Assembly (NCBI RefSeq): GCF_040729435.1
Contig: NZ_CP160398.1
Coordinates: 4,066,001 to 4,130,000 of the forward strand
Length of the DNA: 64,000 nt
From: Pseudomonas sp. HOU2
GTDB taxonomy: Bacteria > Pseudomonadota > Gammaproteobacteria > Pseudomonadales > Pseudomonadaceae
Reading direction: 5' to 3'
Below the pieces are notes generated by a model, which had not been told where the DNA came from, searched no databases, and saw only the letters and a program-made list of their open reading frames with translations. The position numbers were made by a program, and so were the translations under genes. Shown one piece after another: positions 1-64,000 of this stretch (its first letter is position 1; every line of letters begins with the position of its first letter).

Positions 1-2
1 AG

Positions 3-1103
3 GAAGCCATCCGTTACTACGGCGAGTTGCGCAACCTGGGCCTGCCGGTCGATCACATCGACGTCGGCGGCGGTCTGGGTGTCGACTACGACGGTACCCA
101 CTCGCGCAATGCCAGTTCGATCAACTACGACATGGACGACTACGCCGGTGTCGTGGTCGGTATGCTCAAGGAGTTCTGCGACGCGCAGAGCCTGCCGCAT
201 CCGCACATCTTCTCCGAAAGCGGCCGCTCGCTGACCGCGCACCACGCGATGCTGGTGGTGCAGGTGACCGACGTCGAGAAACACAACGACGACGTACCGC
301 AGATCGAAAACAAGGAAGCGCTGCCGGAAACCGTGCAGTGGCTGGTGGATCTGCTCGGCCCGACCGACATCGAAATGGTCACCGAAACCTACTGGCGTGC
401 CACGCACTACATGAGCGACGTGGCTTCGCAGTACGCCGACGGCAAGCTGACCCTGGCGGAAAAAGCCCTGGCCGAGCAATGCTACTTCGCTGTGTGCCGC
501 CGCCTGCACAACTCGTTGAAGGCGCGGCAGCGTTCGCACCGTCAGGTGCTCGACGAACTCAACGACAAGCTGGCCGACAAGTACATCTGCAACTTCTCGG
601 TGTTCCAGAGCCTGCCGGACACCTGGGCGATCGATCAGGTACTGCCGATCATCCCGCTGCATCGTCTGGACGAAGAGCCGCTGCGCCGCGCCGTGCTGCA
701 AGATCTGACCTGCGACTCCGACGGCAAGATCAACCAGTACGTCGACGAGCAGAGCATCGAGACCAGCCTGCCGGTACACGGTCTGAATGAAGGTGAAGAC
801 TATCTGCTGGGCGTGTTCCTGGTCGGCGCCTATCAGGAAATTCTCGGCGACATGCACAACCTGTTCGGTGACACCGACTCGGTGAACATCTACCAGAACG
901 CCGATGGCAGCGTGTACCACGCCGGTATCGAAACCCACGACACCATTGAAGACATGCTGCGTTACGTGCACTTGTCGCCGGAAGAACTGATGACCCACTA
1001 CCGCGACAAGTGCGCCAGTGCCCGCATCAGTGCCAGCGAACGCACGCAGTTCCTCGATGCCTTGCGTCTGGGTCTGACCCGCTCCTCCTACCTGTCTTCC
1101 TGA
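3..1103 (+). CDS. speA: Biosynthetic arginine decarboxylase, C-terminal part
   Basis: PLP-dependent decarboxylase that converts arginine to agmatine, the first step of one putrescine route. The gene is cut by the window start; the reading frame is open from base 3, so about 366 C-terminal residues of a protein usually near 635 are visible. The [13 protein letters not shown] stretch is the barrel glycine loop that holds the PLP phosphate. The Cys-Asp-Ser-Asp-Gly motif (about residue 238 of the visible part) and GDMHNLFGD near the end are typical of SpeA. The apparent start at base 27 is only an internal TTG. The stop at 1101-1103 is intact. The call is firm; the upstream part cannot be judged. 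Confidence 0.93.
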
Positions 1104-1333
1104 GTCAGGTCTGTTGCACCGGGTTGTCTGAAATTTTCCCTCAGGCTGTGGAAAATTCGGATGACCCGGTGGGACATCTCCCAAATTTCCCGAGAAATGA
1201 CTGCCTGGCACAGTCCGTAGAGTCATACGGTCTGCTTTTCGCGTAGGTCATTTCCTAAGTTGTACTTCAGCTCTCTACTCGGCCCTGGCTCTCGGCGAGA
1301 ATCCCCGGCCGCCCCTCCTGTAGAGATCCGCCC

Positions 1334-2671
1334 ATGTTCGAATCAGTCAACGAGCCGTCGTTTCGTCTCGATGTAGCGGGGCTGCCCGACCCCTTCGAGG
1401 TGCTGGCCTTTACCGGAAGTGAGGGCATCAGCGAACCCTTTGTCTTTACCATCGATCTGTTGATCGATGATCCGCAATTGAATCTGGCCGGTCTGCTGTA
1501 TCGCTCGGCGTTCCTGCAGTTCGGCCCCTTGCAAAATGGCTTGAGCGGACAGTTGCAGAGTGTGGTCCAGCATGAGCACGGTGAGGGTTGCCGATTGTGT
1601 CGGGTGACCCTGGAGCCGAAGCTGAGTTGTCTGGCACTGCGTTTCAGTCAGCGGATTTTCAGCAGTCAGTGTGTGCCGCAGATCCTCGCGCAGGTGCTCA
1701 AGGAGCATGGAATCACTGGCACGCAATGCCGCTTTGATTTGCACGGCGACTACCCGGTGCGGACCTTTTGCACGCAATACCGTGAATCGGACCTGCAATT
1801 TGTACAGCGGCTGTGCGCGCAGGCACGGATTCATTACTACTTCGAACATCGTCCCAACGGACACTGTCTGGTCTTCGCCGATGATCCGGTACGGTTGCCG
1901 GTTTCTGGTGTGGCCTCTGTGGACGCCGGCGCGAGCGCGCCTTCGGTAAGACGCTGGCAGATAGAGGTGCAGGCCGCGGATGCGCACGTGCAGACCGTCG
2001 GCACCCGCAAAGCTTATGGCCACAGCGATCTGCCGAGCTTGCGCAGCGCACAGTGGCTGACGCTGACCGCGCATCCCCTGGCCGAGTGCAACCGCCGCTG
2101 GTTGCTGAGCCGGATCGAACATCGTGCCGACGCCGGCAGCGAGCCGTCTTACAGCAACCGCATCGTTGCCAGCGCCCAGGCGCCTCTGCCCATGCCGGCC
2201 AGCACTTGTGCCAGACCGCGCATGCACAGCCTGCAACGTGCCTGGGTGGTGACGGTCGACGAACCGCAGCCCGACGATCAGCGGCCGGTGGCCGTGCAAT
2301 TCGACTGGGTCTATCAGGGCGAAGGCGCTGCCGCCAGCCACTGTTGGCTACCGCTCGCGGCGGCGTTGAGCGACGCGTCGCTGGCATCCTTGCGTGAAGG
2401 TGTCGAGGTGGTGGTGAGTTTTCATGAGGGCGACCCGGATCAGCCAGTGATCAGTGGCGTGCTGCAGGAACCGGTGCTGATCGAGGACTGCGCAGAGGCA
2501 TTGGCACTGCCGGACGTGCTGCCGAGCGCAGGTCTGGCGCAATGGCTCAAGTCCGCCGAACCGCTGTTGCTGTTGTGCCTGATGCCCGGCGGTGGCAGTT
2601 ACAACCACTGCACGGCGTCGATCTGCAGTTGTCGGCTGGTCGCCTCGCTGGATCAGGGCGCCGCCACTTGA
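1334..2671 (+). CDS. vgrG: Type VI secretion tip protein VgrG, short orphan type
   Basis: Spike protein of the type VI secretion system; a trimer caps the Hcp tube and carries effectors. The 445 residues show a gp27-like N-terminal half (FRLDVAGLPDPFEVLAFTG at the start) and a gp5-like OB fold with SFHEGDPDQPVISG near residues 360-375. It ends soon after the OB fold, so the long gp5 beta-helix needle common in VgrG proteins of 600 or more residues is missing. The tail has a Gly-rich, four-cysteine stretch (LCLMPGGGSYNHC, then ICSC). No other T6SS structural gene lies in the window, so this is an orphan vgrG module. Its stop overlaps the start of the adaptor gene. Confidence 0.85.
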   Translation: MFESVNEPSFRLDVAGLPDPFEVLAFTGSEGISEPFVFTIDLLIDDPQLNLAGLLYRSAFLQFGPLQNGLSGQLQSVVQHEHGEGCRLCRVTLEPKLSCLALRFSQRIFSSQCVPQILAQVLKEHGITGTQCRFDLHGDYPVRTFCTQYRESDLQFVQRLCAQARIHYYFEHRPNGHCLVFADDPVRLPVSGVASVDAGASAPSVRRWQIEVQAADAHVQTVGTRKAYGHSDLPSLRSAQWLTLTAHPLAECNRRWLLSRIEHRADAGSEPSYSNRIVASAQAPLPMPASTCARPRMHSLQRAWVVTVDEPQPDDQRPVAVQFDWVYQGEGAAASHCWLPLAAALSDASLASLREGVEVVVSFHEGDPDQPVISGVLQEPVLIEDCAEALALPDVLPSAGLAQWLKSAEPLLLLCLMPGGGSYNHCTASICSCRLVASLDQGAAT

Positions 2672-3462
2672 GCGGCGTCGGGTTTGCCCAGCAGGCACAG
2701 TGGCTGTTGCTCGATGGCGCCGATACACAGCAGGCGCTGGCGACACTGCGTCAGGGCTTCGCCGGTGTACATTGCACGCGGCTGTTCGAGGGCACCGAGT
2801 TTCAGGCGGTGAGCGATCAAGGGCCGCTGTTGGTCGAATTGCACGAGAGCCCGGCACTGGCTGCACTGTGTTATCGCGATCCGCAGACCTGGCGTGGTCT
2901 GCTGCTTGCCAGCGATGCCTCGCCACCGATACTGCTGCGTCACCTGCGGCGGATGCTGACGGTTTCGTTCGGGCTCAATCACCGCGCCTTGCTCGGTTAC
3001 TACAACCAGCAGACAGCGAGTTATTTCTTCGATGCCTGCGATGCCGCCGACTTGAGTCGCTGGCTCGGGCCGATCCGCCTGCTGCGCTGGTTCGGCGGCA
3101 CCTGGGCCGACCTCGCCATCGGCAGTCAGGGCTGGCAGCAACTGCGCAATCCGCAGTGGGCGGTCGAGCCGCTGGGGATCGACGAAAGCCTTACCCATCG
3201 TCAGCGCGAACGTTTGCAAAGTTGCCTGCTGGAACAACACATCTGGCGCTGGTGCCAATCAATGGGAACCGACTACGCGCGCATGGCCTCCCATGTGCAG
3301 GAGGGGCTGAGCCTGGGGTTCAGCGACCGCACGGTGCTGGATGGCTGGCTGTGGCTACGCTTGCAGCATCCGCGGGCGCAACTGCCCGGCGTGCCGGACG
3401 GCCTGAGCCAGCAGGAACGCCTCGATCATGTGCGACAACACTGGCAGACAGATCAACCCTGA
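2668..3462 (+). CDS. DUF4123 type VI effector-adaptor protein
   Basis: DUF4123 proteins (Tap/TEC) are chaperone-adaptors that load an effector onto its cognate VgrG. The frame is open further upstream, but that part is only a shadow of vgrG; family-like sequence begins at GFAQQAQWLLLDGA. The best start is a TTG at 2668 whose last two bases lie in the vgrG stop (TTGA overlap), which implies termination-reinitiation coupling. From there it has 264 residues. The RLLRWFGGTWADL and DEQ/WRW-like C-terminal parts fit the family. It sits between vgrG and a lipoprotein hydrolase gene 12 bases downstream. The exact start is inferred; the family is fairly sure. Confidence 0.75.
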   Translation: MSGVGFAQQAQWLLLDGADTQQALATLRQGFAGVHCTRLFEGTEFQAVSDQGPLLVELHESPALAALCYRDPQTWRGLLLASDASPPILLRHLRRMLTVSFGLNHRALLGYYNQQTASYFFDACDAADLSRWLGPIRLLRWFGGTWADLAIGSQGWQQLRNPQWAVEPLGIDESLTHRQRERLQSCLLEQHIWRWCQSMGTDYARMASHVQEGLSLGFSDRTVLDGWLWLRLQHPRAQLPGVPDGLSQQERLDHVRQHWQTDQP

Positions 3463-3474
3463 GGTGCGGCATCC

Positions 3475-4350
3475 ATGGCAAACCCTCTGTGGCAACGGTT
3501 CGGCGCGATGCTTGGCGGGTTCCTGATGCTGGTGCTGACCGGGTGCTCCCCGGTCAAGGTGCTCAATGCACTGACCCCCGCCGACACGTTCCACAGAACC
3601 GTCGGAATAACCTATGGCGATGATCCGCGACAGAAGCTCGACGTCTACGTGCCACGCCATTCGCTGGAGGGCGCGCCGGTGGTGGTGTTCTTCTACGGCG
3701 GCAGCTGGAACAGCGGTGATCGCGGCGATTACGCGTTTGTCGGCGAGGCGCTGGCGTCGCGGGGGATTATCGCGGTGCTGGCGGATTATCGGCTGTACCC
3801 GCAAGTGCGCTATCCGTTGTTTCTTGAAGACTCGGCGCGGGCGGTGGCCTGGACCCGGGCGCATATCCGCGAATACTCCGGCAACCCGCAACGGTTGTAC
3901 CTGATGGGCCACAGTTCCGGCGCTTACAACGCGGCGATGCTGGCGCTGGATCCTGGCCTGCTGGGTGCGGTGGGCATGTCGCCAAAAGACCTCAGCGGCT
4001 GGATCGGCCTGGCCGGGCCGTATGATTTTCTGCCGATCGAGAATCCGCAGGTGCGTCCGGTGTTCTTCTGGCCCGACTCACCACCGCAATCGCAGCCGAT
4101 CAACCATGTCAGGCAAGGCGAGCCTCCGGCGCTGCTGATCGCCGCGACCAGGGACAATCTGGTCAACCCGACGCGCAACACCGCAGGCCTGGCGCGCAAA
4201 CTGCGCGAGGCCGGTGTGCCGGTGCAGGATCTGTACTACTCGCGCCCCAATCATGTGACGCTGGTGGCGAGTCTGTCGCGGCCACTTCGACGGCTGGCGC
4301 CGGTGCTCGATCAGGTCGTCGGGTTCGTCAAACACACACCGGCTCAGTGA
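3475..4350 (+). CDS. Lipoprotein alpha/beta hydrolase (carboxylesterase-like)
   Basis: Predicted esterase of the BD-FAE/carboxylesterase type, 291 residues. The N-terminus is a lipoprotein signal with lipobox LTGC (Cys24). The fold landmarks are YGGSW (oxyanion hole, about residue 74), the nucleophile elbow GHSSG (145-149), an Asp in ATRDN near 226 and a His in NHV near 260, so a full Ser-Asp-His triad is visible. It lies 12 bases after the DUF4123 gene and is probably cotranscribed with vgrG. That position is where a type VI effector or its immunity protein often sits. A lipoprotein signal is unusual for a VgrG cargo, so its role in the cluster is open. Its end overlaps the convergent MATE gene by 7 bases. 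Confidence 0.8.
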   Translation: MANPLWQRFGAMLGGFLMLVLTGCSPVKVLNALTPADTFHRTVGITYGDDPRQKLDVYVPRHSLEGAPVVVFFYGGSWNSGDRGDYAFVGEALASRGIIAVLADYRLYPQVRYPLFLEDSARAVAWTRAHIREYSGNPQRLYLMGHSSGAYNAAMLALDPGLLGAVGMSPKDLSGWIGLAGPYDFLPIENPQVRPVFFWPDSPPQSQPINHVRQGEPPALLIAATRDNLVNPTRNTAGLARKLREAGVPVQDLYYSRPNHVTLVASLSRPLRRLAPVLDQVVGFVKHTPAQ

Positions 4351-5693
4351 GCGGCACCGCTGAACCAGCCGTCGTCGCGCCGCAGCCACAGGGCCAGTGC
4401 GCCGAGGGTCAGGCTGCGCAAGATCATGAACAGCAGGAACGTTATCCACAGCCCATGATTGCCCAGCCCTTGCAATGCCCAGGCGAACGGCAGCAGCAGG
4501 GCGACGGTCAGCAGCATGCCGTTGCGCATCTCCCGGGCGCGGGTGGCGCCGATGAACAGGCCATCGAGCAAGTAGCTCCACACCGCAATCAGCGGCAGTA
4601 CCGCCAGATACGGCAGATAGATGAACGCGGTGTCGCGCACGCTCTGGATGTCGGTCTGCATCTCAATAAACAAATGCCCGCCTAACAGAAACAGCGCGGC
4701 AAAACCGAGGCTGGCCAGCAACGACCAGCCGCCGGCCACCACCAGCGAACGGCGCAGCGCGAGCCGGTCGCGGGCGCCGATGGCGTGTCCGCACAACGCT
4801 TCAACCGCATGTGCCAGACCGTCCAGTGCATGCGCGGTCAACAGCAAGCCGTTGAGCAGCAGGGCGTTGGCTGCCACCGTGGCATCGCCCAATCGCGCAC
4901 CTTGCACGGTGATCAGGAAAAACACCGATTGCAGCGCCAGGCTGCGGATGAAAATATCGCGGTTGACCGCCAGCAACGGGCGCCAGCTCCGCCACAGCTT
5001 CAACGCTCCCCAGACGATGTGCCCGGGATAGGCGCGCAACGCGCCACGGGTCAGCCACAGGCCGAGCAGGGCGCCGCTCCACTCGGCGATCACCGAGGCC
5101 CGGGCCGAGCCGACCACGCCCCATTCCAGGCCAATCACGAACCACAGGTTCAGAGCGATGTTGATCAGGTTGGTGCTCAGCAGAATCGCCAGCGGCGCCC
5201 GGGCGTTCTGGGTGCCGAGAAACCAGCCGACCAGGGCGTAACTGGCCAACGCTGCCGGCAGCCCGAATAACCGGGTGTGGAAGAATTCGCGGGTCAGTTG
5301 ATCGAGCTCGGCTGAGGGCTGCATGAAGTGCAGGGCCACGCCGCTCAACGGCACGCCGAGGGTGCCGAGCACGATCGCCAGTCCCAGCGCCAGCAGCAAA
5401 CCCTGCAACAGAATCTGCCGCAACGCCGCGCCATCGCTGCGCCCGGCGGCCTGCGCGGCAAACCCGGTGGTGCCCATGCGCAGAAAGCCCATGGCCCAGG
5501 CGAGAAAGGTATAGAGGCTGGCGCCGACCGCCACCGCGCCCAATTGATGGGCGTGGGGCAGGTGACCGATGACGGTGCTGTCGACCAGCGCCACCAGCGG
5601 CACGGAAATATTCGAAAGAATCATCGGCGCGGCGAGCGCCCAGACCTTGCGGTGAGTCGGACGGTCGCGCCAGTCGGCAATCAGGTTGGACAT
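4344..5693 (-). CDS. MATE family multidrug/cation antiporter (DinF-like)
   Basis: Inner-membrane exporter of the MOP/MATE superfamily that pumps drugs or metabolites out using Na+ or H+. The 449-residue protein has about twelve hydrophobic segments. It opens with ALAAPMILSNISVPLVALVD, the usual MATE helix 1, and contains VDSTVIGHL and a repeated second half. The open frame extends upstream, but the chosen ATG at 5693 follows an AAAGGAG ribosome site and starts the family homology. The substrate cannot be told from sequence. It stands alone and is convergent with the hydrolase; a REPIN follows its promoter side. Confidence 0.88.
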   Translation of the reverse strand: MSNLIADWRDRPTHRKVWALAAPMILSNISVPLVALVDSTVIGHLPHAHQLGAVAVGASLYTFLAWAMGFLRMGTTGFAAQAAGRSDGAALRQILLQGLLLALGLAIVLGTLGVPLSGVALHFMQPSAELDQLTREFFHTRLFGLPAALASYALVGWFLGTQNARAPLAILLSTNLINIALNLWFVIGLEWGVVGSARASVIAEWSGALLGLWLTRGALRAYPGHIVWGALKLWRSWRPLLAVNRDIFIRSLALQSVFFLITVQGARLGDATVAANALLLNGLLLTAHALDGLAHAVEALCGHAIGARDRLALRRSLVVAGGWSLLASLGFAALFLLGGHLFIEMQTDIQSVRDTAFIYLPYLAVLPLIAVWSYLLDGLFIGATRAREMRNGMLLTVALLLPFAWALQGLGNHGLWITFLLFMILRSLTLGALALWLRRDDGWFSGAAH

Positions 5694-5751
5694 GCGGGCT
5701 CCTTTGGGGAGCGGGGATTGTAGCGATTCATGCGGCCTGCGATGCAACCGA

Positions 5752-5840
5752 TGTGGGAGCGAGCCTGCTCGCGACAGCGGTGTGACATTCAGAACAGTTT
5801 TGACTGGTCTGACGCCTTCGCGAGCAGGCTCGCCCCCACA
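5752..5840. repeat. REPIN, GTGGGAGCGAGCCTGCTCGCGA family
   Basis: Two inverted REP copies, the second ending in TCGCGAGCAGGCTCGCC, with about 45 bases between them. It lies between the MATE gene promoter side and the small membrane-protein gene. Confidence 0.9.
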
Positions 5841-5848
5841 AGGGGGGG

Positions 5849-6142
5849 CTAATGGATGATCCAGCTCAACAACCACAACCCCAACAGCAGCCAGATGATC
5901 CCGGCAATGATCGACGCATTCATGAACGCGCGAATCGCCGACCACAACAGCATCAAACCGACGATCAGCGCGAGGATGCTGATGATCGAGGTGTCCATGC
6001 CCAGCGTCTTCGCCAGGCCATCGACAAAGTTGCCACCAGCGTTGCTGAGAATGTTGAACAGGCCGCTGAGCCCATCGACGATGAAACGGATGATCGAACC
6101 GAGTGCCTGGCCGAGCCATTCGAAAAAGCTTTCTACCTGCAT
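5849..6142 (-). CDS. Small inner-membrane protein of unknown function
   Basis: A 97-residue protein with an amphipathic N-terminal segment (ESFFEWLGQALGSIIRFIV) and two hydrophobic helices in the C-terminal half (IISILALIVGLMLLWSAI and a Trp/Leu-rich last 20 residues). I do not recognise a named family; similar small membrane proteins are common in pseudomonads. The ATG at 6142 is chosen because an AGGAT site precedes it, although the frame runs on to 6181. A REPIN abuts its stop and another lies upstream, so it is likely its own transcription unit. Confidence 0.7.
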   Translation of the reverse strand: MQVESFFEWLGQALGSIIRFIVDGLSGLFNILSNAGGNFVDGLAKTLGMDTSIISILALIVGLMLLWSAIRAFMNASIIAGIIWLLLGLWLLSWIIH

Positions 6143-6240
6143 GTGTTCATCCTGATGAAAGAGCTGAGCCTTGGGCCACAACGCAGGTGGCCGAGTTCCC
6201 TGTCAGGAGTATGGCCCAATGCTGCGCCGAACGGAAAATC

Positions 6241-6324
6241 TGTAGGAGCTGCCGCAGGCTGCGATCTTTTGCTGTTGATTTTCAAGGGCAAGATCAAAAG
6301 ATCGCAGCCTGCGGCAGCTCCAAC
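6241..6324. repeat. REPIN, TGTAGGAGCTGCCGCAGGCTGCGA family
   Basis: Two near-perfect inverted copies of the GGAGCTGCCGCAGGCTGCGA element with a TTTTG/CAAAAG inner flank. It lies between the divergent small membrane-protein gene and the mazG-like gene. Confidence 0.92.
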
Positions 6325-6381
6325 ATGGGCCTTGCCTTCAACGCGCAACCCCCCGAAGCTATACGCCTTCAGGAGAACCCG

Positions 6382-6684
6382 ATGAACCTTGTTGAACTGA
6401 CCGAACGCCTGCACGCCATTCGCGACCGCAATGACTGGCGGCAATTTCACAGCCCGAAAAACCTCGCCATGGCCGCCAGCGTGGAAATGTCCGAGCTGGT
6501 GGAGATCTTCCAATGGCTGACTGAAGACCAGTCGCGCCAGTTGCCGGCGGACAAACTGGCGCATGCCGGGCAGGAAGTCGGCGACATCGTCCTGTACCTG
6601 TTGCTGCTGTGCAGCGAGTTGGGGCTGGACATGAATGAAGTGGTGCGCAGCAAGCTCGCCGACAGCGAACGGCGGTTCAGCTGA
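6382..6684 (+). CDS. MazG-like nucleotide pyrophosphohydrolase
   Basis: A 100-residue all-alpha NTP pyrophosphatase of the MazG/RS21-C6 (dCTPase-like) group, expected to hydrolyse non-canonical or excess dNTPs to NMP and PPi. The metal-binding pattern is present: EMSELVEIFQWL around residues 34-45 and EVGDIVLYLLLL around residues 67-78, i.e. the EExxE and ExxD motifs. The ATG at 6382 follows an AGGAG site at 6371-6375. The stop and the cmoM start overlap by one base (TGATG), so the two are translationally coupled. Whether it serves nucleotide-pool cleaning or a link to tRNA modification is unknown. Confidence 0.82.
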   Translation: MNLVELTERLHAIRDRNDWRQFHSPKNLAMAASVEMSELVEIFQWLTEDQSRQLPADKLAHAGQEVGDIVLYLLLLCSELGLDMNEVVRSKLADSERRFS

Positions 6685-7433
6685 TGAGCGACCGGCATTT
6701 CGATCAGTTGGCGACCCGGTTCGCCGAAAAAATCTACGGCGGCGCCAAAGGTGCGATTCGCCTTGCGGTGCTGCAGGCCGACCTAGCCGAAGCGCTGCCG
6801 GATCGGCCATTGCGCGTTCTGGACATTGGCGGTGGTCTGGGCCACATGTCGCTGTGGCTGGCCGAACGCGGCCATGAAGTGACCTTCACCGAACCGGCCG
6901 AACCGATGCTCGAAGGTGCCCGCCAGCGCTTCGCCGAAGCCGGGCAGAGCGCGACGTTCATTCAGGCGCCGTGGCAGGAGCTGCTCGGTCAGCTCACTGA
7001 ACCGTACGATCTGGTGATCTGCCACGCCGTGCTCGAGTGGCTGGCCGAACCCCATGCGATCCTGCCGGTGTTGCATCAGTTGACCAAACCCGGTGGCTGG
7101 CTGTCGCTGGCGTTCTACAACCGTGATGCACTGATCTATCGCAACCTGCTCAAAGGCCATTTCAAGAAAATGCGCAAGAACAGCATGGCCGGTGAAAAGC
7201 AGAGCCTGACCCCGCAGCAACCGCTCGATCCGCGGGAATTGGCAACGCAACTCGCAGGCTTGTGGCAGGTCGAAACCCAGAGCGGGATCCGGGTTTTCCA
7301 CGACTACATGCCGGTGGAATTTCAGGCCCGCGCCGAACTGGCGGATTTGCTGGAGATGGAGCTCGCTCACCGTCGCCACCCAAGCTTCGCCGGGCTTGGG
7401 CGTTACTTGCACTGGATCTGCCGGCCGATCTGA
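6684..7433 (+). CDS. cmoM: tRNA 5-carboxymethoxyuridine methyltransferase CmoM
   Basis: SAM-dependent methyltransferase that methylates cmo5U at the tRNA wobble position to mcmo5U. The N-terminal FDQLATRFAEKIYGGAKGAI segment is the CmoM/SmtA family mark. The SAM-binding glycine loop VLDIGGGLGHMS lies at about residues 45-56, followed by the acidic TFTEPAEPML. The length of 249 residues is normal for the family. It overlaps the mazG-like gene by one base and is followed 12 bases later by a DUF4136 lipoprotein gene, so all may share one transcript. Confidence 0.87.
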   Translation: MSDRHFDQLATRFAEKIYGGAKGAIRLAVLQADLAEALPDRPLRVLDIGGGLGHMSLWLAERGHEVTFTEPAEPMLEGARQRFAEAGQSATFIQAPWQELLGQLTEPYDLVICHAVLEWLAEPHAILPVLHQLTKPGGWLSLAFYNRDALIYRNLLKGHFKKMRKNSMAGEKQSLTPQQPLDPRELATQLAGLWQVETQSGIRVFHDYMPVEFQARAELADLLEMELAHRRHPSFAGLGRYLHWICRPI

Positions 7434-7445
7434 TCGGAGCACCCC

Positions 7446-8057
7446 ATGAAAGCTCAATCCGGTTTATTGCTGATCTGCCTGGGACTGGCCGCCTGCCAGG
7501 GCAGCAACCCCTACGTCGCGCAGTCGCGGCCGTTGCCGCCGGCGCCGCCGCAAGCGGCCAATACGTTTGATCGCAGCGCCTACCCGGCGCCGCCACGCGA
7601 TTACGGGCGCTATCGCAGCTGGGCCTGGTTCAACGGCCAATTGCCGCCGGGCACGGCCTGGGCCGATTCGGCGCAAGTGGCCGAAGCGGTGAGCAATGCG
7701 CTGGATCAGCGTGGGCTGCGCCCGTTGCACGACAATCGTCCGGCCGATTTGCTGGTCAGCGCCAATCTGCGTCTGGAGACCCGTTTGCGTCAGGTGCAGG
7801 ACGACTACGGCTACTACGGCGGATACGGTGGCTATGATCGTTATGGTCGCGGTTACGGCATGTACAACACCGTGCCGATTGTTCGTACCTATCAGGAGCA
7901 GGTCGTGGTGGTGCAGGTCAATCTGTTCGACGCCGGCACCGGGCAACCGGTGTGGAGCGCCAGTGCCGAAACCGCCAATCAGGGTAGCCAACTGGTGCGC
8001 ACCGACGCCATTCGCGAGGCTCTGGAAAAAGCCCTATCGGCCTATCCGCCGAGCTAG
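7446..8057 (+). CDS. DUF4136 lipoprotein (first of tandem pair)
   Basis: A 203-residue predicted outer-membrane lipoprotein with signal peptide and lipobox LAAC (Cys17). The DUF4136 pattern runs from [11 protein letters not shown] through [10 protein letters not shown] and ADLLVSANL to [20 protein letters not shown] Tyr/Gly-rich insert ([18 protein letters not shown]) lies near the middle. The biochemical role of DUF4136 is not known; I infer an envelope location only. It is a diverged duplicate of the next gene. Confidence 0.8.
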
Positions 8058-8108
8058 ACTTCATGTGAGAACGCTTCGCAGGTTCAGGCCTTCAACCGGA
8101 GAACAACC

Positions 8109-8666
8109 ATGTTCCGTCGTCTTGCTTTACTGGCCATGGCCGCGCTGCTCAGTGCCTGCGCTGCCAACCAGGTCAACCATGATTTCGACGCCAGCCGCGA
8201 CTTCGCCGCCTATCGCAGCTGGAGCTGGAAAGAACCCGCGCTGCAATACCGCCCGGATGATCCACGGATCAAGAGCGACCTGACCGAGCAACGCATCCGC
8301 CAGGCCGTCAGCGATCAACTTGACCAGCGTGGTTTGCGTCCCGCCGCCGCCGGGGCCAAGGGCGACCTTAGCGTGCAGACCTATCTGATCGTCGAGGATC
8401 GCCAGCAGCAAGTGACCACCAACTACGGCGGCGGCTGGGGTGGCCCGTGGAACGGTTACTGGGGCGCGCCGATGTACAACGAAACCCGCAACATCACCTA
8501 CAAGGTGGCAACGATCCAGATCGACCTGCTTGATGGCAAGGACGGCAAACTGGTGTGGCGCGGCAGCGATGAGCAGATGCTCAGCAGCACGCCCAATCCC
8601 GAAGATCGCAGCAATGCGGTGCGCGAAACCGTCAGCCGGATATTGGCCAACTATCCACCACGCTAG
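8109..8666 (+). CDS. DUF4136 lipoprotein (second of tandem pair)
   Basis: A 185-residue lipoprotein with lipobox LSAC (Cys17), parallel to its upstream neighbour: [30 protein letters not shown], and IQIDLLDGKDGKLVWRG line up with it. The central Gly/Trp-rich insert (GGGWGGPWNGYWG) replaces the Tyr/Gly insert of the first copy. It has its own ribosome site (GGAGAAC) and is followed at once by a strong terminator, so it ends the cluster. Function unknown. Confidence 0.8.
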   Translation: MFRRLALLAMAALLSACAANQVNHDFDASRDFAAYRSWSWKEPALQYRPDDPRIKSDLTEQRIRQAVSDQLDQRGLRPAAAGAKGDLSVQTYLIVEDRQQQVTTNYGGGWGGPWNGYWGAPMYNETRNITYKVATIQIDLLDGKDGKLVWRGSDEQMLSSTPNPEDRSNAVRETVSRILANYPPR

Positions 8667-8673
8667 TCCGCTG

Positions 8674-8707
8674 TAAAAAAAGGGAGCCCAAGAGGCTCCC
8701 ATTTTTT
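8674..8707 (+). terminator. Rho-independent terminator
   Basis: Perfect GGGAGCC/GGCTCCC stem with a CAAGA loop, flanked by an A-run and a T-run, directly after the second DUF4136 gene. It can work in both directions. Confidence 0.9.
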
Positions 8708-8724
8708 GCCCACCACAAATCCCC

Positions 8725-8805
8725 CTGTGGGAGCGAGCTTGCTCGCGAAGACGGCGTGCCAGCCACATCCATGTTAAATGGCACAGCGCATTCGCGAGCA
8801 AACGA
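8725..8805. repeat. Degenerate REPIN
   Basis: A full GTGGGAGCGAGCTTGCTCGCGA copy faces a decayed partner (TTCGCGAGCAAACGAGG) that has lost the outer arm. It is the last REP before a stretch of almost 22 kb without any. Confidence 0.75.
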
Positions 8806-8916
8806 GGTCTGCAGGGTTTTGTGCGGCATCAAATGGCGCGTTGCCACTAGCGCCGTCTACACTCAAATCCACCATCGGAGGTAGCGCTCGGCAACGCGCC
8901 GGCAAAGGAGTGCGCC

Positions 8917-10905
8917 ATGTCGCCTCGTACGCAGTTCAACGGTCCGGCCCGGCAACGCGGGGCGATCGGGTTGATGGCGGCTGCCACCCTCAGTCTGGCG
9001 CTGGTGTTGATGCTGTTGGTGGTCGACACCGGTCGGCTGTACATGGAGCAGCGCAAGTTGCAGCGGGTGGTCGACAGCGCGGCGCTGGAAGCGGTCAGTC
9101 GCGGCGGCAATTGTCAGTCCGGCCTGAGCGCGGCCACGTATGCCGGGCAAAGCGCGGTGCGCAATGGCTACATCGTCGATAGCAACAACACCCTCGCGAC
9201 GACCTGCGGCAGCGTGCAGACCGCCGCTAGCGGCCTGCGTGCGTTTACCGTCGATGCAACCCAGTCGAGCGCGATCAAGGTGGTCGCCAGCCGCACGGTC
9301 ATCACCAGTTTTGCCGGCGGCGTGCAGGCCTTGTTCAGCGGCTCGGCGGTCAGCCTCAACACCACGCTCAACGCCTCGGCCGTCGCCGCGCAACCGATAC
9401 CAACGGTGGCGCAACTGAACATCCGCAGTACGCTGGCGAACATCAACACTGCCCAGTCGAATATTCTCAATCCGCTGTTCTCCGGGCTGCTTGGCGGCAA
9501 CGTCAACCTCACGGCACTGGGTTGGGATGGCCTGCTCAATACCGACATCAACCTGCTCAGCTACCTCAATCAACTGGCGATCAACCTCAACGTCGCCGCC
9601 GGCAACTACACGCAACTGCTCAACACTCAGGCCACGGTCACCCAGCTGATTCAGGCGGCGGCCACGGTGGTCCAGCTCAATGGTGCGACCGCTACGGTGA
9701 TCACTGCGCTGGGTCAGTTGCAGGTTGCGGCGATCAATGCTGCGCCGGTCAAACTCGGTGACATCCTGCAGTTGCAGACCGGTACCACGGCGGCCGGGCT
9801 GGATGCCAACCTGCAGTTGCTGCAACTGATTCAGGGCGTGGTGCAACTGGCCAACAGCAAAAGCGCGGTGGCCGCGACCTTGCCGATCAGCGTGCTGGGG
9901 CTGGCGAATGTCACGGTGCGGGTCAAGGTGATCGAGCCACCGCAGTTCTCGGCGATTGGCGACCCGGCGCGGGCCAAGGCCAATCCGTTGGGGGCGGACC
10001 GGATTTATGTGCGCACGGCACAGATTCGCACGATGCTTTCGGTGGATCTGCCGGTATTGAGCGGGGTGGCCGGGCTGACCAATGCGGTGCTGGGGCTGGT
10101 GGGTGGGCTGACCTCGACACTCAATGCGGTGCTCGGTCTGAATCTGGTGGCAGTGCTGAACTCGGTGGTATGTCTTGGCTGCCAGCAACTGGATCCACTG
10201 CTTTTGCCGTCGCCGAGAATCGATATCAGCCTGGATGCCGGTGGTGCCAAAAGTTATGTTACCGATTACAGCTGCCCGACCGGATCCACCGGTACCAAGA
10301 GCCTGACCGCACATACCGTTACCTCTATTGCCGACCTCAAACTCGGCAAGATCGATCCCACTAATGCGTTCTCATCCTCAGCCGAGCCGACGGTCACGCC
10401 ATTGCCGCTGATCGACCTGGGCATCGCGACGTGTTACAGGGTCGCCGGGCTCGGCAGTTGCGACCCCAATTCGCATATTCAATACGGTGCCGGCGGCATC
10501 GCAATCATGCTGGATACCCCCGTCGCGCAAAACTCGCAGGACTTGCTGTTTTCCAGCGGTACGCCATTCGCGACACCCGCCAACCTGAAACTGCCGCCAA
10601 GCGTGCAATCAGCTGCGCCGACCTCCAATATCGTCGGCAGCCTGAGCAACACGTTGGCGGGGATCAATTTGATCGTATACAGACCGCAAGGCAGTAATCC
10701 ACTGGGCGCAATCGTGACTGGCGTCGCCTCATTGATCAGTGACGTCACCAATCATCTGCTGCCTGTGGTGACCAACCTGGTCAGCCCGTTGCTCGATCCA
10801 TTGCTCAACAATCTGCTTAAAAGCCTGGGCATCAACCTGATGGACGTCGACGTCGGCGCCAACATGACCTGTGGCCAGACCGGCAAGGCCTATCTGGTGA
10901 TCTAG
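8917..10905 (+). CDS. tadG: Tad pilus assembly protein TadG
   Basis: TadG-type protein, 662 residues: an N-terminal Tad-like segment (RQRGAIGLMAAATLSLALVL, the single membrane anchor at about residues 14-37) followed by YMEQRKLQRVVDSAALEAV, which is typical of TadE/TadG-like pseudopilin domains. The long Asn/Leu/Thr-rich remainder is periplasmic and may contact the growing Flp pilus. There is no clear von Willebrand MIDAS motif. It is convergent with the PprA-like kinase and the two ORFs overlap by 4 bases. In P. aeruginosa tadG sits beside tadD; here it is at the far end of the locus. Confidence 0.82.
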   Translation: MSPRTQFNGPARQRGAIGLMAAATLSLALVLMLLVVDTGRLYMEQRKLQRVVDSAALEAVSRGGNCQSGLSAATYAGQSAVRNGYIVDSNNTLATTCGSVQTAASGLRAFTVDATQSSAIKVVASRTVITSFAGGVQALFSGSAVSLNTTLNASAVAAQPIPTVAQLNIRSTLANINTAQSNILNPLFSGLLGGNVNLTALGWDGLLNTDINLLSYLNQLAINLNVAAGNYTQLLNTQATVTQLIQAAATVVQLNGATATVITALGQLQVAAINAAPVKLGDILQLQTGTTAAGLDANLQLLQLIQGVVQLANSKSAVAATLPISVLGLANVTVRVKVIEPPQFSAIGDPARAKANPLGADRIYVRTAQIRTMLSVDLPVLSGVAGLTNAVLGLVGGLTSTLNAVLGLNLVAVLNSVVCLGCQQLDPLLLPSPRIDISLDAGGAKSYVTDYSCPTGSTGTKSLTAHTVTSIADLKLGKIDPTNAFSSSAEPTVTPLPLIDLGIATCYRVAGLGSCDPNSHIQYGAGGIAIMLDTPVAQNSQDLLFSSGTPFATPANLKLPPSVQSAAPTSNIVGSLSNTLAGINLIVYRPQGSNPLGAIVTGVASLISDVTNHLLPVVTNLVSPLLDPLLNNLLKSLGINLMDVDVGANMTCGQTGKAYLVI

Positions 10906-13649
10906 GCGTCCGGGGCAATCGGCAACTCGATGCAGAAACGTGCGCCTTCCAGCGAGTTGCGCACGCTCAAATGCCCGCCCATGTTTTCGATGATGCCGTA
11001 GCTCACCGACAGCCCCAGCCCGGTGCCGACGCCCACCGGTTTAGTGGTGAAGAACGGTTCGAAAATCCGTTCCAGCAAGCGCGGATCGATGCCGCCGCCG
11101 TTGTCCTCGACCCACAGCCGTACCTTGTGCTCGTCGCGCTCGGCATAAATCGAAATCCAGGGTTTGAACGACGAGTCTTTCTCGCGTTTGCCGAGCAGCG
11201 CATCGCGGGCGTTGACCATCAAATTGATCAGCACCTGTTCCAGTTGATCGACATAACCGCGTACCTGCACGCTGAACGCGGTTTCGCTAATGCGCAGATC
11301 GACACCTTTGCCGCGCATGCCTTCGGCGAGCAACGACAGCGTGCCTTCGATAGCCGAGGCCGGGTTGAACAGTTGCTGTTCGATCTCCGAGCGGCGGCCA
11401 AACACGCGCATGTGATCGACCACTTTTGCCGCGCGCTGCACCTGGGCATCGATGCGGTTGAGCTTGTCGGTGAGGTAATCGATCTGCACATCGCCGTTGC
11501 CCAGACGCTTGAGCACGTTGACGATGGCCATGCGCATCACGTTCAGCGGCTGGTTGATTTCATGAGCCAGACCGGTGGCCATTTCGCCGAGGGTGGCCAT
11601 TTTCGCGCTTTGCGTGAGTTGCTGCTGCGAGCGCCGTACCTCGGTGTTGTCGCGGCCCACGGCCTGCACTTCAATCAAGCGTCCGTGTTCATCGAACACC
11701 CCGCGGTCGGACCACACCCACCACGCATGCTCGCGCCCAGGTAATTGCAGGCTGATTTCGGCGGTGCTCACCGGCAGCTCCGGGGTCAGCAGTGTCAGAC
11801 GCTGGAGGAAGGCGGCGCGTTGTTCGTCGGACATCCAGCTGCCCAGATCGACCCCCGGCAATTGCTCCGGGGTGCATTCCAGATAAGTCGCCAGCGGCCG
11901 GTTGCCGAAGGTCAGGGTCAGGTCCGGGCGGTAACGGCAGATCATCGCCGGCGAGTCTTCCACCAGAATCCGGTAACGCTCTTCACTGTGTCTGACCTGT
12001 TCGGTGGCGAGGGTCGCTTCGGTGACGTCCAGCCAAAGACCGACGGCTTCGACCGGCAGGCCAAGGTCGTTGCGCAGCAGCCTGGCTTCGTCGAGCAGCC
12101 AGTGGTACTCACCGTGCGCGTCGCGCAAGCGATAACGCGCGCGCACCGAGCCTTCGCGCAACAGCTGGCGGGTGCGAGCGAAATACAGTTCGCGGTCCTC
12201 GGGGTGAATCAGTGGCACCCAGTCGGCGGCGCAGCCCTCGGCCGGCGTCCAGCCCAGCAGCGGCTGCAGGCTGGCGCTGAAAAAGTCAGGAAGCAGCGCA
12301 CCCTCGACGTAGCGCTGCACATAAATCACTGCCGGCGAACTGGCGATCAGATTATCCAGCCGCGCATGGGCGGCTTCGGCGCGCTGCTGCTGGTTGCGCA
12401 TGTCGCTGATGTTTAGCATGAACCCCACCAGCCGCCGCTGTTCACCGCTGCCGGCGACCTGGCCCTGCACGCGGTACCACAGCGGTGTCTGTGCGGGGCT
12501 GGAATGGTGCAGACGAACGTTAAGGGTCAGCGCTTCGCCATGCAGTTGCAGGGCGTGCAGGCGGCTGCGCAGTTCTTCGCGATCGGCCGGATGAATCAGT
12601 GCCAGCCAGTCTTGCACGGGCATGCGCGCACTGTCCGCAGGCAACACGTCGAGCAGCGACGGGGACAGCAACATCTCGTTGCCGAGCATCTCCCACCAAC
12701 CGGTGCCGAGCAGGGTCTGCAGCGATTCGAGGCGTTCGCTGTATTGATGATGCTGCTGTTCTCGCAGGCGGCTGAGCAACGGGCCGGCGAGGGCGCTGGT
12801 CAGGGCCATCCAGTCGCGGTCGTTCAGGTGCGGGGCGGCAATGTCCACGGCATAGAAGCCGCAGAGCAGCCACGCGACCACCCCACGATCATCGCTGTAG
12901 GGCACGGCGAACCCGTCGGCGTTGCCGAACGTGGCCTCCACCCGCGCGTGTTCGTACCAACCATGATGGGCGCCAAGGCGTTGCGGCGCGCTGCCGTTGA
13001 GGCTGTCGAGCGGCGTGCCCAGACGCTGGCCGTCCTGCCACAGCAGCGGCGCATCGTGGGCGCGATATTGCTCGTAGATCCGCCAGCCCTGCTCCTGTTC
13101 GTCGAGCAGGGCGAGAGCCAGACACGGGATATGCCAGCGCTGGGCGATGGCCTGCAGTTGCTCGCTGAGCACCAGCGGCAAACGCGTCAGGCTGCAGACG
13201 CGCAGGTGTTCGCTGATCTGCCCGGCAAGTGCCTGGCAGGCTTCGCGGTGGCGCGACTGCTGGCGCTCCAGCAGCAGGTCGCCGATGTCCATCAGTTGCA
13301 GCATCCAGCCCTCGGCCGAAGGCTGCACCCAACCGCGCAGGTGCAGGGTCTGATCGCTGAGACCGGGGAAATCCAGGTCGAGCATTTGCCCCTGCCAGTC
13401 TTGCGGGCGGCCTTCAATCGCCAACGTACTGTGCGCGAGTAAATAAGCCGACAACGGCAGCGGCGAGTCGTGAGGCGGCTGTTGCGCCAACAGATGACGC
13501 AACGGCCCGGCCATCTGCAATACGCCGCCGTCGTGGTCCAGTTGCAGGTGCAGGCCCAGCGGCGGTGCGCCGAGATGATCGGGCAGTTCGTTGGCCGGCG
13601 GTGGCGCGCGCTTGAGCAGGCGTCCGAACAGATTGTCGCCGGCGGTCAA
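10902..13649 (-). CDS. pprA: PAS-domain sensor histidine kinase, PprA-like
   Basis: A 915-residue cytoplasmic sensor kinase. The N-terminal half is GAF/PAS-like; at least two PAS domains follow (WWEMLGNEMLLSPS, and a PAS-PAC with GWTPAEGCAADWVPLIHPED and a second from about 550). The kinase core has the H box (LAHEINQPLNV, His near 695), N box (NLMVNARDAL), G1 DNGGGI, F box FEPFFTTK and G2 GTGLGLS. Length and context match PprA (PA4293), which drives the PprB regulon, including Tad pili. The start is a TTG at 13649 overlapping the TadE/F stop (TTGA), so the two genes are coupled. Confidence 0.83.
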   Translation of the reverse strand: MTAGDNLFGRLLKRAPPPANELPDHLGAPPLGLHLQLDHDGGVLQMAGPLRHLLAQQPPHDSPLPLSAYLLAHSTLAIEGRPQDWQGQMLDLDFPGLSDQTLHLRGWVQPSAEGWMLQLMDIGDLLLERQQSRHREACQALAGQISEHLRVCSLTRLPLVLSEQLQAIAQRWHIPCLALALLDEQEQGWRIYEQYRAHDAPLLWQDGQRLGTPLDSLNGSAPQRLGAHHGWYEHARVEATFGNADGFAVPYSDDRGVVAWLLCGFYAVDIAAPHLNDRDWMALTSALAGPLLSRLREQQHHQYSERLESLQTLLGTGWWEMLGNEMLLSPSLLDVLPADSARMPVQDWLALIHPADREELRSRLHALQLHGEALTLNVRLHHSSPAQTPLWYRVQGQVAGSGEQRRLVGFMLNISDMRNQQQRAEAAHARLDNLIASSPAVIYVQRYVEGALLPDFFSASLQPLLGWTPAEGCAADWVPLIHPEDRELYFARTRQLLREGSVRARYRLRDAHGEYHWLLDEARLLRNDLGLPVEAVGLWLDVTEATLATEQVRHSEERYRILVEDSPAMICRYRPDLTLTFGNRPLATYLECTPEQLPGVDLGSWMSDEQRAAFLQRLTLLTPELPVSTAEISLQLPGREHAWWVWSDRGVFDEHGRLIEVQAVGRDNTEVRRSQQQLTQSAKMATLGEMATGLAHEINQPLNVMRMAIVNVLKRLGNGDVQIDYLTDKLNRIDAQVQRAAKVVDHMRVFGRRSEIEQQLFNPASAIEGTLSLLAEGMRGKGVDLRISETAFSVQVRGYVDQLEQVLINLMVNARDALLGKREKDSSFKPWISIYAERDEHKVRLWVEDNGGGIDPRLLERIFEPFFTTKPVGVGTGLGLSVSYGIIENMGGHLSVRNSLEGARFCIELPIAPDA

Positions 13650-14092
13650 AATTTCAGGCTCGACGCGGCGGAGAGGGTGGCGGGCAGACTCGGCACTGCA
13701 CCCACGCCCGGCAGCACCAGAAACGGAATGACCTGATTGAGCTTGCTGGTGGGGTAATCGACCCTGACCGTCAGCGTACCTTGAGTGGCGTCATACACCG
13801 CCGAGGTGTCGACGCCGACCACCAGGTTCAGCGCTGATGGCACCCACTGCAACTGCTGGGTCAGCGCGGTATTGGCAGTGCTCACCACCACGGAGGCGTA
13901 ACCGGGAGTGTTGGGGTCGACTGCGACGCTGCGGCGCACCGCTTCGGACGTCGCCTCGTTGAAAGTCTGCATCAATACAAACGGCAGGCTGTAGCTGACC
14001 AGCGCGTAGAACACGGCGAAAAAAATCACGAATACCAAGGCGAATTCGATCGCCACTGCGCCTGCCTGTGATTTTGCGAAGCCGGTTTTCAT
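13646..14092 (-). CDS. tadF: TadE/TadF-like minor pseudopilin
   Basis: A 148-residue protein with a short basic N-terminus, then GAVAIEFALVFVIFFAVFYALV: a single hydrophobic helix with the Glu at position 5 after a Gly-type cleavage site, as in TadE/TadF pseudopilins processed by the prepilin peptidase. The rest is a small periplasmic domain. The ATG at 14092 is preferred; a GTG at 14116 would add 8 residues. It corresponds in position to PA4294 beside fppA. TadE and TadF cannot be told apart here, so the symbol is tentative. Confidence 0.75.
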   Translation of the reverse strand: MKTGFAKSQAGAVAIEFALVFVIFFAVFYALVSYSLPFVLMQTFNEATSEAVRRSVAVDPNTPGYASVVVSTANTALTQQLQWVPSALNLVVGVDTSAVYDATQGTLTVRVDYPTSKLNQVIPFLVLPGVGAVPSLPATLSAASSLKF

Positions 14093-14167
14093 GACTGCGT
14101 CTACCCTGACGTTCACTGCGTAGTATCAGCATAGAATCATTCAGCAAAATCGGATGGATTTAACCGG

Positions 14168-14638
14168 ATGCAGAGTTTAGTTCTCCTGATCTGGCTGGCC
14201 ATGTGCGCCGCCCAGGATGCCCGGCAACGGCGCATCTCTAATGTGCTGACGTTCGGTGCAGGAGCGCTGGCGCTGATCTACCTGCTGGTCACCGGGACGA
14301 CGTGGCTCGGTGCCGATGCGCAGCAGGGACTTTGGGCGGGCGTGATTGCTCTGGTGTTGACCTTGCCGGGGTATTTCATGGGCCGGATGGGCGCAGGCGA
14401 TGTGAAATTAATGACAGCCATGGGCCTTGCGACGAACGGTTTATTCATTCTTTGTGCGTTTATCGGCGCGGGTATCGCCAGTCTGCTCTGGCTACTGATC
14501 GCGCCAAGAGTCTGGCTTCATATGAGTCAACGACTTAGAGAACATCTTCGATATATGGAGCCGGGAGCGTCAAAGAAGCTGCCATTTGCACCGTTCGTGC
14601 TGCTGGGGGTACTGGCTTCGATTCATTGGATCCATTAG
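14168..14638 (+). CDS. fppA: Type IVb prepilin peptidase FppA
   Basis: A24-family aspartyl prepilin peptidase that cleaves Flp and the TadE/F pseudopilins. The protein has 156 residues and several membrane helices but no N-terminal methyltransferase domain, as expected for the Tad type. Both catalytic aspartates are visible: Asp17 in AAQDARQRRI and Asp78 in MGAGDVKLM. It is divergent from the TadE/F gene and lies upstream of pprB, matching PA4295-PA4296 order. Confidence 0.9.
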   Translation: MQSLVLLIWLAMCAAQDARQRRISNVLTFGAGALALIYLLVTGTTWLGADAQQGLWAGVIALVLTLPGYFMGRMGAGDVKLMTAMGLATNGLFILCAFIGAGIASLLWLLIAPRVWLHMSQRLREHLRYMEPGASKKLPFAPFVLLGVLASIHWIH

Positions 14639-14657
14639 TCGCCAGGTGCCACTAGTT

Positions 14658-14690
14658 CTATGTACATAGTCGGAAAGTGCGTCTACTTTC
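14658..14690. promoter_or_regulatory. Two palindromes upstream of pprB
   Basis: CTATGTACATAG (14658-14669) is a perfect 12-base palindrome. GAAAGT and ACTTTC (14673-14678 and 14685-14690) form a second inverted repeat. Both lie in the short gap before pprB and are candidate operators; the binding protein is unknown. Confidence 0.45.
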
Positions 14691-14756
14691 AAATGAAGTG
14701 GTTACATTGCCAAAGTGCAGAAAAAGTCAGCTTTGGCCCGAGCAATGGAGTGGTTC

Positions 14757-15542
14757 GTGAACAAGCTTACGTCGGCGGTAAAAGTGCTCGTGGTCGATGA
14801 TCAACCGTTGATTGTCGAAGAGTTGTGCGAGTTTCTCGAAAGCAGCGGTTACCGCTGTGTGCCGTGTGAATCCAGCACGCAGGCGATCGAACGGTTCAGC
14901 GAAGACGTGGAAATCGGCCTGGTGCTGAGCGATCTGCACATGCCGGACATGGACGGTATTCAACTGGTGCAGGAGCTGCAACGCATCAGCGGCAAACACC
15001 GGGTGTTCGAAGCGATCATGCTCACCGGGCGCGCCGACAAACAGGACGTGATCAAGGCGCTGCGCGCCGGGATTGCCGATTACTATCAGAAGCCGATCCA
15101 GCTGGATGAACTGCTCGAAGGCGTGAAGCGTCAGGAAGCGGCCCTGCAAGAGCGGCACAAGAATGTGCAGTTGGGACACCTGAACCAGAAGCTGCAGTTT
15201 CTCTCGGAATCCATCGACGATCTCTACCAGGACCTGGACAAGGTCCGGCGCAATCCGGCGGCGGTGGTCAAAGACATGCTCGGCGGCGACAGTGCCGAAG
15301 CCGAGCAGGAGATTCCGGCGATCTTCAATCAGCTGTCACCACGGCAACTGGACGTGGCGCGGCTGGTGGGCAAAGGGCAGACCAACTATCAGATCGCCTG
15401 CGAGTTGGGCATCACCGAAAACACCGTGAAATTGTATGTCTCGCAGGTGTTGCGCCTGACCCATATGCACAACCGCACCCAGTTGGCATTGGCGCTATCA
15501 CCCAGTGCTTCGGCCGCCCGTCAGCGTGTGACAGCACACTGA
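14757..15542 (+). CDS. pprB: LuxR-type response regulator PprB
   Basis: Response regulator of the pilus and adhesion programme. An N-terminal receiver has KVLVVDDQPL, the phosphorylation site Asp59 in LSDLHMPDMDG and the conserved Lys in YYQKPIQ. A LuxR/NarL helix-turn-helix with LSPRQLDVARLVGKG and ITENTVKLYVSQVL fills the C-terminus. Length and position match P. aeruginosa PprB. The GTG at 14757 is chosen for its GGAG site 6 bases upstream; an ATG at 14745 or a GTG at 14715 would extend it by 4 or 14 residues. Confidence 0.87.
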   Translation: MNKLTSAVKVLVVDDQPLIVEELCEFLESSGYRCVPCESSTQAIERFSEDVEIGLVLSDLHMPDMDGIQLVQELQRISGKHRVFEAIMLTGRADKQDVIKALRAGIADYYQKPIQLDELLEGVKRQEAALQERHKNVQLGHLNQKLQFLSESIDDLYQDLDKVRRNPAAVVKDMLGGDSAEAEQEIPAIFNQLSPRQLDVARLVGKGQTNYQIACELGITENTVKLYVSQVLRLTHMHNRTQLALALSPSASAARQRVTAH

Positions 15543-15549
15543 TCACGAT

Positions 15550-15572
15550 TGCCTGCCCTTCGCGGGCAGGCA
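15550..15572. terminator. Hairpin between convergent pprB and receiver gene
   Basis: TGCCTGCCC and GGGCAGGCA form a perfect 9-bp stem with a TTCGC loop between two converging stops. The T-run is weak, so it may block readthrough both ways without being a classic terminator. Confidence 0.7.
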
Positions 15573-15602
15573 GTCAATTCTTCCAAAAACACCCTGAGTG
15601 AA

Positions 15603-16010
15603 TTACCCGGCCTGCGTCTTCGGTTTGGGGAACAGATTGTCCAGGGTTTCCAGCAGGCGCACGTGGTAGATCGGCTTGCGAAACAGGTCCAGCACCTGCA
15701 GACGCAGCATGTCGCTGACGTCTTCCATGTCGGCATGTCCGGAGGTCACGATCACCGGCAGATGCTGGCGTGAGGTGTGCTCGCGCAGACGCTTGATCAG
15801 CGACATGCCGGACTCCTCCGGCATGCGCAGATCGGTGATCACCAGGGCGATGTCCGGATAGCGAGTGAGGTGATGCAGGGCGAGTTTCACCGACGTCGCG
15901 GTGTGGCAGACAAAGCCCTCGCCCTCCAGTAGCTCGGCCAACTCAAGCAACGCATCCTCTTCATCGTCAACCAGAAGCAACTGTTGGCGGGGGAGTGAGG
16001 AAGCAGTCAT
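15603..16010 (-). CDS. Single-domain response regulator (receiver only)
   Basis: A 135-residue CheY-like receiver with no output domain: LLLVDDEEDA (acidic pocket), phospho-acceptor Asp60 in VITDLRMPEESG, the Thr/Ser region VIVTSGHAD and Lys in LFRKPIYHV. It lies inside the Tad locus, between pprB and the flp genes and transcribed toward pprB. It could be a phosphate sink or second target of the PprA-like kinase; that is inference. I do not recall it in the P. aeruginosa locus. Confidence 0.82.
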   Translation of the reverse strand: MTASSLPRQQLLLVDDEEDALLELAELLEGEGFVCHTATSVKLALHHLTRYPDIALVITDLRMPEESGMSLIKRLREHTSRQHLPVIVTSGHADMEDVSDMLRLQVLDLFRKPIYHVRLLETLDNLFPKPKTQAG

Positions 16011-16076
16011 GGGCAGTCCCTGAAAAGCTGAAAGTGCAATCGAGTGTAGCGCGACATTCGCCGGACGCGACTCACA

Positions 16077-16289
16077 TCAGGGGGTTTGCACCGGAGCGGT
16101 TTGTGCAGTGCCGCCGAGGGATACCAGGACGTTGTTGAAAATCGCAAAGATTTTCGCGCCCAGCGGTGTGATGAACACCACCACCACGACCGCCACCATA
16201 GCCACGACAATCGCGTACTCGATGGCTGAAGCGGCTTCCGTGCTGGCCAGAAAGGACCTCAGGCGCAATATCAGGTATTCAACGATCAT
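16077..16289 (-). CDS. flp: Flp-type pilin with Ala at the -1 cleavage position
   Basis: A 70-residue Flp/Fap prepilin: basic leader of about 21 residues, then ASAIEYAIVVAMVAVVVVVF, the type IVb mature N-terminus with Glu+5 and Tyr+6. The residue just before the mature Ala is Ala, not the usual Gly. An AGGAG site 7 bases before the ATG at 16289 sets the start. It is the downstream gene of a pilin pair and its tail ends in an extra TAPVQTP not shared with its paralogue. Confidence 0.88.
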   Translation of the reverse strand: MIVEYLILRLRSFLASTEAASAIEYAIVVAMVAVVVVVFITPLGAKIFAIFNNVLVSLGGTAQTAPVQTP

Positions 16290-16341
16290 TGAAATTCTCC
16301 TCATGACAGCGGGAGATCGGACCTGTGAAATCCGATGATTG

Positions 16342-16387
16342 CCAGTGCCGGAGCGTTGCTGTTTTCAGCAGGGGGCCAAGGCACTGG
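16342..16387 (-). other. Stem-loop between the two flp genes
   Basis: CCAGTGCC and GGCACTGG form a perfect 8-bp outer stem around a smaller GCTG/CAGC hairpin, in the 118-base gap between the upstream and downstream pilin genes. It could attenuate transcription or protect the upstream mRNA. No T-run follows. Confidence 0.5.
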
Positions 16388-16407
16388 AAGAAGGGAAAGG
16401 ATTTTGA

Positions 16408-16623
16408 TTAAGGCGCGACTCTGCTCTGTGCCGTGCCACCGAGCTTGGTCAGCACCAGGTTGAAAATGGCCAGCACCTTGTCGCCGATGGGCGTCACAAA
16501 CACCACAACCACGACAGCCACCATTGCCACCACAATTGCGTATTCGATGGCAGACGCGCCTTCTTCACTTCTGCACAGCAGCCTGGCCCTGGCCAGTAGA
16601 TAGTCGATGATCATCCGAAACAT
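16408..16623 (-). CDS. flp: Flp-type major pilin
   Basis: A 71-residue type IVb prepilin. The leader ends in SEEG and the mature part starts ASAIEYAIVVAMVAVVVVVF, with Gly at -1, Glu+5 and Tyr+6, the canonical FppA site. The core helix is nearly identical to the neighbouring pilin (16077-16289), so the pair is a recent duplication. AAGGAGT precedes the ATG at 16623. It is first in the transcript and has the canonical site, so it is the better candidate for the major pilin. Confidence 0.9.
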   Translation of the reverse strand: MFRMIIDYLLARARLLCRSEEGASAIEYAIVVAMVAVVVVVFVTPIGDKVLAIFNLVLTKLGGTAQSRVAP

Positions 16624-16958
16624 ACGTCCACTCCTTTGCGCCTCTGGCGCCGATCCAACGCTACAGCGGCATGCTTTCACCGTGCTATCAGAGCATTGTC
16701 AACAAACCCCCGCTCAACAACTGTAAGAACGGATTAATCACAAAGGATTAACCAGAACGTTAGTCGAGCCAAACCCTGCAGTTAATTGGCCAAGGCTCAT
16801 ACTTTAGTGGGTTATTTTCCTGTCAGTAATGGCGTTTTGTCTCGGATCAGCTAGCTTGGAAATAGCGAAATCGTTGCATGTTCATAGCTGCCTGATCGCG
16901 AAAAATTCTCTCGACAGGAAGTACAGGCTGTCGGTGCAGCAGGAAAGGGAGAGCCGTC
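16624..16958. promoter_or_regulatory. Divergent flp / rcpC intergenic control region
   Basis: The 335 bases hold no gene. Two direct GGATTAA repeats start at 16731 and 16745, 14 bases apart, in an AT-richer stretch between the divergent flp and rcpC-tadD transcripts. They are candidate sites for PprB or another activator; no firm -10/-35 pair can be named. Confidence 0.45.
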
Positions 16959-17894
16959 ATGAACAGTCGCGTCACCATGGGTCTTGCAGCAGTGCTGCTG
17001 TTGGGAGCAATCGTCGTCGGTTACTGGGGCCTGGTCCTCAGTCGGCAACCGACTCCCGTTGCCCAGGTGCCTGCCGCCCCGGCAGTCGCTATGGAAAAAA
17101 CCGTGGCCGCCGCCGAAGATCAGACCCGCCAGCCAGTGGTCGTGTTGTTGCACGATGTCCCGCCGTTCACGCCGCTCACGGCTGCCGATGTGGCAGTGGA
17201 GAAACTGCGCAGTGCGCCAGCCGGCAGCCTTTCCAGCGTCGACCAAGCGGTGGGTCGCACGCCGTGGCGGCACCTGAGCGCTGGCACCTGGCTCAACGAT
17301 GAAAGCTTTCAGGCCGGTGGCTCACTGGCACGGATGATTCACAGTGATGAGCGCGCGTTGACCGTGGCCGTGGACGAAGTGATTGGCGCCGCCGGGCAAC
17401 TGATCCCCGGCGACTACGTTGATGTGCTGCTCTACCTGCGTCAGGACGCGAGCAATCTGCAGCAGTCGGCGCAGATCGTCGTACCGGCGATGCGCGTGCT
17501 CGGTGTTGGTGAGCAATACGGCCTGACCAACGATGGGCAGCCCGCCAACCCAGCCTTGAGCGCCGACGAAAAACTCAAACAGGATCAACGCCGGATTGCT
17601 GCGCGCACCGTGGTGCTGGCGGTGCCCGAACAATTGCTCAGCCGGATGATGCTCGCCACTCAGGTCGGCACGTTGCGCCTGGCCGTGCGCAGCAGCGAAG
17701 AACAGCGTCTGGCCAAGTACTGGGCCGGTGAAACCCAGTCACCGGCGCACGTGGATAACGCCAACAGCCAGCTCTTCCAGTTCACCCAACTGGCCCTCGG
17801 TGCCGCGCCGAAAGCGCCGGCCGCTGGCGGCCATGGCGGTGCGCGGCCGATGGAAGTGATCCGCGGCAATCAGCTTTCCCAACAAGCCCCATGA
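16959..17894 (+). CDS. rcpC: Tad pilus protein RcpC/CpaB
   Basis: A 311-residue periplasmic protein with one N-terminal membrane anchor (VTMGLAAVLLLGAIVVGYW) and a SAF-like domain (VPPFTPLTAADVAVEKL), as in CpaB/RcpC, which supports the secretin channel. The first gene of the main tad operon; its stop overlaps the rcpA ATG (ATGA at 17891-17894). The C-terminus is Ala/Gly-rich and probably flexible. Confidence 0.88.
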   Translation: MNSRVTMGLAAVLLLGAIVVGYWGLVLSRQPTPVAQVPAAPAVAMEKTVAAAEDQTRQPVVVLLHDVPPFTPLTAADVAVEKLRSAPAGSLSSVDQAVGRTPWRHLSAGTWLNDESFQAGGSLARMIHSDERALTVAVDEVIGAAGQLIPGDYVDVLLYLRQDASNLQQSAQIVVPAMRVLGVGEQYGLTNDGQPANPALSADEKLKQDQRRIAARTVVLAVPEQLLSRMMLATQVGTLRLAVRSSEEQRLAKYWAGETQSPAHVDNANSQLFQFTQLALGAAPKAPAAGGHGGARPMEVIRGNQLSQQAP

Positions 17895-19138
17895 CTGAGC
17901 AAGGATCCACGTGCATGCAGAGTCGATTCAGGCCGCTATTAACACCTTTAGTCCGGGCCTTGATACTGATGGGACTGTCGATCAACGCCGCCATCGCGGC
18001 CACCGGCAATTGCTCGGCACTCGGCCGTATGCCGCCGGTGATCGAGATCGGCGAAGGCTTCCAGCAGGACATCCAGTCGCCGGTGGCGATCACCCGCGTG
18101 GCCATCGGCGACCCGAAAATCGCCGACGTGCACGACACCGGCAGCGCCTCGTTTCTACTCACCGGGGTGGCTCCCGGCGCCACCAGCCTGATGGTCTGGA
18201 CGTCGTGTTCCAGCGAGCCGCGCCAGAGCATGGTGTTCGTCAAGGGCAGTGCCACCGCCGCACTGACCAGCGCCAGCAGAATGCCTTCCGACGATCCGAC
18301 ACTGCCCTCGCAAGTGCAGACCGACATTCGTTTCGTCGAAGTCAGCCGCACCAAACTCAAGGAAGCCACCGCTTCGCTGATCGGCACCCGGGGCAATTTC
18401 CTGTTTGGTTCGCCCGGTACGTTGCCACCCATCGACGGCGTGCCGACGCCGAGACTGCCGGTGGATAACGGCTTGTTCAACTTTTCGTGGATCGGTGGCA
18501 AGACCATGGCGATCATCAACGCCCTGGAAACCAGCGGTTTCGCCTACACCCTTGCGCGCCCCAGCCTGGTGGCGCTGAGCGGGCAGAGCGCAAGCTTTCT
18601 GGCCGGTGGTGAAATCCCGATTCCGGTGCCTAGCGCCGGCAGCGACAACGTGTCGATCGAATACAAGGAGTTCGGTATCCGCCTGACCCTGACGCCGACT
18701 GTCATCAGCCACGACCGCATCGCGCTGAAAGTCGCACCGGAAGTCAGCGAACTGGATCTGAGTAACGCCGTGCAAATCGCCGGCACTACCGTGCCGGCCC
18801 TGACCATTCGCCGCACCGACACCAGCGTTTCGCTGGCCGACGGCGAAAGCTTCGTGATCAGCGGCCTGATCAGCACCACCAACACCTCGCAGGTGAACAA
18901 GTTTCCGGGGCTGGGCGATATCCCGGTGCTCGGCGCCTTCTTCAAAGGCTCGCAGATCAAGCGCGAAGAGCGTGAACTGCTGATGATCGTCACCCCGCAC
19001 CTGGTGCAGCCACTGGCGGCGGACGCGCAACTGCCGTCGTTGCCGGGGGAAAAACTGCGCAACTACGACCCGAATTTCTACCGCATGTTCTTCCTCGAAA
19101 ACGGCAACTTCGACAAACGCAGTGGGCTGTCCCAATGA
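17891..19138 (+). CDS. rcpA: Tad pilus outer-membrane secretin RcpA/CpaC
   Basis: A 415-residue type II/III-family secretin that forms the outer-membrane pore for the Flp pilus. It has a signal peptide (VRALILMGLSINAAIAA), an N-terminal BON-like pilus domain with VAIGDPKIADV, and a secretin core with SGQSASFLAGGEIPIPVP and the late VNKFPGLGDIPVLGAFF motif. The ATG at 17891 overlaps the rcpC stop; an ATG at 17915 with an AAGGA site is an alternative. It also overlaps tadZ by 4 bases. Confidence 0.92.
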   Translation: MTEQGSTCMQSRFRPLLTPLVRALILMGLSINAAIAATGNCSALGRMPPVIEIGEGFQQDIQSPVAITRVAIGDPKIADVHDTGSASFLLTGVAPGATSLMVWTSCSSEPRQSMVFVKGSATAALTSASRMPSDDPTLPSQVQTDIRFVEVSRTKLKEATASLIGTRGNFLFGSPGTLPPIDGVPTPRLPVDNGLFNFSWIGGKTMAIINALETSGFAYTLARPSLVALSGQSASFLAGGEIPIPVPSAGSDNVSIEYKEFGIRLTLTPTVISHDRIALKVAPEVSELDLSNAVQIAGTTVPALTIRRTDTSVSLADGESFVISGLISTTNTSQVNKFPGLGDIPVLGAFFKGSQIKREERELLMIVTPHLVQPLAADAQLPSLPGEKLRNYDPNFYRMFFLENGNFDKRSGLSQ

Positions 19139-20325
19139 ACCAGAACCTGAGCCAGACCTTTCTGGCGATCACCCGTAACAACACCGATCTGGAGTGGCTG
19201 CAAGGCGCACTCGCGCCGCTGGGCCAGGTGGTGAGCGCCGGGGCCGGGAGCCTGGACGAATTGCTGGCGCTGGTCGACGTCACCTTCGCCAGCCTGGTGT
19301 TCGTCGGCCTCGATCGCGAGCATGTGGTCGCGCAGAGTGCGTTGATCGAAGGTGCGCTGGAAGCCAAACCGATGCTCGCCATCGTTGCGCTCGGCGATGG
19401 CATGGACAACCAACTGGTGCTCAATGCCATGCGTGCCGGCGCCCGGGATTTCGTCGCCTACGGTTCGCGCGCCAGTGAAGTCGCCGGGCTGGTGCGGCGC
19501 TTGAACAAGCGCCTGCCACCGGTGGCGGCCAACACGCAGCTTGGCGGCCTTACGGTGTTGTACGGCACGCAGAGCTATTCGGATGGCGCGCTGCTGGCCA
19601 ACCATATGGCGCAGGTGGTGCAAAAGAGCGGACAGCAGACCTTGCTGCTGGATCTGGGCCTGCCGCGCGGTGACAGCCTGGCGCTGCTCGGGCTCGAGAG
19701 TTCGTTCCACTTCGGCGATGCCTTGCGTCACTTGCGCAGGCTCGACGCGACGCTGATCGACAGTGCCTTCACCAGCGCTGAAGCGGGTCTGCGGATTCTG
19801 GCGTATGCCGGCAGCGACGAGCCGCTGGAAAGCACCAGTGCCGCCGAGTTGTACATGTTGCTCAGCGCCTTGCGCCAACACTTCCAGCACATCGTCGTGA
19901 ACCTCACCGGGCAGTCCGACAGTGAAGCCTTGCGCACGTTTGTCAGCCACTGCGACAAGCTGATCTGGTACACCGATCAGAACGTGCTCAACTGTCGCCG
20001 CAACCTCGCTGTACTTAACTTGTGGCGCGAGAAGGGCATGAAGCTCGACCACGCGCGTTTGCTGGTGGACGGCTATCTGGGCAGCGTGGCCCCGGATGCT
20101 GAAACCCTGGGCAAAACCTTCAACCTCGAAGTGATCGCGGTATTGGCCGCCAATGCCGAAGTGCGCCTGAACGCCAAGAACCAGGGCGTCAGCCTGTTCG
20201 AACTGGCCCCGCGGGAAAAACTCACGCAAAGCCTGCGGGCTCTCGGCGAACGTCTGGCCAAGCGCTCGGAAGGCCTGGCCAAACCCAAGGTCACCTGGTT
20301 CGACCGCTTGCGAGGCACCTCATGA
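19135..20325 (+). CDS. tadZ: Tad pilus localisation protein TadZ, degenerate MinD-like
   Basis: TadZ/CpaE homologue, 396 residues, which places the Tad machine in the cell. An N-terminal receiver-like half is followed by a MinD/ParA-like half. Where a Walker A lysine motif should be, the sequence reads LTVLYGTQSYSDGALLA, with no GKS/GKT, although the later LLLDLGLPRGDSLALLGL strand is retained. So it probably does not hydrolyse ATP in the usual way. ATGA overlaps join it to rcpA and tadA. Confidence 0.85.
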   Translation: MNQNLSQTFLAITRNNTDLEWLQGALAPLGQVVSAGAGSLDELLALVDVTFASLVFVGLDREHVVAQSALIEGALEAKPMLAIVALGDGMDNQLVLNAMRAGARDFVAYGSRASEVAGLVRRLNKRLPPVAANTQLGGLTVLYGTQSYSDGALLANHMAQVVQKSGQQTLLLDLGLPRGDSLALLGLESSFHFGDALRHLRRLDATLIDSAFTSAEAGLRILAYAGSDEPLESTSAAELYMLLSALRQHFQHIVVNLTGQSDSEALRTFVSHCDKLIWYTDQNVLNCRRNLAVLNLWREKGMKLDHARLLVDGYLGSVAPDAETLGKTFNLEVIAVLAANAEVRLNAKNQGVSLFELAPREKLTQSLRALGERLAKRSEGLAKPKVTWFDRLRGTS

Positions 20326-21590
20326 GCGCGGAAAAACTGTTCGGCGCGGTACACCACGGCGCGGTCGGCAATACCGATCACGAAGGCCTGAAACTGGTCC
20401 TGCACCGCTACATCATCGACGCCATCGAAGAGTCGGGGAAAAACCTGCTGGAGGGCTCGCGCCAGTTGCTGGCGCAGTTTGTCACCGACAAGGTCGCCGA
20501 ATACATCGCCCGCCTGCACCTGGCGATTTCCCGCTACGAGATGGAGCGCCTGGCCGAGGAAATCGTCGACGAACTTACCGGTTTCGGTCCGCTGGAAGTG
20601 CTGCTGCGCGATCAGTCAGTGACCGAGATTCTGGTCAACGGCCCGCACCGGGTATTCATCGAACGCGATGGCGTGCTGCATCAAAGTGACCTGCGTTTTA
20701 TCGACGCGCATCACGTCGAGCGGGTCATGCAACGGATTCTCGCACCACTCGGACGGCGCCTCGACGAGTCTTCACCGATGGTCGATGCGCGCCTGCCGGA
20801 CGGCAGCCGGGTCAACGCGATCATCCCGCCAATCGCCCTCGACGGCCCCTGCCTGTCGATTCGAAAGTTCCGCAAGGACATGCTCAAGAGCAGTGACCTG
20901 ATGGCGATGCAGACCATCGATCTGGCGATTTTCGAGTTCCTCCAGGAGGCGGTGGGCAAGCGTTGCAACGTGCTGATCAGCGGCGGTACCGGCACCGGCA
21001 AGACCACGTTGCTGAACATCCTCAGCCAATTGATCAACCCCCACGAACGTCTGGTGACCATCGAAGATGTCGCCGAATTGCAGCTCGGCCACCCGCACGT
21101 CGTGCGCCTGGAAACCCGCCCGCCGAACGCCGAGGGCCACGGTGAAGTCAAGGCCAGCGACCTGATCCGCAACGCCCTGCGCATGCGCCCCGACCGAATC
21201 ATTCTCGGCGAGATCCGAGGCGTTGAAGTGGTCGATGTGCTGACCGCGATGAACACCGGTCACGACGGCTCGATGAGCACCGTGCACGCCAACAATGCCC
21301 AGGATGCGTTGTTGCGGCTGGAGACGCTGGTGGGGCTGACCGGTCGCTCGATCGCCGAGCGCACCTTGCGCCAGATGATCTGCGCGGCGCTCGACGTGAT
21401 CATTCAGCTGACCCGCATGCCCGACGGCCGCCGCTGTGTCAGCGAGGTGGTGGAAGTGGTCGGCATCCGCGAAGACGTCTACGTCACCAACACCTTGTTT
21501 CGCCTTGATCGGCGTACCGGTTTCGGCTTCCTGCGCGAAGCGGTCAATCCGGCGGGCGACAAGTTGCGCCACGAGACCCACCTGGGCTGA
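20322..21590 (+). CDS. tadA: Tad pilus secretion ATPase TadA/CpaF
   Basis: Hexameric GSPII-E-type ATPase that powers Flp extrusion, 422 residues. Landmarks: GPLEVLLRDQSVTEILVNGP early on, Walker A GGTGTGKTTLLN at about residues 220-231, the Asp box TIEDVAELQL, Walker B RMRPDRIILGEIRG and a His box near GHDGSMSTVHAN. Overlaps tadZ by 4 bases and is followed after 18 bases by tadB. Confidence 0.95.
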   Translation: MSAEKLFGAVHHGAVGNTDHEGLKLVLHRYIIDAIEESGKNLLEGSRQLLAQFVTDKVAEYIARLHLAISRYEMERLAEEIVDELTGFGPLEVLLRDQSVTEILVNGPHRVFIERDGVLHQSDLRFIDAHHVERVMQRILAPLGRRLDESSPMVDARLPDGSRVNAIIPPIALDGPCLSIRKFRKDMLKSSDLMAMQTIDLAIFEFLQEAVGKRCNVLISGGTGTGKTTLLNILSQLINPHERLVTIEDVAELQLGHPHVVRLETRPPNAEGHGEVKASDLIRNALRMRPDRIILGEIRGVEVVDVLTAMNTGHDGSMSTVHANNAQDALLRLETLVGLTGRSIAERTLRQMICAALDVIIQLTRMPDGRRCVSEVVEVVGIREDVYVTNTLFRLDRRTGFGFLREAVNPAGDKLRHETHLG

Positions 21591-21608
21591 CCGCATGGGA
21601 CTTGCATC

Positions 21609-22493
21609 ATGATCGGACCGGCCATTCTCATCCTCCTGTGCCTGATCCTGCTCGGGCTGTCGATCTGGCTGTTCGTGCACGGCATCCACAAGACCAACAA
21701 CGAACGGGTGCTCAATCGCCTCGCGGCGGGGCAGCCGCAACTGGTCGCACAGAAACCGGCCTGGGTCGGGCTTGAACGGATGTTTTTGCGCGCGGGGCTT
21801 GGCCGTCCCACCGAACGTTTCGGGCTGTGGATGACCCTGTGGGGCGTGGCGATTGCCCTCGGTTATCTATTGGCAGACTGGATCGGTTTGCTGGCGATGC
21901 TGCTGGCGCCGCCGCTGATCCTGCGCCTGTACATTTCCTGGCTGTACCACCGGCGGATCAAACGCATGATCGAGCAGTTGCCGCAACTGCTCGACTACAC
22001 CGTACGCAGTCTCAAGTCCGGCCGCACCTTGAGCGACGCGGTCATGGGCGGCATCGAATCGAGCGAGGATCCGCTGAAAAAAGCCATGGGCCGGGTGCAG
22101 CGCAACGTGCAACTGGGGGTCAATCTGCCGGATGCGGTCAGCGATTTCGCCGAACTCTACGAACAGGACGAATTGCGCATGTTCGCCCTCGGCCTCAAGG
22201 TCAACCATCGCTACGGCGGCAACGCCAGCGAACTGCTGGAGAACCTGATCAAGCTGATTCGCGAGCGTGACCAGGGCGCCCGGCAACTGCGCGCACTGAC
22301 TGGCGAAACACGCATGACCGCGTGGGTGCTGGGTTCGCTGCCGGTGATTCTGGTGAGTTACTTCATGCTGACCAACCCCGGCTACATGCTCGGCATGTGG
22401 CACGACTCCGGTGGTCGGACCATGTTGATCATCGCCGTGGTGTTGCAAGTGACCGGTTGCCTGGCGCTGTGGCGCATGTTGCGGAGTATTTGA
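21609..22493 (+). CDS. tadB: Tad pilus inner-membrane platform protein TadB
   Basis: A GspF-family membrane protein of 294 residues with two helices near residues 5-20 and 80-115 and two at the C-terminus. The cytoplasmic part carries RRIKRMIEQLPQLLDYTVRS, typical of TadB, with GRTLSDAVMGGI. It pairs with tadC, whose ATG is one base past its stop. Confidence 0.92.
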   Translation: MIGPAILILLCLILLGLSIWLFVHGIHKTNNERVLNRLAAGQPQLVAQKPAWVGLERMFLRAGLGRPTERFGLWMTLWGVAIALGYLLADWIGLLAMLLAPPLILRLYISWLYHRRIKRMIEQLPQLLDYTVRSLKSGRTLSDAVMGGIESSEDPLKKAMGRVQRNVQLGVNLPDAVSDFAELYEQDELRMFALGLKVNHRYGGNASELLENLIKLIRERDQGARQLRALTGETRMTAWVLGSLPVILVSYFMLTNPGYMLGMWHDSGGRTMLIIAVVLQVTGCLALWRMLRSI

Positions 22494-22494
22494 A

Positions 22495-23379
22495 ATGGTC
22501 TATCTCGCCGCTCTGATGCTGCTGCTCGGCGCGCTGTTGCTGGTGGTCAATCACCTGCTGACGGAGCGGCGCCGGGTGCGCCAGGTCAACCAGCGGTTGC
22601 AGGGGCATCTGGTGCGCGAGAACCGTTTTGGTAACTGGCTGCGTGCTCTGGGCAACAGCAGGTTCGGCCAGCGCTCAGTGAGCATCGACAGCGAAACCCA
22701 GACCCTGCTCAGTCGCCTCGGCTGGCGCCGCGCCAGTGAGCGCTCGCTGTTCGCCGCCTGCCAGATCGGCACGCCGCTGCTGGCGTTGGGGCTGGCGATC
22801 TTTTTGCAGGAAGTGTTTTTTCCGCACGCCGCCAACCGCTGGATCGTCCCGATGCTCGCCACCGGTGCCGGTTACCTGTTGCCAAAGCGCTTGCTGGCTT
22901 ACGCCGCCGGGCGCCGGCAGAAAACCATCGCCGTGGAAATATCCACGTTCATCCCGCTGCTGCGCATCCTCTTCGAGTCGGGCATGGCGGTCGAACAAGC
23001 CTTGCGTGTGCTCAGCACCGAGGGGCAAAAACTGCTGCCGGAACTGACTCGCGAACTGCGCCTGATTCTGGCCCGGGTCGACTCGGGCCTGGAGTTGGGG
23101 CTGGAACTGAACAAAGCCTCGGTGATGCTCGCGGTCGATGAGTTCACCGACACCTGCGTGATCCTGCAGCAATTGATTCAGCAGGGCGGCGGAGCGATGA
23201 AATCGCTGCTCGCGCTCAAGCAATTGCTCGACGACCGCCGCCTGACCCGACTGCAGGAATACATCTCGAAGATGTCGGCGAAGATGTCGGTGGTGATGAT
23301 GCTGTTTCTGTTTCCTGCCTTGCTGATCGTACTGGCCGGCCCGGGGTTCACCGCGATTACCCGGGCATTTGCAAACTGA
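22495..23379 (+). CDS. tadC: Tad pilus inner-membrane platform protein TadC
   Basis: GspF-family partner of TadB, 294 residues. An N-terminal anchor, then IAVEISTFIPLLRILFESGM and AVDEFTDTCVILQQLIQQGG, and a final helix in MLFLFPALLIVLAGPGF give the TadC pattern. One base separates it from tadB; 23 bases separate it from tadD. Confidence 0.92.
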   Translation: MVYLAALMLLLGALLLVVNHLLTERRRVRQVNQRLQGHLVRENRFGNWLRALGNSRFGQRSVSIDSETQTLLSRLGWRRASERSLFAACQIGTPLLALGLAIFLQEVFFPHAANRWIVPMLATGAGYLLPKRLLAYAAGRRQKTIAVEISTFIPLLRILFESGMAVEQALRVLSTEGQKLLPELTRELRLILARVDSGLELGLELNKASVMLAVDEFTDTCVILQQLIQQGGGAMKSLLALKQLLDDRRLTRLQEYISKMSAKMSVVMMLFLFPALLIVLAGPGFTAITRAFAN

Positions 23380-23402
23380 CGTTGGCTCATGGAGAGCGTT
23401 TG

Positions 23403-24125
23403 ATGAAAGCACTGATTGTCTTGGCAAGTCTGTTGTTGCTCGGTGGTTGCGCCACCGACGGTCAGGCGCCGTGGTCGGCGATGCTCGCACCGACCAGTTG
23501 CAGCAAGCTCGATTCCGAACAGGAACTGGCGTTGAACCTGGCGGACGATCTGGCCAACGACGGCAAGCTGCACGCCAGCCTGGCCAACCTGCAGAGCCTG
23601 CCCGATAAACTGGTCGAGGTACGCCTGCGCAAGGCCAGGGTTTACCGCTTGCTCGGGCGCAGTGAAGCCGAGCCGCTGTATCGCGGATTGCTCGGCACCT
23701 GCCTGACGGCGGACGCCGAACATGGCCTGGGCCAGATCTACGCCGCCCGTGGCGACAACGGCCAGGCCCAGGCGCACTTGCAGCGCGCGGTACGTCTGGC
23801 GCCGACCAATGAAAAAATCCGCAATGACCTGGGCGTGGTCTACCTCAACCAGTTGCGTCTTGAGGACGCACGCTTCGAATTCCTTACCGCTATTGAGCTC
23901 AAGCAGAACGATCAACTGGCCACGCTGAATCTGGTGAGTTTGCTGCTGTATCAGAACAACTGGCAGCAAGCCGCCGAAATCGTCAGCCGCGCGCACCTGA
24001 CGCCGGAGCAGTTCGCCGACGCCCAGGCCCGCGCGGAAAAACTCAAGGTACCGACCAAGGCTACGCCACCCGCCGGCAATCAGGTGGCGGTGGTGGCGGA
24101 CCCGCAACCGTCGACGCTCAAGTGA
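23403..24125 (+). CDS. tadD: Tad pilotin-like TPR lipoprotein TadD
   Basis: A 240-residue lipoprotein with lipobox LGGC (Cys16) and tetratricopeptide repeats (GLGQIYAARGDNGQAQAHLQ, then DLGVVYLNQLRLEDARFEF). TadD proteins help secretin assembly or stability. The start ATG at 23403 follows GGAG at 23391. Last core gene of the operon before the DUF3613 gene. Confidence 0.9.
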   Translation: MKALIVLASLLLLGGCATDGQAPWSAMLAPTSCSKLDSEQELALNLADDLANDGKLHASLANLQSLPDKLVEVRLRKARVYRLLGRSEAEPLYRGLLGTCLTADAEHGLGQIYAARGDNGQAQAHLQRAVRLAPTNEKIRNDLGVVYLNQLRLEDARFEFLTAIELKQNDQLATLNLVSLLLYQNNWQQAAEIVSRAHLTPEQFADAQARAEKLKVPTKATPPAGNQVAVVADPQPSTLK

Positions 24126-24142
24126 CATCCAGGGAGATTGCC

Positions 24143-24415
24143 ATGAACACCTTGTACCGTGTGTGCTGCCTGACCCTGCTCAGCCTGCCGATTGCGGCCC
24201 AGGCGATCGACGCCGGCCCGGCCTCGGCGCAGCAACAGGAAACCGAAGGCTGGCTGGTGCTGCAAAGCCGCAACCAGGCCGCCTCGACCAAGCCGCAAAC
24301 CGCCACGGCGGCGGAGCGCGAACAGGCGATGCAGCGCTGGTTGAAAAAGTACAAATACGAGATTCCGGATTTCTACGACCCGGATGCGGGTGGCAAGATC
24401 GAGACCAAGAACTAG
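24143..24415 (+). CDS. DUF3613 small secreted protein of the tad operon
   Basis: A 90-residue protein with a cleavable signal peptide (CLTLLSLPIAAQA) and a conserved C-terminal part (REQAMQRWLKKYKYEIPDFY), as in DUF3613. It lies 17 bases after tadD with its own AGGGAG site, so it belongs to the operon. Its role in pilus biogenesis is unknown. A large hairpin follows. Confidence 0.75.
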   Translation: MNTLYRVCCLTLLSLPIAAQAIDAGPASAQQQETEGWLVLQSRNQAASTKPQTATAAEREQAMQRWLKKYKYEIPDFYDPDAGGKIETKN

Positions 24416-24434
24416 GCCGATGGCGTGGCTCAAA

Positions 24435-24474
24435 CCAGTCCTCTATCGCCGACAAGCCGGCGATAGCGGACTGG
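24435..24474. terminator. Large hairpin between convergent genes
   Basis: CCAGTCC and CTATCGCCG on the left pair with CGGCGATAG and GGACTGG on the right, with one bulged position and an ACAAGC loop, between the DUF3613 and TpsB stops. It lacks a T-run but probably ends both transcripts. Confidence 0.65.
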
Positions 24475-24482
24475 CTGAAGGC

Positions 24483-26153
24483 CTACAACTGATAGCTGAA
24501 ACTGATGCTGTAACGCGCCCGCCGATTGAACGTATCCAGCGCTTCATCCGACATCGGCTTGGCGGCCTCCAACGCAATGTTGTAGTACTTGGCATCGCCA
24601 AAACGCAGGCCTACGGCTGCCGATGACAGGTCATTGCTCTGCACCGCCAGCTTGTTGAACCAGGTTTTCGAACGGTCCAGCACCACGTAGGGTTGCAGGA
24701 TGCGCACCCAGTTGCCGTCGCGATTGAAGCTGTAGTTGACCTCATAAGCCGCGCCCCAGCCCTTGTCGCCCGACGCCTGATCGTCCGGGTAGCCACGGCC
24801 GAAATTCTGCCCGCCGAACACCGCACGTTCACTGTCGGGCAGGGTGTCATCACTCCAGTACAGCGCGGCCGACAGTACGCCCTGCCAGTTGTCGAAAAAC
24901 TTGTCGCTCTGTACGCCGGAGAGACGCAGGCGCAGGAAGTTCAGGTCCAGCGCCGGGTTGTTGGAATGCGCGCCCATGCTGTCGAGGCCTTGATACACGC
25001 CACCACTGAGAATCCGCAGCTGCCGGGCATCGGTCTTGCGCCAGTCGCCTTCGAATGCGAGGGCGCGCACGTTGGTGCGCTCTTCGATGCTGATCGGGTA
25101 GCCGACCACGTTGTAGCGGTTTTTGTCATCCACTGCATAGAGCCGCGCTCCCGCGTTAAGCAGCTCGTTGGAGGCGGCAATGAACGGGTGGCTGACGCCG
25201 ATCGAGTAGCGGTCATCTTCCTTGTGCGGCTTGAGTTCAAAGCCATCGCTGGTCAGCACATTGGTGCCCGGATCCGCGCGATAGCGTGAGGCGAACAGGC
25301 TCAGTTGCGTGCCTTCGCTGTTGAGGAACTGGTTGTAGTCCACACGGTAGTAATGCTCATGATCGTCCCCCGGCGGAAACAGCCCGCTGAGGGTCAACTG
25401 TTCGCCCATGGCGGTCTGCGAATTACTGCTGACCCCCAGCAAAGCCTGGGTGCCATTGCGGTTGTCTTCAGTGGTGCTCATGGTGCTGGTGAACGGTTTG
25501 CGACTGGCCTGGGCCACCAGTGTTGTTGCGCCGTCGGTGGTGCCGGGCGGCGGCACTTGCGCCTGGATGGTCACCCCGGGAATGCGGGTCATCAGGGTGG
25601 TGTAGCGTTCGAAGGTTTTGCGAGTCAGCGGGCGTTCGGCCTGGATTTTTGCCGCCAGCTCGTCGAGCAGGCCTTTGACTCGGCCGACATCGCCTTGCAC
25701 CTGCACGTCGCGCACATAACCCTCGACCAGCACCACTCGGGCTACGCCGTCGTCGAAACGTTGTTGCGGCAGGAAAGCGTAGGACAGCAGATAGCCGTCC
25801 TTCTGGTAGCGTCGAGTGATGTCGCGGGTGGCTTCGATCAGCTCGGCAAGGCTGGTCTGGTGGCCGATGAGAGGTTTGTAGACTTCGGCCAGTTCGTTGA
25901 GCGGGTAGATCGTGCCGCCCTCGATCTGCACGGTTTTCAGATTGACTTTGGTGTCCATCAACAGCGGCTGCGCCGTGGCCGCGCCGGGGTCGGGGACTTG
26001 CAGAGGCGTGGCCGCGGGGCGATAGGCATCTGCCGGCAGGTTCGGCACGGGCAGGTTGCGGGTGGTTTCGTTGCTGTTGAGAAAGCTGGGCAGGGTGTCG
26101 GCGAGGGCGGCGGAACTGATACTGAGGAACAGCAGGGATGCCATTACGCGCAT
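24483..26153 (-). CDS. Two-partner secretion outer-membrane transporter (ShlB/FhaC/HecB family)
   Basis: A TpsB pore protein, 556 residues. It has a signal peptide (MASLLFLSISSAALA), a POTRA-2-type ShlB domain from about residue 60 (VQIEGGTIYPLNELAEVYKP, RYQKDGYLLSYAFLPQQ, VVLVEGYVRDV) and a C-terminal 16-strand barrel ending in SISFSYQL, with an FGRGYPDDQ region before the last strands. The ATG at 26153 follows a GGAGT site. The usual TpsA partner with a haemagglutination-type TPS domain is not next to it; instead a Gly-rich lipoprotein gene lies 134 bases upstream in the same direction. Confidence 0.88.
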   Translation of the reverse strand: MRVMASLLFLSISSAALADTLPSFLNSNETTRNLPVPNLPADAYRPAATPLQVPDPGAATAQPLLMDTKVNLKTVQIEGGTIYPLNELAEVYKPLIGHQTSLAELIEATRDITRRYQKDGYLLSYAFLPQQRFDDGVARVVLVEGYVRDVQVQGDVGRVKGLLDELAAKIQAERPLTRKTFERYTTLMTRIPGVTIQAQVPPPGTTDGATTLVAQASRKPFTSTMSTTEDNRNGTQALLGVSSNSQTAMGEQLTLSGLFPPGDDHEHYYRVDYNQFLNSEGTQLSLFASRYRADPGTNVLTSDGFELKPHKEDDRYSIGVSHPFIAASNELLNAGARLYAVDDKNRYNVVGYPISIEERTNVRALAFEGDWRKTDARQLRILSGGVYQGLDSMGAHSNNPALDLNFLRLRLSGVQSDKFFDNWQGVLSAALYWSDDTLPDSERAVFGGQNFGRGYPDDQASGDKGWGAAYEVNYSFNRDGNWVRILQPYVVLDRSKTWFNKLAVQSNDLSSAAVGLRFGDAKYYNIALEAAKPMSDEALDTFNRRARYSISFSYQL

Positions 26154-26287
26154 AGGACACTCCATGGTCAGATCACAGCGCTGAGTTAAATTTTTCCTAA
26201 GAAAAAAGCGGAAGACTCGTGGGAATCTTCCGCCCTCAACCAAGCGTAGGCGCTGTAGGTGAGGCCGTCGAATCGGCCAGGTGCAAT

Positions 26288-27895
26288 TTAGCGTTTGTTG
26301 CCTCCAAGAGCGCCGGTCAGGCCACCGAGTACACCACCCAGGCCACCGGTTGCGGTGCCACCGGTGGCGGTGCCGCCGTTGAGCAGGCCGCCGACTGCAC
26401 CAACGGTTGCGCCGACGTTGCTGACCACACCGCCGACGGCGGTAGTGACCGGGTTGTTGGTGGACGCGATGGTGGCGCCAACGGTGCTGACTGCGCCGCC
26501 GACCTGGCCGGTGAGACCGGCGACCGGTGCGCCCAGGCCTGTCGCTGCGCCAACTTGTTGGGTGACGCTGGTGACTGCACTGGTGACCGGATTAAGCCCG
26601 GCACCGACGGTGGCGCCGACGCTGGCCAGTGGCGAGGTAGTGGCGGTGATCGGAGTACCCGAGCCGCCGAGTACGGTGTTGAGCGAGGCGACGGTATTGC
26701 CCAGTCCGCCAGCCGTGACGCCGCCGGCACTGACCACGCCGTTGGTGCTGCCAGCGTTCAGCCCGGAGCCGACGTTGACCACGGCGCCGCCAACCGTTTG
26801 CAGCAAGCCGGTACCGCCCAGGCCGCCGCCGAGACCGCCGCCCAATCCACCACCGGTGCTGGTGCCGTTATCCACCAGCCCGCCGGCTTTGCCAACCGCG
26901 GTGCCGACGTTGGTCAACGCGCCGCCAACGGTGTTGGTCAAGGCGTTGCCGCCGCCAGCACCGGTTACCTGACCGCCCACGCCTTTGACGGCGCCACCGA
27001 CCTGGCCGAGTACGCCATTGAGCGGAGCGCCGAGGCCGGTCGCAGCGCCGACTTTGTCGGTGGTGCTTTCAACCATCGCAATCACGGGCACCAGACCGTT
27101 GCCGACACTTTTGGTCACTGAACCGAGTGGGCCGGTGGTGGTGGCCAGGCTCAGGGTGTCGCCGAGCATGGTGACTTTTTCACCGACGCCGTCGAGTACC
27201 GGGGCGACTTTGGTGACCACGCCGCCGACAACCGGAACGCTGCCGGTGGCGGTCGCCAGCTTGCCGCTCAGGTCCGATACACCGTTGCCGACATCGCTGA
27301 CCACGCCGCCCACCGAGGATGCGGTGACGCCCAGACCGTTGTCGACGGTGCCCAGTTTGCCAATGCCGTTGGCCACGCCATTGCCGAGGGTGCTGACCAC
27401 GTTGCCAGTGGTGTTGGCCGCGCTTTGCACGACGCCACCGACGACCGGTACGGTGCTCAGCGAATCGCCGACCTGGCCGACGCCATCACCGACGTCTGCG
27501 ACGGTTTTGCCGACATCCTGCACCAGGGTGGTGGTCACCAGCGGAGTGGTGGTCGGGTTGGTTGGACCCGTAGGGTCGGTCGGATTGGTTGGGTTGGTCG
27601 GATCGGTCGGGTTGGTTGTACCCGTACCGCCAGTACCGCCAGTACCGCCGGTGCCTCCGGTACCACCTGTGCCTGCGGTATCGGTGCCGCCGGTGCCGCC
27701 GGTGCCGCCGGTGCTGCCAGTGCCACTGCTACCGCCAGTACCACTAGTGCCGCCAGTGCCCGACGTCGCGCTGTCTGGCGAAGAGCTGCCGGAGCTGCTG
27801 TGATGGCCGCCACCGCCGCTGCTGCAGCCAGCGAGGCCAAGGGAGAGGATCAATGCCAGAGCTGTTGCCGATTTGCACCACACTTGAGTTTTCAT
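26288..27895 (-). CDS. Gly/Val/Thr-rich 'collagen-like' repeat surface lipoprotein
   Basis: A 535-residue secreted repeat protein. Order of parts: signal peptide with lipobox LAGC (MKTQ start at 27895, AAGGAAT site), a Ser/Gly-His linker, a Gly/Thr-rich tract of GTG and TGG units, a Pro-rich stalk of NPT/DPT units, then a long Val/Gly-rich region in which PVVGGVV and VGAATGLGAP plus GQVGGAV recur. No true Gly-X-Y collagen triplets with Pro are seen, so the common label 'collagen-like' describes composition only. It is probably an adhesin or matrix protein. It stands directly upstream of tpsB. Confidence 0.72.
   Translation of the reverse strand: MKTQVWCKSATALALILSLGLAGCSSGGGGHHSSSGSSSPDSATSGTGGTSGTGGSSGTGSTGGTGGTGGTDTAGTGGTGGTGGTGGTGGTGTTNPTDPTNPTNPTDPTGPTNPTTTPLVTTTLVQDVGKTVADVGDGVGQVGDSLSTVPVVGGVVQSAANTTGNVVSTLGNGVANGIGKLGTVDNGLGVTASSVGGVVSDVGNGVSDLSGKLATATGSVPVVGGVVTKVAPVLDGVGEKVTMLGDTLSLATTTGPLGSVTKSVGNGLVPVIAMVESTTDKVGAATGLGAPLNGVLGQVGGAVKGVGGQVTGAGGGNALTNTVGGALTNVGTAVGKAGGLVDNGTSTGGGLGGGLGGGLGGTGLLQTVGGAVVNVGSGLNAGSTNGVVSAGGVTAGGLGNTVASLNTVLGGSGTPITATTSPLASVGATVGAGLNPVTSAVTSVTQQVGAATGLGAPVAGLTGQVGGAVSTVGATIASTNNPVTTAVGGVVSNVGATVGAVGGLLNGGTATGGTATGGLGGVLGGLTGALGGNKR
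27540..27775 (-). repeat. Minisatellite inside the repeat lipoprotein gene
   Basis: Short units of 6-9 bases such as GCCGCCGGT/GTACCGCCA and GGTCGGATTGGTTGG repeat in tandem, coding for the Gly/Thr-rich and NPT/DPT tracts. Copy number can be expected to vary between strains. Confidence 0.8.
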
Positions 27896-28028
27896 GATTG
27901 AGATTCCTTGCACCTGTAACAACATTCGTCGTTTTCGATGGCTCACCGATCTGTCGCCGGTAATGCCTCGTCCGTGGTGTCAATCTCAATCGCGCCGCAG
28001 GTTTCGACCATTCTCAAGTTGGTATTAA

Positions 28029-28047
28029 CGCCTTTATATATAAGGCG
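28029..28047. promoter_or_regulatory. Palindrome upstream of the repeat lipoprotein gene
   Basis: CGCCTT and AAGGCG flank a TATATAT centre, giving a perfect 6-7-6 inverted repeat about 135 bases upstream of the start. A plausible operator; no protein can be named. Confidence 0.4.
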
Positions 28048-28089
28048 CCGCGCCGTGCCTAAGGACTAATACCCAGGATATAGATGCAT

Positions 28090-28126
28090 AAAAAAAGGCC
28101 TTGAAAATCAAGGCCTGGGGTTTTTC
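28090..28126 (-). terminator. Terminator of the MaoC/FabG transcript
   Basis: AGGCCTTG and CAAGGCCT stem with an AAAAT loop. On the minus strand it is followed by a run of T, and it lies about 70 bases past the hydratase stop. Confidence 0.85.
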
Positions 28127-28198
28127 AGAGTGCGGCGCCAAGCGTGGAAAAACTTAAGTGATATATACACAATTTACAGGCTTGCCCGGGGGTGAGGA

Positions 28199-29053
28199 TC
28201 AGGCAATCGGTTGCCATTGCCCGACCATGTGTTCCAGATCGCCGTGGCCGATCAGGCGCAACTCGCCGCTGGATCCCGGCGCACTCGCCAGCAATGAAAC
28301 CTCACTGGGCAAGCGCACCGGTTTGCGAAAGTGCACGGCGATTTCAAGGTTGGCCTTGGGTAGATGATCAGCCAGTGCCGCGAGGGTTCTGGCCTTGTTC
28401 CACAAACCGTGAGCAATCGCCGTGGGGAAACCGAACAGCTTGGCACTGGCGGCGCTCAGGTGAATCGGGTTGTAGTCGCCCGAGACTTTGGCGTATTGCC
28501 GACCGATATCGGCTGGGGCTTTCCATTGCGCCACTTGCGTCAACACCTGGGACGGCTCCCAGTGTTGCTCGACAGGTTCTCCATCGAGTTTCACCCCGCG
28601 ACAGAGCATCTGGCTTTCGGCCTCCCACAGTGGTCCGAGTTGATCGTCCAGAGTGGTCAGTACGTCGAAGGTCGCACCTTTGGCATGCGGCTGCAGGTTG
28701 TGCACGCGAACACTGACTTGCGCTCGACTGATCCCGCCCATCGGTCGCAATACGCGTATGCGGTTGCTCAGATGAATCAGCCCCAGCAGCGGGAACGGAA
28801 ATTCCTTGGCCGTGAGCAATTGCATCTGCAGGGCGAACGCGAGGATGTGTGGATAAGTCGGCGGCAGCAGGCCGTCATCGGCAAAGCCGCAGACCTTGCG
28901 ATACGCCGCCAGTTTCTGGCCGTCGACATCGACCCAGCAGCGCAAACCGCTGTCGGGCAGTCGGGTACCGGTGATCTTGCGCCGTGTCGCGGCCCGCGCG
29001 TACAGGGCGGGCAGGCTCGGTTCACGGTCGAGGGTGTGCCATTCAATGCTCAT
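28199..29053 (-). CDS. MaoC-like (R)-specific enoyl-CoA/acyl dehydratase
   Basis: A double hot-dog-fold acyl dehydratase, 284 residues, that hydrates trans-2-enoyl thioesters or dehydrates 3-hydroxyacyl thioesters. The hydratase-2 motif is seen in the C-terminal half: SGDYNPIHLSAASAKLFGF and AIAHGLWNKAR, with the Asp/His pair. The start at 29053 is two bases after the fabG-like stop, so the two are one operon. Substrate chain length is unknown. Confidence 0.84.
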   Translation of the reverse strand: MSIEWHTLDREPSLPALYARAATRRKITGTRLPDSGLRCWVDVDGQKLAAYRKVCGFADDGLLPPTYPHILAFALQMQLLTAKEFPFPLLGLIHLSNRIRVLRPMGGISRAQVSVRVHNLQPHAKGATFDVLTTLDDQLGPLWEAESQMLCRGVKLDGEPVEQHWEPSQVLTQVAQWKAPADIGRQYAKVSGDYNPIHLSAASAKLFGFPTAIAHGLWNKARTLAALADHLPKANLEIAVHFRKPVRLPSEVSLLASAPGSSGELRLIGHGDLEHMVGQWQPIA

Positions 29054-29055
29054 GC

Positions 29056-30408
29056 CTATGCCCCCAGAACACTTTGTCCACAGACCCGCAATGCCTGACC
29101 GGTGAACGCACCGGTGCCCGGTTGCGCCAGCCATGCGACGGCTTCGGCGACGTCTTGCGGCAAACCGCCCTGGCCCAGCGAACTCATGCGCCGTCCGGCT
29201 TCACGCAGGCCGAACGGGATGTGCGCGGTCATCTGGGTTTCGATGAAGCCCGGGGCCACGGCGTTGATGCTGATGCCGCGTTCGTGCAGCATCGGCGCCC
29301 AGGCCTGCGCCAGGCCGATCAGCCCGGCCTTGCTTGCGGCGTAGTTGGTCTGTCCGCGATTGCCGGCGATGCCGCTGATCGAGGCCAGCAGAATCACCCG
29401 CCCATTGTCGTGCAGGGTGCCGCTGTCGAGCAGGGCCTTGGTCAGCACTTGCGGGGCATTGAGGTTGACCGCCAGCACCGCGTCCCAGAACTCCGGGGTC
29501 ATGTTGGCCAGAGTCTTGTCGCGGGTGATCCCGGCGTTGTGCACCAGAATGTCGAGGCCCTCCGGCAGCTGTTCGACCAGTTGCGCGGCGGCATCTTCGG
29601 CGCAGATGTCGAGGGTGATCGCCCGGCCGCCGAGGCGCGCGGCGAGGGCTTCCAGATCGGTCTTGGCCGGTGGTACGTCGAGCAGAATCACTTCCGCTCC
29701 GTCGCGGGCGAGGGTCTCGGCAATCGAGGCGCCGATCCCGCGTGCCGCGCCGGTAACCAGCGCCTTGCGTCCGGCCAATGGCCGGGTCCAGTCGGTGACC
29801 GGTGTGGCGCACGCGGTGAGGCGAATCACCTGCCCGGAGACAAAGGCGCTTTTCGGCGAGAGGAAAAACCGCAGCGGGCCTTCCAGTTGATCTTCGGCAC
29901 CTTCGCCGACGTAGATCAGTTGCAGCGTGCCGCCGCTGCGCAGCTCTTTGGCCAGCGAGCGCGAAAAGCCTTCGAGTGCCCGCTGTGCGCTGGACGCAAA
30001 CGGATCGCGCAAGGTTTCCGGGGCGCGGCCGAGGATCACCAGGTGCGCGCTGCTGTCGAGATTTTTCATCAACGGCTGGAAGAACTCGCGCAGCTGTTTG
30101 AGCTGGTCGGTGTGCTGCAGATCGCTGGCATCGAACACCACGGCCTTGAGTTTCGGCCCGTGCCCGGGAATCCACGCGGTGGCCAGCGACGGTTCGCTGC
30201 CGTAGCTGTAGATCGCATCGGTCAGGCGGTTGGCGAACGCGTTGATCCGCTCGGCCAGCGGCCCGCCGCCGATCAGCAGCGCTCCGTCCACCGGCCGCAG
30301 GCGTCCGGCCTGCCAGCGTTCCAGCCGCACCGGCGACGGCAGGCCCAAAGCCCCGACCAGACGGTGGCCGATGGATGAGTTGGCGAAGTCGATATAGCGG
30401 TCAGACAT
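29056..30408 (-). CDS. High-molecular-weight 3-oxoacyl-ACP reductase (FabG4-like SDR)
   Basis: A 450-residue reductase with a flavodoxin-like, non-catalytic N-terminal domain and a C-terminal SDR domain, the build of HMW FabG (FabG4). The cofactor loop KALVTGAARGIGASIAETLA begins near residue 210; the catalytic Ser/Tyr/Lys set is in LASISGIAGNRGQTNYAASK. NADH or NADPH preference is not decided. It works between the thiolase (divergent) and the hydratase (downstream, 2-base gap) as one step of a fatty-acid-like cycle. Confidence 0.87.
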   Translation of the reverse strand: MSDRYIDFANSSIGHRLVGALGLPSPVRLERWQAGRLRPVDGALLIGGGPLAERINAFANRLTDAIYSYGSEPSLATAWIPGHGPKLKAVVFDASDLQHTDQLKQLREFFQPLMKNLDSSAHLVILGRAPETLRDPFASSAQRALEGFSRSLAKELRSGGTLQLIYVGEGAEDQLEGPLRFFLSPKSAFVSGQVIRLTACATPVTDWTRPLAGRKALVTGAARGIGASIAETLARDGAEVILLDVPPAKTDLEALAARLGGRAITLDICAEDAAAQLVEQLPEGLDILVHNAGITRDKTLANMTPEFWDAVLAVNLNAPQVLTKALLDSGTLHDNGRVILLASISGIAGNRGQTNYAASKAGLIGLAQAWAPMLHERGISINAVAPGFIETQMTAHIPFGLREAGRRMSSLGQGGLPQDVAEAVAWLAQPGTGAFTGQALRVCGQSVLGA

Positions 30409-30518
30409 GGAACGCTCTCCAAAAGTTGGGGTTCAAAGTGTGGACTACCAACGGCAATCAATCGTTCGATCCACGCAATAAGGCCTACGCTAGAACAGCA
30501 GAGTAGACCACCGTCCCT

Positions 30519-30610
30519 CTGGGAGCTGGCTTGCCAGCGATGGCGCAGTGTCAGCCACTGGAAATGCTGGATGTGCCGGCCCCATCGCTGGCAAGCCAGC
30601 TCCCACAGGG
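30519..30610. repeat. REPIN, GGGAGCTGGCTTGCCAGCGAT family
   Basis: Two inverted copies ending in ATCGCTGGCAAGCCAGCTCC, between the divergent fabG-like and thiolase genes. It sits inside the promoter gap. Confidence 0.93.
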
Positions 30611-30643
30611 ATTCCATGAATTCGGATCAACAAGGAGCTTTTC

Positions 30644-31921
30644 ATGAGTCAGCTGCGCCGCGTCGCCATCATCGGCGGTAACCGTATTCCTTTCGCCCGC
30701 TCCAACGGGCCGTACGCCACTGCCAGCAATCAGGTGATGCTCACCGCCGCGCTTGAAGGCCTGATCGAACGCTACAACCTGCACGGCCTGCGCATCGGCG
30801 AAGTGGTGGCGGGGGCGGTGCTTAAATTGTCACGGGATATGAATCTGACCCGCGAGTGCGTGCTCGGCTCGCGGCTGTCACCGGCCACCCCGGCCTATGA
30901 CATCCAGCAAGCTTGCGGTACCGGGCTGGAAGCGGCGCTGCTGGTGGCCAACAAAATCGCCCTCGGCCAGATCGACTGCGGCATTGCCGGTGGCGTCGAC
31001 ACCACCTCGGACGCGCCGATCAGCGTCAGCGAAGGCTTGCGCAAAATCCTCCTGCAGGCCAACCGCGCCAAGACCACCGGCGACAAGCTGAAAACCTTTC
31101 TGCAACTGCGTCCGCGGCACCTGATCCCGGAATTCCCGCGTAACGGCGAACCGCGTACCGGCCTGTCGATGGGCCAGCACTGCGAACTGATGGCGCAGAC
31201 CTGGAACATTCCCCGTGAAGAGCAGGATCAACTGGCCCTCGAAAGCCATCACAAACTCGCTGCCTCCTACAGCGAAGGTTGGCACAACGATCTGATGACG
31301 CCGTTCCTCGGCCTGACCCGCGACAACAATCTGCGCCCGGACCTGACCCTGGAAAAACTCGCCACGCTCAAACCCGCTTTCGAACAAAGCGCCAAGGGCA
31401 CGCTGACGGCGGGCAACTCCACGCCGCTCACCGACGGCGCCTCGGTGGTGCTGCTGGGCAGCGAGGAATGGGCGAAGGAGCGTGGCTTGCCGATCCTCGC
31501 CTATCTGCGCGATGGCGAAGCGGCGGCGGTGGATTTCGTCAACGGCGCCGAAGGCCTGTTGATGGCGCCGGTGTATGCCGTGCCGCGCCTGCTGGCACGT
31601 AATGGGCTGACCCTGCAGGACTTCGATTACTACGAAATTCACGAAGCGTTCGCCGCCCAGGTGCTGTGCACGCTCAAGGCCTGGGAAGACCCTGAATATT
31701 GCAAGACGCGTTTGGGGCTGGACGCACCGCTGGGCTCGATCGATCGCAGCCGGTTGAATGTGAAAGGCAGCTCGCTGGCGGCGGGGCATCCGTTTGCCGC
31801 GACCGGTGGGCGGATTGTCGCAAACATGGCGAAACTGCTGGATGCGGCAGGCAAGGGCAGGGGGCTGATCTCGATCTGCGCGGCTGGGGGGCAGGGTGTC
31901 ACCGCAATCATCGAACGCTAA
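30644..31921 (+). CDS. FadI-like thiolase / acetyl-CoA C-acyltransferase
   Basis: A 425-residue thiolase. The acylated Cys is in DIQQACGTGLEAALL near residue 90; the C-terminal His and Cys are in GHPFAATGGR and ICAAGGQGV. The protein is closest to the long FadI-type thiolases by its ends (VAIIGGNRIPFARSNGPY). Divergent from the fabG-like and MaoC-like genes; together they give thiolase, ketoreductase and hydratase activities, which fits either chain extension or breakdown. The missing step (dehydrogenase or enoyl reductase) is not in the window. Confidence 0.87.
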   Translation: MSQLRRVAIIGGNRIPFARSNGPYATASNQVMLTAALEGLIERYNLHGLRIGEVVAGAVLKLSRDMNLTRECVLGSRLSPATPAYDIQQACGTGLEAALLVANKIALGQIDCGIAGGVDTTSDAPISVSEGLRKILLQANRAKTTGDKLKTFLQLRPRHLIPEFPRNGEPRTGLSMGQHCELMAQTWNIPREEQDQLALESHHKLAASYSEGWHNDLMTPFLGLTRDNNLRPDLTLEKLATLKPAFEQSAKGTLTAGNSTPLTDGASVVLLGSEEWAKERGLPILAYLRDGEAAAVDFVNGAEGLLMAPVYAVPRLLARNGLTLQDFDYYEIHEAFAAQVLCTLKAWEDPEYCKTRLGLDAPLGSIDRSRLNVKGSSLAAGHPFAATGGRIVANMAKLLDAAGKGRGLISICAAGGQGVTAIIER

Positions 31922-31980
31922 AAGATCGCAGCCTTCGACGCCAATTTCATGCAGGAGCTGCCGCAGGCTGCGATCTTTTG
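31921..31980. repeat. REP pair, partly decayed
   Basis: A truncated AAAAGATCGCAGCCTTCG copy followed by a full inverted GGAGCTGCCGCAGGCTGCGA element, starting at the thiolase stop codon. Confidence 0.8.
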
Positions 31981-32212
31981 ACCTTGAATCTTTTCATCAC
32001 CGCTGCGTGTCAGATTCTGTCGCAAATGCCCTCGACAGCCGATAACTACAAGCAAGGTCGGCTCGGCTATGATCGGCAAAGCTCGATTATTTCGGCACAG
32101 TGTGTGCATCCACAGGGTTCACAGGTCGGCAACCCCTCCCCGTAGCGCGAGGATTGCCGTATAACGAGTGACATTCGCGTGTTTGGTAATAAAGGACCCA
32201 CAATAAAAGCTG

Positions 32213-33109
32213 ATGAAGACTCCAAAACGCATTGAACCCCTGATCGAAGACGGTCTGGTCGACGAAGTGCTGCGCCCACTCATGAGTGGTAAAGAAGCAG
32301 CTGTTTATGTGGTGCGCTGCGGTAACCAGTTACGTTGCGCGAAGGTTTACAAGGAGGCGAACAAACGCAGTTTCCGCCAGGCAGCCGAGTATCAGGAAGG
32401 CCGCAAGGTGCGTAACAGCCGGCAGGCCCGGGCGATGGCCAAGGGTTCGAAATTCGGTCGCAAGGAGACCGAAGACGCCTGGCAGAACGCCGAAGTCGCG
32501 GCGTTGTTCCGTCTGGCCGGTGCCGGTGTGCGAGTGCCCAAGCCGTACGACTTTCTCGATGGCGTGCTGCTGATGGAGCTGGTGGCCGACGAGTATGGCG
32601 ATGCGGCGCCGCGTCTGAACGACGTGGTGCTGGAGCCGGATCAGGCCCGCGAATATCACGCGTTCCTGATCTCGCAGATCGTGCTGATGTTGTGTACCGG
32701 TCTGGTGCACGGTGACCTCTCGGAGTTCAACGTGCTGCTGACCCCGACCGGCCCGGTAATCATCGACCTGCCGCAGGCAGTGGATGCCGCCGGCAACAAC
32801 CACGCGTTCAGCATGCTCGAGCGCGATGTGGGCAACATGGCTTCGTACTTCGGGCGCTTTGCCCCGGAGCTGAAGCAGACCCGCTACGCGAAAGAAATGT
32901 GGGCGTTGTACGAAGCCGGCACCTTGCATCCCAACAGCGTGCTGACCGGTGAGTTCGACGATCCGGAAGATCTGGCTGATGTTGGCGGTGTATTGCGCGA
33001 GATCGAAGCGGCGCGGCTCGACGAAGAGCGCAAGCAGGCGATCCGTGCGGCGGATGACCAGCCCAAAGGCAAGTCCGACGAACCACCGCCGCCACCGTGG
33101 ATGCAGTAA
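32213..33109 (+). CDS. RIO1-family serine protein kinase
   Basis: A 298-residue atypical protein kinase. The RIO marks are YVVRCGNQLRCAKVYKEANK (ATP loop and Lys), VHGDLSEFNVLL (catalytic loop with Asp and Asn) and PVIIDLPQAV (metal-binding Asp). Eukaryotic and archaeal RIO kinases act in ribosome maturation; bacterial ones are little studied. It has its own promoter gap and a strong terminator, so it is monocistronic. The last 20 residues are charged and Pro-rich. Confidence 0.88.
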   Translation: MKTPKRIEPLIEDGLVDEVLRPLMSGKEAAVYVVRCGNQLRCAKVYKEANKRSFRQAAEYQEGRKVRNSRQARAMAKGSKFGRKETEDAWQNAEVAALFRLAGAGVRVPKPYDFLDGVLLMELVADEYGDAAPRLNDVVLEPDQAREYHAFLISQIVLMLCTGLVHGDLSEFNVLLTPTGPVIIDLPQAVDAAGNNHAFSMLERDVGNMASYFGRFAPELKQTRYAKEMWALYEAGTLHPNSVLTGEFDDPEDLADVGGVLREIEAARLDEERKQAIRAADDQPKGKSDEPPPPPWMQ

Positions 33110-33121
33110 GCGCTTGAACAG

Positions 33122-33146
33122 AAACCCGGCTTCGGCCGGGTTTTTT
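33122..33146 (+). terminator. Terminator of the RIO kinase gene
   Basis: AAACCCGGC and GCCGGGTTT stem, TTCG tetraloop, then a T-run, 13 bases after the stop. Confidence 0.95.
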
Positions 33147-33175
33147 GTGCCCGTATATTCCGTCACCACACCTCA

Positions 33176-33270
33176 CTGTGGGAGCTGGCTTGCCAGCGAT
33201 AGCGGTGGTTCAGCTGAAAATTTTATCGGATGTACCGGCCTCTTCGCTGGCAAGCCAGCTCCCACAGGGG
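33176..33270. repeat. REPIN, GGGAGCTGGCTTGCCAGCGAT family
   Basis: Two inverted copies upstream of the MFS gene; the same family as 30519-30610 and 46997-47089. Confidence 0.92.
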
Positions 33271-33333
33271 GCGGTGGTATCTATGGACGTTATATGGGAA
33301 TCTTGTCCGCCCCCGCACACTCAAGGATTGAAT

Positions 33334-34536
33334 GTGAACGCCCGCCTGATCATCACCGCCCGTTTGATCTCAGACTTCGGCGCTTTCCTCAACATGGTCG
33401 CGCTGGCGACTTACGTTTACCTGCTGAGCAACAGCGCCATGAGCGTCGGGATCTTTCTCGCCAGCCGGGTTGGCGGGGGGATTTTTGCCAGTCTGATCGG
33501 TACGCGCTTCTACCGGCGCTGGAATGGCCGGATGCCGTTGATTGTCTTCGATCTTTTGCGTGCGACGTTGCTCGGTCTGCTGTTGATCCTGCCAGTGAGC
33601 CAGCAGGCGTTGCTGTTGCCGGTAATCGCTTTCGGCCTGGGCTTTGGCAACTCGATGTTCGCCATCGGCCTCAACAGCCAGTTGCCGAGGCTGATCGCCC
33701 CGGCGCAGCTACTGAAAACCAACGCCTGGATCACCTCGGCGTCATCGGCGGCGATGGTTGGCGGCAGTCTGGTCTCGGGGTTGCTGGTGGCGGCATTCGG
33801 CTTCGAAACGGTGTTCGCGCTCAACGCACTGACCTATCTGCTGGCGGCGCTGTTGATTGCGCCGTTGCGCTTCGCCGCTGCAGAAGTCAGCGAACAATCG
33901 GCCAGCGAACGCGGCGAATGGTCAGCCCTGAAACAAGGCCTGCGCAGTGCCCCGGTGATTGCGGCGATGCTCGCCGTGACCATGGCCGACACCTTGGGCA
34001 GTGCCGCGCACAACGTCGGGTTCCCGATCATCTCCAGACTGCTGACACCCGATTCGGCCAGCACCACGCTGGGCCTGATGCTAGCGGTGTGGGCCAGCGG
34101 CAAACTGCTCGGCGCACGGATTGCCAGTCGCCTCAAAGGCACGGATAACCGTGATCTGGAGCGACGGTATTTCTTCGGGGTGGCGTTGATGTCCTGCGGT
34201 TTTATCCTGATGTTCCAGCAGCACAGCCTGCTCGGCCTGCTGCTGTTTTCCCTGCCGGCGGGGTTGGGTGATGGCGTTTCCGAAGTCGGCCTGATGTCGC
34301 GCCTGCAACGTGAGCCTGAGCATTTGCGTCTGCCGATTTTCAGTTTCCTGACCTTGCTGCAAATGACCGGGTTTGGCGTCGGCATGCTGATTGCCGCGCC
34401 GTTCTACGAATGGTGGACGCCGGGTGCCGTGGTCATGCTGTTCCACGGCATCCCGCTCGGTACGCTGTTGACCGTGAAGTTGCTGGCGCTCAGGCGCGGG
34501 CGGGTTGCGCGCAGCAGCCCGACGCCAGCTCCTTGA
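33334..34536 (+). CDS. MFS transporter (MFS_3/EntS-like)
   Basis: A 400-residue twelve-helix inner-membrane transporter resembling the MFS_3 exporters: ARLISDFGAFLNMVALATYV at the start and GNSMFAIGLNSQLPRLI near residue 107. The GTG at 33334 is picked because AAGGA ends 6 bases before it; the frame is open to 33145 through a REPIN, which is not real coding. Substrate unknown. Its 3' end overlaps the convergent cueR by 47 bases, so its transcript runs into the copper genes antisense. Confidence 0.8.
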   Translation: MNARLIITARLISDFGAFLNMVALATYVYLLSNSAMSVGIFLASRVGGGIFASLIGTRFYRRWNGRMPLIVFDLLRATLLGLLLILPVSQQALLLPVIAFGLGFGNSMFAIGLNSQLPRLIAPAQLLKTNAWITSASSAAMVGGSLVSGLLVAAFGFETVFALNALTYLLAALLIAPLRFAAAEVSEQSASERGEWSALKQGLRSAPVIAAMLAVTMADTLGSAAHNVGFPIISRLLTPDSASTTLGLMLAVWASGKLLGARIASRLKGTDNRDLERRYFFGVALMSCGFILMFQQHSLLGLLLFSLPAGLGDGVSEVGLMSRLQREPEHLRLPIFSFLTLLQMTGFGVGMLIAAPFYEWWTPGAVVMLFHGIPLGTLLTVKLLALRRGRVARSSPTPAP

Positions 34537-34903
34537 GGATCGGACAGTCGGGACGATGGTCGCCATTACAGTGCTCGACCAGATCCTGCAGGGTGTCGCG
34601 CAACTCGCCGAGTTCGCGGATCTTCTGATTCAGTTCGTCGATGTGCTGACGCGCTAGCGCTTTCACATCGGCACTGGCACGTTGGCGATCCTGCCACAGG
34701 GTCAGCAGCTTGCCGACTTCCTCCAGGGAAAACCCCAAGTCCCGCGAACGCTTGATGAACGCCAGGGTGTGCAGGTCATCATCGCTGTAGACCCGGTAGC
34801 CGCTGTCGGTGCGATGGGCCGCCTTGAGCAGGCCGATCGACTCGTAATAGCGGATCATCTTCGCGCTCAGGCCACTGTGTCGGGCCGCTTGGCCGATGTT
34901 CAT
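34490..34903 (-). CDS. cueR: Copper-responsive MerR-family activator CueR
   Basis: Cu(I)-sensing activator of copper export genes, 137 residues. The winged helix opens with [20 protein letters not shown]; the dimer helix follows, and the metal loop has Cys112 and Cys120 ([14 protein letters not shown]), the same numbering as in E. coli CueR. An extra Cys pair lies near the C-terminus (SGCC). The start overlaps the copA stop by 4 bases (ATGA), so it is made from the copA transcript that it activates. Confidence 0.94.
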
Positions 34904-37293
34904 CGGTGCTCCTCCAGATCCTTCGGTTTCCAGGTTTTCAACAGTAGCGCATTGCTCACCACGCTGACGCTCGACAGTGCCATCGCCGCACCGGCCAGCA
35001 CCGGGTTGAGGAAGCCGAACGCCGCCAGCGGAATGCCGATCAGGTTGTAGACGAAGGCCCAGAACAGGTTCTGGCGAATCTTCGCGTAGGTCTTGCGGCT
35101 GATCTCCAGTGCCGCCGGCACCAGCCGTGGATCGCCGCGCATCAGGGTTATACCGGCGGCATGCATCGCCACGTCGGTGCCACCGCCCATGGCGATACCG
35201 ATGTCCGCTGCGGCCAGTGCCGGGGCATCGTTGATGCCATCGCCGACCATTGCCACCACGCCGGTTTTCTTCAGTTCGGCGACGGTGGCGGCTTTGTCGG
35301 CGGGCAGCACTTCGGCGTGCACGTTTTCGATGCCCAAAGCCTCGGCGACCACTGTCGCGCTGCCACGGTTGTCGCCCGTCAGCAGATGGCTGTGGATATC
35401 GCGGGCGGTCAGTTGTTGCACTGCTTGCAATGCGCCGGGCTTGAGCGTGTCACCGAAGGCGAACAGGCCGATTACGCGCGGTTCAGGACTTTGCTCGATC
35501 AGCCACGACAAGGTCCGGCCTTCGCTTTCCCAGGCCTCGGCGGATTCGGCGAGATTGCCCGCGTTCAGGCCACTTTCTTCCAGCAAACGCCGATTGCCCA
35601 GCGCCAGACGCCGACCGCCAAGATTGCCGGCGATGCCACGCCCGGTCAGGGACTGGCTGTCGCTGACATCCGGCACGTTCAGACCACGCTCGGCGGCCGC
35701 GTCCAGCACGGCTTTGGCCAGCGGATGTTCGCTGCCGCGTTGCAGGGCGCCAGCCGTTGTCAGCAACGTATTCTCATCGCCATCCACCGCGCTCAAATGC
35801 GCGATGCGTGGCGTGCCGGAAGTCAGCGTGCCGGTCTTGTCGAAGACCACGTTGTCGACTTCATGGGCACGTTCCAGCGCTTCGGCATCCTTGATCAGAA
35901 TCCCGTGACGCGCCGCCACGCCGGTGCCGGCCATGATCGCTGTTGGCGTGGCAAGGCCGAGGGCACACGGACAGGCAATCACCAGCACAGCGACCGCATT
36001 GATCAACGCCGTTTCCATGGGCGCGCCGTACAGCCACCAGCCGATCAGCGTCGCCAAAGCGATCAGCAACACGGTGGGCACGAACACCTGGCTGACTTTA
36101 TCCACCAGTTTCTGGATCGGCGCTTTCGCCGCCTGAGCGTCCTCCACCAGACGGATGATCCGCGCCAGCACGCTTTCTGCACCGAGGGCAGTGGTGCGCA
36201 CCAGCAGGCGACCTTCACCGTTGATCGCGCCGCCGGTGACCGTGTCGCCCGGCTGTTTTGGCACTGGCAGGCTTTCACCGCTGATCAAGGCTTCGTCAGC
36301 GTGGCTCTGGCCTTCCAGCACTTCACCGTCCACCGGAAAGCGTTCGCCAGGTTTGACCAGAACCAGATCGTTGAGGCGCAGGGCACTGATTGCCACGTCC
36401 TGTTCGCGACCGTCGATCACTTGAATCGCCCGCTCCGGGCGCAAGGCTTCGAGGGCGCGGATGGCGCTGGCGGTCTGGCGTTTGGCGCGGCTTTCCAGGT
36501 ATTTGCCGAGCAGCACCAAGGCAATCACCACGGCTGAGGCTTCGAAATACAGATGCGGCATGCGCCCGGCGGCGGTGGCCCATTCGTACAGGCTCAAGCC
36601 ATAGCCTGCGCTGGTGCCGAGGGCGACCAGCAAGTCCATGTTGCCGGCGCCGGCGCGCACGGCTTTCCACGCGGCCACGTAAAACCGTGCACCGAAAATG
36701 AATTGCACCGGGGTGGCGAGGGCGAATTGCGCCCAGGCCGGGAGCATCCAGTGAATGCCGAACGGTTGCAGCAGCATCGGCAGCACCAACGGCAACGCCA
36801 AGGCGATGGCGCAGATCAGCGCCCAGCGTTCATGGTGCAGACGCTGTTGCTGGTTATCGGTGGCGGGATGTTCGGCTTGCCAGACGCTGGCCGAGTAACC
36901 GGCCTTGCTCACAGCATCGAGCAGCGACTGAATATCGACCTGACCGAGCCATTCGAGGTGCGCACGTTCGTTGGCGAGGTTGACGCTGACGCTCTTCACC
37001 CCGGGGACTTTGTTCAGGGCGCGCTCGACGCGACCGACGCACGAGGCGCAGGTCATGCCTTCGATGGTCAATTCCACGGTTTGCTGCGGCACGCTGTAAC
37101 CAGCGCGTTCAACCGCCTCCATCAACGCCGGCAAGCTGTCGCCGGGCGCCTGGACGCGGGCCTGTTCGGTGGCGAGATTGACGCTGACGCCACTGGCGCC
37201 GCTGACTTTGCGCAACGCCCGCTCGACACGCCCGGCGCAACTGGCGCAGGTCATGCCGGCAATCGGCAGATCGAAAGTGGTGGAATCGGACAT
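34900..37293 (-). CDS. copA: Cu(I)-exporting P1B-type ATPase CopA
   Basis: A 797-residue copper exporter of the inner membrane. Two N-terminal heavy-metal domains carry GMTCASC at Cys16/Cys19 and Cys82/Cys85. The membrane Cys-Pro-Cys ([16 protein letters not shown]), phosphorylation motif DKTGTLTSG, and the late [10 protein letters not shown] and MAGTG-type motifs are intact. The promoter has a CueR box. First gene of the copA-cueR operon. Confidence 0.96.
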
Positions 37294-37323
37294 CGGTCGT
37301 ACTCCCTGTAGTAGATGCCTACA

Positions 37324-37354
37324 AGGATCAACCTTGCCATGCGGGCAAGGTCAA
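37324..37354 (-). promoter_or_regulatory. CueR box and promoter of copA
   Basis: ACCTTGCC and GGCAAGGT (37331-37338 and 37344-37351) form a perfect inverted repeat. On the minus strand it sits between a -35 TTGACC and a -10 GATCCT spaced 19 bases apart, the long spacer that MerR-type activators need. Confidence 0.9.
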
Positions 37355-37399
37355 GCGCCAATCTGAAAAGCAAAAGATCGTCCGATCGCGGCGGTTGAC

Positions 37400-37783
37400 T
37401 CAGTATTCGAGGGCAGCAGGTCGCAGGTACAAACCTTTGGCATTTGCCGCGATCCGGTACTTGAGCACATCGCCGGCCTTGAGCGTGATCTCCTGCGCCG
37501 GCGGCGCGAGCATGCCTGCCTGGCAACCCGGCACCTGGCCAGGCAACTGTTTCAGCCGAATGGAAATCGTGCCGTGGGGCAGGTTGAACGAAGTGGTCTG
37601 TTCCTGCAGCAGGCGCGCTGCCAGTTCATCATTGACGTACACGCCAATCTCGCAGGGAGTCGGTACTTCCAGACGCTCGCGCGAGATGATCAGTACGGCG
37701 TAGTCCTCGCCGGTCGCATTGGCCTGGGGCAGGGCGGCAAAGAGGCTGAGCAAGCCAAACAGGCTGAAAGCTGACCAGCGCAT
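37400..37783 (-). CDS. Periplasmic protein of unknown function in the copper cluster
   Basis: A 127-residue exported protein: signal peptide (FSLFGLLSLFAALPQANA, predicted cut before TGED) and a compact beta-rich domain with two Cys residues (PTPCEIGVYVN and VPGCQAG) that could form a disulfide. No Met/His-rich copper-binding tract is seen. It lies between copA and copZ, and is transcribed with copA in orientation but without a CueR box of its own. I do not recognise the family; a link to copper is suggested only by position. Confidence 0.68.
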   Translation of the reverse strand: MRWSAFSLFGLLSLFAALPQANATGEDYAVLIISRERLEVPTPCEIGVYVNDELAARLLQEQTTSFNLPHGTISIRLKQLPGQVPGCQAGMLAPPAQEITLKAGDVLKYRIAANAKGLYLRPAALEY

Positions 37784-37870
37784 GGCTGAATCTCCTGAAT
37801 TTGAGTCATTGATGCACGCAGCTTGGCTGAGCGCGGCGCCGAATGCCAGCCCGGCAGGTTTCTGCAGAAC

Positions 37871-37901
37871 TTGACCTTGCCATGGTGGCAAGCTCGACAC
37901 T
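37871..37901 (+). promoter_or_regulatory. CueR box and promoter of copZ
   Basis: ACCTTGCC (37874-37881) and GGCAAGCT (37887-37894), one mismatch from the copA box, sit between TTGACC and GACACT with a 19-base spacer. Confidence 0.82.
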
Positions 37902-37931
37902 GCCGGCAACCTCACTCAAAGGAGTCCATCC

Positions 37932-38132
37932 ATGCAAGTGTTCAACGTTCAAGGCATGTCCTGCGGTCACTGCGTCAAAGCCATTACCAACGCGGTGCAG
38001 GCGAAAGATCCGGCGGCCAGCGTGCGGGTCGATCTGGGGGCCAAAGAAGTCGGCGTCGAGAGTTCGCTGAGTGCCGAGCAGGTGATCGAGGTGATCAGTG
38101 AAGAAGGCTACCCGGTAAAACTCGCCGGATAA
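37932..38132 (+). CDS. copZ: Copper chaperone CopZ
   Basis: A 66-residue single HMA-domain protein with GMSCGHC (Cys11, Cys14), the Cu(I) site, and the ferredoxin-like beta-alpha fold ending in EEGYPVKLAG. It hands Cu(I) to CopA and perhaps to CueR. The start follows AAAGGAG. Its CueR-type promoter shows that it responds with copA. Confidence 0.93.
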   Translation: MQVFNVQGMSCGHCVKAITNAVQAKDPAASVRVDLGAKEVGVESSLSAEQVIEVISEEGYPVKLAG

Positions 38133-38140
38133 TGATAAAT

Positions 38141-38252
38141 CCCCTGTGGCGAGGGAGCTTGCTCCCGTCGGGTCGCGAAGCGGCCCTTTTTCCAATTGAA
38201 AAACACTGGGCCTGCTGCGCAGGCCAGCGGGAGCAAGCTCCCTCGCCACAGG
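38141..38252. repeat. REPIN, GCGAGGGAGCTTGCTCCCG family
   Basis: Two inverted copies with CGGGAGCAAGCTCCCTCGCC at the right end, directly after copZ. A different REP family from the GTGGGAGC and GTAGGAGC types. Confidence 0.92.
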
Positions 38253-38365
38253 TTTCAGGTGTAGGTCATCTGATTTTTAATAGTTAGCGAGCTATCGGAA
38301 TGTTCAAGGTGTCTCAGCGCGGCTAGACTGTCGGGCTGCCGACTTCTATCCCACCTGGATGCCTG

Positions 38366-39568
38366 ATGAACTTCCGTACCATTCTGATTCTCGGTGCCTT
38401 GAGCGCCTTCGGTCCGCTGGCGATCGACTTCTATTTGCCCGCGTTTCCGTCGATGGCGCTGGCCTTTGGCACTGATGAAAAGCATGTGCAGCTGACCCTG
38501 GCGGCCTATTTCGCCGGCCTGTCGATCGGGCAGTTGCTTTACGGCCCGGTGGCGGACCGTTTTGGGCGGCGCCTGCCGTTGCTTGGCGGGGTCGGCCTGT
38601 TCACCCTGGCCTCGCTGGCCTGTGCCTACGCACCGAATCTGGAATGGCTGATCGGCGCGCGTTTCGTTCAGGCGCTGGGCGGTTGCGCGGGGATGGTGAT
38701 TTCCCGGGCGGTGGTCAGTGACAAGTGCGATGCGGTTGGTTCGGCGAAAGTCTTCTCGCAGTTGATGCTGGTGATGGGGTTGGCGCCGATCCTCGCGCCG
38801 CTGCTCGGCGGTCTGCTGGTCAACACCACGGGCTGGCAGTCGATCTTCCTCGTGCTCACCGGCTTCAGTGCGCTGGCGGGCTTGGCTGTGGCGCTGGGTC
38901 TGCCGGAAAGTCTGCCGGCCCATGTGCCACGCCAGCCGTTGTCCGGTGCGTTGCGCCAATACGGCCGGTTGTTCGGCGACCGGGTGTTTCTCGGCCACGC
39001 CCTGACCGGCGGTATCGCCGTCGCCGGGATGTTTTCCTATATCGCCGGTTCACCGTTCGTCTTCATCAAGCTCTACGGCGTACCGGCCGAGCATTTCGGC
39101 TGGTTGTTCGGCACCAATGCCGCGGGTTTCATTCTGGTGGCCCAGGTTAATGCGCGGCTGTTGGCCAAGCGCGGTCCGGCGTTCCTGCTGGCGCGGGCGG
39201 TCTGGGTGTATCTGTTGGCCGGTGTGACTTTGCTCGCGGTCAGCTCGATGCACACCGACGCCTTGTGGCCGTTGTTGCTTCCGTTGTTCGTGTGCATTGC
39301 CAGCCTCGGCTGCATCCTGCCTAACGCAGCGGCCTGCGCGATGAACGGTCAGGGCGCGCGGGCCGGCAGTGCCTCGGCGCTGATGGGTTGCCTGCAGTTC
39401 AGCGTGGCTTCCGGCGCGGCCTCGCTGGTGGGTGTTCTGCACGATGGCAGCGCCATGCCGATGGCCATGGTCATCAGTCTGTGCGGATTACTGGTGGTGA
39501 GCGTTGCGATGTACACCCGGCATTTGCAGAATGCCCGGGCGCTGGCGCAAGCACAGGCCGAAGCCTGA
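38366..39568 (+). CDS. Bcr/CflA-family MFS drug exporter
   Basis: A 400-residue DHA1-type proton antiporter. The N-terminal GPLAIDFYLPAFPSMALAFG and the loop GPVADRFGRRLPLLGG are the Bcr/CflA marks; motif C lies in GLAPILAPLLGGLLV. Family members export bicyclomycin, chloramphenicol or cysteine-type compounds; the substrate here is unknown. It stands alone with a promoter gap after the REPIN. Confidence 0.88.
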   Translation: MNFRTILILGALSAFGPLAIDFYLPAFPSMALAFGTDEKHVQLTLAAYFAGLSIGQLLYGPVADRFGRRLPLLGGVGLFTLASLACAYAPNLEWLIGARFVQALGGCAGMVISRAVVSDKCDAVGSAKVFSQLMLVMGLAPILAPLLGGLLVNTTGWQSIFLVLTGFSALAGLAVALGLPESLPAHVPRQPLSGALRQYGRLFGDRVFLGHALTGGIAVAGMFSYIAGSPFVFIKLYGVPAEHFGWLFGTNAAGFILVAQVNARLLAKRGPAFLLARAVWVYLLAGVTLLAVSSMHTDALWPLLLPLFVCIASLGCILPNAAACAMNGQGARAGSASALMGCLQFSVASGAASLVGVLHDGSAMPMAMVISLCGLLVVSVAMYTRHLQNARALAQAQAEA

Positions 39569-39573
39569 AACCT

Positions 39574-39747
39574 TCAGCCGGCGGCGCGTTGCTGTCCGGG
39601 GTCGGGAAACTGATGGGGCGCGTGCAGGCGCGCTTCAAGGGTGCGGGTGAAGGCGAGGGCCTCGGCTTCACTGCGAAAGGTCACGGCGTGCTGGTCCAGG
39701 CGAACCTGCCATTGGGACTTTGCCACTTCTTTTATCAGGATCTTCAT
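39574..39747 (-). CDS. Small conserved hypothetical protein
   Basis: A 57-residue protein beginning MKILIKEVAKSQWQVRLD, with ATG at 39747 after GGGAGGT. The pattern of alternating hydrophobic residues and the central HAVTFRSEAEALAFTRTLEA look like a small DUF2188-like fold; no function known. Convergent with the Bcr gene, 5 bases between the stops. Confidence 0.62.
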   Translation of the reverse strand: MKILIKEVAKSQWQVRLDQHAVTFRSEAEALAFTRTLEARLHAPHQFPDPGQQRAAG

Positions 39748-39846
39748 TGCTGACCTCCCTTGTGTAAAAGATGCATCGCAGAGGCTTCGATTGTAGACCT
39801 GAATACGATCGCATTTGTGACAACGCTCAAGCATCTGACTGACGGC

Positions 39847-39882
39847 AAAAAACAGCACCAGCCCTTAAAGGGTCTGGCGCTG
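39847..39882 (-). terminator. Terminator of the reductase transcript
   Basis: CAGCACCAGCCCTT and AAGGGTCTGGCGCTG pair with small mismatches; on the minus strand a run of T follows. It lies 18 bases past the reductase stop. Confidence 0.8.
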
Positions 39883-39900
39883 ATTGCGGCCTTCGGATTC

Positions 39901-40914
39901 TCAGAAACTTTCTAAAACAATTTTCCCCTTGGCTTTGCCACTTTCCAGCAACTCGTGCGCGCGACGCAGGTTGGTCGCGTTGATCGTGCCGAAATGTTCG
40001 CCCACCGTCGTTTTCAAAGTCCCCGCATCAATCAGATCGGCCACGCGGTTGAGCAGTTTGTGCTGCTCGATCATGTCCGGGGTTTCGAACAGCGATCGGG
40101 TGTACATGAACTCCCAATGCAGCGACAGGCTCTTGCGCTTGAGCTGGCTCACGTCCAGCGACTTCGGATCGTCGATCAGCGCGAGTTTGCCTTGCGGCGC
40201 CAGGGCCTCGACCAGTTGATCGAGGTGCAGATCGGTCTGGGTCAAGCTGGCGACGTGGGTCACGTGATCGATGCCGGCGCGCTTGAGTTCTTCGCTCAAC
40301 GGCTGGCTATGGTCGATCACCCGGTCGGCGCCCAGCTCCGTCACCCAGTCGCGAGTCTGCGCACGGGACGCGGTGCCGATGACCTTCAGGCCGGTCAACT
40401 GGCTGGCCAGTTGGGTGAGGATGGAACCGACGCCGCCAGCGGCACCGACGATCAGCAGGCTCTGGCCCACATCGGTTTTGCCTTCGCTGATCTGCAGGCG
40501 TTCGAACAACAACTCCCACGCGGTGATCGCGGTCAACGGCAGAGCGGCAGCTTCGGCGAAACTCAGGGACTTGGGCATGTGGCCGACGATGCGCTCATCA
40601 ACCACGTGCAGTTCGCTGTTGCCACCGGCACGGGCAATGGAGCCGGCGTAGAACACTTTGTCGCCAGCCTTGAACAGCGTCACTTCACTGCCGACAGCCT
40701 TGACCACGCCGGCAACGTCCCAGCCCAGCACTTTCGCCGCGCCGTTCTCCGGCGCCACGTTCTGCCGTACCTTGGTGTCCACCGGGTTGACCGAGATCGC
40801 TTTGACTTCCACCAGCAGGTCGCGCGGGCCGGCGACCGGCTCCGGCAGTTCGATGTCTTGCAGGGATTGTTCGTCGCTGATCGGCAGGGAGGCGTAATAG
40901 GCGATGGCTTTCAT
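39901..40914 (-). CDS. Zinc-type MDR quinone oxidoreductase
   Basis: A 337-residue medium-chain dehydrogenase/reductase of the quinone oxidoreductase branch. The NADPH loop is VGAAGGVGSILTQLA (about residue 160) and the N-terminal MKAIAYYASLPISDEQSLQD fits the 'zinc-binding alcohol dehydrogenase family'; few zinc-ligating residues are seen, so it is probably metal-free. In one operon with the monooxygenase-like gene 32 bases upstream. The two may be detoxifying enzymes under the divergent LysR regulator. Confidence 0.85.
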   Translation of the reverse strand: MKAIAYYASLPISDEQSLQDIELPEPVAGPRDLLVEVKAISVNPVDTKVRQNVAPENGAAKVLGWDVAGVVKAVGSEVTLFKAGDKVFYAGSIARAGGNSELHVVDERIVGHMPKSLSFAEAAALPLTAITAWELLFERLQISEGKTDVGQSLLIVGAAGGVGSILTQLASQLTGLKVIGTASRAQTRDWVTELGADRVIDHSQPLSEELKRAGIDHVTHVASLTQTDLHLDQLVEALAPQGKLALIDDPKSLDVSQLKRKSLSLHWEFMYTRSLFETPDMIEQHKLLNRVADLIDAGTLKTTVGEHFGTINATNLRRAHELLESGKAKGKIVLESF

Positions 40915-40946
40915 GACTTGCTCCATAACGGTAATAGAAGAAGGGC

Positions 40947-41240
40947 TCAGGCGATGGCGCCCAGGCGTTTCAATTGGAAGTGTTCGATGCAGTGGCCGGC
41001 GGCGGCCTGGAAGTTCTGAAAATGCGCGCTGGCGTTGTGCGCCGAAAGGATTTCCTCGCTGGCCCATTGTTCGATCACATAGAAAGTCAGCGGATCGGCG
41101 AGGTCGCGGTGCAGGTCGTACTGGCTGCAGCCTTTTTCGGCGCGACTCGGTTCAACCAGTGCGCGCAGGGCGTTTTCGAGGGTGTCCTGCTGGCCGGGTT
41201 TGGCGATCAGGGTGGCGATGGCGGTGAATGCTTGGGACAT
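40947..41240 (-). CDS. Putative quinol monooxygenase (ABM domain)
   Basis: A 97-residue antibiotic-biosynthesis-monooxygenase fold protein (YgiN-like), with AIATLIAKPGQQDTLENAL at the start and CSQYDLHRD and EQWASEEILSAHNASAHF later. Such dimers oxidise quinols without a cofactor. The ATG at 41240 starts the family homology; upstream in-frame codons are not coding. First gene of the operon with the MDR reductase. Confidence 0.83.
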   Translation of the reverse strand: MSQAFTAIATLIAKPGQQDTLENALRALVEPSRAEKGCSQYDLHRDLADPLTFYVIEQWASEEILSAHNASAHFQNFQAAAGHCIEHFQLKRLGAIA

Positions 41241-41313
41241 GTGCGGCTCCGGTCGCGGGATAAATTCGCTTGAACCCATCATTGGCTATTTCTCGGCGCG
41301 ATAAAACCGGCTA

Positions 41314-41329
41314 AAAGAGCAGTCTCTTT
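41314..41329. promoter_or_regulatory. Inverted repeat in the divergent LysR promoter
   Basis: AAAGAG and CTCTTT flank CAGT in the 118-base gap between the monooxygenase gene and the LysR gene. A likely binding site of that LysR protein, though it is not a strict T-N11-A box. Confidence 0.45.
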
Positions 41330-41358
41330 CAATATTTTTTTGATAATCGAGGCTGGGA

Positions 41359-42288
41359 ATGCTGCGTTTCGACGATTTGCAGTTGTTCGTGCGCGCGGCG
41401 GATCTGGGCAGCCTGTCTGCAGCGGCGCGGGTGATGGACATGTCTGCCGCTGTGGCCAGCGCGGCGCTCAAACGCATCGAACAGCAACTGGGCGTGCGTT
41501 TGCTGGCGCGCTCGACCCGCAGCCTGCGCCTGACCGCCGAGGGCGAAGGCTTTCTCGAATACGCGCGGGCCGCGTTGAGTTCGCTGGACGAAGGCCGGCG
41601 TTTTCTCTCCAGCGCGCAGGATCAGGTCAGCGGCATCCTGCAGTTGTCGGCGCCTTCGGATTTCGGGCGCAACCTGTTGTTGCCATGGCTCGACGAGTTT
41701 CAGCGCGAGCATCCGAAACTGACCGTGCGCCTGTTGCTCGGTGATCGCATCGCCGACCTGTTCCGCCAGCCGGTGGACATCGCCCTGCGCTATGGCGAGC
41801 CGGAAGATTCGAGCCTGGTGGCCCTGCCCATCGCCCCGGACAATCGCCGCGTGCTCTGCGCATCGCCGGCGTACCTGGCGCGCCACGGCGAACCGCGTCA
41901 GCTCGAACAACTGGCGCAGCACAACTGCCTGCTGTACATGCTCGGCAGCCGCGTGCACGACCATTGGAGTTTTCATGACGGTAAACGTGAAGTCGGCCTG
42001 ACGGTCAGTGGCGATCGCTTCAGTGATGACGCCGACGTCGTCCGGTTGTGGGCGGTGGCGGGGGCGGGCATCGCCTACAAATCGTGGCTCGATGTCGGCG
42101 CGGATGTGCTCGCCGGGCGCCTCAAAGTGTTGCTGCCGGAGCTGCTCTGTGAGCGTGCTCCGCTGAATCTGTTGTGCGCCCATCGCGCACAATTGAGTAA
42201 GCCGGTGAACCTTTTGAGGGAGATGCTCGCCAGCCGATGCGCCGAATTGAGTAGTCAATTTCCCCATTTCCCGAAAGTTGATCATTAG
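41359..42288 (+). CDS. LysR-family transcriptional regulator
   Basis: A 309-residue LTTR. The N-terminal helix-turn-helix is in MLRFDDLQLFVRAADLGSLS and SAAVASAALKRIEQQLGVRL; the effector domain follows from about residue 90. It is divergent from the monooxygenase/reductase operon, which it most likely controls. The ligand is unknown; an aromatic or quinone would suit the neighbours. Confidence 0.87.
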   Translation: MLRFDDLQLFVRAADLGSLSAAARVMDMSAAVASAALKRIEQQLGVRLLARSTRSLRLTAEGEGFLEYARAALSSLDEGRRFLSSAQDQVSGILQLSAPSDFGRNLLLPWLDEFQREHPKLTVRLLLGDRIADLFRQPVDIALRYGEPEDSSLVALPIAPDNRRVLCASPAYLARHGEPRQLEQLAQHNCLLYMLGSRVHDHWSFHDGKREVGLTVSGDRFSDDADVVRLWAVAGAGIAYKSWLDVGADVLAGRLKVLLPELLCERAPLNLLCAHRAQLSKPVNLLREMLASRCAELSSQFPHFPKVDH

Positions 42289-42603
42289 TCGCAGGCAATT
42301 AGCGAAATTTCACTCAGGAACTATCACCATTCGTGTCAGCCACGGCGCAGGAAGCAGCGTGCATCCCGCTTATACTAGCGACCGCCTCAAACCTGCACCG
42401 ATAACCGGTCAGGACTGAATCCGGCCGGTTTTTCAGAGCCGGGCGAGCGCTGTACAAACGCCGCGGACACTCCATTGACGGGTGCCGCAGCACCGGCCTG
42501 GCGTGCTCCGGTTCACGGCGTTTTACCCGTCTTGGCCGACGACACATTACTGGTCAAGATGTCTTCGAGCAGTAGACGATACGATTCAACAGGGAGTGAA
42601 CAC
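42289..42603. other. Non-coding gap between LysR and ArsR genes
   Basis: These 315 bases show no gene. AACCGG and CCGGTT followed by five T (42403-42433) form a weak terminator-like hairpin, and a TATACT -10-like hexamer lies near 42370. Nothing else stands out. Confidence 0.5.
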
Positions 42604-43335
42604 ATGGAACATGCACCTTGCATCAGCCAGATCGCCACGCTGCTGGCCGACCCCAAGCGCAGTGCGATGATGTGGGCGTTGATGGATGGCTCGGCACGCC
42701 AGACCGAAGAGCTGGCGCTGCTGGCAGGGTTGTCGCCATCCTCGGCCAGTGCGCATCTGGGGCGTTTGTCCGCCGGGGGCCTGTTGAAAGTCGAGGTCCG
42801 TGGACGCAAGCGCTTTTTCCGCCTGGCAGCCCCGGAGATTGCGGCGGCCATCGAAGCCCTGGCCAGTGCCACCATCGCCAGCGCACCGCGAGAAATTCCT
42901 CACGTATTCAAACGCTCGACGCCGAGCGCCAATCCCCGGACTGCGCCGTCTTCACTGCTGCGTGCGCGCTTTTGCGATGACCATCTGGGGGGCACGCTGG
43001 CTGCCGATCTGTATCAGCGTCTGCTCGATGCCGGCTGGCTCGAACAGATCGAGCAGCGGGTCGTGGTGACCCTCAAAGGCTCGACGCAACTGGCCAACCG
43101 CGGGGTATTCATCCAGGCCCTCGCTCATCGCAAGGCTCAGGTGGCGTGTGCCTGTCCGGACTGGAGTGAACGTCGCCCGCACTTGGGCGGTTCACTGGGC
43201 GCGGCGGTGCTGCAACTGTTCATGCAGTCCGGCTGGCTGGTGCTGCCCAAGGACTCCCGAGCCTTGCAAGTGACCCCGGCCGGGCAGCGGGAAATCCAGC
43301 GTTTCGCTAAGGAAACCGAGCTGGAATTGGCGTAG
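42604..43335 (+). CDS. ArsR/SmtB-type winged-helix regulator
   Basis: A 243-residue regulator. The N-terminal winged helix (ISQIATLLADPKRSAMMWAL, TEELALLAGLSPSSASAHLG) is followed by a long C-terminal domain with several Cys residues (DWSERRPHLGG, ACACPDW). The length is more than double a simple ArsR protein, as in the larger group of ArsR-like regulators. Metal or redox sensing through CACP is possible. An MFS gene follows 129 bases later and is its likely target. Confidence 0.8.
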   Translation: MEHAPCISQIATLLADPKRSAMMWALMDGSARQTEELALLAGLSPSSASAHLGRLSAGGLLKVEVRGRKRFFRLAAPEIAAAIEALASATIASAPREIPHVFKRSTPSANPRTAPSSLLRARFCDDHLGGTLAADLYQRLLDAGWLEQIEQRVVVTLKGSTQLANRGVFIQALAHRKAQVACACPDWSERRPHLGGSLGAAVLQLFMQSGWLVLPKDSRALQVTPAGQREIQRFAKETELELA

Positions 43336-43464
43336 TAGAGCGTTCGCCGGCCGACACTTCGACGCTGGCGTCGCCTGTGACTGCGAACAGGTCGTATCCA
43401 GAAAAAGCGCCGGGGCGTAATCGCGCACACTCGATCTGCACACATTGTGGATGGGGGATGGGGC

Positions 43465-44847
43465 ATGGATACGCGAAACTTCAGCGCGGCAGAGCGCCTG
43501 GAACGGCTGCCGCTCAGCGGTTATCACCGGGTCATTTTCATCATCATCGCCCTGGCGTTCTTTTTCGATTCCATGGACCTAGCCATGATGACGTTCCTGC
43601 TTGGCTCGATCAAAACCGAATTCGGCTTGAGCAGTGCACAAGCCGGTCTGCTCGCCAGTTCGAGTTTTTTCGGCATGGTGCTGGGGGCGTCGCTGTCGGG
43701 CATGCTCGCCGATCGTTTCGGGCGTAAACCGGTGTTTCAGTGGAGCATCGTGCTGTGGGGCGTGGCCAGTTATCTGTGTTCGACCGCGCAAACGGTCGAG
43801 AGCCTGACGCTGTTCCGCATCCTGCTGGGGATCGGCATGGGCATGGAGTTTCCGATTGCACAGTCGATGCTTTCCGAGTTGATCCCGGCGCAGCGGCGCG
43901 GGCGCTACATTGCATTGATGGACGGTTTCTGGCCGCTGGGTTTTGTCGCCGCCGGAGTGCTGTCGTACTTCCTGCTGCCGCTGATTGGCTGGCGCGACAT
44001 CTTTCTGGTGTTGGCGGTGCCGGCGGTGTTTGTGCTGGCGATCCGTTTCTTTATTCCCGAATCACCGCGCTGGCTGGAGCAAGCCGGACGCCATGAGGCG
44101 GCGGACAAAGTACTGAGCGCGATCGAGGCCCGCGTGCGGACGTCGCTCGGTGTCGAAACGCTGCCTGAGCCGGTGCGCCTGCCAAGGACAGCAACGCCGC
44201 CGGGCAATTTCTTCTCGGCCCTCAAGCAGATCTGGTCACCGCAATACCGCCAGCGCACGACGATGATCTGGAGTCTGTGGTTTTTTGCCTTGCTCGGTTT
44301 TTACGGGCTGACGTCGTGGCTCAGTGCGTTGTTGCAACAGTCGGGTTTTGCCGTGACCCAGTCGGTGTATTACACCGTGCTGATTTCTCTGGGCGGGATT
44401 CCCGGGTTTCTGATGGCGGCGTGGCTGGTGGAGCGCTGGGGGCGCAAACCGGTGTGCATCGTGACGTTGCTCGGCGGCGGGGTGATGGCGTTTCTCTACG
44501 GGCAGAGCGCGGTGTTCGGCGGCAACGTCGCGTTGCTGATCAGCTCGGGATTGCTGATGCAGTTTTTCCTGTTCGGCATGTGGGCGGTGCTCTACACCTA
44601 TACTCCGGAGTTGTACCCGACCTCGGCGCGCGCCACAGGCTCGGGCTTTGCCTCGGCGATTGGCCGCGTCGGCTCGCTGCTCGGACCGCTGGTGACCGGG
44701 TTGGTATTCCCGATTACCGGGCAGGGCGGGGTGTTTGCGCTGGGTGCGCTGTGCTTTGCGATTGCGGCGGGGGTGGTGTGGCTGTTCGGGATGGAGACGC
44801 GGGGCAAGACGCTGGAAGAGCTGACTGAACTCGAGATTTCCAGCTAA
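43465..44847 (+). CDS. MFS metabolite:H+ symporter
   Basis: A 460-residue twelve-helix transporter of the AAHS/sugar-porter-like MFS group: FFFDSMDLAMMTFLLG, ADRFGRKPVF, IPESPRWLEQAGR and VERWGRKPVC are the repeated loop motifs. Such proteins take up aromatic or other organic acids; the substrate is unknown. The ATG at 43465 has a GGGGGA site; a GTG six codons upstream is an alternative. It follows the ArsR-type gene in the same direction. Confidence 0.84.
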   Translation: MDTRNFSAAERLERLPLSGYHRVIFIIIALAFFFDSMDLAMMTFLLGSIKTEFGLSSAQAGLLASSSFFGMVLGASLSGMLADRFGRKPVFQWSIVLWGVASYLCSTAQTVESLTLFRILLGIGMGMEFPIAQSMLSELIPAQRRGRYIALMDGFWPLGFVAAGVLSYFLLPLIGWRDIFLVLAVPAVFVLAIRFFIPESPRWLEQAGRHEAADKVLSAIEARVRTSLGVETLPEPVRLPRTATPPGNFFSALKQIWSPQYRQRTTMIWSLWFFALLGFYGLTSWLSALLQQSGFAVTQSVYYTVLISLGGIPGFLMAAWLVERWGRKPVCIVTLLGGGVMAFLYGQSAVFGGNVALLISSGLLMQFFLFGMWAVLYTYTPELYPTSARATGSGFASAIGRVGSLLGPLVTGLVFPITGQGGVFALGALCFAIAAGVVWLFGMETRGKTLEELTELEISS

Positions 44848-44857
44848 ACACAACTCC

Positions 44858-44949
44858 TGTGGGAGCGGGCTTGCCCGCGATGGCGGACTGTCAGTCAACA
44901 TTGATGTTGGAACTGATGGCCTCATCGCGGGCAAGCCCGCTCCCACAGT
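44858..44949. repeat. REPIN, GTGGGAGCGGGCTTGCCCGCGA family
   Basis: Two inverted copies between the convergent MFS and deaminase genes, right half TCGCGGGCAAGCCCGCTCCC. Confidence 0.93.
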
Positions 44950-44963
44950 TTTTGTATTGCTCT

Positions 44964-45926
<963 letters not shown>

Positions 45927-45999
45927 TCATCAGGTGCAGATGGCGGCCATTCTACAGATGCGCGCCGAAACAATTGGCAAAACCTGACCAAGCGATCCA

Positions 46000-46965
46000 T
46001 CACACCGCTTGCGGTTCACGGCGGTAGGCGTAGGTATCGGCGAAGCGTGACAGCAGGAATTCGGCGCAGGTGGTGGTCGGATATTTAGCCGGGTGCTGTT
46101 CGTCCTGGCAACCGGGCAGGCATTCGATACGGGTGTCCGGGTGCGGTTCGGCGAAGAACGGCATCGAATAGCGATCCACCCCCAGCGGACTGATCACCCG
46201 ATGCGGGGTCGAGCGATAACGGTCGTTGCTCCAGCGCGCCATCATGTCACCGAGGTTGACCACGAATGTGCCTTCGATGGGCGGCGCATCTATCCATTCG
46301 CCATTGACGTTCTTCACTTGCAGGCCGCCGGCGCTGTCCTGGTAGAGCAGGGTGATGCAGCCGTAATCGGTGTGCGCGCCGGCGCCTTGCTGCTCGGCGC
46401 TGCTGGCGGTGCGGCGCGGCGGGTAGTGGATCAGCCGCAGCACACTGACCGGCTGATTGAAGCGGGTGTCGAAGAAGTCGCGCTCGATCCCCATCGCAAT
46501 CGTCATTGCCCGCAGCAGAGTTTGCGCGAGCGCCTGCATGTCGAGGTAGTGCTGCTCCAGCAGCGTTTCCCAACCGGCGATTGGCGGATGACGATTGGGC
46601 CCGCGCAAGGGTTTTTCCGCTAGCACTTCAGGATGGTTCGCCGGCAGGTGTAGGCCCATGTCGAAGGTTTCTTTGAGGTCGCTGGGTTTGTCGGGATCGA
46701 GCTGTTCGGTGGCGATGGCGCCGTAGCCGCGATGGTGGCGGGTCTGGGTGATGTCGATCCTGAGTTTTTCTTCTGTCGGTTGCGCAAAAAAGCGCTGGGC
46801 GTGGTTGAGCAGCGAATCGATGCGTTGCGCGGAAATCGGGTGACCCTTGATGTAGAAGAAGCCCCATTCGCGGCAGGCTTTGTCGATCTGCGCGGCGACG
46901 GCAGGCCACGCGTTTTGGTCGTCGCTATAGAGCGGGCTGATGTCGATGATCGGGAGCTGATCCAT
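46000..46965 (-). CDS. 2OG-Fe(II) oxygenase (isopenicillin N synthase-like)
   Basis: A 321-residue non-heme iron dioxygenase. An N-terminal DIOX_N segment (LPIIDISPLYS, ACREWGFFYIKGHPIS) precedes the core with the HxD...H triad, GAHTDYGCITLLYQDS and STPHRVISP, and the Arg that binds 2-oxoglutarate in RYSMPFF. The ATG at 46965 follows AAGGATTG. Members oxidise purines, amino acids or small acids; the position among purine genes suggests a nucleobase, which is inference. Confidence 0.85.
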   Translation of the reverse strand: MDQLPIIDISPLYSDDQNAWPAVAAQIDKACREWGFFYIKGHPISAQRIDSLLNHAQRFFAQPTEEKLRIDITQTRHHRGYGAIATEQLDPDKPSDLKETFDMGLHLPANHPEVLAEKPLRGPNRHPPIAGWETLLEQHYLDMQALAQTLLRAMTIAMGIERDFFDTRFNQPVSVLRLIHYPPRRTASSAEQQGAGAHTDYGCITLLYQDSAGGLQVKNVNGEWIDAPPIEGTFVVNLGDMMARWSNDRYRSTPHRVISPLGVDRYSMPFFAEPHPDTRIECLPGCQDEQHPAKYPTTTCAEFLLSRFADTYAYRREPQAV

Positions 46966-46996
46966 ACACAATCCTTGAGAGCGCTGAAGATCAAAA

Positions 46997-47089
46997 TGTG
47001 GGAGCTGGCTTGCCAGCGATAGCGGTCTGACAGGCAACAATGATGTCGAATGTGAGGACCTCATCGCTGGCAAGCCAGCTCCCACAGGG
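46997..47089. repeat. REPIN, GGGAGCTGGCTTGCCAGCGAT family
   Basis: Two inverted copies between the dioxygenase promoter and the binding-protein stop. Confidence 0.92.
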
Positions 47090-47109
47090 TCGATGCAAGT
47101 TTGAAGAGA

Positions 47110-48183
47110 TTACTTCGGCATCTCGGCCTTCATCCCTTCCACGTAATAGTTCATCGATGCCAACTCCGCATTCGTTGCACTCACCCCCGCCGGGATTTTC
47201 TCCACGCCGGCCTGATCCTTGATCGGCCCGGTGAACGGTTGCAGTGCACCGCTCTTGATGTCGGCAATGATCTGCTCTGCCTCGGCTTTCACTGGTGCCG
47301 GAACCAGATCACTGATCGGCAGCTCAACCGTGCCTTCCTTCAGCCCGCCCCAGTAGTCCTGGGATTTCCAGTTGTGGTCGATCACGCTTTGGGTCGCTTG
47401 AATGTAATGCGGCGCCCAGTCGTTGACGATCGAGGTCAGTACCGCTTTCGGGCCGAAGTGCGCCATGTCCGAGGCGTAACCCACGGCGTACACGCCACGC
47501 CGTTCGGCGGCCTGAATCGGCGCCGGGCTGTCGGTGTGCTGGAACACCACGTCCACACCCTGATCGATCAGCGCGTTGGCCGCATCGGCTTCCTTGCCCG
47601 GATCGAACCACGAGTTGACCCACACCACTTTGATTTCGGTGCCGGGGTTGTACTTGTTCAGCGCCAGCTGGATGGCGTTGATGTCGCGGATCACTTCCGG
47701 AATCGGGAACGAGGCGACATAGCCGATCTTCTTGGTCTTGGTCATCTTCGCCGCGAGGAAACCGCCGACGTAACGCCCCTCGTAAGTGCGCGCCAGATAG
47801 GTGCCGAGGTTCTTGTCCTGCTTGTAGCCGGTGGCGTGTTCGAAGGTCACCTTGGGAAACTGTTTGGCGACTTTCAGCGTCGGGTTCATGTAGCCGAAAG
47901 AGGTGGTGAAGATCAGGTCGTAGTTGTCCTTGGCCATGTTGCGAATCACCCGCTCGGCGTCGGCACCCTCGGCCACATTCTCGACGTAATTGGTGCTGAT
48001 CTGCGCGCCGAATTTCTCCGCCAGCGCCTTGCGCCCCTGTTCATGCTGATACGTCCAGCCGTGGTCGCCGATCGGGCCGATGTAGACGAAACCGACCTTC
48101 AGCGGATCTGCAGCGCTGGCGCTCAGGCTTATCCCCAGACCGATGGCGGCGCACAGCAGTTTGTGCAGCGGACGTATGTGCAT
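47110..48183 (-). CDS. BMP-family nucleoside ABC transporter binding protein
   Basis: A 357-residue periplasmic BMP/Med-family binding protein with a signal peptide (LLCAAIGLGISLSASA) and the family pattern DPLKVGFVYIGPIGDHGWTYQHE. These proteins bind purine nucleosides. The start ATG at 48183 has GGAGCT 7 bases upstream; the codon at 48198 is less fit. It lies apart from its likely transporter genes (52946-56541), with other genes between. Confidence 0.88.
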   Translation of the reverse strand: MHIRPLHKLLCAAIGLGISLSASAADPLKVGFVYIGPIGDHGWTYQHEQGRKALAEKFGAQISTNYVENVAEGADAERVIRNMAKDNYDLIFTTSFGYMNPTLKVAKQFPKVTFEHATGYKQDKNLGTYLARTYEGRYVGGFLAAKMTKTKKIGYVASFPIPEVIRDINAIQLALNKYNPGTEIKVVWVNSWFDPGKEADAANALIDQGVDVVFQHTDSPAPIQAAERRGVYAVGYASDMAHFGPKAVLTSIVNDWAPHYIQATQSVIDHNWKSQDYWGGLKEGTVELPISDLVPAPVKAEAEQIIADIKSGALQPFTGPIKDQAGVEKIPAGVSATNAELASMNYYVEGMKAEMPK

Positions 48184-48254
48184 GAATTGGAGCTCCATTT
48201 TGTTGTGTGTGGTCAGGAGCAATGCAAATTGCTGACCAACAGGACAACAAAGCC

Positions 48255-48327
48255 AAAGATCGCAGCCTGCGGCAGCTCCTACAGGGGATGCGCAACCTGT
48301 AGGAGCTGCCGCAGGCTGCGATCTTTT
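48255..48327. repeat. REPIN, TGTAGGAGCTGCCGCAGGCTGCGA family
   Basis: Two inverted copies placed back to back with a short spacer, between the binding-protein start and the chaA promoter. Confidence 0.92.
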
Positions 48328-48379
48328 CAGCGCCGGAACCAACGCAGTGCAAGCCAGCGGATTCACGCTATCGGTTGGT

Positions 48380-48407
48380 GCGCTAAGGTGTAACGAAACG
48401 TTAGCGC
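48380..48407. promoter_or_regulatory. Inverted repeat upstream of chaA
   Basis: GCGCTAA and TTAGCGC are separated by 14 bases that include AACGAAACGTT. It lies about 50 bases before the chaA start and may be an operator. Confidence 0.4.
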
Positions 48408-48456
48408 CACGCCGCAGTCAGTAGCTCATTCGAATCTCTCGTCAAAAAGGCCCGCC

Positions 48457-49548
48457 ATGCTCACGATCCTCAAGCAAGAAAGCTTTCTGCTGCTGGCGGT
48501 GATTGCCGCGTGCATCGCCTATCCACTGGAACACTGGATGCTGCACAGCGGGCAGATCGTCGCGTTGATTTCGGGTCTGGTTCTGATCGCCTTCATCGTT
48601 GCCGCCTCGATGCGCGTCGCTCATCAGGCCGAACTGCTCGCAGAAAAAGTCGGCGACCCTTACGGCACGATGATCCTGACCCTCGCCGCGGTGCTGGTGG
48701 AAGTGGTGATCCTGGCGATCATGATGAGCAACGAAGCCTCGGCCACGCTGGTGCGGGACACGATCTATTCGGCGGTGATGCTCGACATCAACGGCATCCT
48801 CGGCCTCGCCGCGTTGATGGGCGGGCTCAAGCACGGCGAGCAGTCGTACAACGATGATTCGGCACGCAGCTACAGCGTGATGATCCTCACCGCCATGGGC
48901 GTATCGATGGTGGTGCCGGAGTTTATTCCGGCGGCCAACTGGAAGATTTATTCAGCGTTCACCATCGGTGCGATGGTGGTGCTTTACGCGCTGTTCCTGC
49001 GCATGCAGGTCGGGCCGCACAGTTACTTTTTCAGCTACAGCTACCCGGATAAACGCCGCAAGAAAGAACCGGTGGAAGATGAACCGAAACCGCTGAGCCT
49101 GACTTGGTCGATCGGCATTCTGGTGTTCGGCGTGGTGGTGATCGGCGCTCTGGCCGAAGTGATGTCCAAGACCCTCGATCTGGGCCTGGAAGGCACGGGC
49201 GCGCCGCCGGTGATCACGGCGATTCTGGTGGCGGCGATATCGGCGGCACCGGAGATTCTGACGGCGTTGCGTGCCGCGTTGGCCAACCGCATGCAGTCGG
49301 TGGTGAACATCGCGATGGGCGCGTCACTGTCGACGGTGATCCTGACCGTGCCGGTGATGGAAGCGATGGCGCTGTACACCGGTCAGCCGTTTCAGATGGC
49401 GATGACCCCGGTGCAGACGGTGATGATCTTCATCACGCTGATCGTCAGTGCGATCAACCTCAATGACGGCGAGACCAATGCCATCGAAGGCATGACGCAC
49501 TTTGTGCTGTTTGCGACGTTCATCATGCTGTCGCTACTGGGCCTCTAG
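48457..49548 (+). CDS. chaA: Ca2+/H+ (Na+/H+) antiporter ChaA
   Basis: A CaCA-superfamily antiporter of the inner membrane, 363 residues with about ten helices. The two alpha repeats are seen as DPYGTMILTLAAVLVEVVIL and ITAILVAAISAAPEILTALR, each with the conserved acidic residue in a Glu-containing helix. It exports Ca2+, Na+ or K+ in exchange for H+. Divergent from the nucleoside-binding protein, single gene. Confidence 0.9.
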   Translation: MLTILKQESFLLLAVIAACIAYPLEHWMLHSGQIVALISGLVLIAFIVAASMRVAHQAELLAEKVGDPYGTMILTLAAVLVEVVILAIMMSNEASATLVRDTIYSAVMLDINGILGLAALMGGLKHGEQSYNDDSARSYSVMILTAMGVSMVVPEFIPAANWKIYSAFTIGAMVVLYALFLRMQVGPHSYFFSYSYPDKRRKKEPVEDEPKPLSLTWSIGILVFGVVVIGALAEVMSKTLDLGLEGTGAPPVITAILVAAISAAPEILTALRAALANRMQSVVNIAMGASLSTVILTVPVMEAMALYTGQPFQMAMTPVQTVMIFITLIVSAINLNDGETNAIEGMTHFVLFATFIMLSLLGL

Positions 49549-49562
49549 AAACACCACAAATC

Positions 49563-49660
49563 CCCCTGTAGGAGCTGCCGCAGGCTGCGATCTTTTGATC
49601 TTGTTTTAAAATCAAAATCAAGATCAAAAGATCGCAGCCTGCGGCAGCTCCTACAGGGGG
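49563..49660. repeat. REPIN, TGTAGGAGCTGCCGCAGGCTGCGA family
   Basis: Perfect inverted copies with a long inner GATCTTGTTTTAA / AAAATCAAGATC stem; between the convergent chaA and deaminase genes. Confidence 0.94.
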
Positions 49661-49670
49661 CTTTATTGGA

Positions 49671-51029
49671 TCAGGTGCCGGCGATCAACTGGCGAGCCGC
49701 CTGGCTGTGATCAGCGATCAGGCCTTTGAGATCAAGACCTTCAACCTGACCATCAACCACCCGCCACTTGCCGCCAATCATCACCCGGTCCGCCCGATCG
49801 GCACCGCACAACAGCAGCGCCGAAATCGGATCATGACTGCCGGAGAAACGCAGTTCATCGAGCTTGAACAACGCCAGATCCGCCTGCTTGCCCACCGCCA
49901 GCTCGCCAATGTCGGTACGCCCCAGCAGGCTCGCCGAGCCTTTGGTCGCCCAGCCGAGCACGCGCTCCGGGGTGATTTTTTCCGCACCATAACGCAGACG
50001 CTGGATGTACAGCGCCTGCCGCGCTTCGAGGATCATGTTCGAGGCATCGTTGGAGGCCGAGCCGTCCACACCCAGACCGAACAGCGCACCGGCATCGGTC
50101 AGATCAATACTCGGGCAAATGCCGGAGGCCAGGCGCATGTTCGAACTCGGGCAATGGCAGATACCGGTGCCGGCCTGGCCGAGGCGGGCGATTTCATCCG
50201 GGTTGAAGTGGATGCCGTGGGCCAGCCAGGTGCGCGGGCCGAGCCAGCCGACGCTGTCCAGATAATCCACGGTGCGCAGGCCGAAACGCTGCAGGCAGAA
50301 ATCCTCTTCGTCGAGGGTTTCGGCCAGATGCGTGTGCAGGCGGACGTCGAGTTTATTCGCCAGTTCGGCGCTGGCGGACATGATTTCCGGGGTCACCGAG
50401 AATGGCGAGCACGGAGCCAGCGCGATCTGGATTTGCGCACCGTCGCCGCGCTCGTGGTACTCGTGAATCAGGCGCTGGCTGTCGTCGAGAATCACCTGAC
50501 CTTCCTGCACGGTCTGCTGCGGCGGCAGGCCACCGTCCTTCTCGCCGAGGCTCATCGAACCACGAGTCAGCATGGCGCGCATGCCCAGTTCGCGCACGGT
50601 GTCGACTTGCACGTCGATGGCGTTTTCCAGACCGTCCGGGAACAGGTAGTGGTGGTCGGCGGCGGTGGTGCAACCCGACAGCAGCAATTCAGCCAAAGCC
50701 ACTTTCGTCGCGAGGGCGAGTTTTTCCGGGGTCAGCCGCGCCCATACCGGGTACAGGGTTTTCAGCCACGGGAACAACGGCTGATTGACCACCGGCGCCC
50801 AGGCGCGAGTCAGGGTTTGATAGAAGTGGTGATGGGTGTTGATCAGGCCCGGCAGGATCACATGCTCGCGGGCATCGAACACGTCATTGCATGGCGCGGA
50901 CGGTTGCTGACCGGCTGCCAGCACTTCGACGATCACGCCGTCTTGCAGCACCAGACCGCCACGGGCATCGAGCGCGTTGGCCGTGAAAATGGCGAGGGGA
51001 TTTTTTAACCAGGTACGGGTCGCAGGCAT
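49671..51029 (-). CDS. 8-oxoguanine deaminase
   Basis: A 452-residue amidohydrolase of the AtzA/TrzN-like set that turns 8-oxoguanine into urate; PA0142 is the tested P. aeruginosa enzyme. Metal ligands: LINTHHHFYQTLTRAW near residue 65, HTHLAETLDEEDF, AHGIHFNPDEI and GVDGSASND (final Asp). The protein length and the FPWLKTLYPVW stretch fit 8-oxoguanine deaminase over guanine deaminase. It belongs to the purine catabolic set. Confidence 0.88.
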   Translation of the reverse strand: MPATRTWLKNPLAIFTANALDARGGLVLQDGVIVEVLAAGQQPSAPCNDVFDAREHVILPGLINTHHHFYQTLTRAWAPVVNQPLFPWLKTLYPVWARLTPEKLALATKVALAELLLSGCTTAADHHYLFPDGLENAIDVQVDTVRELGMRAMLTRGSMSLGEKDGGLPPQQTVQEGQVILDDSQRLIHEYHERGDGAQIQIALAPCSPFSVTPEIMSASAELANKLDVRLHTHLAETLDEEDFCLQRFGLRTVDYLDSVGWLGPRTWLAHGIHFNPDEIARLGQAGTGICHCPSSNMRLASGICPSIDLTDAGALFGLGVDGSASNDASNMILEARQALYIQRLRYGAEKITPERVLGWATKGSASLLGRTDIGELAVGKQADLALFKLDELRFSGSHDPISALLLCGADRADRVMIGGKWRVVDGQVEGLDLKGLIADHSQAARQLIAGT

Positions 51030-51176
51030 TGTGGCCGGCTCCTCTGAAAGTGGGGTTCAGGGTTGCCAGCTCAGTGTTGCCCTGTCTGCTGATCCAGGGT
51101 CGCCGCGAAGGACGAGGCGCGCAGTTTCAAACAAATCGCCGGATCGGGCAAGCCCAACCCGACAGCCAACACATCC

Positions 51177-51281
51177 CCCCTGTAGGAGCTGCCGAAGGCT
51201 GCGATCTTTTGATTTTGTTTTCCAAGATCAAAAGATCGTCCGATCGCGGCCCGAGCCTTCGGCAGCTCCTACAGGGGGTTT
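51177..51281. repeat. REPIN, TGTAGGAGCTGCCGAAGGCTGCGA family
   Basis: Inverted copies with a GAAGG variant; the right half carries an extra CCGATCGCGGCCC insertion. Confidence 0.9.
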
Positions 51282-51288
51282 TCAGTGC

Positions 51289-51975
51289 TTACCAGGGAAT
51301 GGTTTCACCCTTGTAGTTGATGAAGTGATGCCCGCCCTTGCCGGTGTACGCATTCACCTGATCAATCAGCCCGCGAGTGCTGGTCTCTACATCCAGATCA
51401 GCACCTTCACCGCCCATATCCGTTTTCACCCAGCCCGGATGCAACGACAGCACGGTGAGTTTCTGCTCGCCCAGCTGGGTGACGAAACTGTTGGTCATCG
51501 AGTTCAGCGCGGCCTTGCTCGCCTTGTACAGCGCCAACTCCGGCGCGTCCGGTACGGTGACGCTGCCCAGGCCGGAACTCATGAACGCCAGCACGCCGCT
51601 GCCGTCGCGGATCTGTCCGACGAAGCGCTGTGCGAGGTTGATCGGCGCCACGGCGTTGGTGAAAAACAGTTGCCCGACTTCGGCCAGTGTCGCGCCGCCC
51701 GGTGTCTGCACCTCCGGGCCTTTGACCCCGGCGTTGACGAACAACAGGTCGAAGGTCTCGCCCTTGAGCTGCTGGCTCAGGGCGATCACCGCTTGCTGGT
51801 CGTCCATGTCGAGTTTCTCGATCCGCACCTTGCCCAGCGCTTGCAGCGCCTCGGCCTTTTGCGGATTGCGCACGGTGGCGGTCACTTGCCAGCCATCGGC
51901 CAGCAGGGTTTTCACCAGCCCGAGGCCCAAGCCACGAGAGGCGCCGATGATCAGTGCGTGTTTTGCCTGGGACAT
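51289..51975 (-). CDS. Short-chain dehydrogenase/reductase
   Basis: A 228-residue classical SDR: NAD(P) loop ALIIGASRGLGLGLVKTL at residues 8-25, the Asn-Ala-Gly strand LLFVNAGVKG, and Tyr-x-x-x-Lys in ALYKASKAALNSM. Close to the CsgA/YciK-like reductases. It follows the MerR gene by 25 bases, probably in one transcript. Substrate unknown. Confidence 0.86.
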   Translation of the reverse strand: MSQAKHALIIGASRGLGLGLVKTLLADGWQVTATVRNPQKAEALQALGKVRIEKLDMDDQQAVIALSQQLKGETFDLLFVNAGVKGPEVQTPGGATLAEVGQLFFTNAVAPINLAQRFVGQIRDGSGVLAFMSSGLGSVTVPDAPELALYKASKAALNSMTNSFVTQLGEQKLTVLSLHPGWVKTDMGGEGADLDVETSTRGLIDQVNAYTGKGGHHFINYKGETIPW

Positions 51976-52000
51976 GACGGGATTCCTTGAAAGTTACGGT

Positions 52001-52351
52001 TCACGGATTCAATGGACACGCCTGACCGAGCCGTTGTTGCAACTCTCGTCGCAACACATCGAGTTCGCTCATGCGGGTTTCGATCAAATGCAGTTTGTCG
52101 CGCAGCAACTGCGCCACGGCATTTTCCGGGTCGGGCGCGTTCCACAACGCGGCGACACTGTCGCCGATTTCGCCGAGGGTAAAACCCAGGCGCTGTGCAG
52201 TCTTGATGTAGAGCACCAGTTGCAGCATTTCCGGCGGGTAATCGCGATAACCGTTGGCACTGCGTTGTGCCGCGATCAGTCCGCGCTGCTCGTAGAAACG
52301 CAAGGTGTCGCGGCTGACGGCGCTGGCCTGGGCTAATTCACCGATGCGCAT
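52001..52351 (-). CDS. MerR-family transcriptional regulator
   Basis: A 116-residue MerR protein: MRIGELAQASAVSRDTLRFY is the winged helix, followed by GYRDYPPEML and a coiled dimer helix. The C-terminus holds a single Cys (QACPLNP), so a metal-binding pair as in CueR is absent. ATG at 52351. A perfect MerR-type box lies in the divergent gap to the membrane-protein gene, so it controls that gene and its own operon with the SDR. Confidence 0.86.
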   Translation of the reverse strand: MRIGELAQASAVSRDTLRFYEQRGLIAAQRSANGYRDYPPEMLQLVLYIKTAQRLGFTLGEIGDSVAALWNAPDPENAVAQLLRDKLHLIETRMSELDVLRRELQQRLGQACPLNP

Positions 52352-52371
52352 GCTGGGTCTCAAAAGAGGTC

Positions 52372-52402
52372 TTGACCCTGGAGCATACTCCAGGCTTTAC
52401 CG
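52372..52402 (+). promoter_or_regulatory. MerR-type operator and promoter
   Basis: CCTGGAG and CTCCAGG (52377-52383, 52388-52394) flank CATA. On the plus strand they lie between TTGACC and TTACCG with a spacer of 19, the MerR-type layout, and point to the gene at 52432. Confidence 0.82.
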
Positions 52403-52431
52403 TGAGTACTCCCTGAATTTCTGGAGCATGG

Positions 52432-52854
52432 ATGATGTGGACTTCGACCCAGTATCGAAACGTGGTGCGCGGCAGCGCCTGGTATGACCTGATCGTAACG
52501 GCGGCGTTTGCCACGCCGTGGAGTTTTGCTGTGTTGCACGGTTTTTTGACCGCGTTGAATTTGCCCGGTGAGCTGCCTGCGTTTCAGCCCGTGCATATGT
52601 TGATGGCAAACCTGCTGGGCTCGGTGGTTTGTGTGTGGGCGGTGCTGCGTATTCGTGATCCGCAACCGGTGTATGGGCGCTATGACGCGGTGGCGCGGTT
52701 TCTGTTTGCGGCTTGGCAGGCGTATGCCCTGATGCATGGCGCCAGTTCGTTGCTGATCGGTTTTCTGGTCTTCGAGTTGGCGTGGGGCGTGGCTCAGGTC
52801 ATGCCGGTCTGTGTCGAGGGAGCTTGCTCCCGCTCGGCTGCGCAGCAGCCGTAA
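52432..52854 (+). CDS. Small membrane protein, MerR target, with REP-derived C-terminus
   Basis: A 140-residue inner-membrane protein with about four hydrophobic segments (LIVTAAFATPWSFAVLHGF, HMLMANLLGSVVCVWAVL, FLFAAWQAYALMHGAS, LLIGFLVFELAWGVAQV). The last fifteen or so residues (EGACSRSAAQQP and the Val-Cys before them) are encoded by a REP element, so the original stop was probably lost. A GGAG site precedes the two tandem ATGs. Function unknown. Confidence 0.72.
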   Translation: MMWTSTQYRNVVRGSAWYDLIVTAAFATPWSFAVLHGFLTALNLPGELPAFQPVHMLMANLLGSVVCVWAVLRIRDPQPVYGRYDAVARFLFAAWQAYALMHGASSLLIGFLVFELAWGVAQVMPVCVEGACSRSAAQQP

Positions 52855-52930
52855 TTCCTGAGTGCGAGGTCTTCCAGATTCAATGTTGAGGGCCGCTTCG
52901 CGCCCCAGCGGGAGCAAGCTCCCTCGCCAT
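52815..52930. repeat. REPIN, GCGAGGGAGCTTGCTCCCG family
   Basis: Left copy TCGAGGGAGCTTGCTCCCGC overlaps the 3' end of the preceding ORF; the inverted partner GGGAGCAAGCTCCCTCGCC lies past the stop. Confidence 0.9.
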
Positions 52931-52945
52931 AGGTCTGGTGTGTGG

Positions 52946-53872
52946 CTAATGCCCGGCCTGCCACGGCTGCCCCAACGACACCGGCGCATACAACCGAGTC
53001 CGAACGGCATCGCGCGACAACAGCACCAACACCACAATCGTCGCCACATACGGCAGCATCGCCAGCAGGCTCGATGGAATCGCCAGCCCCAACCCCTGCG
53101 CCACCAGGTGCAGGATGCTGGCGAGCCCGAACAGATACGCGCCCAGCAGCAAGCGCCACACCCGCCAACTGGCAAACACCACCAGTGCCAGGGCAATCCA
53201 GCCACGCCCGGCGGTCATGTTCTCGGCCCACATCGGTGTGTACGCCAGCGACAGATACGCCCCGGCCAGCCCGGCCATCGCCCCGCCAAACAGCACCGCA
53301 AGCGTGCGCACGGTCAGCACCGGCAGGCCCATCGCACTGGCCGCGTCCGGGTTCTCGCCAACGGCCTGAATGATCAAGCCGACACGGCTCTTGATGATCA
53401 CCCACGCCACCAGCGCAAATAGGGCGAACGACAGGTACACCAGCAAGTCCTGAGCAAACAGCATGCGCCCGATCAGCGGAATCTCACTCAGGTAAGGAAT
53501 CGCCAACGGCTCGAATCCGGCCAACGGCTTGCCGACCCACGCCGCGCCGACAAAGGTCGACAGGCCCACGCCGAAAATCGTCAGCGCCAGCCCGGTTGCC
53601 ACCTGATTGGCATTGAACACCAGCGCCACCAGGGCAAACAGGCAAGACAAGAGCATCCCCGCGAGCATCGCCAGCAACACGCCGAGCCACAGGTTGCCGC
53701 TGTTGAGGGCGACGATAAAACCGATCACCGCGCCAAACAACATCATTCCTTCCTGGCCGAGGTTGAGCACGCCGCTCTTTTCGCAGATCAACTCACCCAG
53801 CGCCACCAACAACAGCGGCGTGCCGCAACGCACCATGGCGTAGAAAATATTGCTCAGCAGATCGATATCCAT
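52946..53872 (-). CDS. ABC nucleoside transporter permease (second)
   Basis: A 308-residue BPD_transp_2 permease (YufQ/NupQ type) with about nine helices: GELICEKSGVLNLGQEGMML is the family's opening motif and AVGENPDAASAMGLPV a cytoplasmic loop. It forms the channel with the other permease for nucleoside import. Starts at 53872, overlapping the first permease's stop by one base (TGATG). Confidence 0.92.
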   Translation of the reverse strand: MDIDLLSNIFYAMVRCGTPLLLVALGELICEKSGVLNLGQEGMMLFGAVIGFIVALNSGNLWLGVLLAMLAGMLLSCLFALVALVFNANQVATGLALTIFGVGLSTFVGAAWVGKPLAGFEPLAIPYLSEIPLIGRMLFAQDLLVYLSFALFALVAWVIIKSRVGLIIQAVGENPDAASAMGLPVLTVRTLAVLFGGAMAGLAGAYLSLAYTPMWAENMTAGRGWIALALVVFASWRVWRLLLGAYLFGLASILHLVAQGLGLAIPSSLLAMLPYVATIVVLVLLSRDAVRTRLYAPVSLGQPWQAGH

Positions 53873-54978
53873 CACAGCGCTCCGGCGGTTACGGCAGGGG
53901 ACGATGCGCGCCGTGTCCAGCGCAGTTTCAGACGTGGCCGATAGAGAATCAGCACGTCGCAGGCCAGCAGGAAAAACAGCATCATTCCCTGAAACAGTTG
54001 GGTGATGGCTTGCGGCAGATTCAGGGTCATTTGCGCGCTTTCGCCGCCGATGTACAGCAGCGCCATCAGCAGGCTGGAGAACAGAATCCCGATAGGATTC
54101 AGCCGCCCGAGAAACGCCACGGTGATTGCTGCATAGCCATAGCCCGGCGAGACTTGCGGCACCAATTGCCCGATCGGCCCGGTCACTTCGCAAACCCCGG
54201 CCAGCCCGGCCAAGCCGCCGCTGATCAACAGCGCGAGCCAGATCAGACGTTTTTCGCGAAAGCCGACGAAACCCGCCGCACGTTTATCCAGCCCCAGCAC
54301 CTTGATCTGAAAACCGACAAAGCTTTTCTGCAACAACACCCACACCGCAACCAGTGCGAGCAGGGCGAAATACACCCCGGCGTGCACCCGGCCATCCTCC
54401 ATCAGCAGCGGCAGGCGGCTGGCGTCGCCGAACATCGCCGACTCGGGAAAGTTGTAGCCGGCCGGATCCTTCAGCGGCCCGTGCACGCAGAACAGCAACA
54501 GGTTCAGCGCGATGTAATTGAGCATGATGCTGGTGAGGATTTCGTTGGCGTTGAAGCGTGTGCGCAGCCATGCCGTCAGCCCGGCCCAAGCGGCGCCGGC
54601 GCAGGTGCCGGTGAGCAGGATCAGCACCAGTGCCCAGCGGCTTTGCAGGTCGATGATGTTCACCGCCAAGGCACTGCCGGCGAGTGCGCCGAGGAGCAAT
54701 TGACCTTCGGCGCCGATGTTCCAGATCCGCGCTTGATAAGCCACCGCCAGACCGAGTGCGCAAAGCAGAATCGGCAGCGCCTTGACCAGCAGTTCGGAGA
54801 CGCCATACAGATCGCTGATCGGTGCGATCAACAGCGTGTGCAAAGTTTGCAGTGGGTCATGCCCCAGAGCGATGAACAGCAGCGAGCCGCAGCCGAGGGT
54901 CAGCAGCGCCGCCAGCAGCGGCGAGCACCACAGCATCAGGCGCGATTGCTGGCCACGGGGTTCGAGGGAAAGCAGCAT
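53872..54978 (-). CDS. ABC nucleoside transporter permease (first)
   Basis: A 368-residue permease of the YufP/NupP type: TLLIAPISDLYGVSELLVKA, RIWNIGAEGQLLLGALAGSA and FKIKVLGLDKRAAGF-like loop (residues near 240). It lies between the ATPase gene (15-base gap) and the second permease. Likely served by the BMP-family binding protein at 47110-48183. Confidence 0.92.
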   Translation of the reverse strand: MLLSLEPRGQQSRLMLWCSPLLAALLTLGCGSLLFIALGHDPLQTLHTLLIAPISDLYGVSELLVKALPILLCALGLAVAYQARIWNIGAEGQLLLGALAGSALAVNIIDLQSRWALVLILLTGTCAGAAWAGLTAWLRTRFNANEILTSIMLNYIALNLLLFCVHGPLKDPAGYNFPESAMFGDASRLPLLMEDGRVHAGVYFALLALVAVWVLLQKSFVGFQIKVLGLDKRAAGFVGFREKRLIWLALLISGGLAGLAGVCEVTGPIGQLVPQVSPGYGYAAITVAFLGRLNPIGILFSSLLMALLYIGGESAQMTLNLPQAITQLFQGMMLFFLLACDVLILYRPRLKLRWTRRASSPAVTAGAL

Positions 54979-54993
54979 GTTGGGAAAACTCCG

Positions 54994-56541
54994 TCAGGCC
55001 GTGGCCGATGAATGCGCGTGGTTGATGTGCCCGGCCATCCAGCCGCCGACATCGCTCAGCAGGGTGTCGGTCGTGTTCTGCAGCGGCGACAGACGCCCCG
55101 CGCACAGCGCGCCGAGGCGGTCGCTGATCTGGAACAGTTCGTCGAGGTCTTCGGAAATCACCAGGATCGCCGCGCCGGCATCGCGCAGGGCAATCAGTGC
55201 GCGGTGAATGGTCGCCGCCGCGCCAACGTCGACGCCCCAGGTAGGGTGCGCGGCGATCAGCAGTTTCGGTTGCTGGAGGATTTCCCGGCCAAGAATGAAT
55301 TTCTGCAGATTGCCACCGGACAGGCTGCGTGCGGCAGCGTGAGTGCCCGGGGTTTTCACCCCGAAGCGCTGAATGACCTGTTGGGCGAGAGCCTCGACTT
55401 TGCCGCGCTCGATCAAGCCATGGTTGACCAGTCCTTGCTGGAAGGCCGTGAGCAGGGCGTTGTCAGCCAGACTCAGTTCCGGCACCGCGCCGTGGCCCAG
55501 GCGTTCTGCCGGGACAAACGCCACACCGAGTTGGCGCCGCGCATCCGGGCGCAAATCAGCGACCGCTTGCCCGGCGAAACGAATCGTTGTCGCGCCCTCG
55601 CGGGGCAGGGTTTGTTCACCGCTGAGCAGGGCGAGCAGCTCATCCTGGCCATTGCCCGCGACCCCGGCGATACCGACGATTTCCCCGCTGCGCACTTGCA
55701 GGTTGATGTCGCTCAACGAGCAGCCGAAGGGATCGGGGTTGTGCCAGCTCAAACCGTTGACCTGTAGAAAATCCGCGCCGCCACTGACCTTCGGGTATTC
55801 GCCGATCAACGCCGCCGCTTCGCCGACCATCAACCGCGCCAATTGCTGATCAGAGCATTCGGCGGGGACGCAATGTCCGGCTACTCGTCCGCCACGCAAC
55901 ACCGTCGCGCTATGGCACAGCGCGCGCACTTCCGCGAGTTTGTGGCTGATGAACAGAATGCTGCAGCCCTCGGCCGCCAGACGACGCAGGGTGATGAACA
56001 GTTCGTCGGCCTCTTGCGGTGTCAGCACCGACGTCGGCTCGTCGAGGATCAGCAGGCGGATGTCCTGCATCAGGCAGCGGATGATTTCCACCCGTTGTCG
56101 CTCGCCAATCGACAGGCTGTGGACAAGTCGCTCCGGCTCCAGCGCCATGCCATAGCGGCGCGACACTTCGCGGATTTTCGGTTCAAGCTGTTTCGGCGTG
56201 CCGGCCTTGGCGCCCATGGCCAAGGCAATGTTCTGCGCGACGCTGAGGGTTTCGAACAGCGAAAAATGCTGAAACACCATGCCGATCCCCAACTGCCGGG
56301 CCTGTGCCGGGTTGCGAATATTCACCCGTTGCCCCTGCCAGAGCATTTCGCCGGAATCGGCCTGGGTCACGCCGTAGATGATCTTCATCAAGGTACTTTT
56401 GCCCGCGCCGTTCTCACCCAGCAGTGCGTGGATTTCTCCCGGCGCGATGCTCAGGTCGATGGCGTCATTGGCCAGACAACCGGGGTAGCGTTTGCTGATC
56501 TGGCGCAGTTGCAGGCGCGGCGTTGAATCTGGGCTTGGCAT
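54994..56541 (-). CDS. ABC nucleoside transporter ATPase (double NBD)
   Basis: A 515-residue fusion of two ATP-binding domains, as in NupO/RbsA. The first has Walker [15 protein letters not shown], signature [11 protein letters not shown] and Walker [12 protein letters not shown]. The second has the degenerate [13 protein letters not shown] in place of Walker A but keeps [10 protein letters not shown]. First gene of the transporter operon, starting after a 600-base non-coding region with DnaA boxes. Confidence 0.93.
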
Positions 56542-57147
56542 GACAGGCTCGACTGGCTTGGAGTTGTGCCTGTGGATAAAGCAATTTCCTGGCCATTGAG
56601 TCAGGAACGCCCGCCGTCACTGTCGCCGCGCGCCGGCGGCAGAGCTTCGCGATGAAAATCGCAGGGGGAGCGGGCACCAATTCAGCGCAAAGCTGTTGAT
56701 CCGGCTCCACTTTTGCACCGTGACGAACTGGTTAAAAAACGAGCAACCGGGTCGAAGCTATACAGAACCTGCGGCTGCGCCAGCCATGAACGGGTTATCC
56801 ACAGGTTGCTCCACAGTATTTGTGCGCAATTGGAAATCCTTGGCATAAGCGCCGCAGTGCTATCTCCCAAAGGTGATAAAAAGCGCTAACTATTTGTTTT
56901 TACGTGGGATTAATCTTTTTTCAGGTGGAATGGACGAAAAGTGAGCAAATCGCGCAAAGCCACGTGACAGAAGGGTTACAGCCATATGTGCTCAGGTTAT
57001 CCACAGTCGGGTGCACAGCAAATGTGGGCAACTCCGTGGAATAAGCAGATTGTGGGCTGCCCTAAAAGATCGCAGCCTTCGGCAGCTCCTACAGGGAAAC
57101 GCAAAGTCCTGTGTAGGAGCTGCCGAAGGCTGCGATCTTTTGATCTT
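56542..57147. other. Non-coding region with three perfect DnaA boxes
   Basis: These 606 bases hold no convincing gene. TTATCCACA occurs at 56795-56803 and 56997-57005 and in reverse at 56571-56579. An AT-rich block (TAACTATTTGTTTTTACG and a run of T) lies near 56886-56930. A REPIN closes the region. It may bind DnaA; no initiator gene is nearby. Confidence 0.6.
57064..57145. repeat. REPIN, TGTAGGAGCTGCCGAAGGCTGCGA family
   Basis: Inverted copies facing outward (AAAAGATCGCAGCCTTCGGC and its complement) just past the YigZ stop. Confidence 0.92.
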
Positions 57148-57729
57148 CTAACGCTGCAGCACAATCCGCCCACGACTCAAATCCGCTAACTGCGTTTGCA
57201 GCAAATCGATCTGCTCCTCACCCACCGCCAACTGCAACTCAACACCATTGGCCGTGAAGTTTTCTTCCACCACCAACCCCCCCAGATCCGCCACTCGCAA
57301 CTTCACCAGCGCCAACTCGGCAAACCCGCAGGCGCAACTGAGCGGCACACGACTGATCAACTCGACTTTCGCCGCCGCTTGCAGACACTTGTTCGCTCCG
57401 CCGCCATAGGCTCGGGCCAAACCGCCGGTACCCAATTGAATGCCGCCATACCAGCGGATCACCAGCACCGCGACCTGGTCGCAATCCTGCGCCTCGATGG
57501 CTGCCAGAATCGGTCGTCCGGCGGTGCCGCCGGGTTCGCCATCGTCGTTGCTGCGGTATTGAGCACCGATTTTCCACGCCCAGCAGTTGTGCGAGGCATT
57601 CAAGTCGCTGTGTTGTTCGAAGAACGCCTGCGCGTCGGCGGGGCTGCCGATCGGCGCGGCGAAGGTGATGAAGCGGCTTTTGCGAATCTCTTCGCGGTAC
57701 TCGCAAAAACCGCTGAGGGTGAAAGGCAT
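57148..57729 (-). CDS. IMPACT/YigZ family protein
   Basis: A 193-residue UPF0029/IMPACT protein: SRFITFAAPIGSPADAQAFF at the start, then the core HNCWAWKIG, RSNDDGEPGGTAGRPILAAI and RWYGGIQLGTGGLARAYGGG. The C-terminal half is the DUF1949-type domain. The E. coli protein binds nucleic acid; the physiological role is not settled. Follows the TetR gene by 7 bases. Confidence 0.9.
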   Translation of the reverse strand: MPFTLSGFCEYREEIRKSRFITFAAPIGSPADAQAFFEQHSDLNASHNCWAWKIGAQYRSNDDGEPGGTAGRPILAAIEAQDCDQVAVLVIRWYGGIQLGTGGLARAYGGGANKCLQAAAKVELISRVPLSCACGFAELALVKLRVADLGGLVVEENFTANGVELQLAVGEEQIDLLQTQLADLSRGRIVLQR

Positions 57730-57736
57730 AAACGTC

Positions 57737-58387
57737 TTAAATAGTCGGGGTGAGGCCGCAGCCTTTGAGAATGATGCGGATCAGGTTGTTGCCGGCGTCT
57801 TCCATGTCCTGTTTGGTCAACTTGTTGCGCCCGCTGACGCGGCAGATCTGCGTGGCGAAGTCGGCGTAATGCTGGGTGCTGCCCCACAGCAGGAAGATCA
57901 GGTGCACCGGATCCACCGCGTCCATCTTGCCGGCATCGGTCCACGCCTGGAACACGGCCGCGCGGCCCTGGAACCAGGCGCGGTAATCCTGGTTGAAATA
58001 CTCGGTCAGGCATTCGCCGCCGCTGATCACTTCCATCGCGAAGATCCGCGACGCCTGCGGTTGGCGGCGGGAGAATTCCATCTTGGCGCGAATGTAGCGG
58101 GTCAGCGCTTCGGCCGGATCATCCTCGGCGGTCAGGGTGTTGAAGGTGCTGTCCCACAGCTCGATGATGTTGCTCAGCACCGCCACGTACAACCCAAGCT
58201 TGTTGGTGAAGTAGTAATGCAGGTTCGCCTTGGGCAACCCGGCATTCTGGGCGATGGTGTTCATGCTGGTGCCTTTGTAACCGTGACGGGCGAACTCGTC
58301 TTCGGCGGCTTTGAGGATGGTCTCTTCGTTCTTCTGACGAATGCGGCTGGCGGGTTTGCCGCCGTGAGCGGGGACTTCAAAGGTCAT
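57737..58387 (-). CDS. TetR-family regulator, RutR-like
   Basis: A 216-residue regulator with the TetR helix-turn-helix (EETILKAAEDEFARHGYKGT, QNAGLPKANLHYYFTNKLGL) and a RutR-like C-terminal half (FAMEVISGGECLTEYFNQDY, WGSTQHYADFATQI). RutR senses uracil and controls pyrimidine and purine genes; here the nearby nucleobase permease is an obvious target. The ATG at 58387 begins the homology. Confidence 0.82.
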   Translation of the reverse strand: MTFEVPAHGGKPASRIRQKNEETILKAAEDEFARHGYKGTSMNTIAQNAGLPKANLHYYFTNKLGLYVAVLSNIIELWDSTFNTLTAEDDPAEALTRYIRAKMEFSRRQPQASRIFAMEVISGGECLTEYFNQDYRAWFQGRAAVFQAWTDAGKMDAVDPVHLIFLLWGSTQHYADFATQICRVSGRNKLTKQDMEDAGNNLIRIILKGCGLTPTI

Positions 58388-58474
58388 AGGCACTTCCGGT
58401 TTGTCTGTGGGTGCAACCAGTTGCGTTGATAACGCACCCACAGGCATCCGACAAGTCCTGAAGCAATAAAACCG

Positions 58475-59863
58475 TTACGCCTGTTCGATCTTGTTCAGCG
58501 CTGCGGCGGATTCGACGGGGTTGGTTTTCGCTTCTGGCAGTAACAGGCAGAGGATGATCGCGGTCAGGCCACCGCTGGTGATTGCCGAGTCGAACAGGTT
58601 CTGCACCAGTTTCGGCAGCAGGTGCAGCAGGTTGGGTTGCGCGGCAATGCCCAGGCCGACGCCGAGCGAGGTGGCGATGATCAGCATGCTGCGTCGGTCC
58701 AGCGGCGACTGTGCGAGGATCCGCACCCCGGCCGCCGCCACGCTGCCGAACATCACCAGAGTGGCGCCACCGAGCACCGGTTTCGGGATCTGCTGCAGCA
58801 CCGCGCCGATCATGGGGAACAGGCCGAGACAAAACAGGATCGCACCGATGTAAAGTCCGACATAGCGGCTGGCGACGCCGGTCAACTGGATCACGCCGTT
58901 GTTCTGCGCAAACGTGGTGTTGGGGAAGGCGCTGAAGGTGGCGGCGATCATGCAGCTCACGCCGTCACCGAGCACGCCGCCACGCAGTCGGCTTATATAA
59001 GAGGGGCCGCTGATCGGCTGGCGGGCGAGCATGCAATTGGCCGTGAGGTCGCCGACGGTTTCGATGGTGCTGATCAGATAAATCAGCGCGACGGGCAGGA
59101 AAGCCGTCCAGTCGAAGCTGAACCCGAACTTGAACGGCGCAGGAAGACTGACCAGCGGCAGGTCAGGCAATGCCTGTGGGACCAGTTTTCCGCTGAACCA
59201 CGCGGCCAGACTGCCAAGCAGCAGTCCGACAATGATTGCCGACAGCCGCACCCACGGCGTGTTCGAGCGATTGAGCAGGATGATCGTCAGCAACACGAAC
59301 ACCCCCAGCGCCAGATTGCCCGGCGCGCCGAAGTCCGGCGCATTGAATCCACCGCCCAGATCGGTGATGCCGACCTTGATCAGACTGACGCCGATCAGGG
59401 TGATGACGATCCCGGTCACTAGCGGCGTAACAACCCGGCGTAATTGACCGATGAAACGGCTGAGGACGATCTGCACCACGGCGCCGAAAAAGCACACGCC
59501 GAAGATCATCGCCAGAATGTCTTCCGGGCTGCCGCCGCGCTGCTTGACCAGAAATCCGGCGGACAGCACCGCGCCGAGGAAGGCAAAACTGGTGCCCTGC
59601 AAACAGATCATCCCGGCGCCGATGCCGAACGGCCGCCGCGCCTGAATAAAGGTGCCGACGCCCGACACCATCAAGGCCATGCTGATCAGGTACGGCAAGT
59701 GCGCGGTCAGCCCGAGGGCCGAGCCAATCACCAGCGGCGGGGTGATGATGCCGACGAAACTGGCGAGCACGTGTTGCAGGGCGGCGAGGATTGCGGCGGG
59801 TGGTTTGGGGCGGTCGTCGAGGCCGTAAATCAGGTCGCTGGACGGTACGGAGTCTGGCTGCAT
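58475..59863 (-). CDS. NCS2 nucleobase permease (xanthine/uracil type)
   Basis: A 462-residue nucleobase:cation symporter-2 protein, twelve to fourteen helices. AILAALQHVLASFVGIITPP is the opening motif with the conserved His; QGTSFAFLGA and NTTFAQNNGVIQLTGVASR carry the Gln and Asn-Asn-Gly signature of the family. Xanthine, urate or uracil are possible substrates; the neighbouring 8-oxoguanine deaminase and the RutR-like gene favour a purine. The regulator follows 87 bases downstream. Confidence 0.9.
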   Translation of the reverse strand: MQPDSVPSSDLIYGLDDRPKPPAAILAALQHVLASFVGIITPPLVIGSALGLTAHLPYLISMALMVSGVGTFIQARRPFGIGAGMICLQGTSFAFLGAVLSAGFLVKQRGGSPEDILAMIFGVCFFGAVVQIVLSRFIGQLRRVVTPLVTGIVITLIGVSLIKVGITDLGGGFNAPDFGAPGNLALGVFVLLTIILLNRSNTPWVRLSAIIVGLLLGSLAAWFSGKLVPQALPDLPLVSLPAPFKFGFSFDWTAFLPVALIYLISTIETVGDLTANCMLARQPISGPSYISRLRGGVLGDGVSCMIAATFSAFPNTTFAQNNGVIQLTGVASRYVGLYIGAILFCLGLFPMIGAVLQQIPKPVLGGATLVMFGSVAAAGVRILAQSPLDRRSMLIIATSLGVGLGIAAQPNLLHLLPKLVQNLFDSAITSGGLTAIILCLLLPEAKTNPVESAAALNKIEQA

Positions 59864-59952
59864 GGCTGAGGGCTTCTTATCAAAGGAACGAAGTAATTCC
59901 TCCTCTGCAAAAACCTGTCCACTTGCTCAACTTTCTGCCTGTAAACCTTCCA

Positions 59953-59992
59953 ATGTAGGAGCTGCCGAAGGCTGCGATCTTTTGATCTTGCT
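59953..59992. repeat. Single REP, TGTAGGAGCTGCCGAAGGCTGCGA family
   Basis: One copy with the TTTTGATC tail, ending at the stop of the LysR gene; there is no inverted partner. Confidence 0.85.
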
Positions 59993-59993
59993 T

Positions 59994-60914
59994 TCAACGC
60001 GTCGCAGCGAGGCTTTCAAGAAAGCTCTCCAGCACCAAATGAGGGCGCCGCCCCTTGCGCGTGACCGATGCAAGGCTCAAATCATAAAACCGCGTCGTCG
60101 ATTTCAGCGCACGCAAGCGCCCTTGCTGCACCCACAGGCTGGCGTAGTGATCCGGCAGATAACCGATGTAACGCCCGGTCAGAATCAGAAACGCCATGCC
60201 CTCACGATCGGACGCGCTGGCTGTGCAATTGAGCGCCTGATAATGCGCCTGAATCTCCGCCGGCAAACGAAACGTCGGGGCAATCGCGTCCTGACTGTTA
60301 AGGCGCTCGTCATCCAGTTGCTTGTCATCCACATAAAACAGCGGATGGCCCACCGCGCAATACAACAGCGAACGTTCGCTATACAAAGGTTGATATTCCA
60401 GCCCCGACAGTGCGCTGGCCTGCGGCACCACGCCGACATGCAGGCGGCCGTCGAGCACGCCTTGTTCGACTTCATTGGGCGCGATCATGCGGATCTGGAT
60501 CTGCACGTCCGGCCCGCGTTCCTTCAACTGGGCGAGGGCATGGGTGATGCGCATGTGCGGCAGGGTGACGAGGTTGTCGGTCAGGCCAATGATCAGTTCG
60601 CCACGCAGGTGCTGGTGCAGGCCATTGACCTCGGTGCGGAAACTTTCCAGCGCACTTAACAGTTGCAGCGCTGACTGATAAACCTCGCGGCCCTCTTCGG
60701 TCAGCGAGAAGCCGGCGCGCCCGCGCTGGCACAGGCGCAGGCCGAGACGCTGTTCGAGATCGCTCATTTGCTGGCTGATCGCCGAGCGACCGATGCCAAG
60801 CACGGTTTCCGCCGCCGAAAAGCCGCCGCACTCCACCACGCTGCGGAAAATCCGCAGCAGGCGAATATCAAAATCACTGACCTGGGCCAGCGGATCGGGG
60901 CGGCGACTGCTCAT
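59994..60914 (-). CDS. bauR: LysR-family regulator, BauR-like
   Basis: A 306-residue LTTR with an N-terminal helix-turn-helix (FDIRLLRIFRSVVECGGFSA, IGRSAISQQMSDLEQRLGLR). Divergent from bauA with a T-N11-A operator between, as for BauR (PA0133), the beta-alanine-responsive activator of bauABCD in P. aeruginosa. The symbol rests on position and family. Confidence 0.82.
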   Translation of the reverse strand: MSSRRPDPLAQVSDFDIRLLRIFRSVVECGGFSAAETVLGIGRSAISQQMSDLEQRLGLRLCQRGRAGFSLTEEGREVYQSALQLLSALESFRTEVNGLHQHLRGELIIGLTDNLVTLPHMRITHALAQLKERGPDVQIQIRMIAPNEVEQGVLDGRLHVGVVPQASALSGLEYQPLYSERSLLYCAVGHPLFYVDDKQLDDERLNSQDAIAPTFRLPAEIQAHYQALNCTASASDREGMAFLILTGRYIGYLPDHYASLWVQQGRLRALKSTTRFYDLSLASVTRKGRRPHLVLESFLESLAATR

Positions 60915-60940
60915 GCTGTTGTTCTCATTGTTTAGCAGGC

Positions 60941-60959
60941 TTCTAACTGAAGGTTAGAA
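60941..60959. promoter_or_regulatory. T-N11-A operator in the bauR-bauA gap
   Basis: TTCTAAC and GTTAGAA flank TGAAG: a perfect 7-5-7 inverted repeat whose core is an exact LysR-type T-N11-A (TAAC..GTTA). It lies in the 138-base divergent promoter. Confidence 0.85.
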
Positions 60960-61052
60960 AAGTTGGATTTCACCGACTTTATCCGCGTGGCAATTTAGCT
61001 GCAACAACGCTTTTTATCTCCCTGATGCTTATGCCCTGCGAGGTTTTGCCCG

Positions 61053-62402
61053 ATGAACATGCCTGAAAACGCGCCGTCGCCACTGGCCAGCCAACTGAAG
61101 CTGGACGCGCACTGGATGCCGTACACCGCCAACCGCAACTTCCAGCGCGATCCGCGTCTGATCGTGGGTGCCGAAGGCAGCTGGCTGTTCGATGACAAGG
61201 GCCGCAAGATCTACGATTCGCTGTCCGGTCTGTGGACCTGCGGCGCCGGGCACACCCGCAAGGAAATCCAGGAAGCGGTTTCCAAGCAACTGGGCACCCT
61301 CGATTACTCGCCAGGCTTCCAGTACGGCCACCCGTTGTCGTTCCAGTTGGCCGAGAAAATCACTGACCTGACTCCGGGCAACCTGAACCACGTGTTCTTC
61401 ACCGACTCCGGCTCCGAGTGTGCCGACACCGCGGTGAAGATGGTTCGTGCCTACTGGCGTCTGAAAGGTCAGTCGACCAAGACCAAAATGATCGGCCGTG
61501 CCCGTGGTTATCATGGCGTGAACATCGCCGGCACCAGCCTCGGCGGTGTCAACGGCAACCGCAAACTGTTCGGTCAGGCGATGATGGATGTCGATCACCT
61601 GCCGCACACGCTGCTGGCCAGCAATGCATTCTCCCGTGGCATGCCGGAGCAGGGCGGTATCGCGCTGGCTGATGAACTGCTGAAGTTGATCGAACTGCAC
61701 GACGCATCGAACATCGCGGCGGTCTTCGTTGAGCCAATGGCCGGTTCCGCTGGCGTACTGGTTCCGCCTCAGGGTTACCTGAAGCGTCTGCGCGAGATCT
61801 GCGATCAGCACAACATCCTGCTGGTGTTCGACGAAGTGATCACCGGTTTCGGCCGCACCGGTTCGATGTTCGGCGCCGAGAGCTTTGGCGTGACCCCGGA
61901 TCTGATGTGCATCGCCAAGCAAGTCACCAACGGCGCGATTCCGATGGGCGCGGTGATTGCCAGCTCCGAGATCTACCAGACCTTCATGAATCAGCCGACT
62001 CCGGAATACGCGGTGGAATTCCCCCACGGCTACACCTACTCGGCCCACCCGGTGGCGTGCGCCGCTGGCCTGGCGGCACTCGATCTGCTGCAAAAGGAAA
62101 ACCTGGTGCAGAGCGTGGCCGACGTCGCCCCGCATTTCGAAAACGCGCTGCATGGCCTGAAAGGTTCGAAAAACGTCATCGACATCCGTAACTACGGCCT
62201 GGCCGGCGCGATTCAGATCGCGGCCCGTGATGGCGACGCCATCGTGCGTCCATTCGAGGCCGGCATGGCCCTGTGGAAAGCCGGGTTCTACGTGCGCTTC
62301 GGCGGCGACACCCTGCAGTTCGGCCCAACCTTCAACAGCAAGCCGCAAGACCTCGATCGTCTGTTCGACGCGGTTGGCGAAGTGCTGAACAAGCTCGACT
62401 GA
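61053..62402 (+). CDS. bauA: Beta-alanine:pyruvate aminotransferase BauA
   Basis: A class III (omega) aminotransferase of 449 residues that moves the amino group from beta-alanine to pyruvate, giving malonate semialdehyde and alanine. MPYTANRNFQRDPRLIVGAE at the start, the PLP region GLWTCGAGHTRKEIQ, the Asp in LLVFDEVITGFGRTG and the PLP-Lys near residue 288 (CIAKQVTNGAIPMG) are intact. The same family includes other omega-amino acid:pyruvate transaminases. Followed by bauC 76 bases later. Confidence 0.92.
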   Translation: MNMPENAPSPLASQLKLDAHWMPYTANRNFQRDPRLIVGAEGSWLFDDKGRKIYDSLSGLWTCGAGHTRKEIQEAVSKQLGTLDYSPGFQYGHPLSFQLAEKITDLTPGNLNHVFFTDSGSECADTAVKMVRAYWRLKGQSTKTKMIGRARGYHGVNIAGTSLGGVNGNRKLFGQAMMDVDHLPHTLLASNAFSRGMPEQGGIALADELLKLIELHDASNIAAVFVEPMAGSAGVLVPPQGYLKRLREICDQHNILLVFDEVITGFGRTGSMFGAESFGVTPDLMCIAKQVTNGAIPMGAVIASSEIYQTFMNQPTPEYAVEFPHGYTYSAHPVACAAGLAALDLLQKENLVQSVADVAPHFENALHGLKGSKNVIDIRNYGLAGAIQIAARDGDAIVRPFEAGMALWKAGFYVRFGGDTLQFGPTFNSKPQDLDRLFDAVGEVLNKLD

Positions 62403-62478
62403 TTTTTCCCTCTATATATACCTGCGAATAACGGGCGCCCCATGTGGGCGTCTGTACACAAGAATTCAGGAGTTTTCG

Positions 62479-63972
62479 ATGAGCGTTATCCCGCATTTGA
62501 TCAATGGCGAACTGGTGACCGAGAACGGTCGCGCGGTTGATGTGTTCAACCCGTCCACCGGTCAGGCGATCCACAAGCTGCCGCTGGCCACCCGCGAAAC
62601 CATTCAACACGCGATCGACGCTGCCAAGGCTGCGTTTCCGGCATGGCGCAACACCCCGCCGGCCAAACGTGCCCAGGTGATGTTCCGCTTCAAGCAACTG
62701 CTGGAGCAGAACGAAGCGCGCATCTCGCAATTGATCAGCGAAGAACACGGCAAGACCCTCGAAGACGCCGCCGGTGAACTGAAGCGTGGTATCGAGAACG
62801 TCGAGTTCGCCTGCGCCGCCCCGGAAATCCTCAAAGGCGAGTACAGCCGTAACGTCGGCCCGAACATCGACGCGTGGTCGGACTTCCAGCCACTGGGCGT
62901 GGTTGCTGGTATCACACCGTTCAACTTCCCGGCGATGGTGCCGCTGTGGATGTATCCGCTGGCGATCGTCTGCGGTAACTGCTTCATTCTCAAACCATCC
63001 GAGCGTGACCCGAGCTCGACGCTGTTGATCGCTCAACTGTTGCTGGAAGCTGGCCTGCCGAAAGGCGTGCTGAGCGTGGTGCATGGCGACAAGACTGCGG
63101 TGGACGCGCTGATCGAAGCACCGGAAGTCAAAGCGCTGAGCTTTGTCGGCTCGACGCCGATTGCCGAGTACATCTACGCCGAAGGCACCAAGCGCGGCAA
63201 GCGCGTTCAGGCACTGGGCGGGGCGAAGAACCACGCGGTACTGATGCCGGATGCGGATCTGGACAATGCGGTCAGCGCACTGATGGGCGCGGCCTACGGT
63301 TCCTGCGGTGAGCGCTGCATGGCGATTTCGGTCGCAGTGTGTGTCGGCGACCAGGTGGCGGATGCGCTGGTGGCGAAACTGGTTCCACAGATCAAGGCGC
63401 TGAAAATCGGCGCTGGCACTTCCTGTGGTCTGGACATGGGCCCACTGGTAACCGGTCAGGCGCGGGACAAGGTCAGTGGTTATGTCGATGACGGTGTGGC
63501 AGCGGGCGCGACCTTGGTCGTCGATGGTCGCGGCTTGAGCATTCCGGGTAACGAAGAGGGCTTCTTCCTCGGCGGCTGTCTGTTCGATAACGTCACCCCT
63601 GAGATGCGCATCTATAAGGAAGAGATCTTCGGGCCGGTGTTGTGCGTGGTCCGGGTCAACAGCCTGGAAGAAGCGATGAAGCTGATCAACGATCACGAAT
63701 ACGGCAACGGCACCTGCATCTTTACCCGTGACGGTGAAGCGGCGCGTCTGTTCTGCGACGAGATCGAAGTCGGCATGGTCGGCGTCAACGTACCGCTGCC
63801 GGTACCGGTTGCCTACCACAGCTTCGGCGGCTGGAAGCGTTCGCTGTTCGGCGACTTGCATGCCTATGGCCCGGATGGTGTGCGCTTCTATACCCGTCGC
63901 AAGGCCATCACCCAGCGCTGGCCGCAGCGTGCGAGCCATGAAGCTTCGCAATTCGCTTTCCCTAGCTTGTAA
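62479..63972 (+). CDS. bauC: (Methyl)malonate semialdehyde dehydrogenase, BauC/MmsA
   Basis: A CoA-acylating aldehyde dehydrogenase of 497 residues. NAD-binding LKPSERDPSSTLLIAQLLL and VGSTPIAEYIYAEG loops and the catalytic Cys in YGSCGERCMAISV (about residue 280) match the MMSDH class. Downstream of bauA it should turn malonate semialdehyde into acetyl-CoA (3-oxopropanoate dehydrogenase), as PA0130 does. It is also close to MmsA of valine breakdown; context favours bauC. Confidence 0.92.
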   Translation: MSVIPHLINGELVTENGRAVDVFNPSTGQAIHKLPLATRETIQHAIDAAKAAFPAWRNTPPAKRAQVMFRFKQLLEQNEARISQLISEEHGKTLEDAAGELKRGIENVEFACAAPEILKGEYSRNVGPNIDAWSDFQPLGVVAGITPFNFPAMVPLWMYPLAIVCGNCFILKPSERDPSSTLLIAQLLLEAGLPKGVLSVVHGDKTAVDALIEAPEVKALSFVGSTPIAEYIYAEGTKRGKRVQALGGAKNHAVLMPDADLDNAVSALMGAAYGSCGERCMAISVAVCVGDQVADALVAKLVPQIKALKIGAGTSCGLDMGPLVTGQARDKVSGYVDDGVAAGATLVVDGRGLSIPGNEEGFFLGGCLFDNVTPEMRIYKEEIFGPVLCVVRVNSLEEAMKLINDHEYGNGTCIFTRDGEAARLFCDEIEVGMVGVNVPLPVPVAYHSFGGWKRSLFGDLHAYGPDGVRFYTRRKAITQRWPQRASHEASQFAFPSL

Positions 63973-64000
63973 GTAGCAGGGCAGTGCATAGAAGGCCGAC

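What the first reader, a model, noticed from the sequence alone, without database searches (positions are those of the whole stretch)
24483..27895. TpsB transporter beside a Gly/Val-rich repeat lipoprotein, next to the Tad locus, with no TpsA
A clear ShlB/FhaC-type pore gene is preceded in the same direction by a 'collagen-like' lipoprotein gene. A classic TpsA with a haemagglutination TPS domain is not in the window. Either the lipoprotein is an unusual cargo, or the transporter's partner is elsewhere, or the pair is a new type of surface display tied to Tad pili. The direct sight is gene order and lipobox; the cargo link is inference.
Basis: partly seen in the sequence, partly recalled or inferred. 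Interest (0 to 1): 0.72.

Follow-up and report, generated by a model that had tools for sequence, protein, structure and literature searches.

The report
Lipoprotein–TpsB pair beside Tad pilus
A bacterial outer-membrane export pore is usually encoded beside a helical, lipid-anchored protein and a sticky pilus, which suggests that this branch of pores displays lipoproteins on the cell surface instead of its family's usual kind of cargo.

Summary
A 535-aa Gly/Val/Thr-rich lipoprotein (CLP, Pfam Collagen_mid) is followed after 134 bp by a 556-aa TpsB transporter, which meets a Tad pilus locus end to end; no TPS-domain TpsA is in the window. The pair is conserved. CLP has this TpsB directly downstream in 48 of 48 CLP-positive genomes among 119 of the genus. 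In a second family (probably Burkholderiaceae; handles unnamed) the same 46 of 100 genomes hold both, adjacent in 40. These TpsBs form one clade, 100/100, apart from 17 others. 'Collagen-like' is a misnomer: CLP has a 3.5-residue heptad pattern, is modelled helical, and shows neither TPS domain nor beta-helix. Best reading: a dedicated TpsB displays helical lipoproteins on the cell surface in Tad-linked adhesion. Partnership is well supported; transport is inferred. Against exclusivity, 12 of 60 TpsB genomes of the genus lack a recognisable CLP. The B. cenocepacia homologue BCAL1524 is reported in vesicles and promotes autoaggregation; no passage that I read names its exporter.

The parts
24483..26153 (-). 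tpsB-like gene, 556 aa: signal peptide, POTRA_2 (residues 71-145), second POTRA-like segment in a weak model, ShlB/FhaC-type barrel, L6 motif GRGY (residues 452-455)
   Evidence: (CdiB 6wim 4.3e-7)
26288..27895 (-). CLP lipoprotein gene, 535 aa: lipobox LAGC, Gly/Thr linker (about residues 30-117), heptad region from about residue 118 with Collagen_mid matches at about 152-342 and 417-507, Gly/Leu-rich C terminus ending NKR
27824..27835 (-). lipobox L-A-G-C of the CLP lipoprotein (residues 21-24), Ser at +2
   Evidence: direct sight; lipobox with Ser at +2 in 78 of 78 Pseudomonas CLPs
26199..26233 (-). intrinsic-terminator-like hairpin and T run between the CLP and tpsB genes
   Evidence: pattern found in 77 of 78 Pseudomonas intergenic regions (no shuffle control); the standard scan does not list it
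28096..28116 (-). terminator-like hairpin upstream of the CLP gene, after the maoC/fabG genes; CLP-tpsB is then a transcription unit of its own (inference)
   Evidence: 6 terminator-like sites found in the region, 4.0 expected in shuffles
16959..24415 (+). Tad/Flp pilus assembly genes (rcpC, rcpA, tadZ, tadA, tadB, tadC, tadD-like TPR protein, DUF3613 gene), convergent with tpsB
8917..10905 (+). TadG-like Flp pilus gene
   Evidence: PF13400, 3.9e-8
14168..14638 (+). prepilin peptidase (Peptidase_A24; FppA-like, name recalled)
14715..15542 (+). response regulator with GerE domain (PprB-like, name recalled)

Best explanation
CLP and TpsB are a dedicated pair: a variant two-partner secretion system whose cargo is an outer-membrane lipoprotein. 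CLP is made as a Sec lipoprotein precursor, lipidated at Cys24 and sent to the outer membrane (Ser at +2; sorting rule recalled, localisation inferred). Its long flexible linker and its Gly/Val heptad region, aromatic-free and weakly charged, are kept unfolded, picked up by the POTRA domains and passed through the TpsB barrel to the surface, where they fold into helical coiled-coil-like bundles held by the lipid anchor (all inferred). One TpsB probably serves several CLPs, also in trans. The displayed CLP acts in cell-cell and surface adhesion together with the Tad/Flp pilus, next to which the genes lie and with which the Burkholderia homologues are reported to be co-induced. Shown: gene content, pairing, co-occurrence, clade structure, lipobox, helical periodicity, Tad linkage. 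Inferred: transport, topology, adhesive role in this organism.
For: Pairing in 48 of 48 CLP genomes among 119 of the genus and in 79 of 80 Pseudomonas loci, the other being cut 129 bases before tpsB. In the second family 46 of 100 genomes have CLP and the same 46 have the TpsB, adjacent in 40; six genomes of one genus hold both unlinked. All 13 over-cut-off CLP genomes of a 398-genome phylum sample have a CLP-TpsB pair. TpsBs of this kind form one clade, 100/100, apart from 17 other TpsBs. Lipobox found in 78 of 78 Pseudomonas CLPs and 61 of 64 of the second family; median of 0 aromatic residues in the mature proteins. CLP gene first, then a terminator-like site, then tpsB (77 of 78) would fit cargo made in excess of pore. 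Two or more Tad components beside 29 of 29 fetched adjacent loci of the second family (of 40), 69 of 80 Pseudomonas loci, and 5 of 5 fetched unlinked CLP loci of six genomes. Literature on B. cenocepacia: CLPs BCAL1523/1524 beside an outer-membrane protein BCAL1522 and the flp operon (PMC10224339, one section and passages); BCAL1524 in outer-membrane vesicles, its deletion lowers autoaggregation (PMC10303873, passages); BCAL1523/1524 induced with flp genes on contact with host membrane vesicles (PMC7970998, passages).
Against: No transport was or could be tested here. CLP lacks the TPS domain that TpsB POTRAs are known to recognise (PMC5422565 passages). 12 of 60 TpsB genomes of the genus have no Collagen_mid protein over the cut-off, and none was found with the A1 profile (an empty answer without a positive control); there the frame upstream looks like a penicillin-binding protein in 12 of 12 (by eye). 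62 of 135 Collagen_mid matches in the second family are not within 5 kb of a TpsB (matches, not genes). In the branch of TpsBs that holds the second family the Arg of the L6 VRGY/F motif is missing. No Tad genes were found in 5 of 13 regions of the phylum sample (L127-L130 with pairs, L123 with a lone CLP) nor by TpsB in 6 of 6 unlinked loci. The orphan TpsA is statistically associated with the TpsB in the genus. A helical model of a repetitive sequence is weak proof of fold (pTM 0.43).
Confidence: 0.7

Rival explanations
1. CLP is not cargo but a lipoprotein part of the export machine: its disordered linker sits in or near the TpsB barrel (as RcsF does with outer-membrane proteins) or it acts as a periplasmic tether, while the true substrate is another protein, for example a Tad component.
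For: TpsB without CLP in 12 of 60 genomes, all 12 by Tad genes (5) or by the response-regulator and prepilin-peptidase genes (7). CLP lacks a TPS domain. The linker is low-complexity and modelled without structure.
Against: 1 to 5 Collagen_mid matches per genome with mostly one TpsB (49 TpsB matches in 46 genomes, one gene split in two), which fits several cargos per pore better than a fixed subunit; CLP gene, then terminator-like site, then tpsB; BCAL1524 has a loss-of-aggregation phenotype of its own (PMC10303873 passages).
Confidence: 0.16
2. TpsB serves an orphan TpsA coded elsewhere (here the 4204-aa open frame with TPS domain at G000:C1 about 5.907 Mb); the CLP neighbour is accidental.
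For: No TpsB was seen in the fetched flanks of that TpsA (about 10.6 kb upstream, 10.8 kb downstream), and none of the genome's three POTRA_2 places is there. In the genus sample the two genes are associated (32 of 60 TpsB genomes against 7 of 59 others, p 1.6e-6, not corrected for kinship).
Against: 28 of 60 TpsB genomes lack it, among them 10 of the 12 without CLP; 7 genomes have it without this TpsB (E 1e-20 or better). CLP goes with TpsB in 48 of 48 and 46 of 46 genomes.
Confidence: 0.05
3. CLP and TpsB are both merely passengers of the Tad locus neighbourhood (a surface-adhesion island), with no direct molecular link to each other.
For: Each can keep its link to Tad when the other is lost or moved: unlinked CLPs by Tad in 5 of 5 fetched loci, CLP-less TpsBs by Tad or the regulator/peptidase genes in 12 of 12.
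Against: Pairing persists where no Tad gene was found near (L127-L130), and co-occurrence persists where the genes are unlinked (6 genomes), with TpsB away from Tad in 6 of 6; the TpsB clade is specific.
Confidence: 0.07

Closest known systems
Type Vb two-partner secretion (FhaB/FhaC, ShlA/ShlB, CdiA/CdiB)
   Same: Outer-membrane transporter with ShlB-type POTRA and barrel, GRGY at the L6 motif in the window protein, putative cargo gene next to pore gene.
   Different: The neighbour is a lipoprotein of about 500 aa without TPS domain, with helical heptad repeats instead of a beta-helix; the transporters form a clade of their own, one branch of which lacks the L6 Arg.
Bcc-CLPs of Burkholderia (BCAL1523, BCAL1524 and others; PF15984 adhesins)
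   Same: Same Pfam family, lipoproteins, low-complexity flanks, neighbourhood of the flp operon (PMC10224339, one section and passages).
   Different: That paper proposes them as adhesins and lists BCAL1522 as a putative exported heme-utilisation-related protein; what I read does not link it to export, and the main text has no 'ShlB', 'two-partner' or 'hemolysin'.
Slam-dependent surface lipoproteins (TbpB/Slam1)
   Same: A dedicated outer-membrane pore often coded beside the lipoprotein that it brings to the surface (PMC7857515 and PMC9090332 passages).
   Different: Slam has TPR repeats and a predicted 14-strand barrel; here the pore is a TpsB with POTRA domains. The surface-lipoprotein review names Slam, BAM, a type V autotransporter (NalP) and type II secretion, and its main text has no 'two-partner' or 'TpsB'.
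Lipidated autotransporters (NalP, SphB1) and lipidated class IV CdiA
   Same: Lipid-modified proteins exported by type V systems (PMC8151025 and PMC8510554 passages).
   Different: NalP/SphB1 carry their own barrel; class IV CdiA is acylated on an internal Lys by CdiC and not at a lipobox.

Membership tests
TpsB transporter (type Vb) | ShlB-type POTRA domain | tested here: met
   PF08479 over cut-off in the window protein and in 5 of 5 distant TpsBs of the clade scanned
TpsB transporter (type Vb) | ShlB/FhaC barrel domain | tested here: met
   PF03865 over cut-off in the same six proteins
TpsB transporter (type Vb) | 16-strand barrel with two POTRAs in the fold | tested here: inconclusive
   model of mean pLDDT 56.8 shows two POTRA-like folds and a strand-rich C-terminal part, too weak to count strands
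TpsB transporter (type Vb) | L6 VRGY/F motif | tested here: inconclusive
   GRGY in the window protein, RGY invariant in the 23 rows of A2; kept in 10 of 12 CLP-less rows; not found in 15 of 15 rows of the other branch after discarding one spurious regex hit (L125), with Gln or Leu in place of Arg in the six of these rows that were aligned
TpsA cargo | TPS domain (PF05860) | tested here: not met
   Pfam finds only Collagen_mid in CLP (two distant CLPs likewise); PF05860 only at two far places in the genome
TpsA cargo | beta-helix repeats | tested here: not met
   AlphaFold model helical, ten-residue mean pLDDT 66-88 over residues 121-340, pTM 0.43; hydrophobic period 3.5, little power near 2.0
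Collagen-like protein | long Gly-X-Y tracts forming a triple helix | tested here: not met
   longest run 6 triplets of G and T, no Pro in residues 45-92. Other CLPs were not counted; one (L025) has Pro-containing GPT-type triplets in its linker (seen)
PF15984 Collagen_mid family | profile match over the curated cut-off | tested here: met
   157.7 bits against 31.1
Surface lipoprotein | lipobox signal peptide | tested here: met
   LAGC
Surface lipoprotein | exposure on the outer face of the outer membrane | not testable with these tools
   only indirect: homologue BCAL1524 reported in outer-membrane vesicles (PMC10303873 passages)

The most novel reading that the evidence does not exclude
A separate branch of two-partner secretion brings bundle-forming alpha-helical lipoproteins without TPS domain to the cell surface, as the partner system of Tad pili in Pseudomonas and Burkholderia relatives: a further route for surface lipoproteins besides Slam, BAM, type V autotransporters and type II secretion, and a case where type V export cannot be driven by beta-helix folding.
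Probability: 0.6. Interest if true: 0.82.

Novelty: new variant of a known kind. Interest (0 to 1): 0.72.

Why it matters
If true, it names the missing exporter of a family of surface lipoproteins (PF15984) that includes a reported autoaggregation and virulence factor of Burkholderia, adds a pore class to the few known exporters of surface lipoproteins, and shows that a TpsB can handle a substrate with neither TPS domain nor beta-helix. That makes the question of how such substrates are recognised and what drives their translocation testable with a small pair from a harmless Pseudomonas. It also ties a secretion system to Tad pili.

Tried and rejected
Collagen reading: rejected. Beta-solenoid TpsA in disguise: rejected on periodicity and model; Foldseek gave no PDB match at E 0.001 or better, the two best being designed antiparallel coiled-coil bundles at E 0.062 and 0.33. 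Orphan TpsA as obligate partner: rejected. Hidden CLP in the 12 CLP-less genomes: A1 profile search empty (no positive control in that call), and an ad hoc scan for Gly-rich lipoprotein frames in the 12 loci gave no plausible gene. RNA element near the pair: none in Rfam at E 0.1. Promoter of the sigma-70 type: none found. Protein search with CLP gave only 12 hits, since low-complexity words filled the candidate list. TpsB fold model too weak to use.

Rows dropped and limits: two genus genomes with Collagen_mid below the cut-off were not counted as CLP-positive (G054, no TpsB; G491, match on another contig than its TpsB, in a frame that does not look like a CLP, L147). In the phylum sample 5 of 18 genomes were below the cut-off and not followed. 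One search kept 80 of 115 relatives. Of the 40 adjacent genomes of the second family 29 were fetched, and five more as L121, L122, L125, L126 and L133. The tree uses 6 of the 12 CLP-less TpsBs and 19 CLP-adjacent ones of my choosing; POTRA hits in frames of about 770-840 aa (BamA/TamA-like by size) and short frames were left out. The first tblastn count of CLP neighbours was 77 of 80; L055 and L071, missed there, have CLPs when read directly. Eight CLP starts are overextended, and three frames of the second family are too long at the start for the lipobox search. The shuffles used a coarser grid of periods than the observed value; one search used the same grid for both. Tad components were called by tblastn with the window's proteins at E 1e-8, so a secretin or ATPase alone could be a type II secretion gene; two or more components were required.
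Full report
What is there. On the minus strand, window 27895-26288 codes a 535-aa lipoprotein (signal peptide, lipobox LAGC, then SSGGGGHH) and 26153-24483 a 556-aa protein with a ShlB-type POTRA domain and a ShlB/FhaC barrel. Among solved structures the best sequence matches are CdiB (6wim, 4.3e-7) and TpsB4 (2mhj, 4.3e-6). The two genes are 134 bp apart. Between them lies a terminator-like hairpin with a T run, found in 77 of 78 Pseudomonas intergenic regions by a simple script (no shuffle control was run, and the standard scan, does not list it). Another hairpin at 28096-28116 lies between the pair and the maoC/fabG genes upstream. tpsB ends head-on against a Tad pilus locus on the plus strand.

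Is the pairing real? A genome-contig scan with TpsB kept 80 Pseudomonas loci of 115 relatives. A full CLP was read in 78 of them and the end of one matched in L036, whose contig is cut; L080 begins 129 bases before tpsB and cannot tell. In an even sample of the window's genus, 48 of 119 genomes have Collagen_mid over the cut-off and 60 have this TpsB at E 1e-30 or better. In all 48, CLP lies directly upstream on the same strand, 424-1115 bp from domain match to tpsB. Each of the 60 TpsB hits is at 1.1e-170 or better, so the call is all or none at this threshold.

Beyond the genus. In 398 genomes of the phylum 13 have Collagen_mid over the cut-off. All 13 have a CLP-TpsB pair (the window, plus 12 of the 13 regions fetched; the other region, L123, is a second CLP of a genome that has a paired one). 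In 40 the two are adjacent; in six, all of one genus, they lie apart but still co-occur. The chance of identical sets of 46 is 1.4e-29 if genomes were independent, which they are not.

Is it a dedicated transporter? A maximum-likelihood tree of 45 TpsBs puts 19 CLP-adjacent, 3 unlinked and 6 CLP-less rows in one clade with support 100/100; 17 other TpsBs, two of this genome and 15 of other CLP genomes, stay outside. The CLP-less rows nest inside, next to the window's own group, which suggests a loss of CLP and not an older state (inference from the tree).

What is CLP? Not collagen in the window protein (longest Gly-X-Y run 6 triplets of G and T). Hydrophobic residues recur about every 3.5 residues with little power near 2.0; 0 of 2000 shuffles reach this in each of four overlapping stretches, and the same holds for 78 of 78 Pseudomonas CLPs and 60 of 61 others tested, of 64. 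The AlphaFold model (32 rows, mean pLDDT 65.7, pTM 0.43) is helical, with ten-residue means of 66-88 over residues 121-340 and the linker without structure. Mature CLPs have a median of zero aromatic residues. Of 64 CLPs of the second family 64 have Lys, Arg or His among the last four residues, and many end in a Gly/Leu-rich stretch.

The Tad link. Two or more Tad components lie in 69 of 80 Pseudomonas loci (6-kb flanks, several cut by contig ends), 29 of 29 fetched adjacent loci of the second family (of 40), and 8 of 13 regions of the phylum sample. In the genus where the pair is split, Tad is beside CLP in 5 of 5 fetched loci and beside TpsB in 0 of 6. In the 12 CLP-less genomes of the window's genus, TpsB is by Tad genes in 5 and by response-regulator and prepilin-peptidase homologues in the other 7. 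The arrangements differ: convergent in the window, same direction in L131/L132, divergent in the second family, so the link has survived rearrangement.

Literature. Searches for the pair in print: (open-access library only). The closest work is on B. cenocepacia: PF15984 lipoproteins BCAL1523/1524 next to BCAL1522 (outer membrane, 1686 bp) and the flp operon (PMC10224339; outline, one section and passages). BCAL1524 was found in outer-membrane vesicles, and its deletion lowers autoaggregation and virulence in wax-moth larvae (PMC10303873, passages). BCAL1520, 1523 and 1524 are induced with flp genes on contact with host membrane vesicles (PMC7970998, passages). BCAL1520 and several flp genes change in quorum-sensing mutants, and that paper places BCAL1524-1520 and BCAL1525-1537 as two putative operons in one flp cluster (PMC2753556, passages). 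That BCAL1522 is a TpsB of this clade is my inference from order and size; its sequence was not fetched. None of the passages names an exporter for CLPs. A survey of matrix components and Tad loci in pseudomonads has no 'collagen', 'TpsB', 'ShlB' or 'hemolysin' in its main text (PMC7716237, passages). The TPS review describes TpsA proteins as beta-helical with a TPS domain recognised by the POTRAs, and the L6 VRGY motif as essential (PMC5422565, passages). CLP breaks the first two; the other branch of TpsBs breaks the third.

Against. Transport is not shown. TpsB persists without CLP in 12 of 60 genomes of the genus, so there it has another substrate, or the CLP has become unrecognisable (empty, but with no positive control). 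Many CLP matches of the second family are not within 5 kb of a TpsB (62 of 135), which fits action in trans but also allows independence. The orphan TpsA is statistically associated with the TpsB in the genus, though plainly not obligate. Tad genes were not found near every pair.

Verdict. The pair is real, widespread and specific; it most likely is a two-partner system with lipoprotein cargo that works with Tad pili. As a TpsB the window protein is a member of the known family. As a TpsA, CLP fails two tested features, so in this reading it works like a TPS cargo without being a TpsA.

Noticed in passing
L120:10591-19001 and L134:1-5202 (G000:C1 about 5906590-5919200): Giant TPS-domain protein (4204-aa open frame) beside genes that look like a type II secretion system and a DING/PstS-like protein (by eye), with no TpsB seen in the fetched flanks; homologues at E 1e-20 in 39 of 119 genus genomes.
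   Followed up: partly
L118:2676-6086 (G000:C1 about 490675-494085): Another TpsB next to a protein with DUF2341, Laminin_G_3 and MotA/TolQ/ExbB domains and no TPS domain in the scan: a second TpsB with an unusual neighbour in the same genome.
   Followed up: no
L135-L146: In 12 of 12 CLP-less loci a frame that looks like pbpC ends about 100-370 bp before the first matched tpsB base (by eye); an alpha-2-macroglobulin-like frame lies further upstream in the three loci L137, L142 and L144 (by eye).
   Followed up: partly
L121, L122, L124-L126, L133, L165-L167, L170, L173, L177, L181, L183, L186: CLP-type TpsBs of this branch lack the Arg of the L6 VRGY/F motif (15 of 15 by regex after one spurious hit was set aside; Gln or Leu in the six aligned), while the following GD.G segment is kept in these six.
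   Followed up: partly
window 26288-26340: Gly/Leu-rich C-terminal end of CLPs with Lys, Arg or His among the last four residues in 64 of 64 CLPs of the second family; possible export or anchoring signal.
   Followed up: no
window 24122-24415: Small DUF3613 gene closing the Tad gene run, directly facing tpsB.
   Followed up: no
L025:3971-5866: This CLP has Pro-containing GPT/GPA-type triplets in its linker, closer to real collagen repeats than the window's GGT repeats.
   Followed up: no
L001-L004 genome G000 does not show it; genome G571, contig C10, 2995-4646: TpsB reading frame split in two overlapping pieces in one genome, a frameshift or an assembly fault; no locus was fetched.
   Followed up: no
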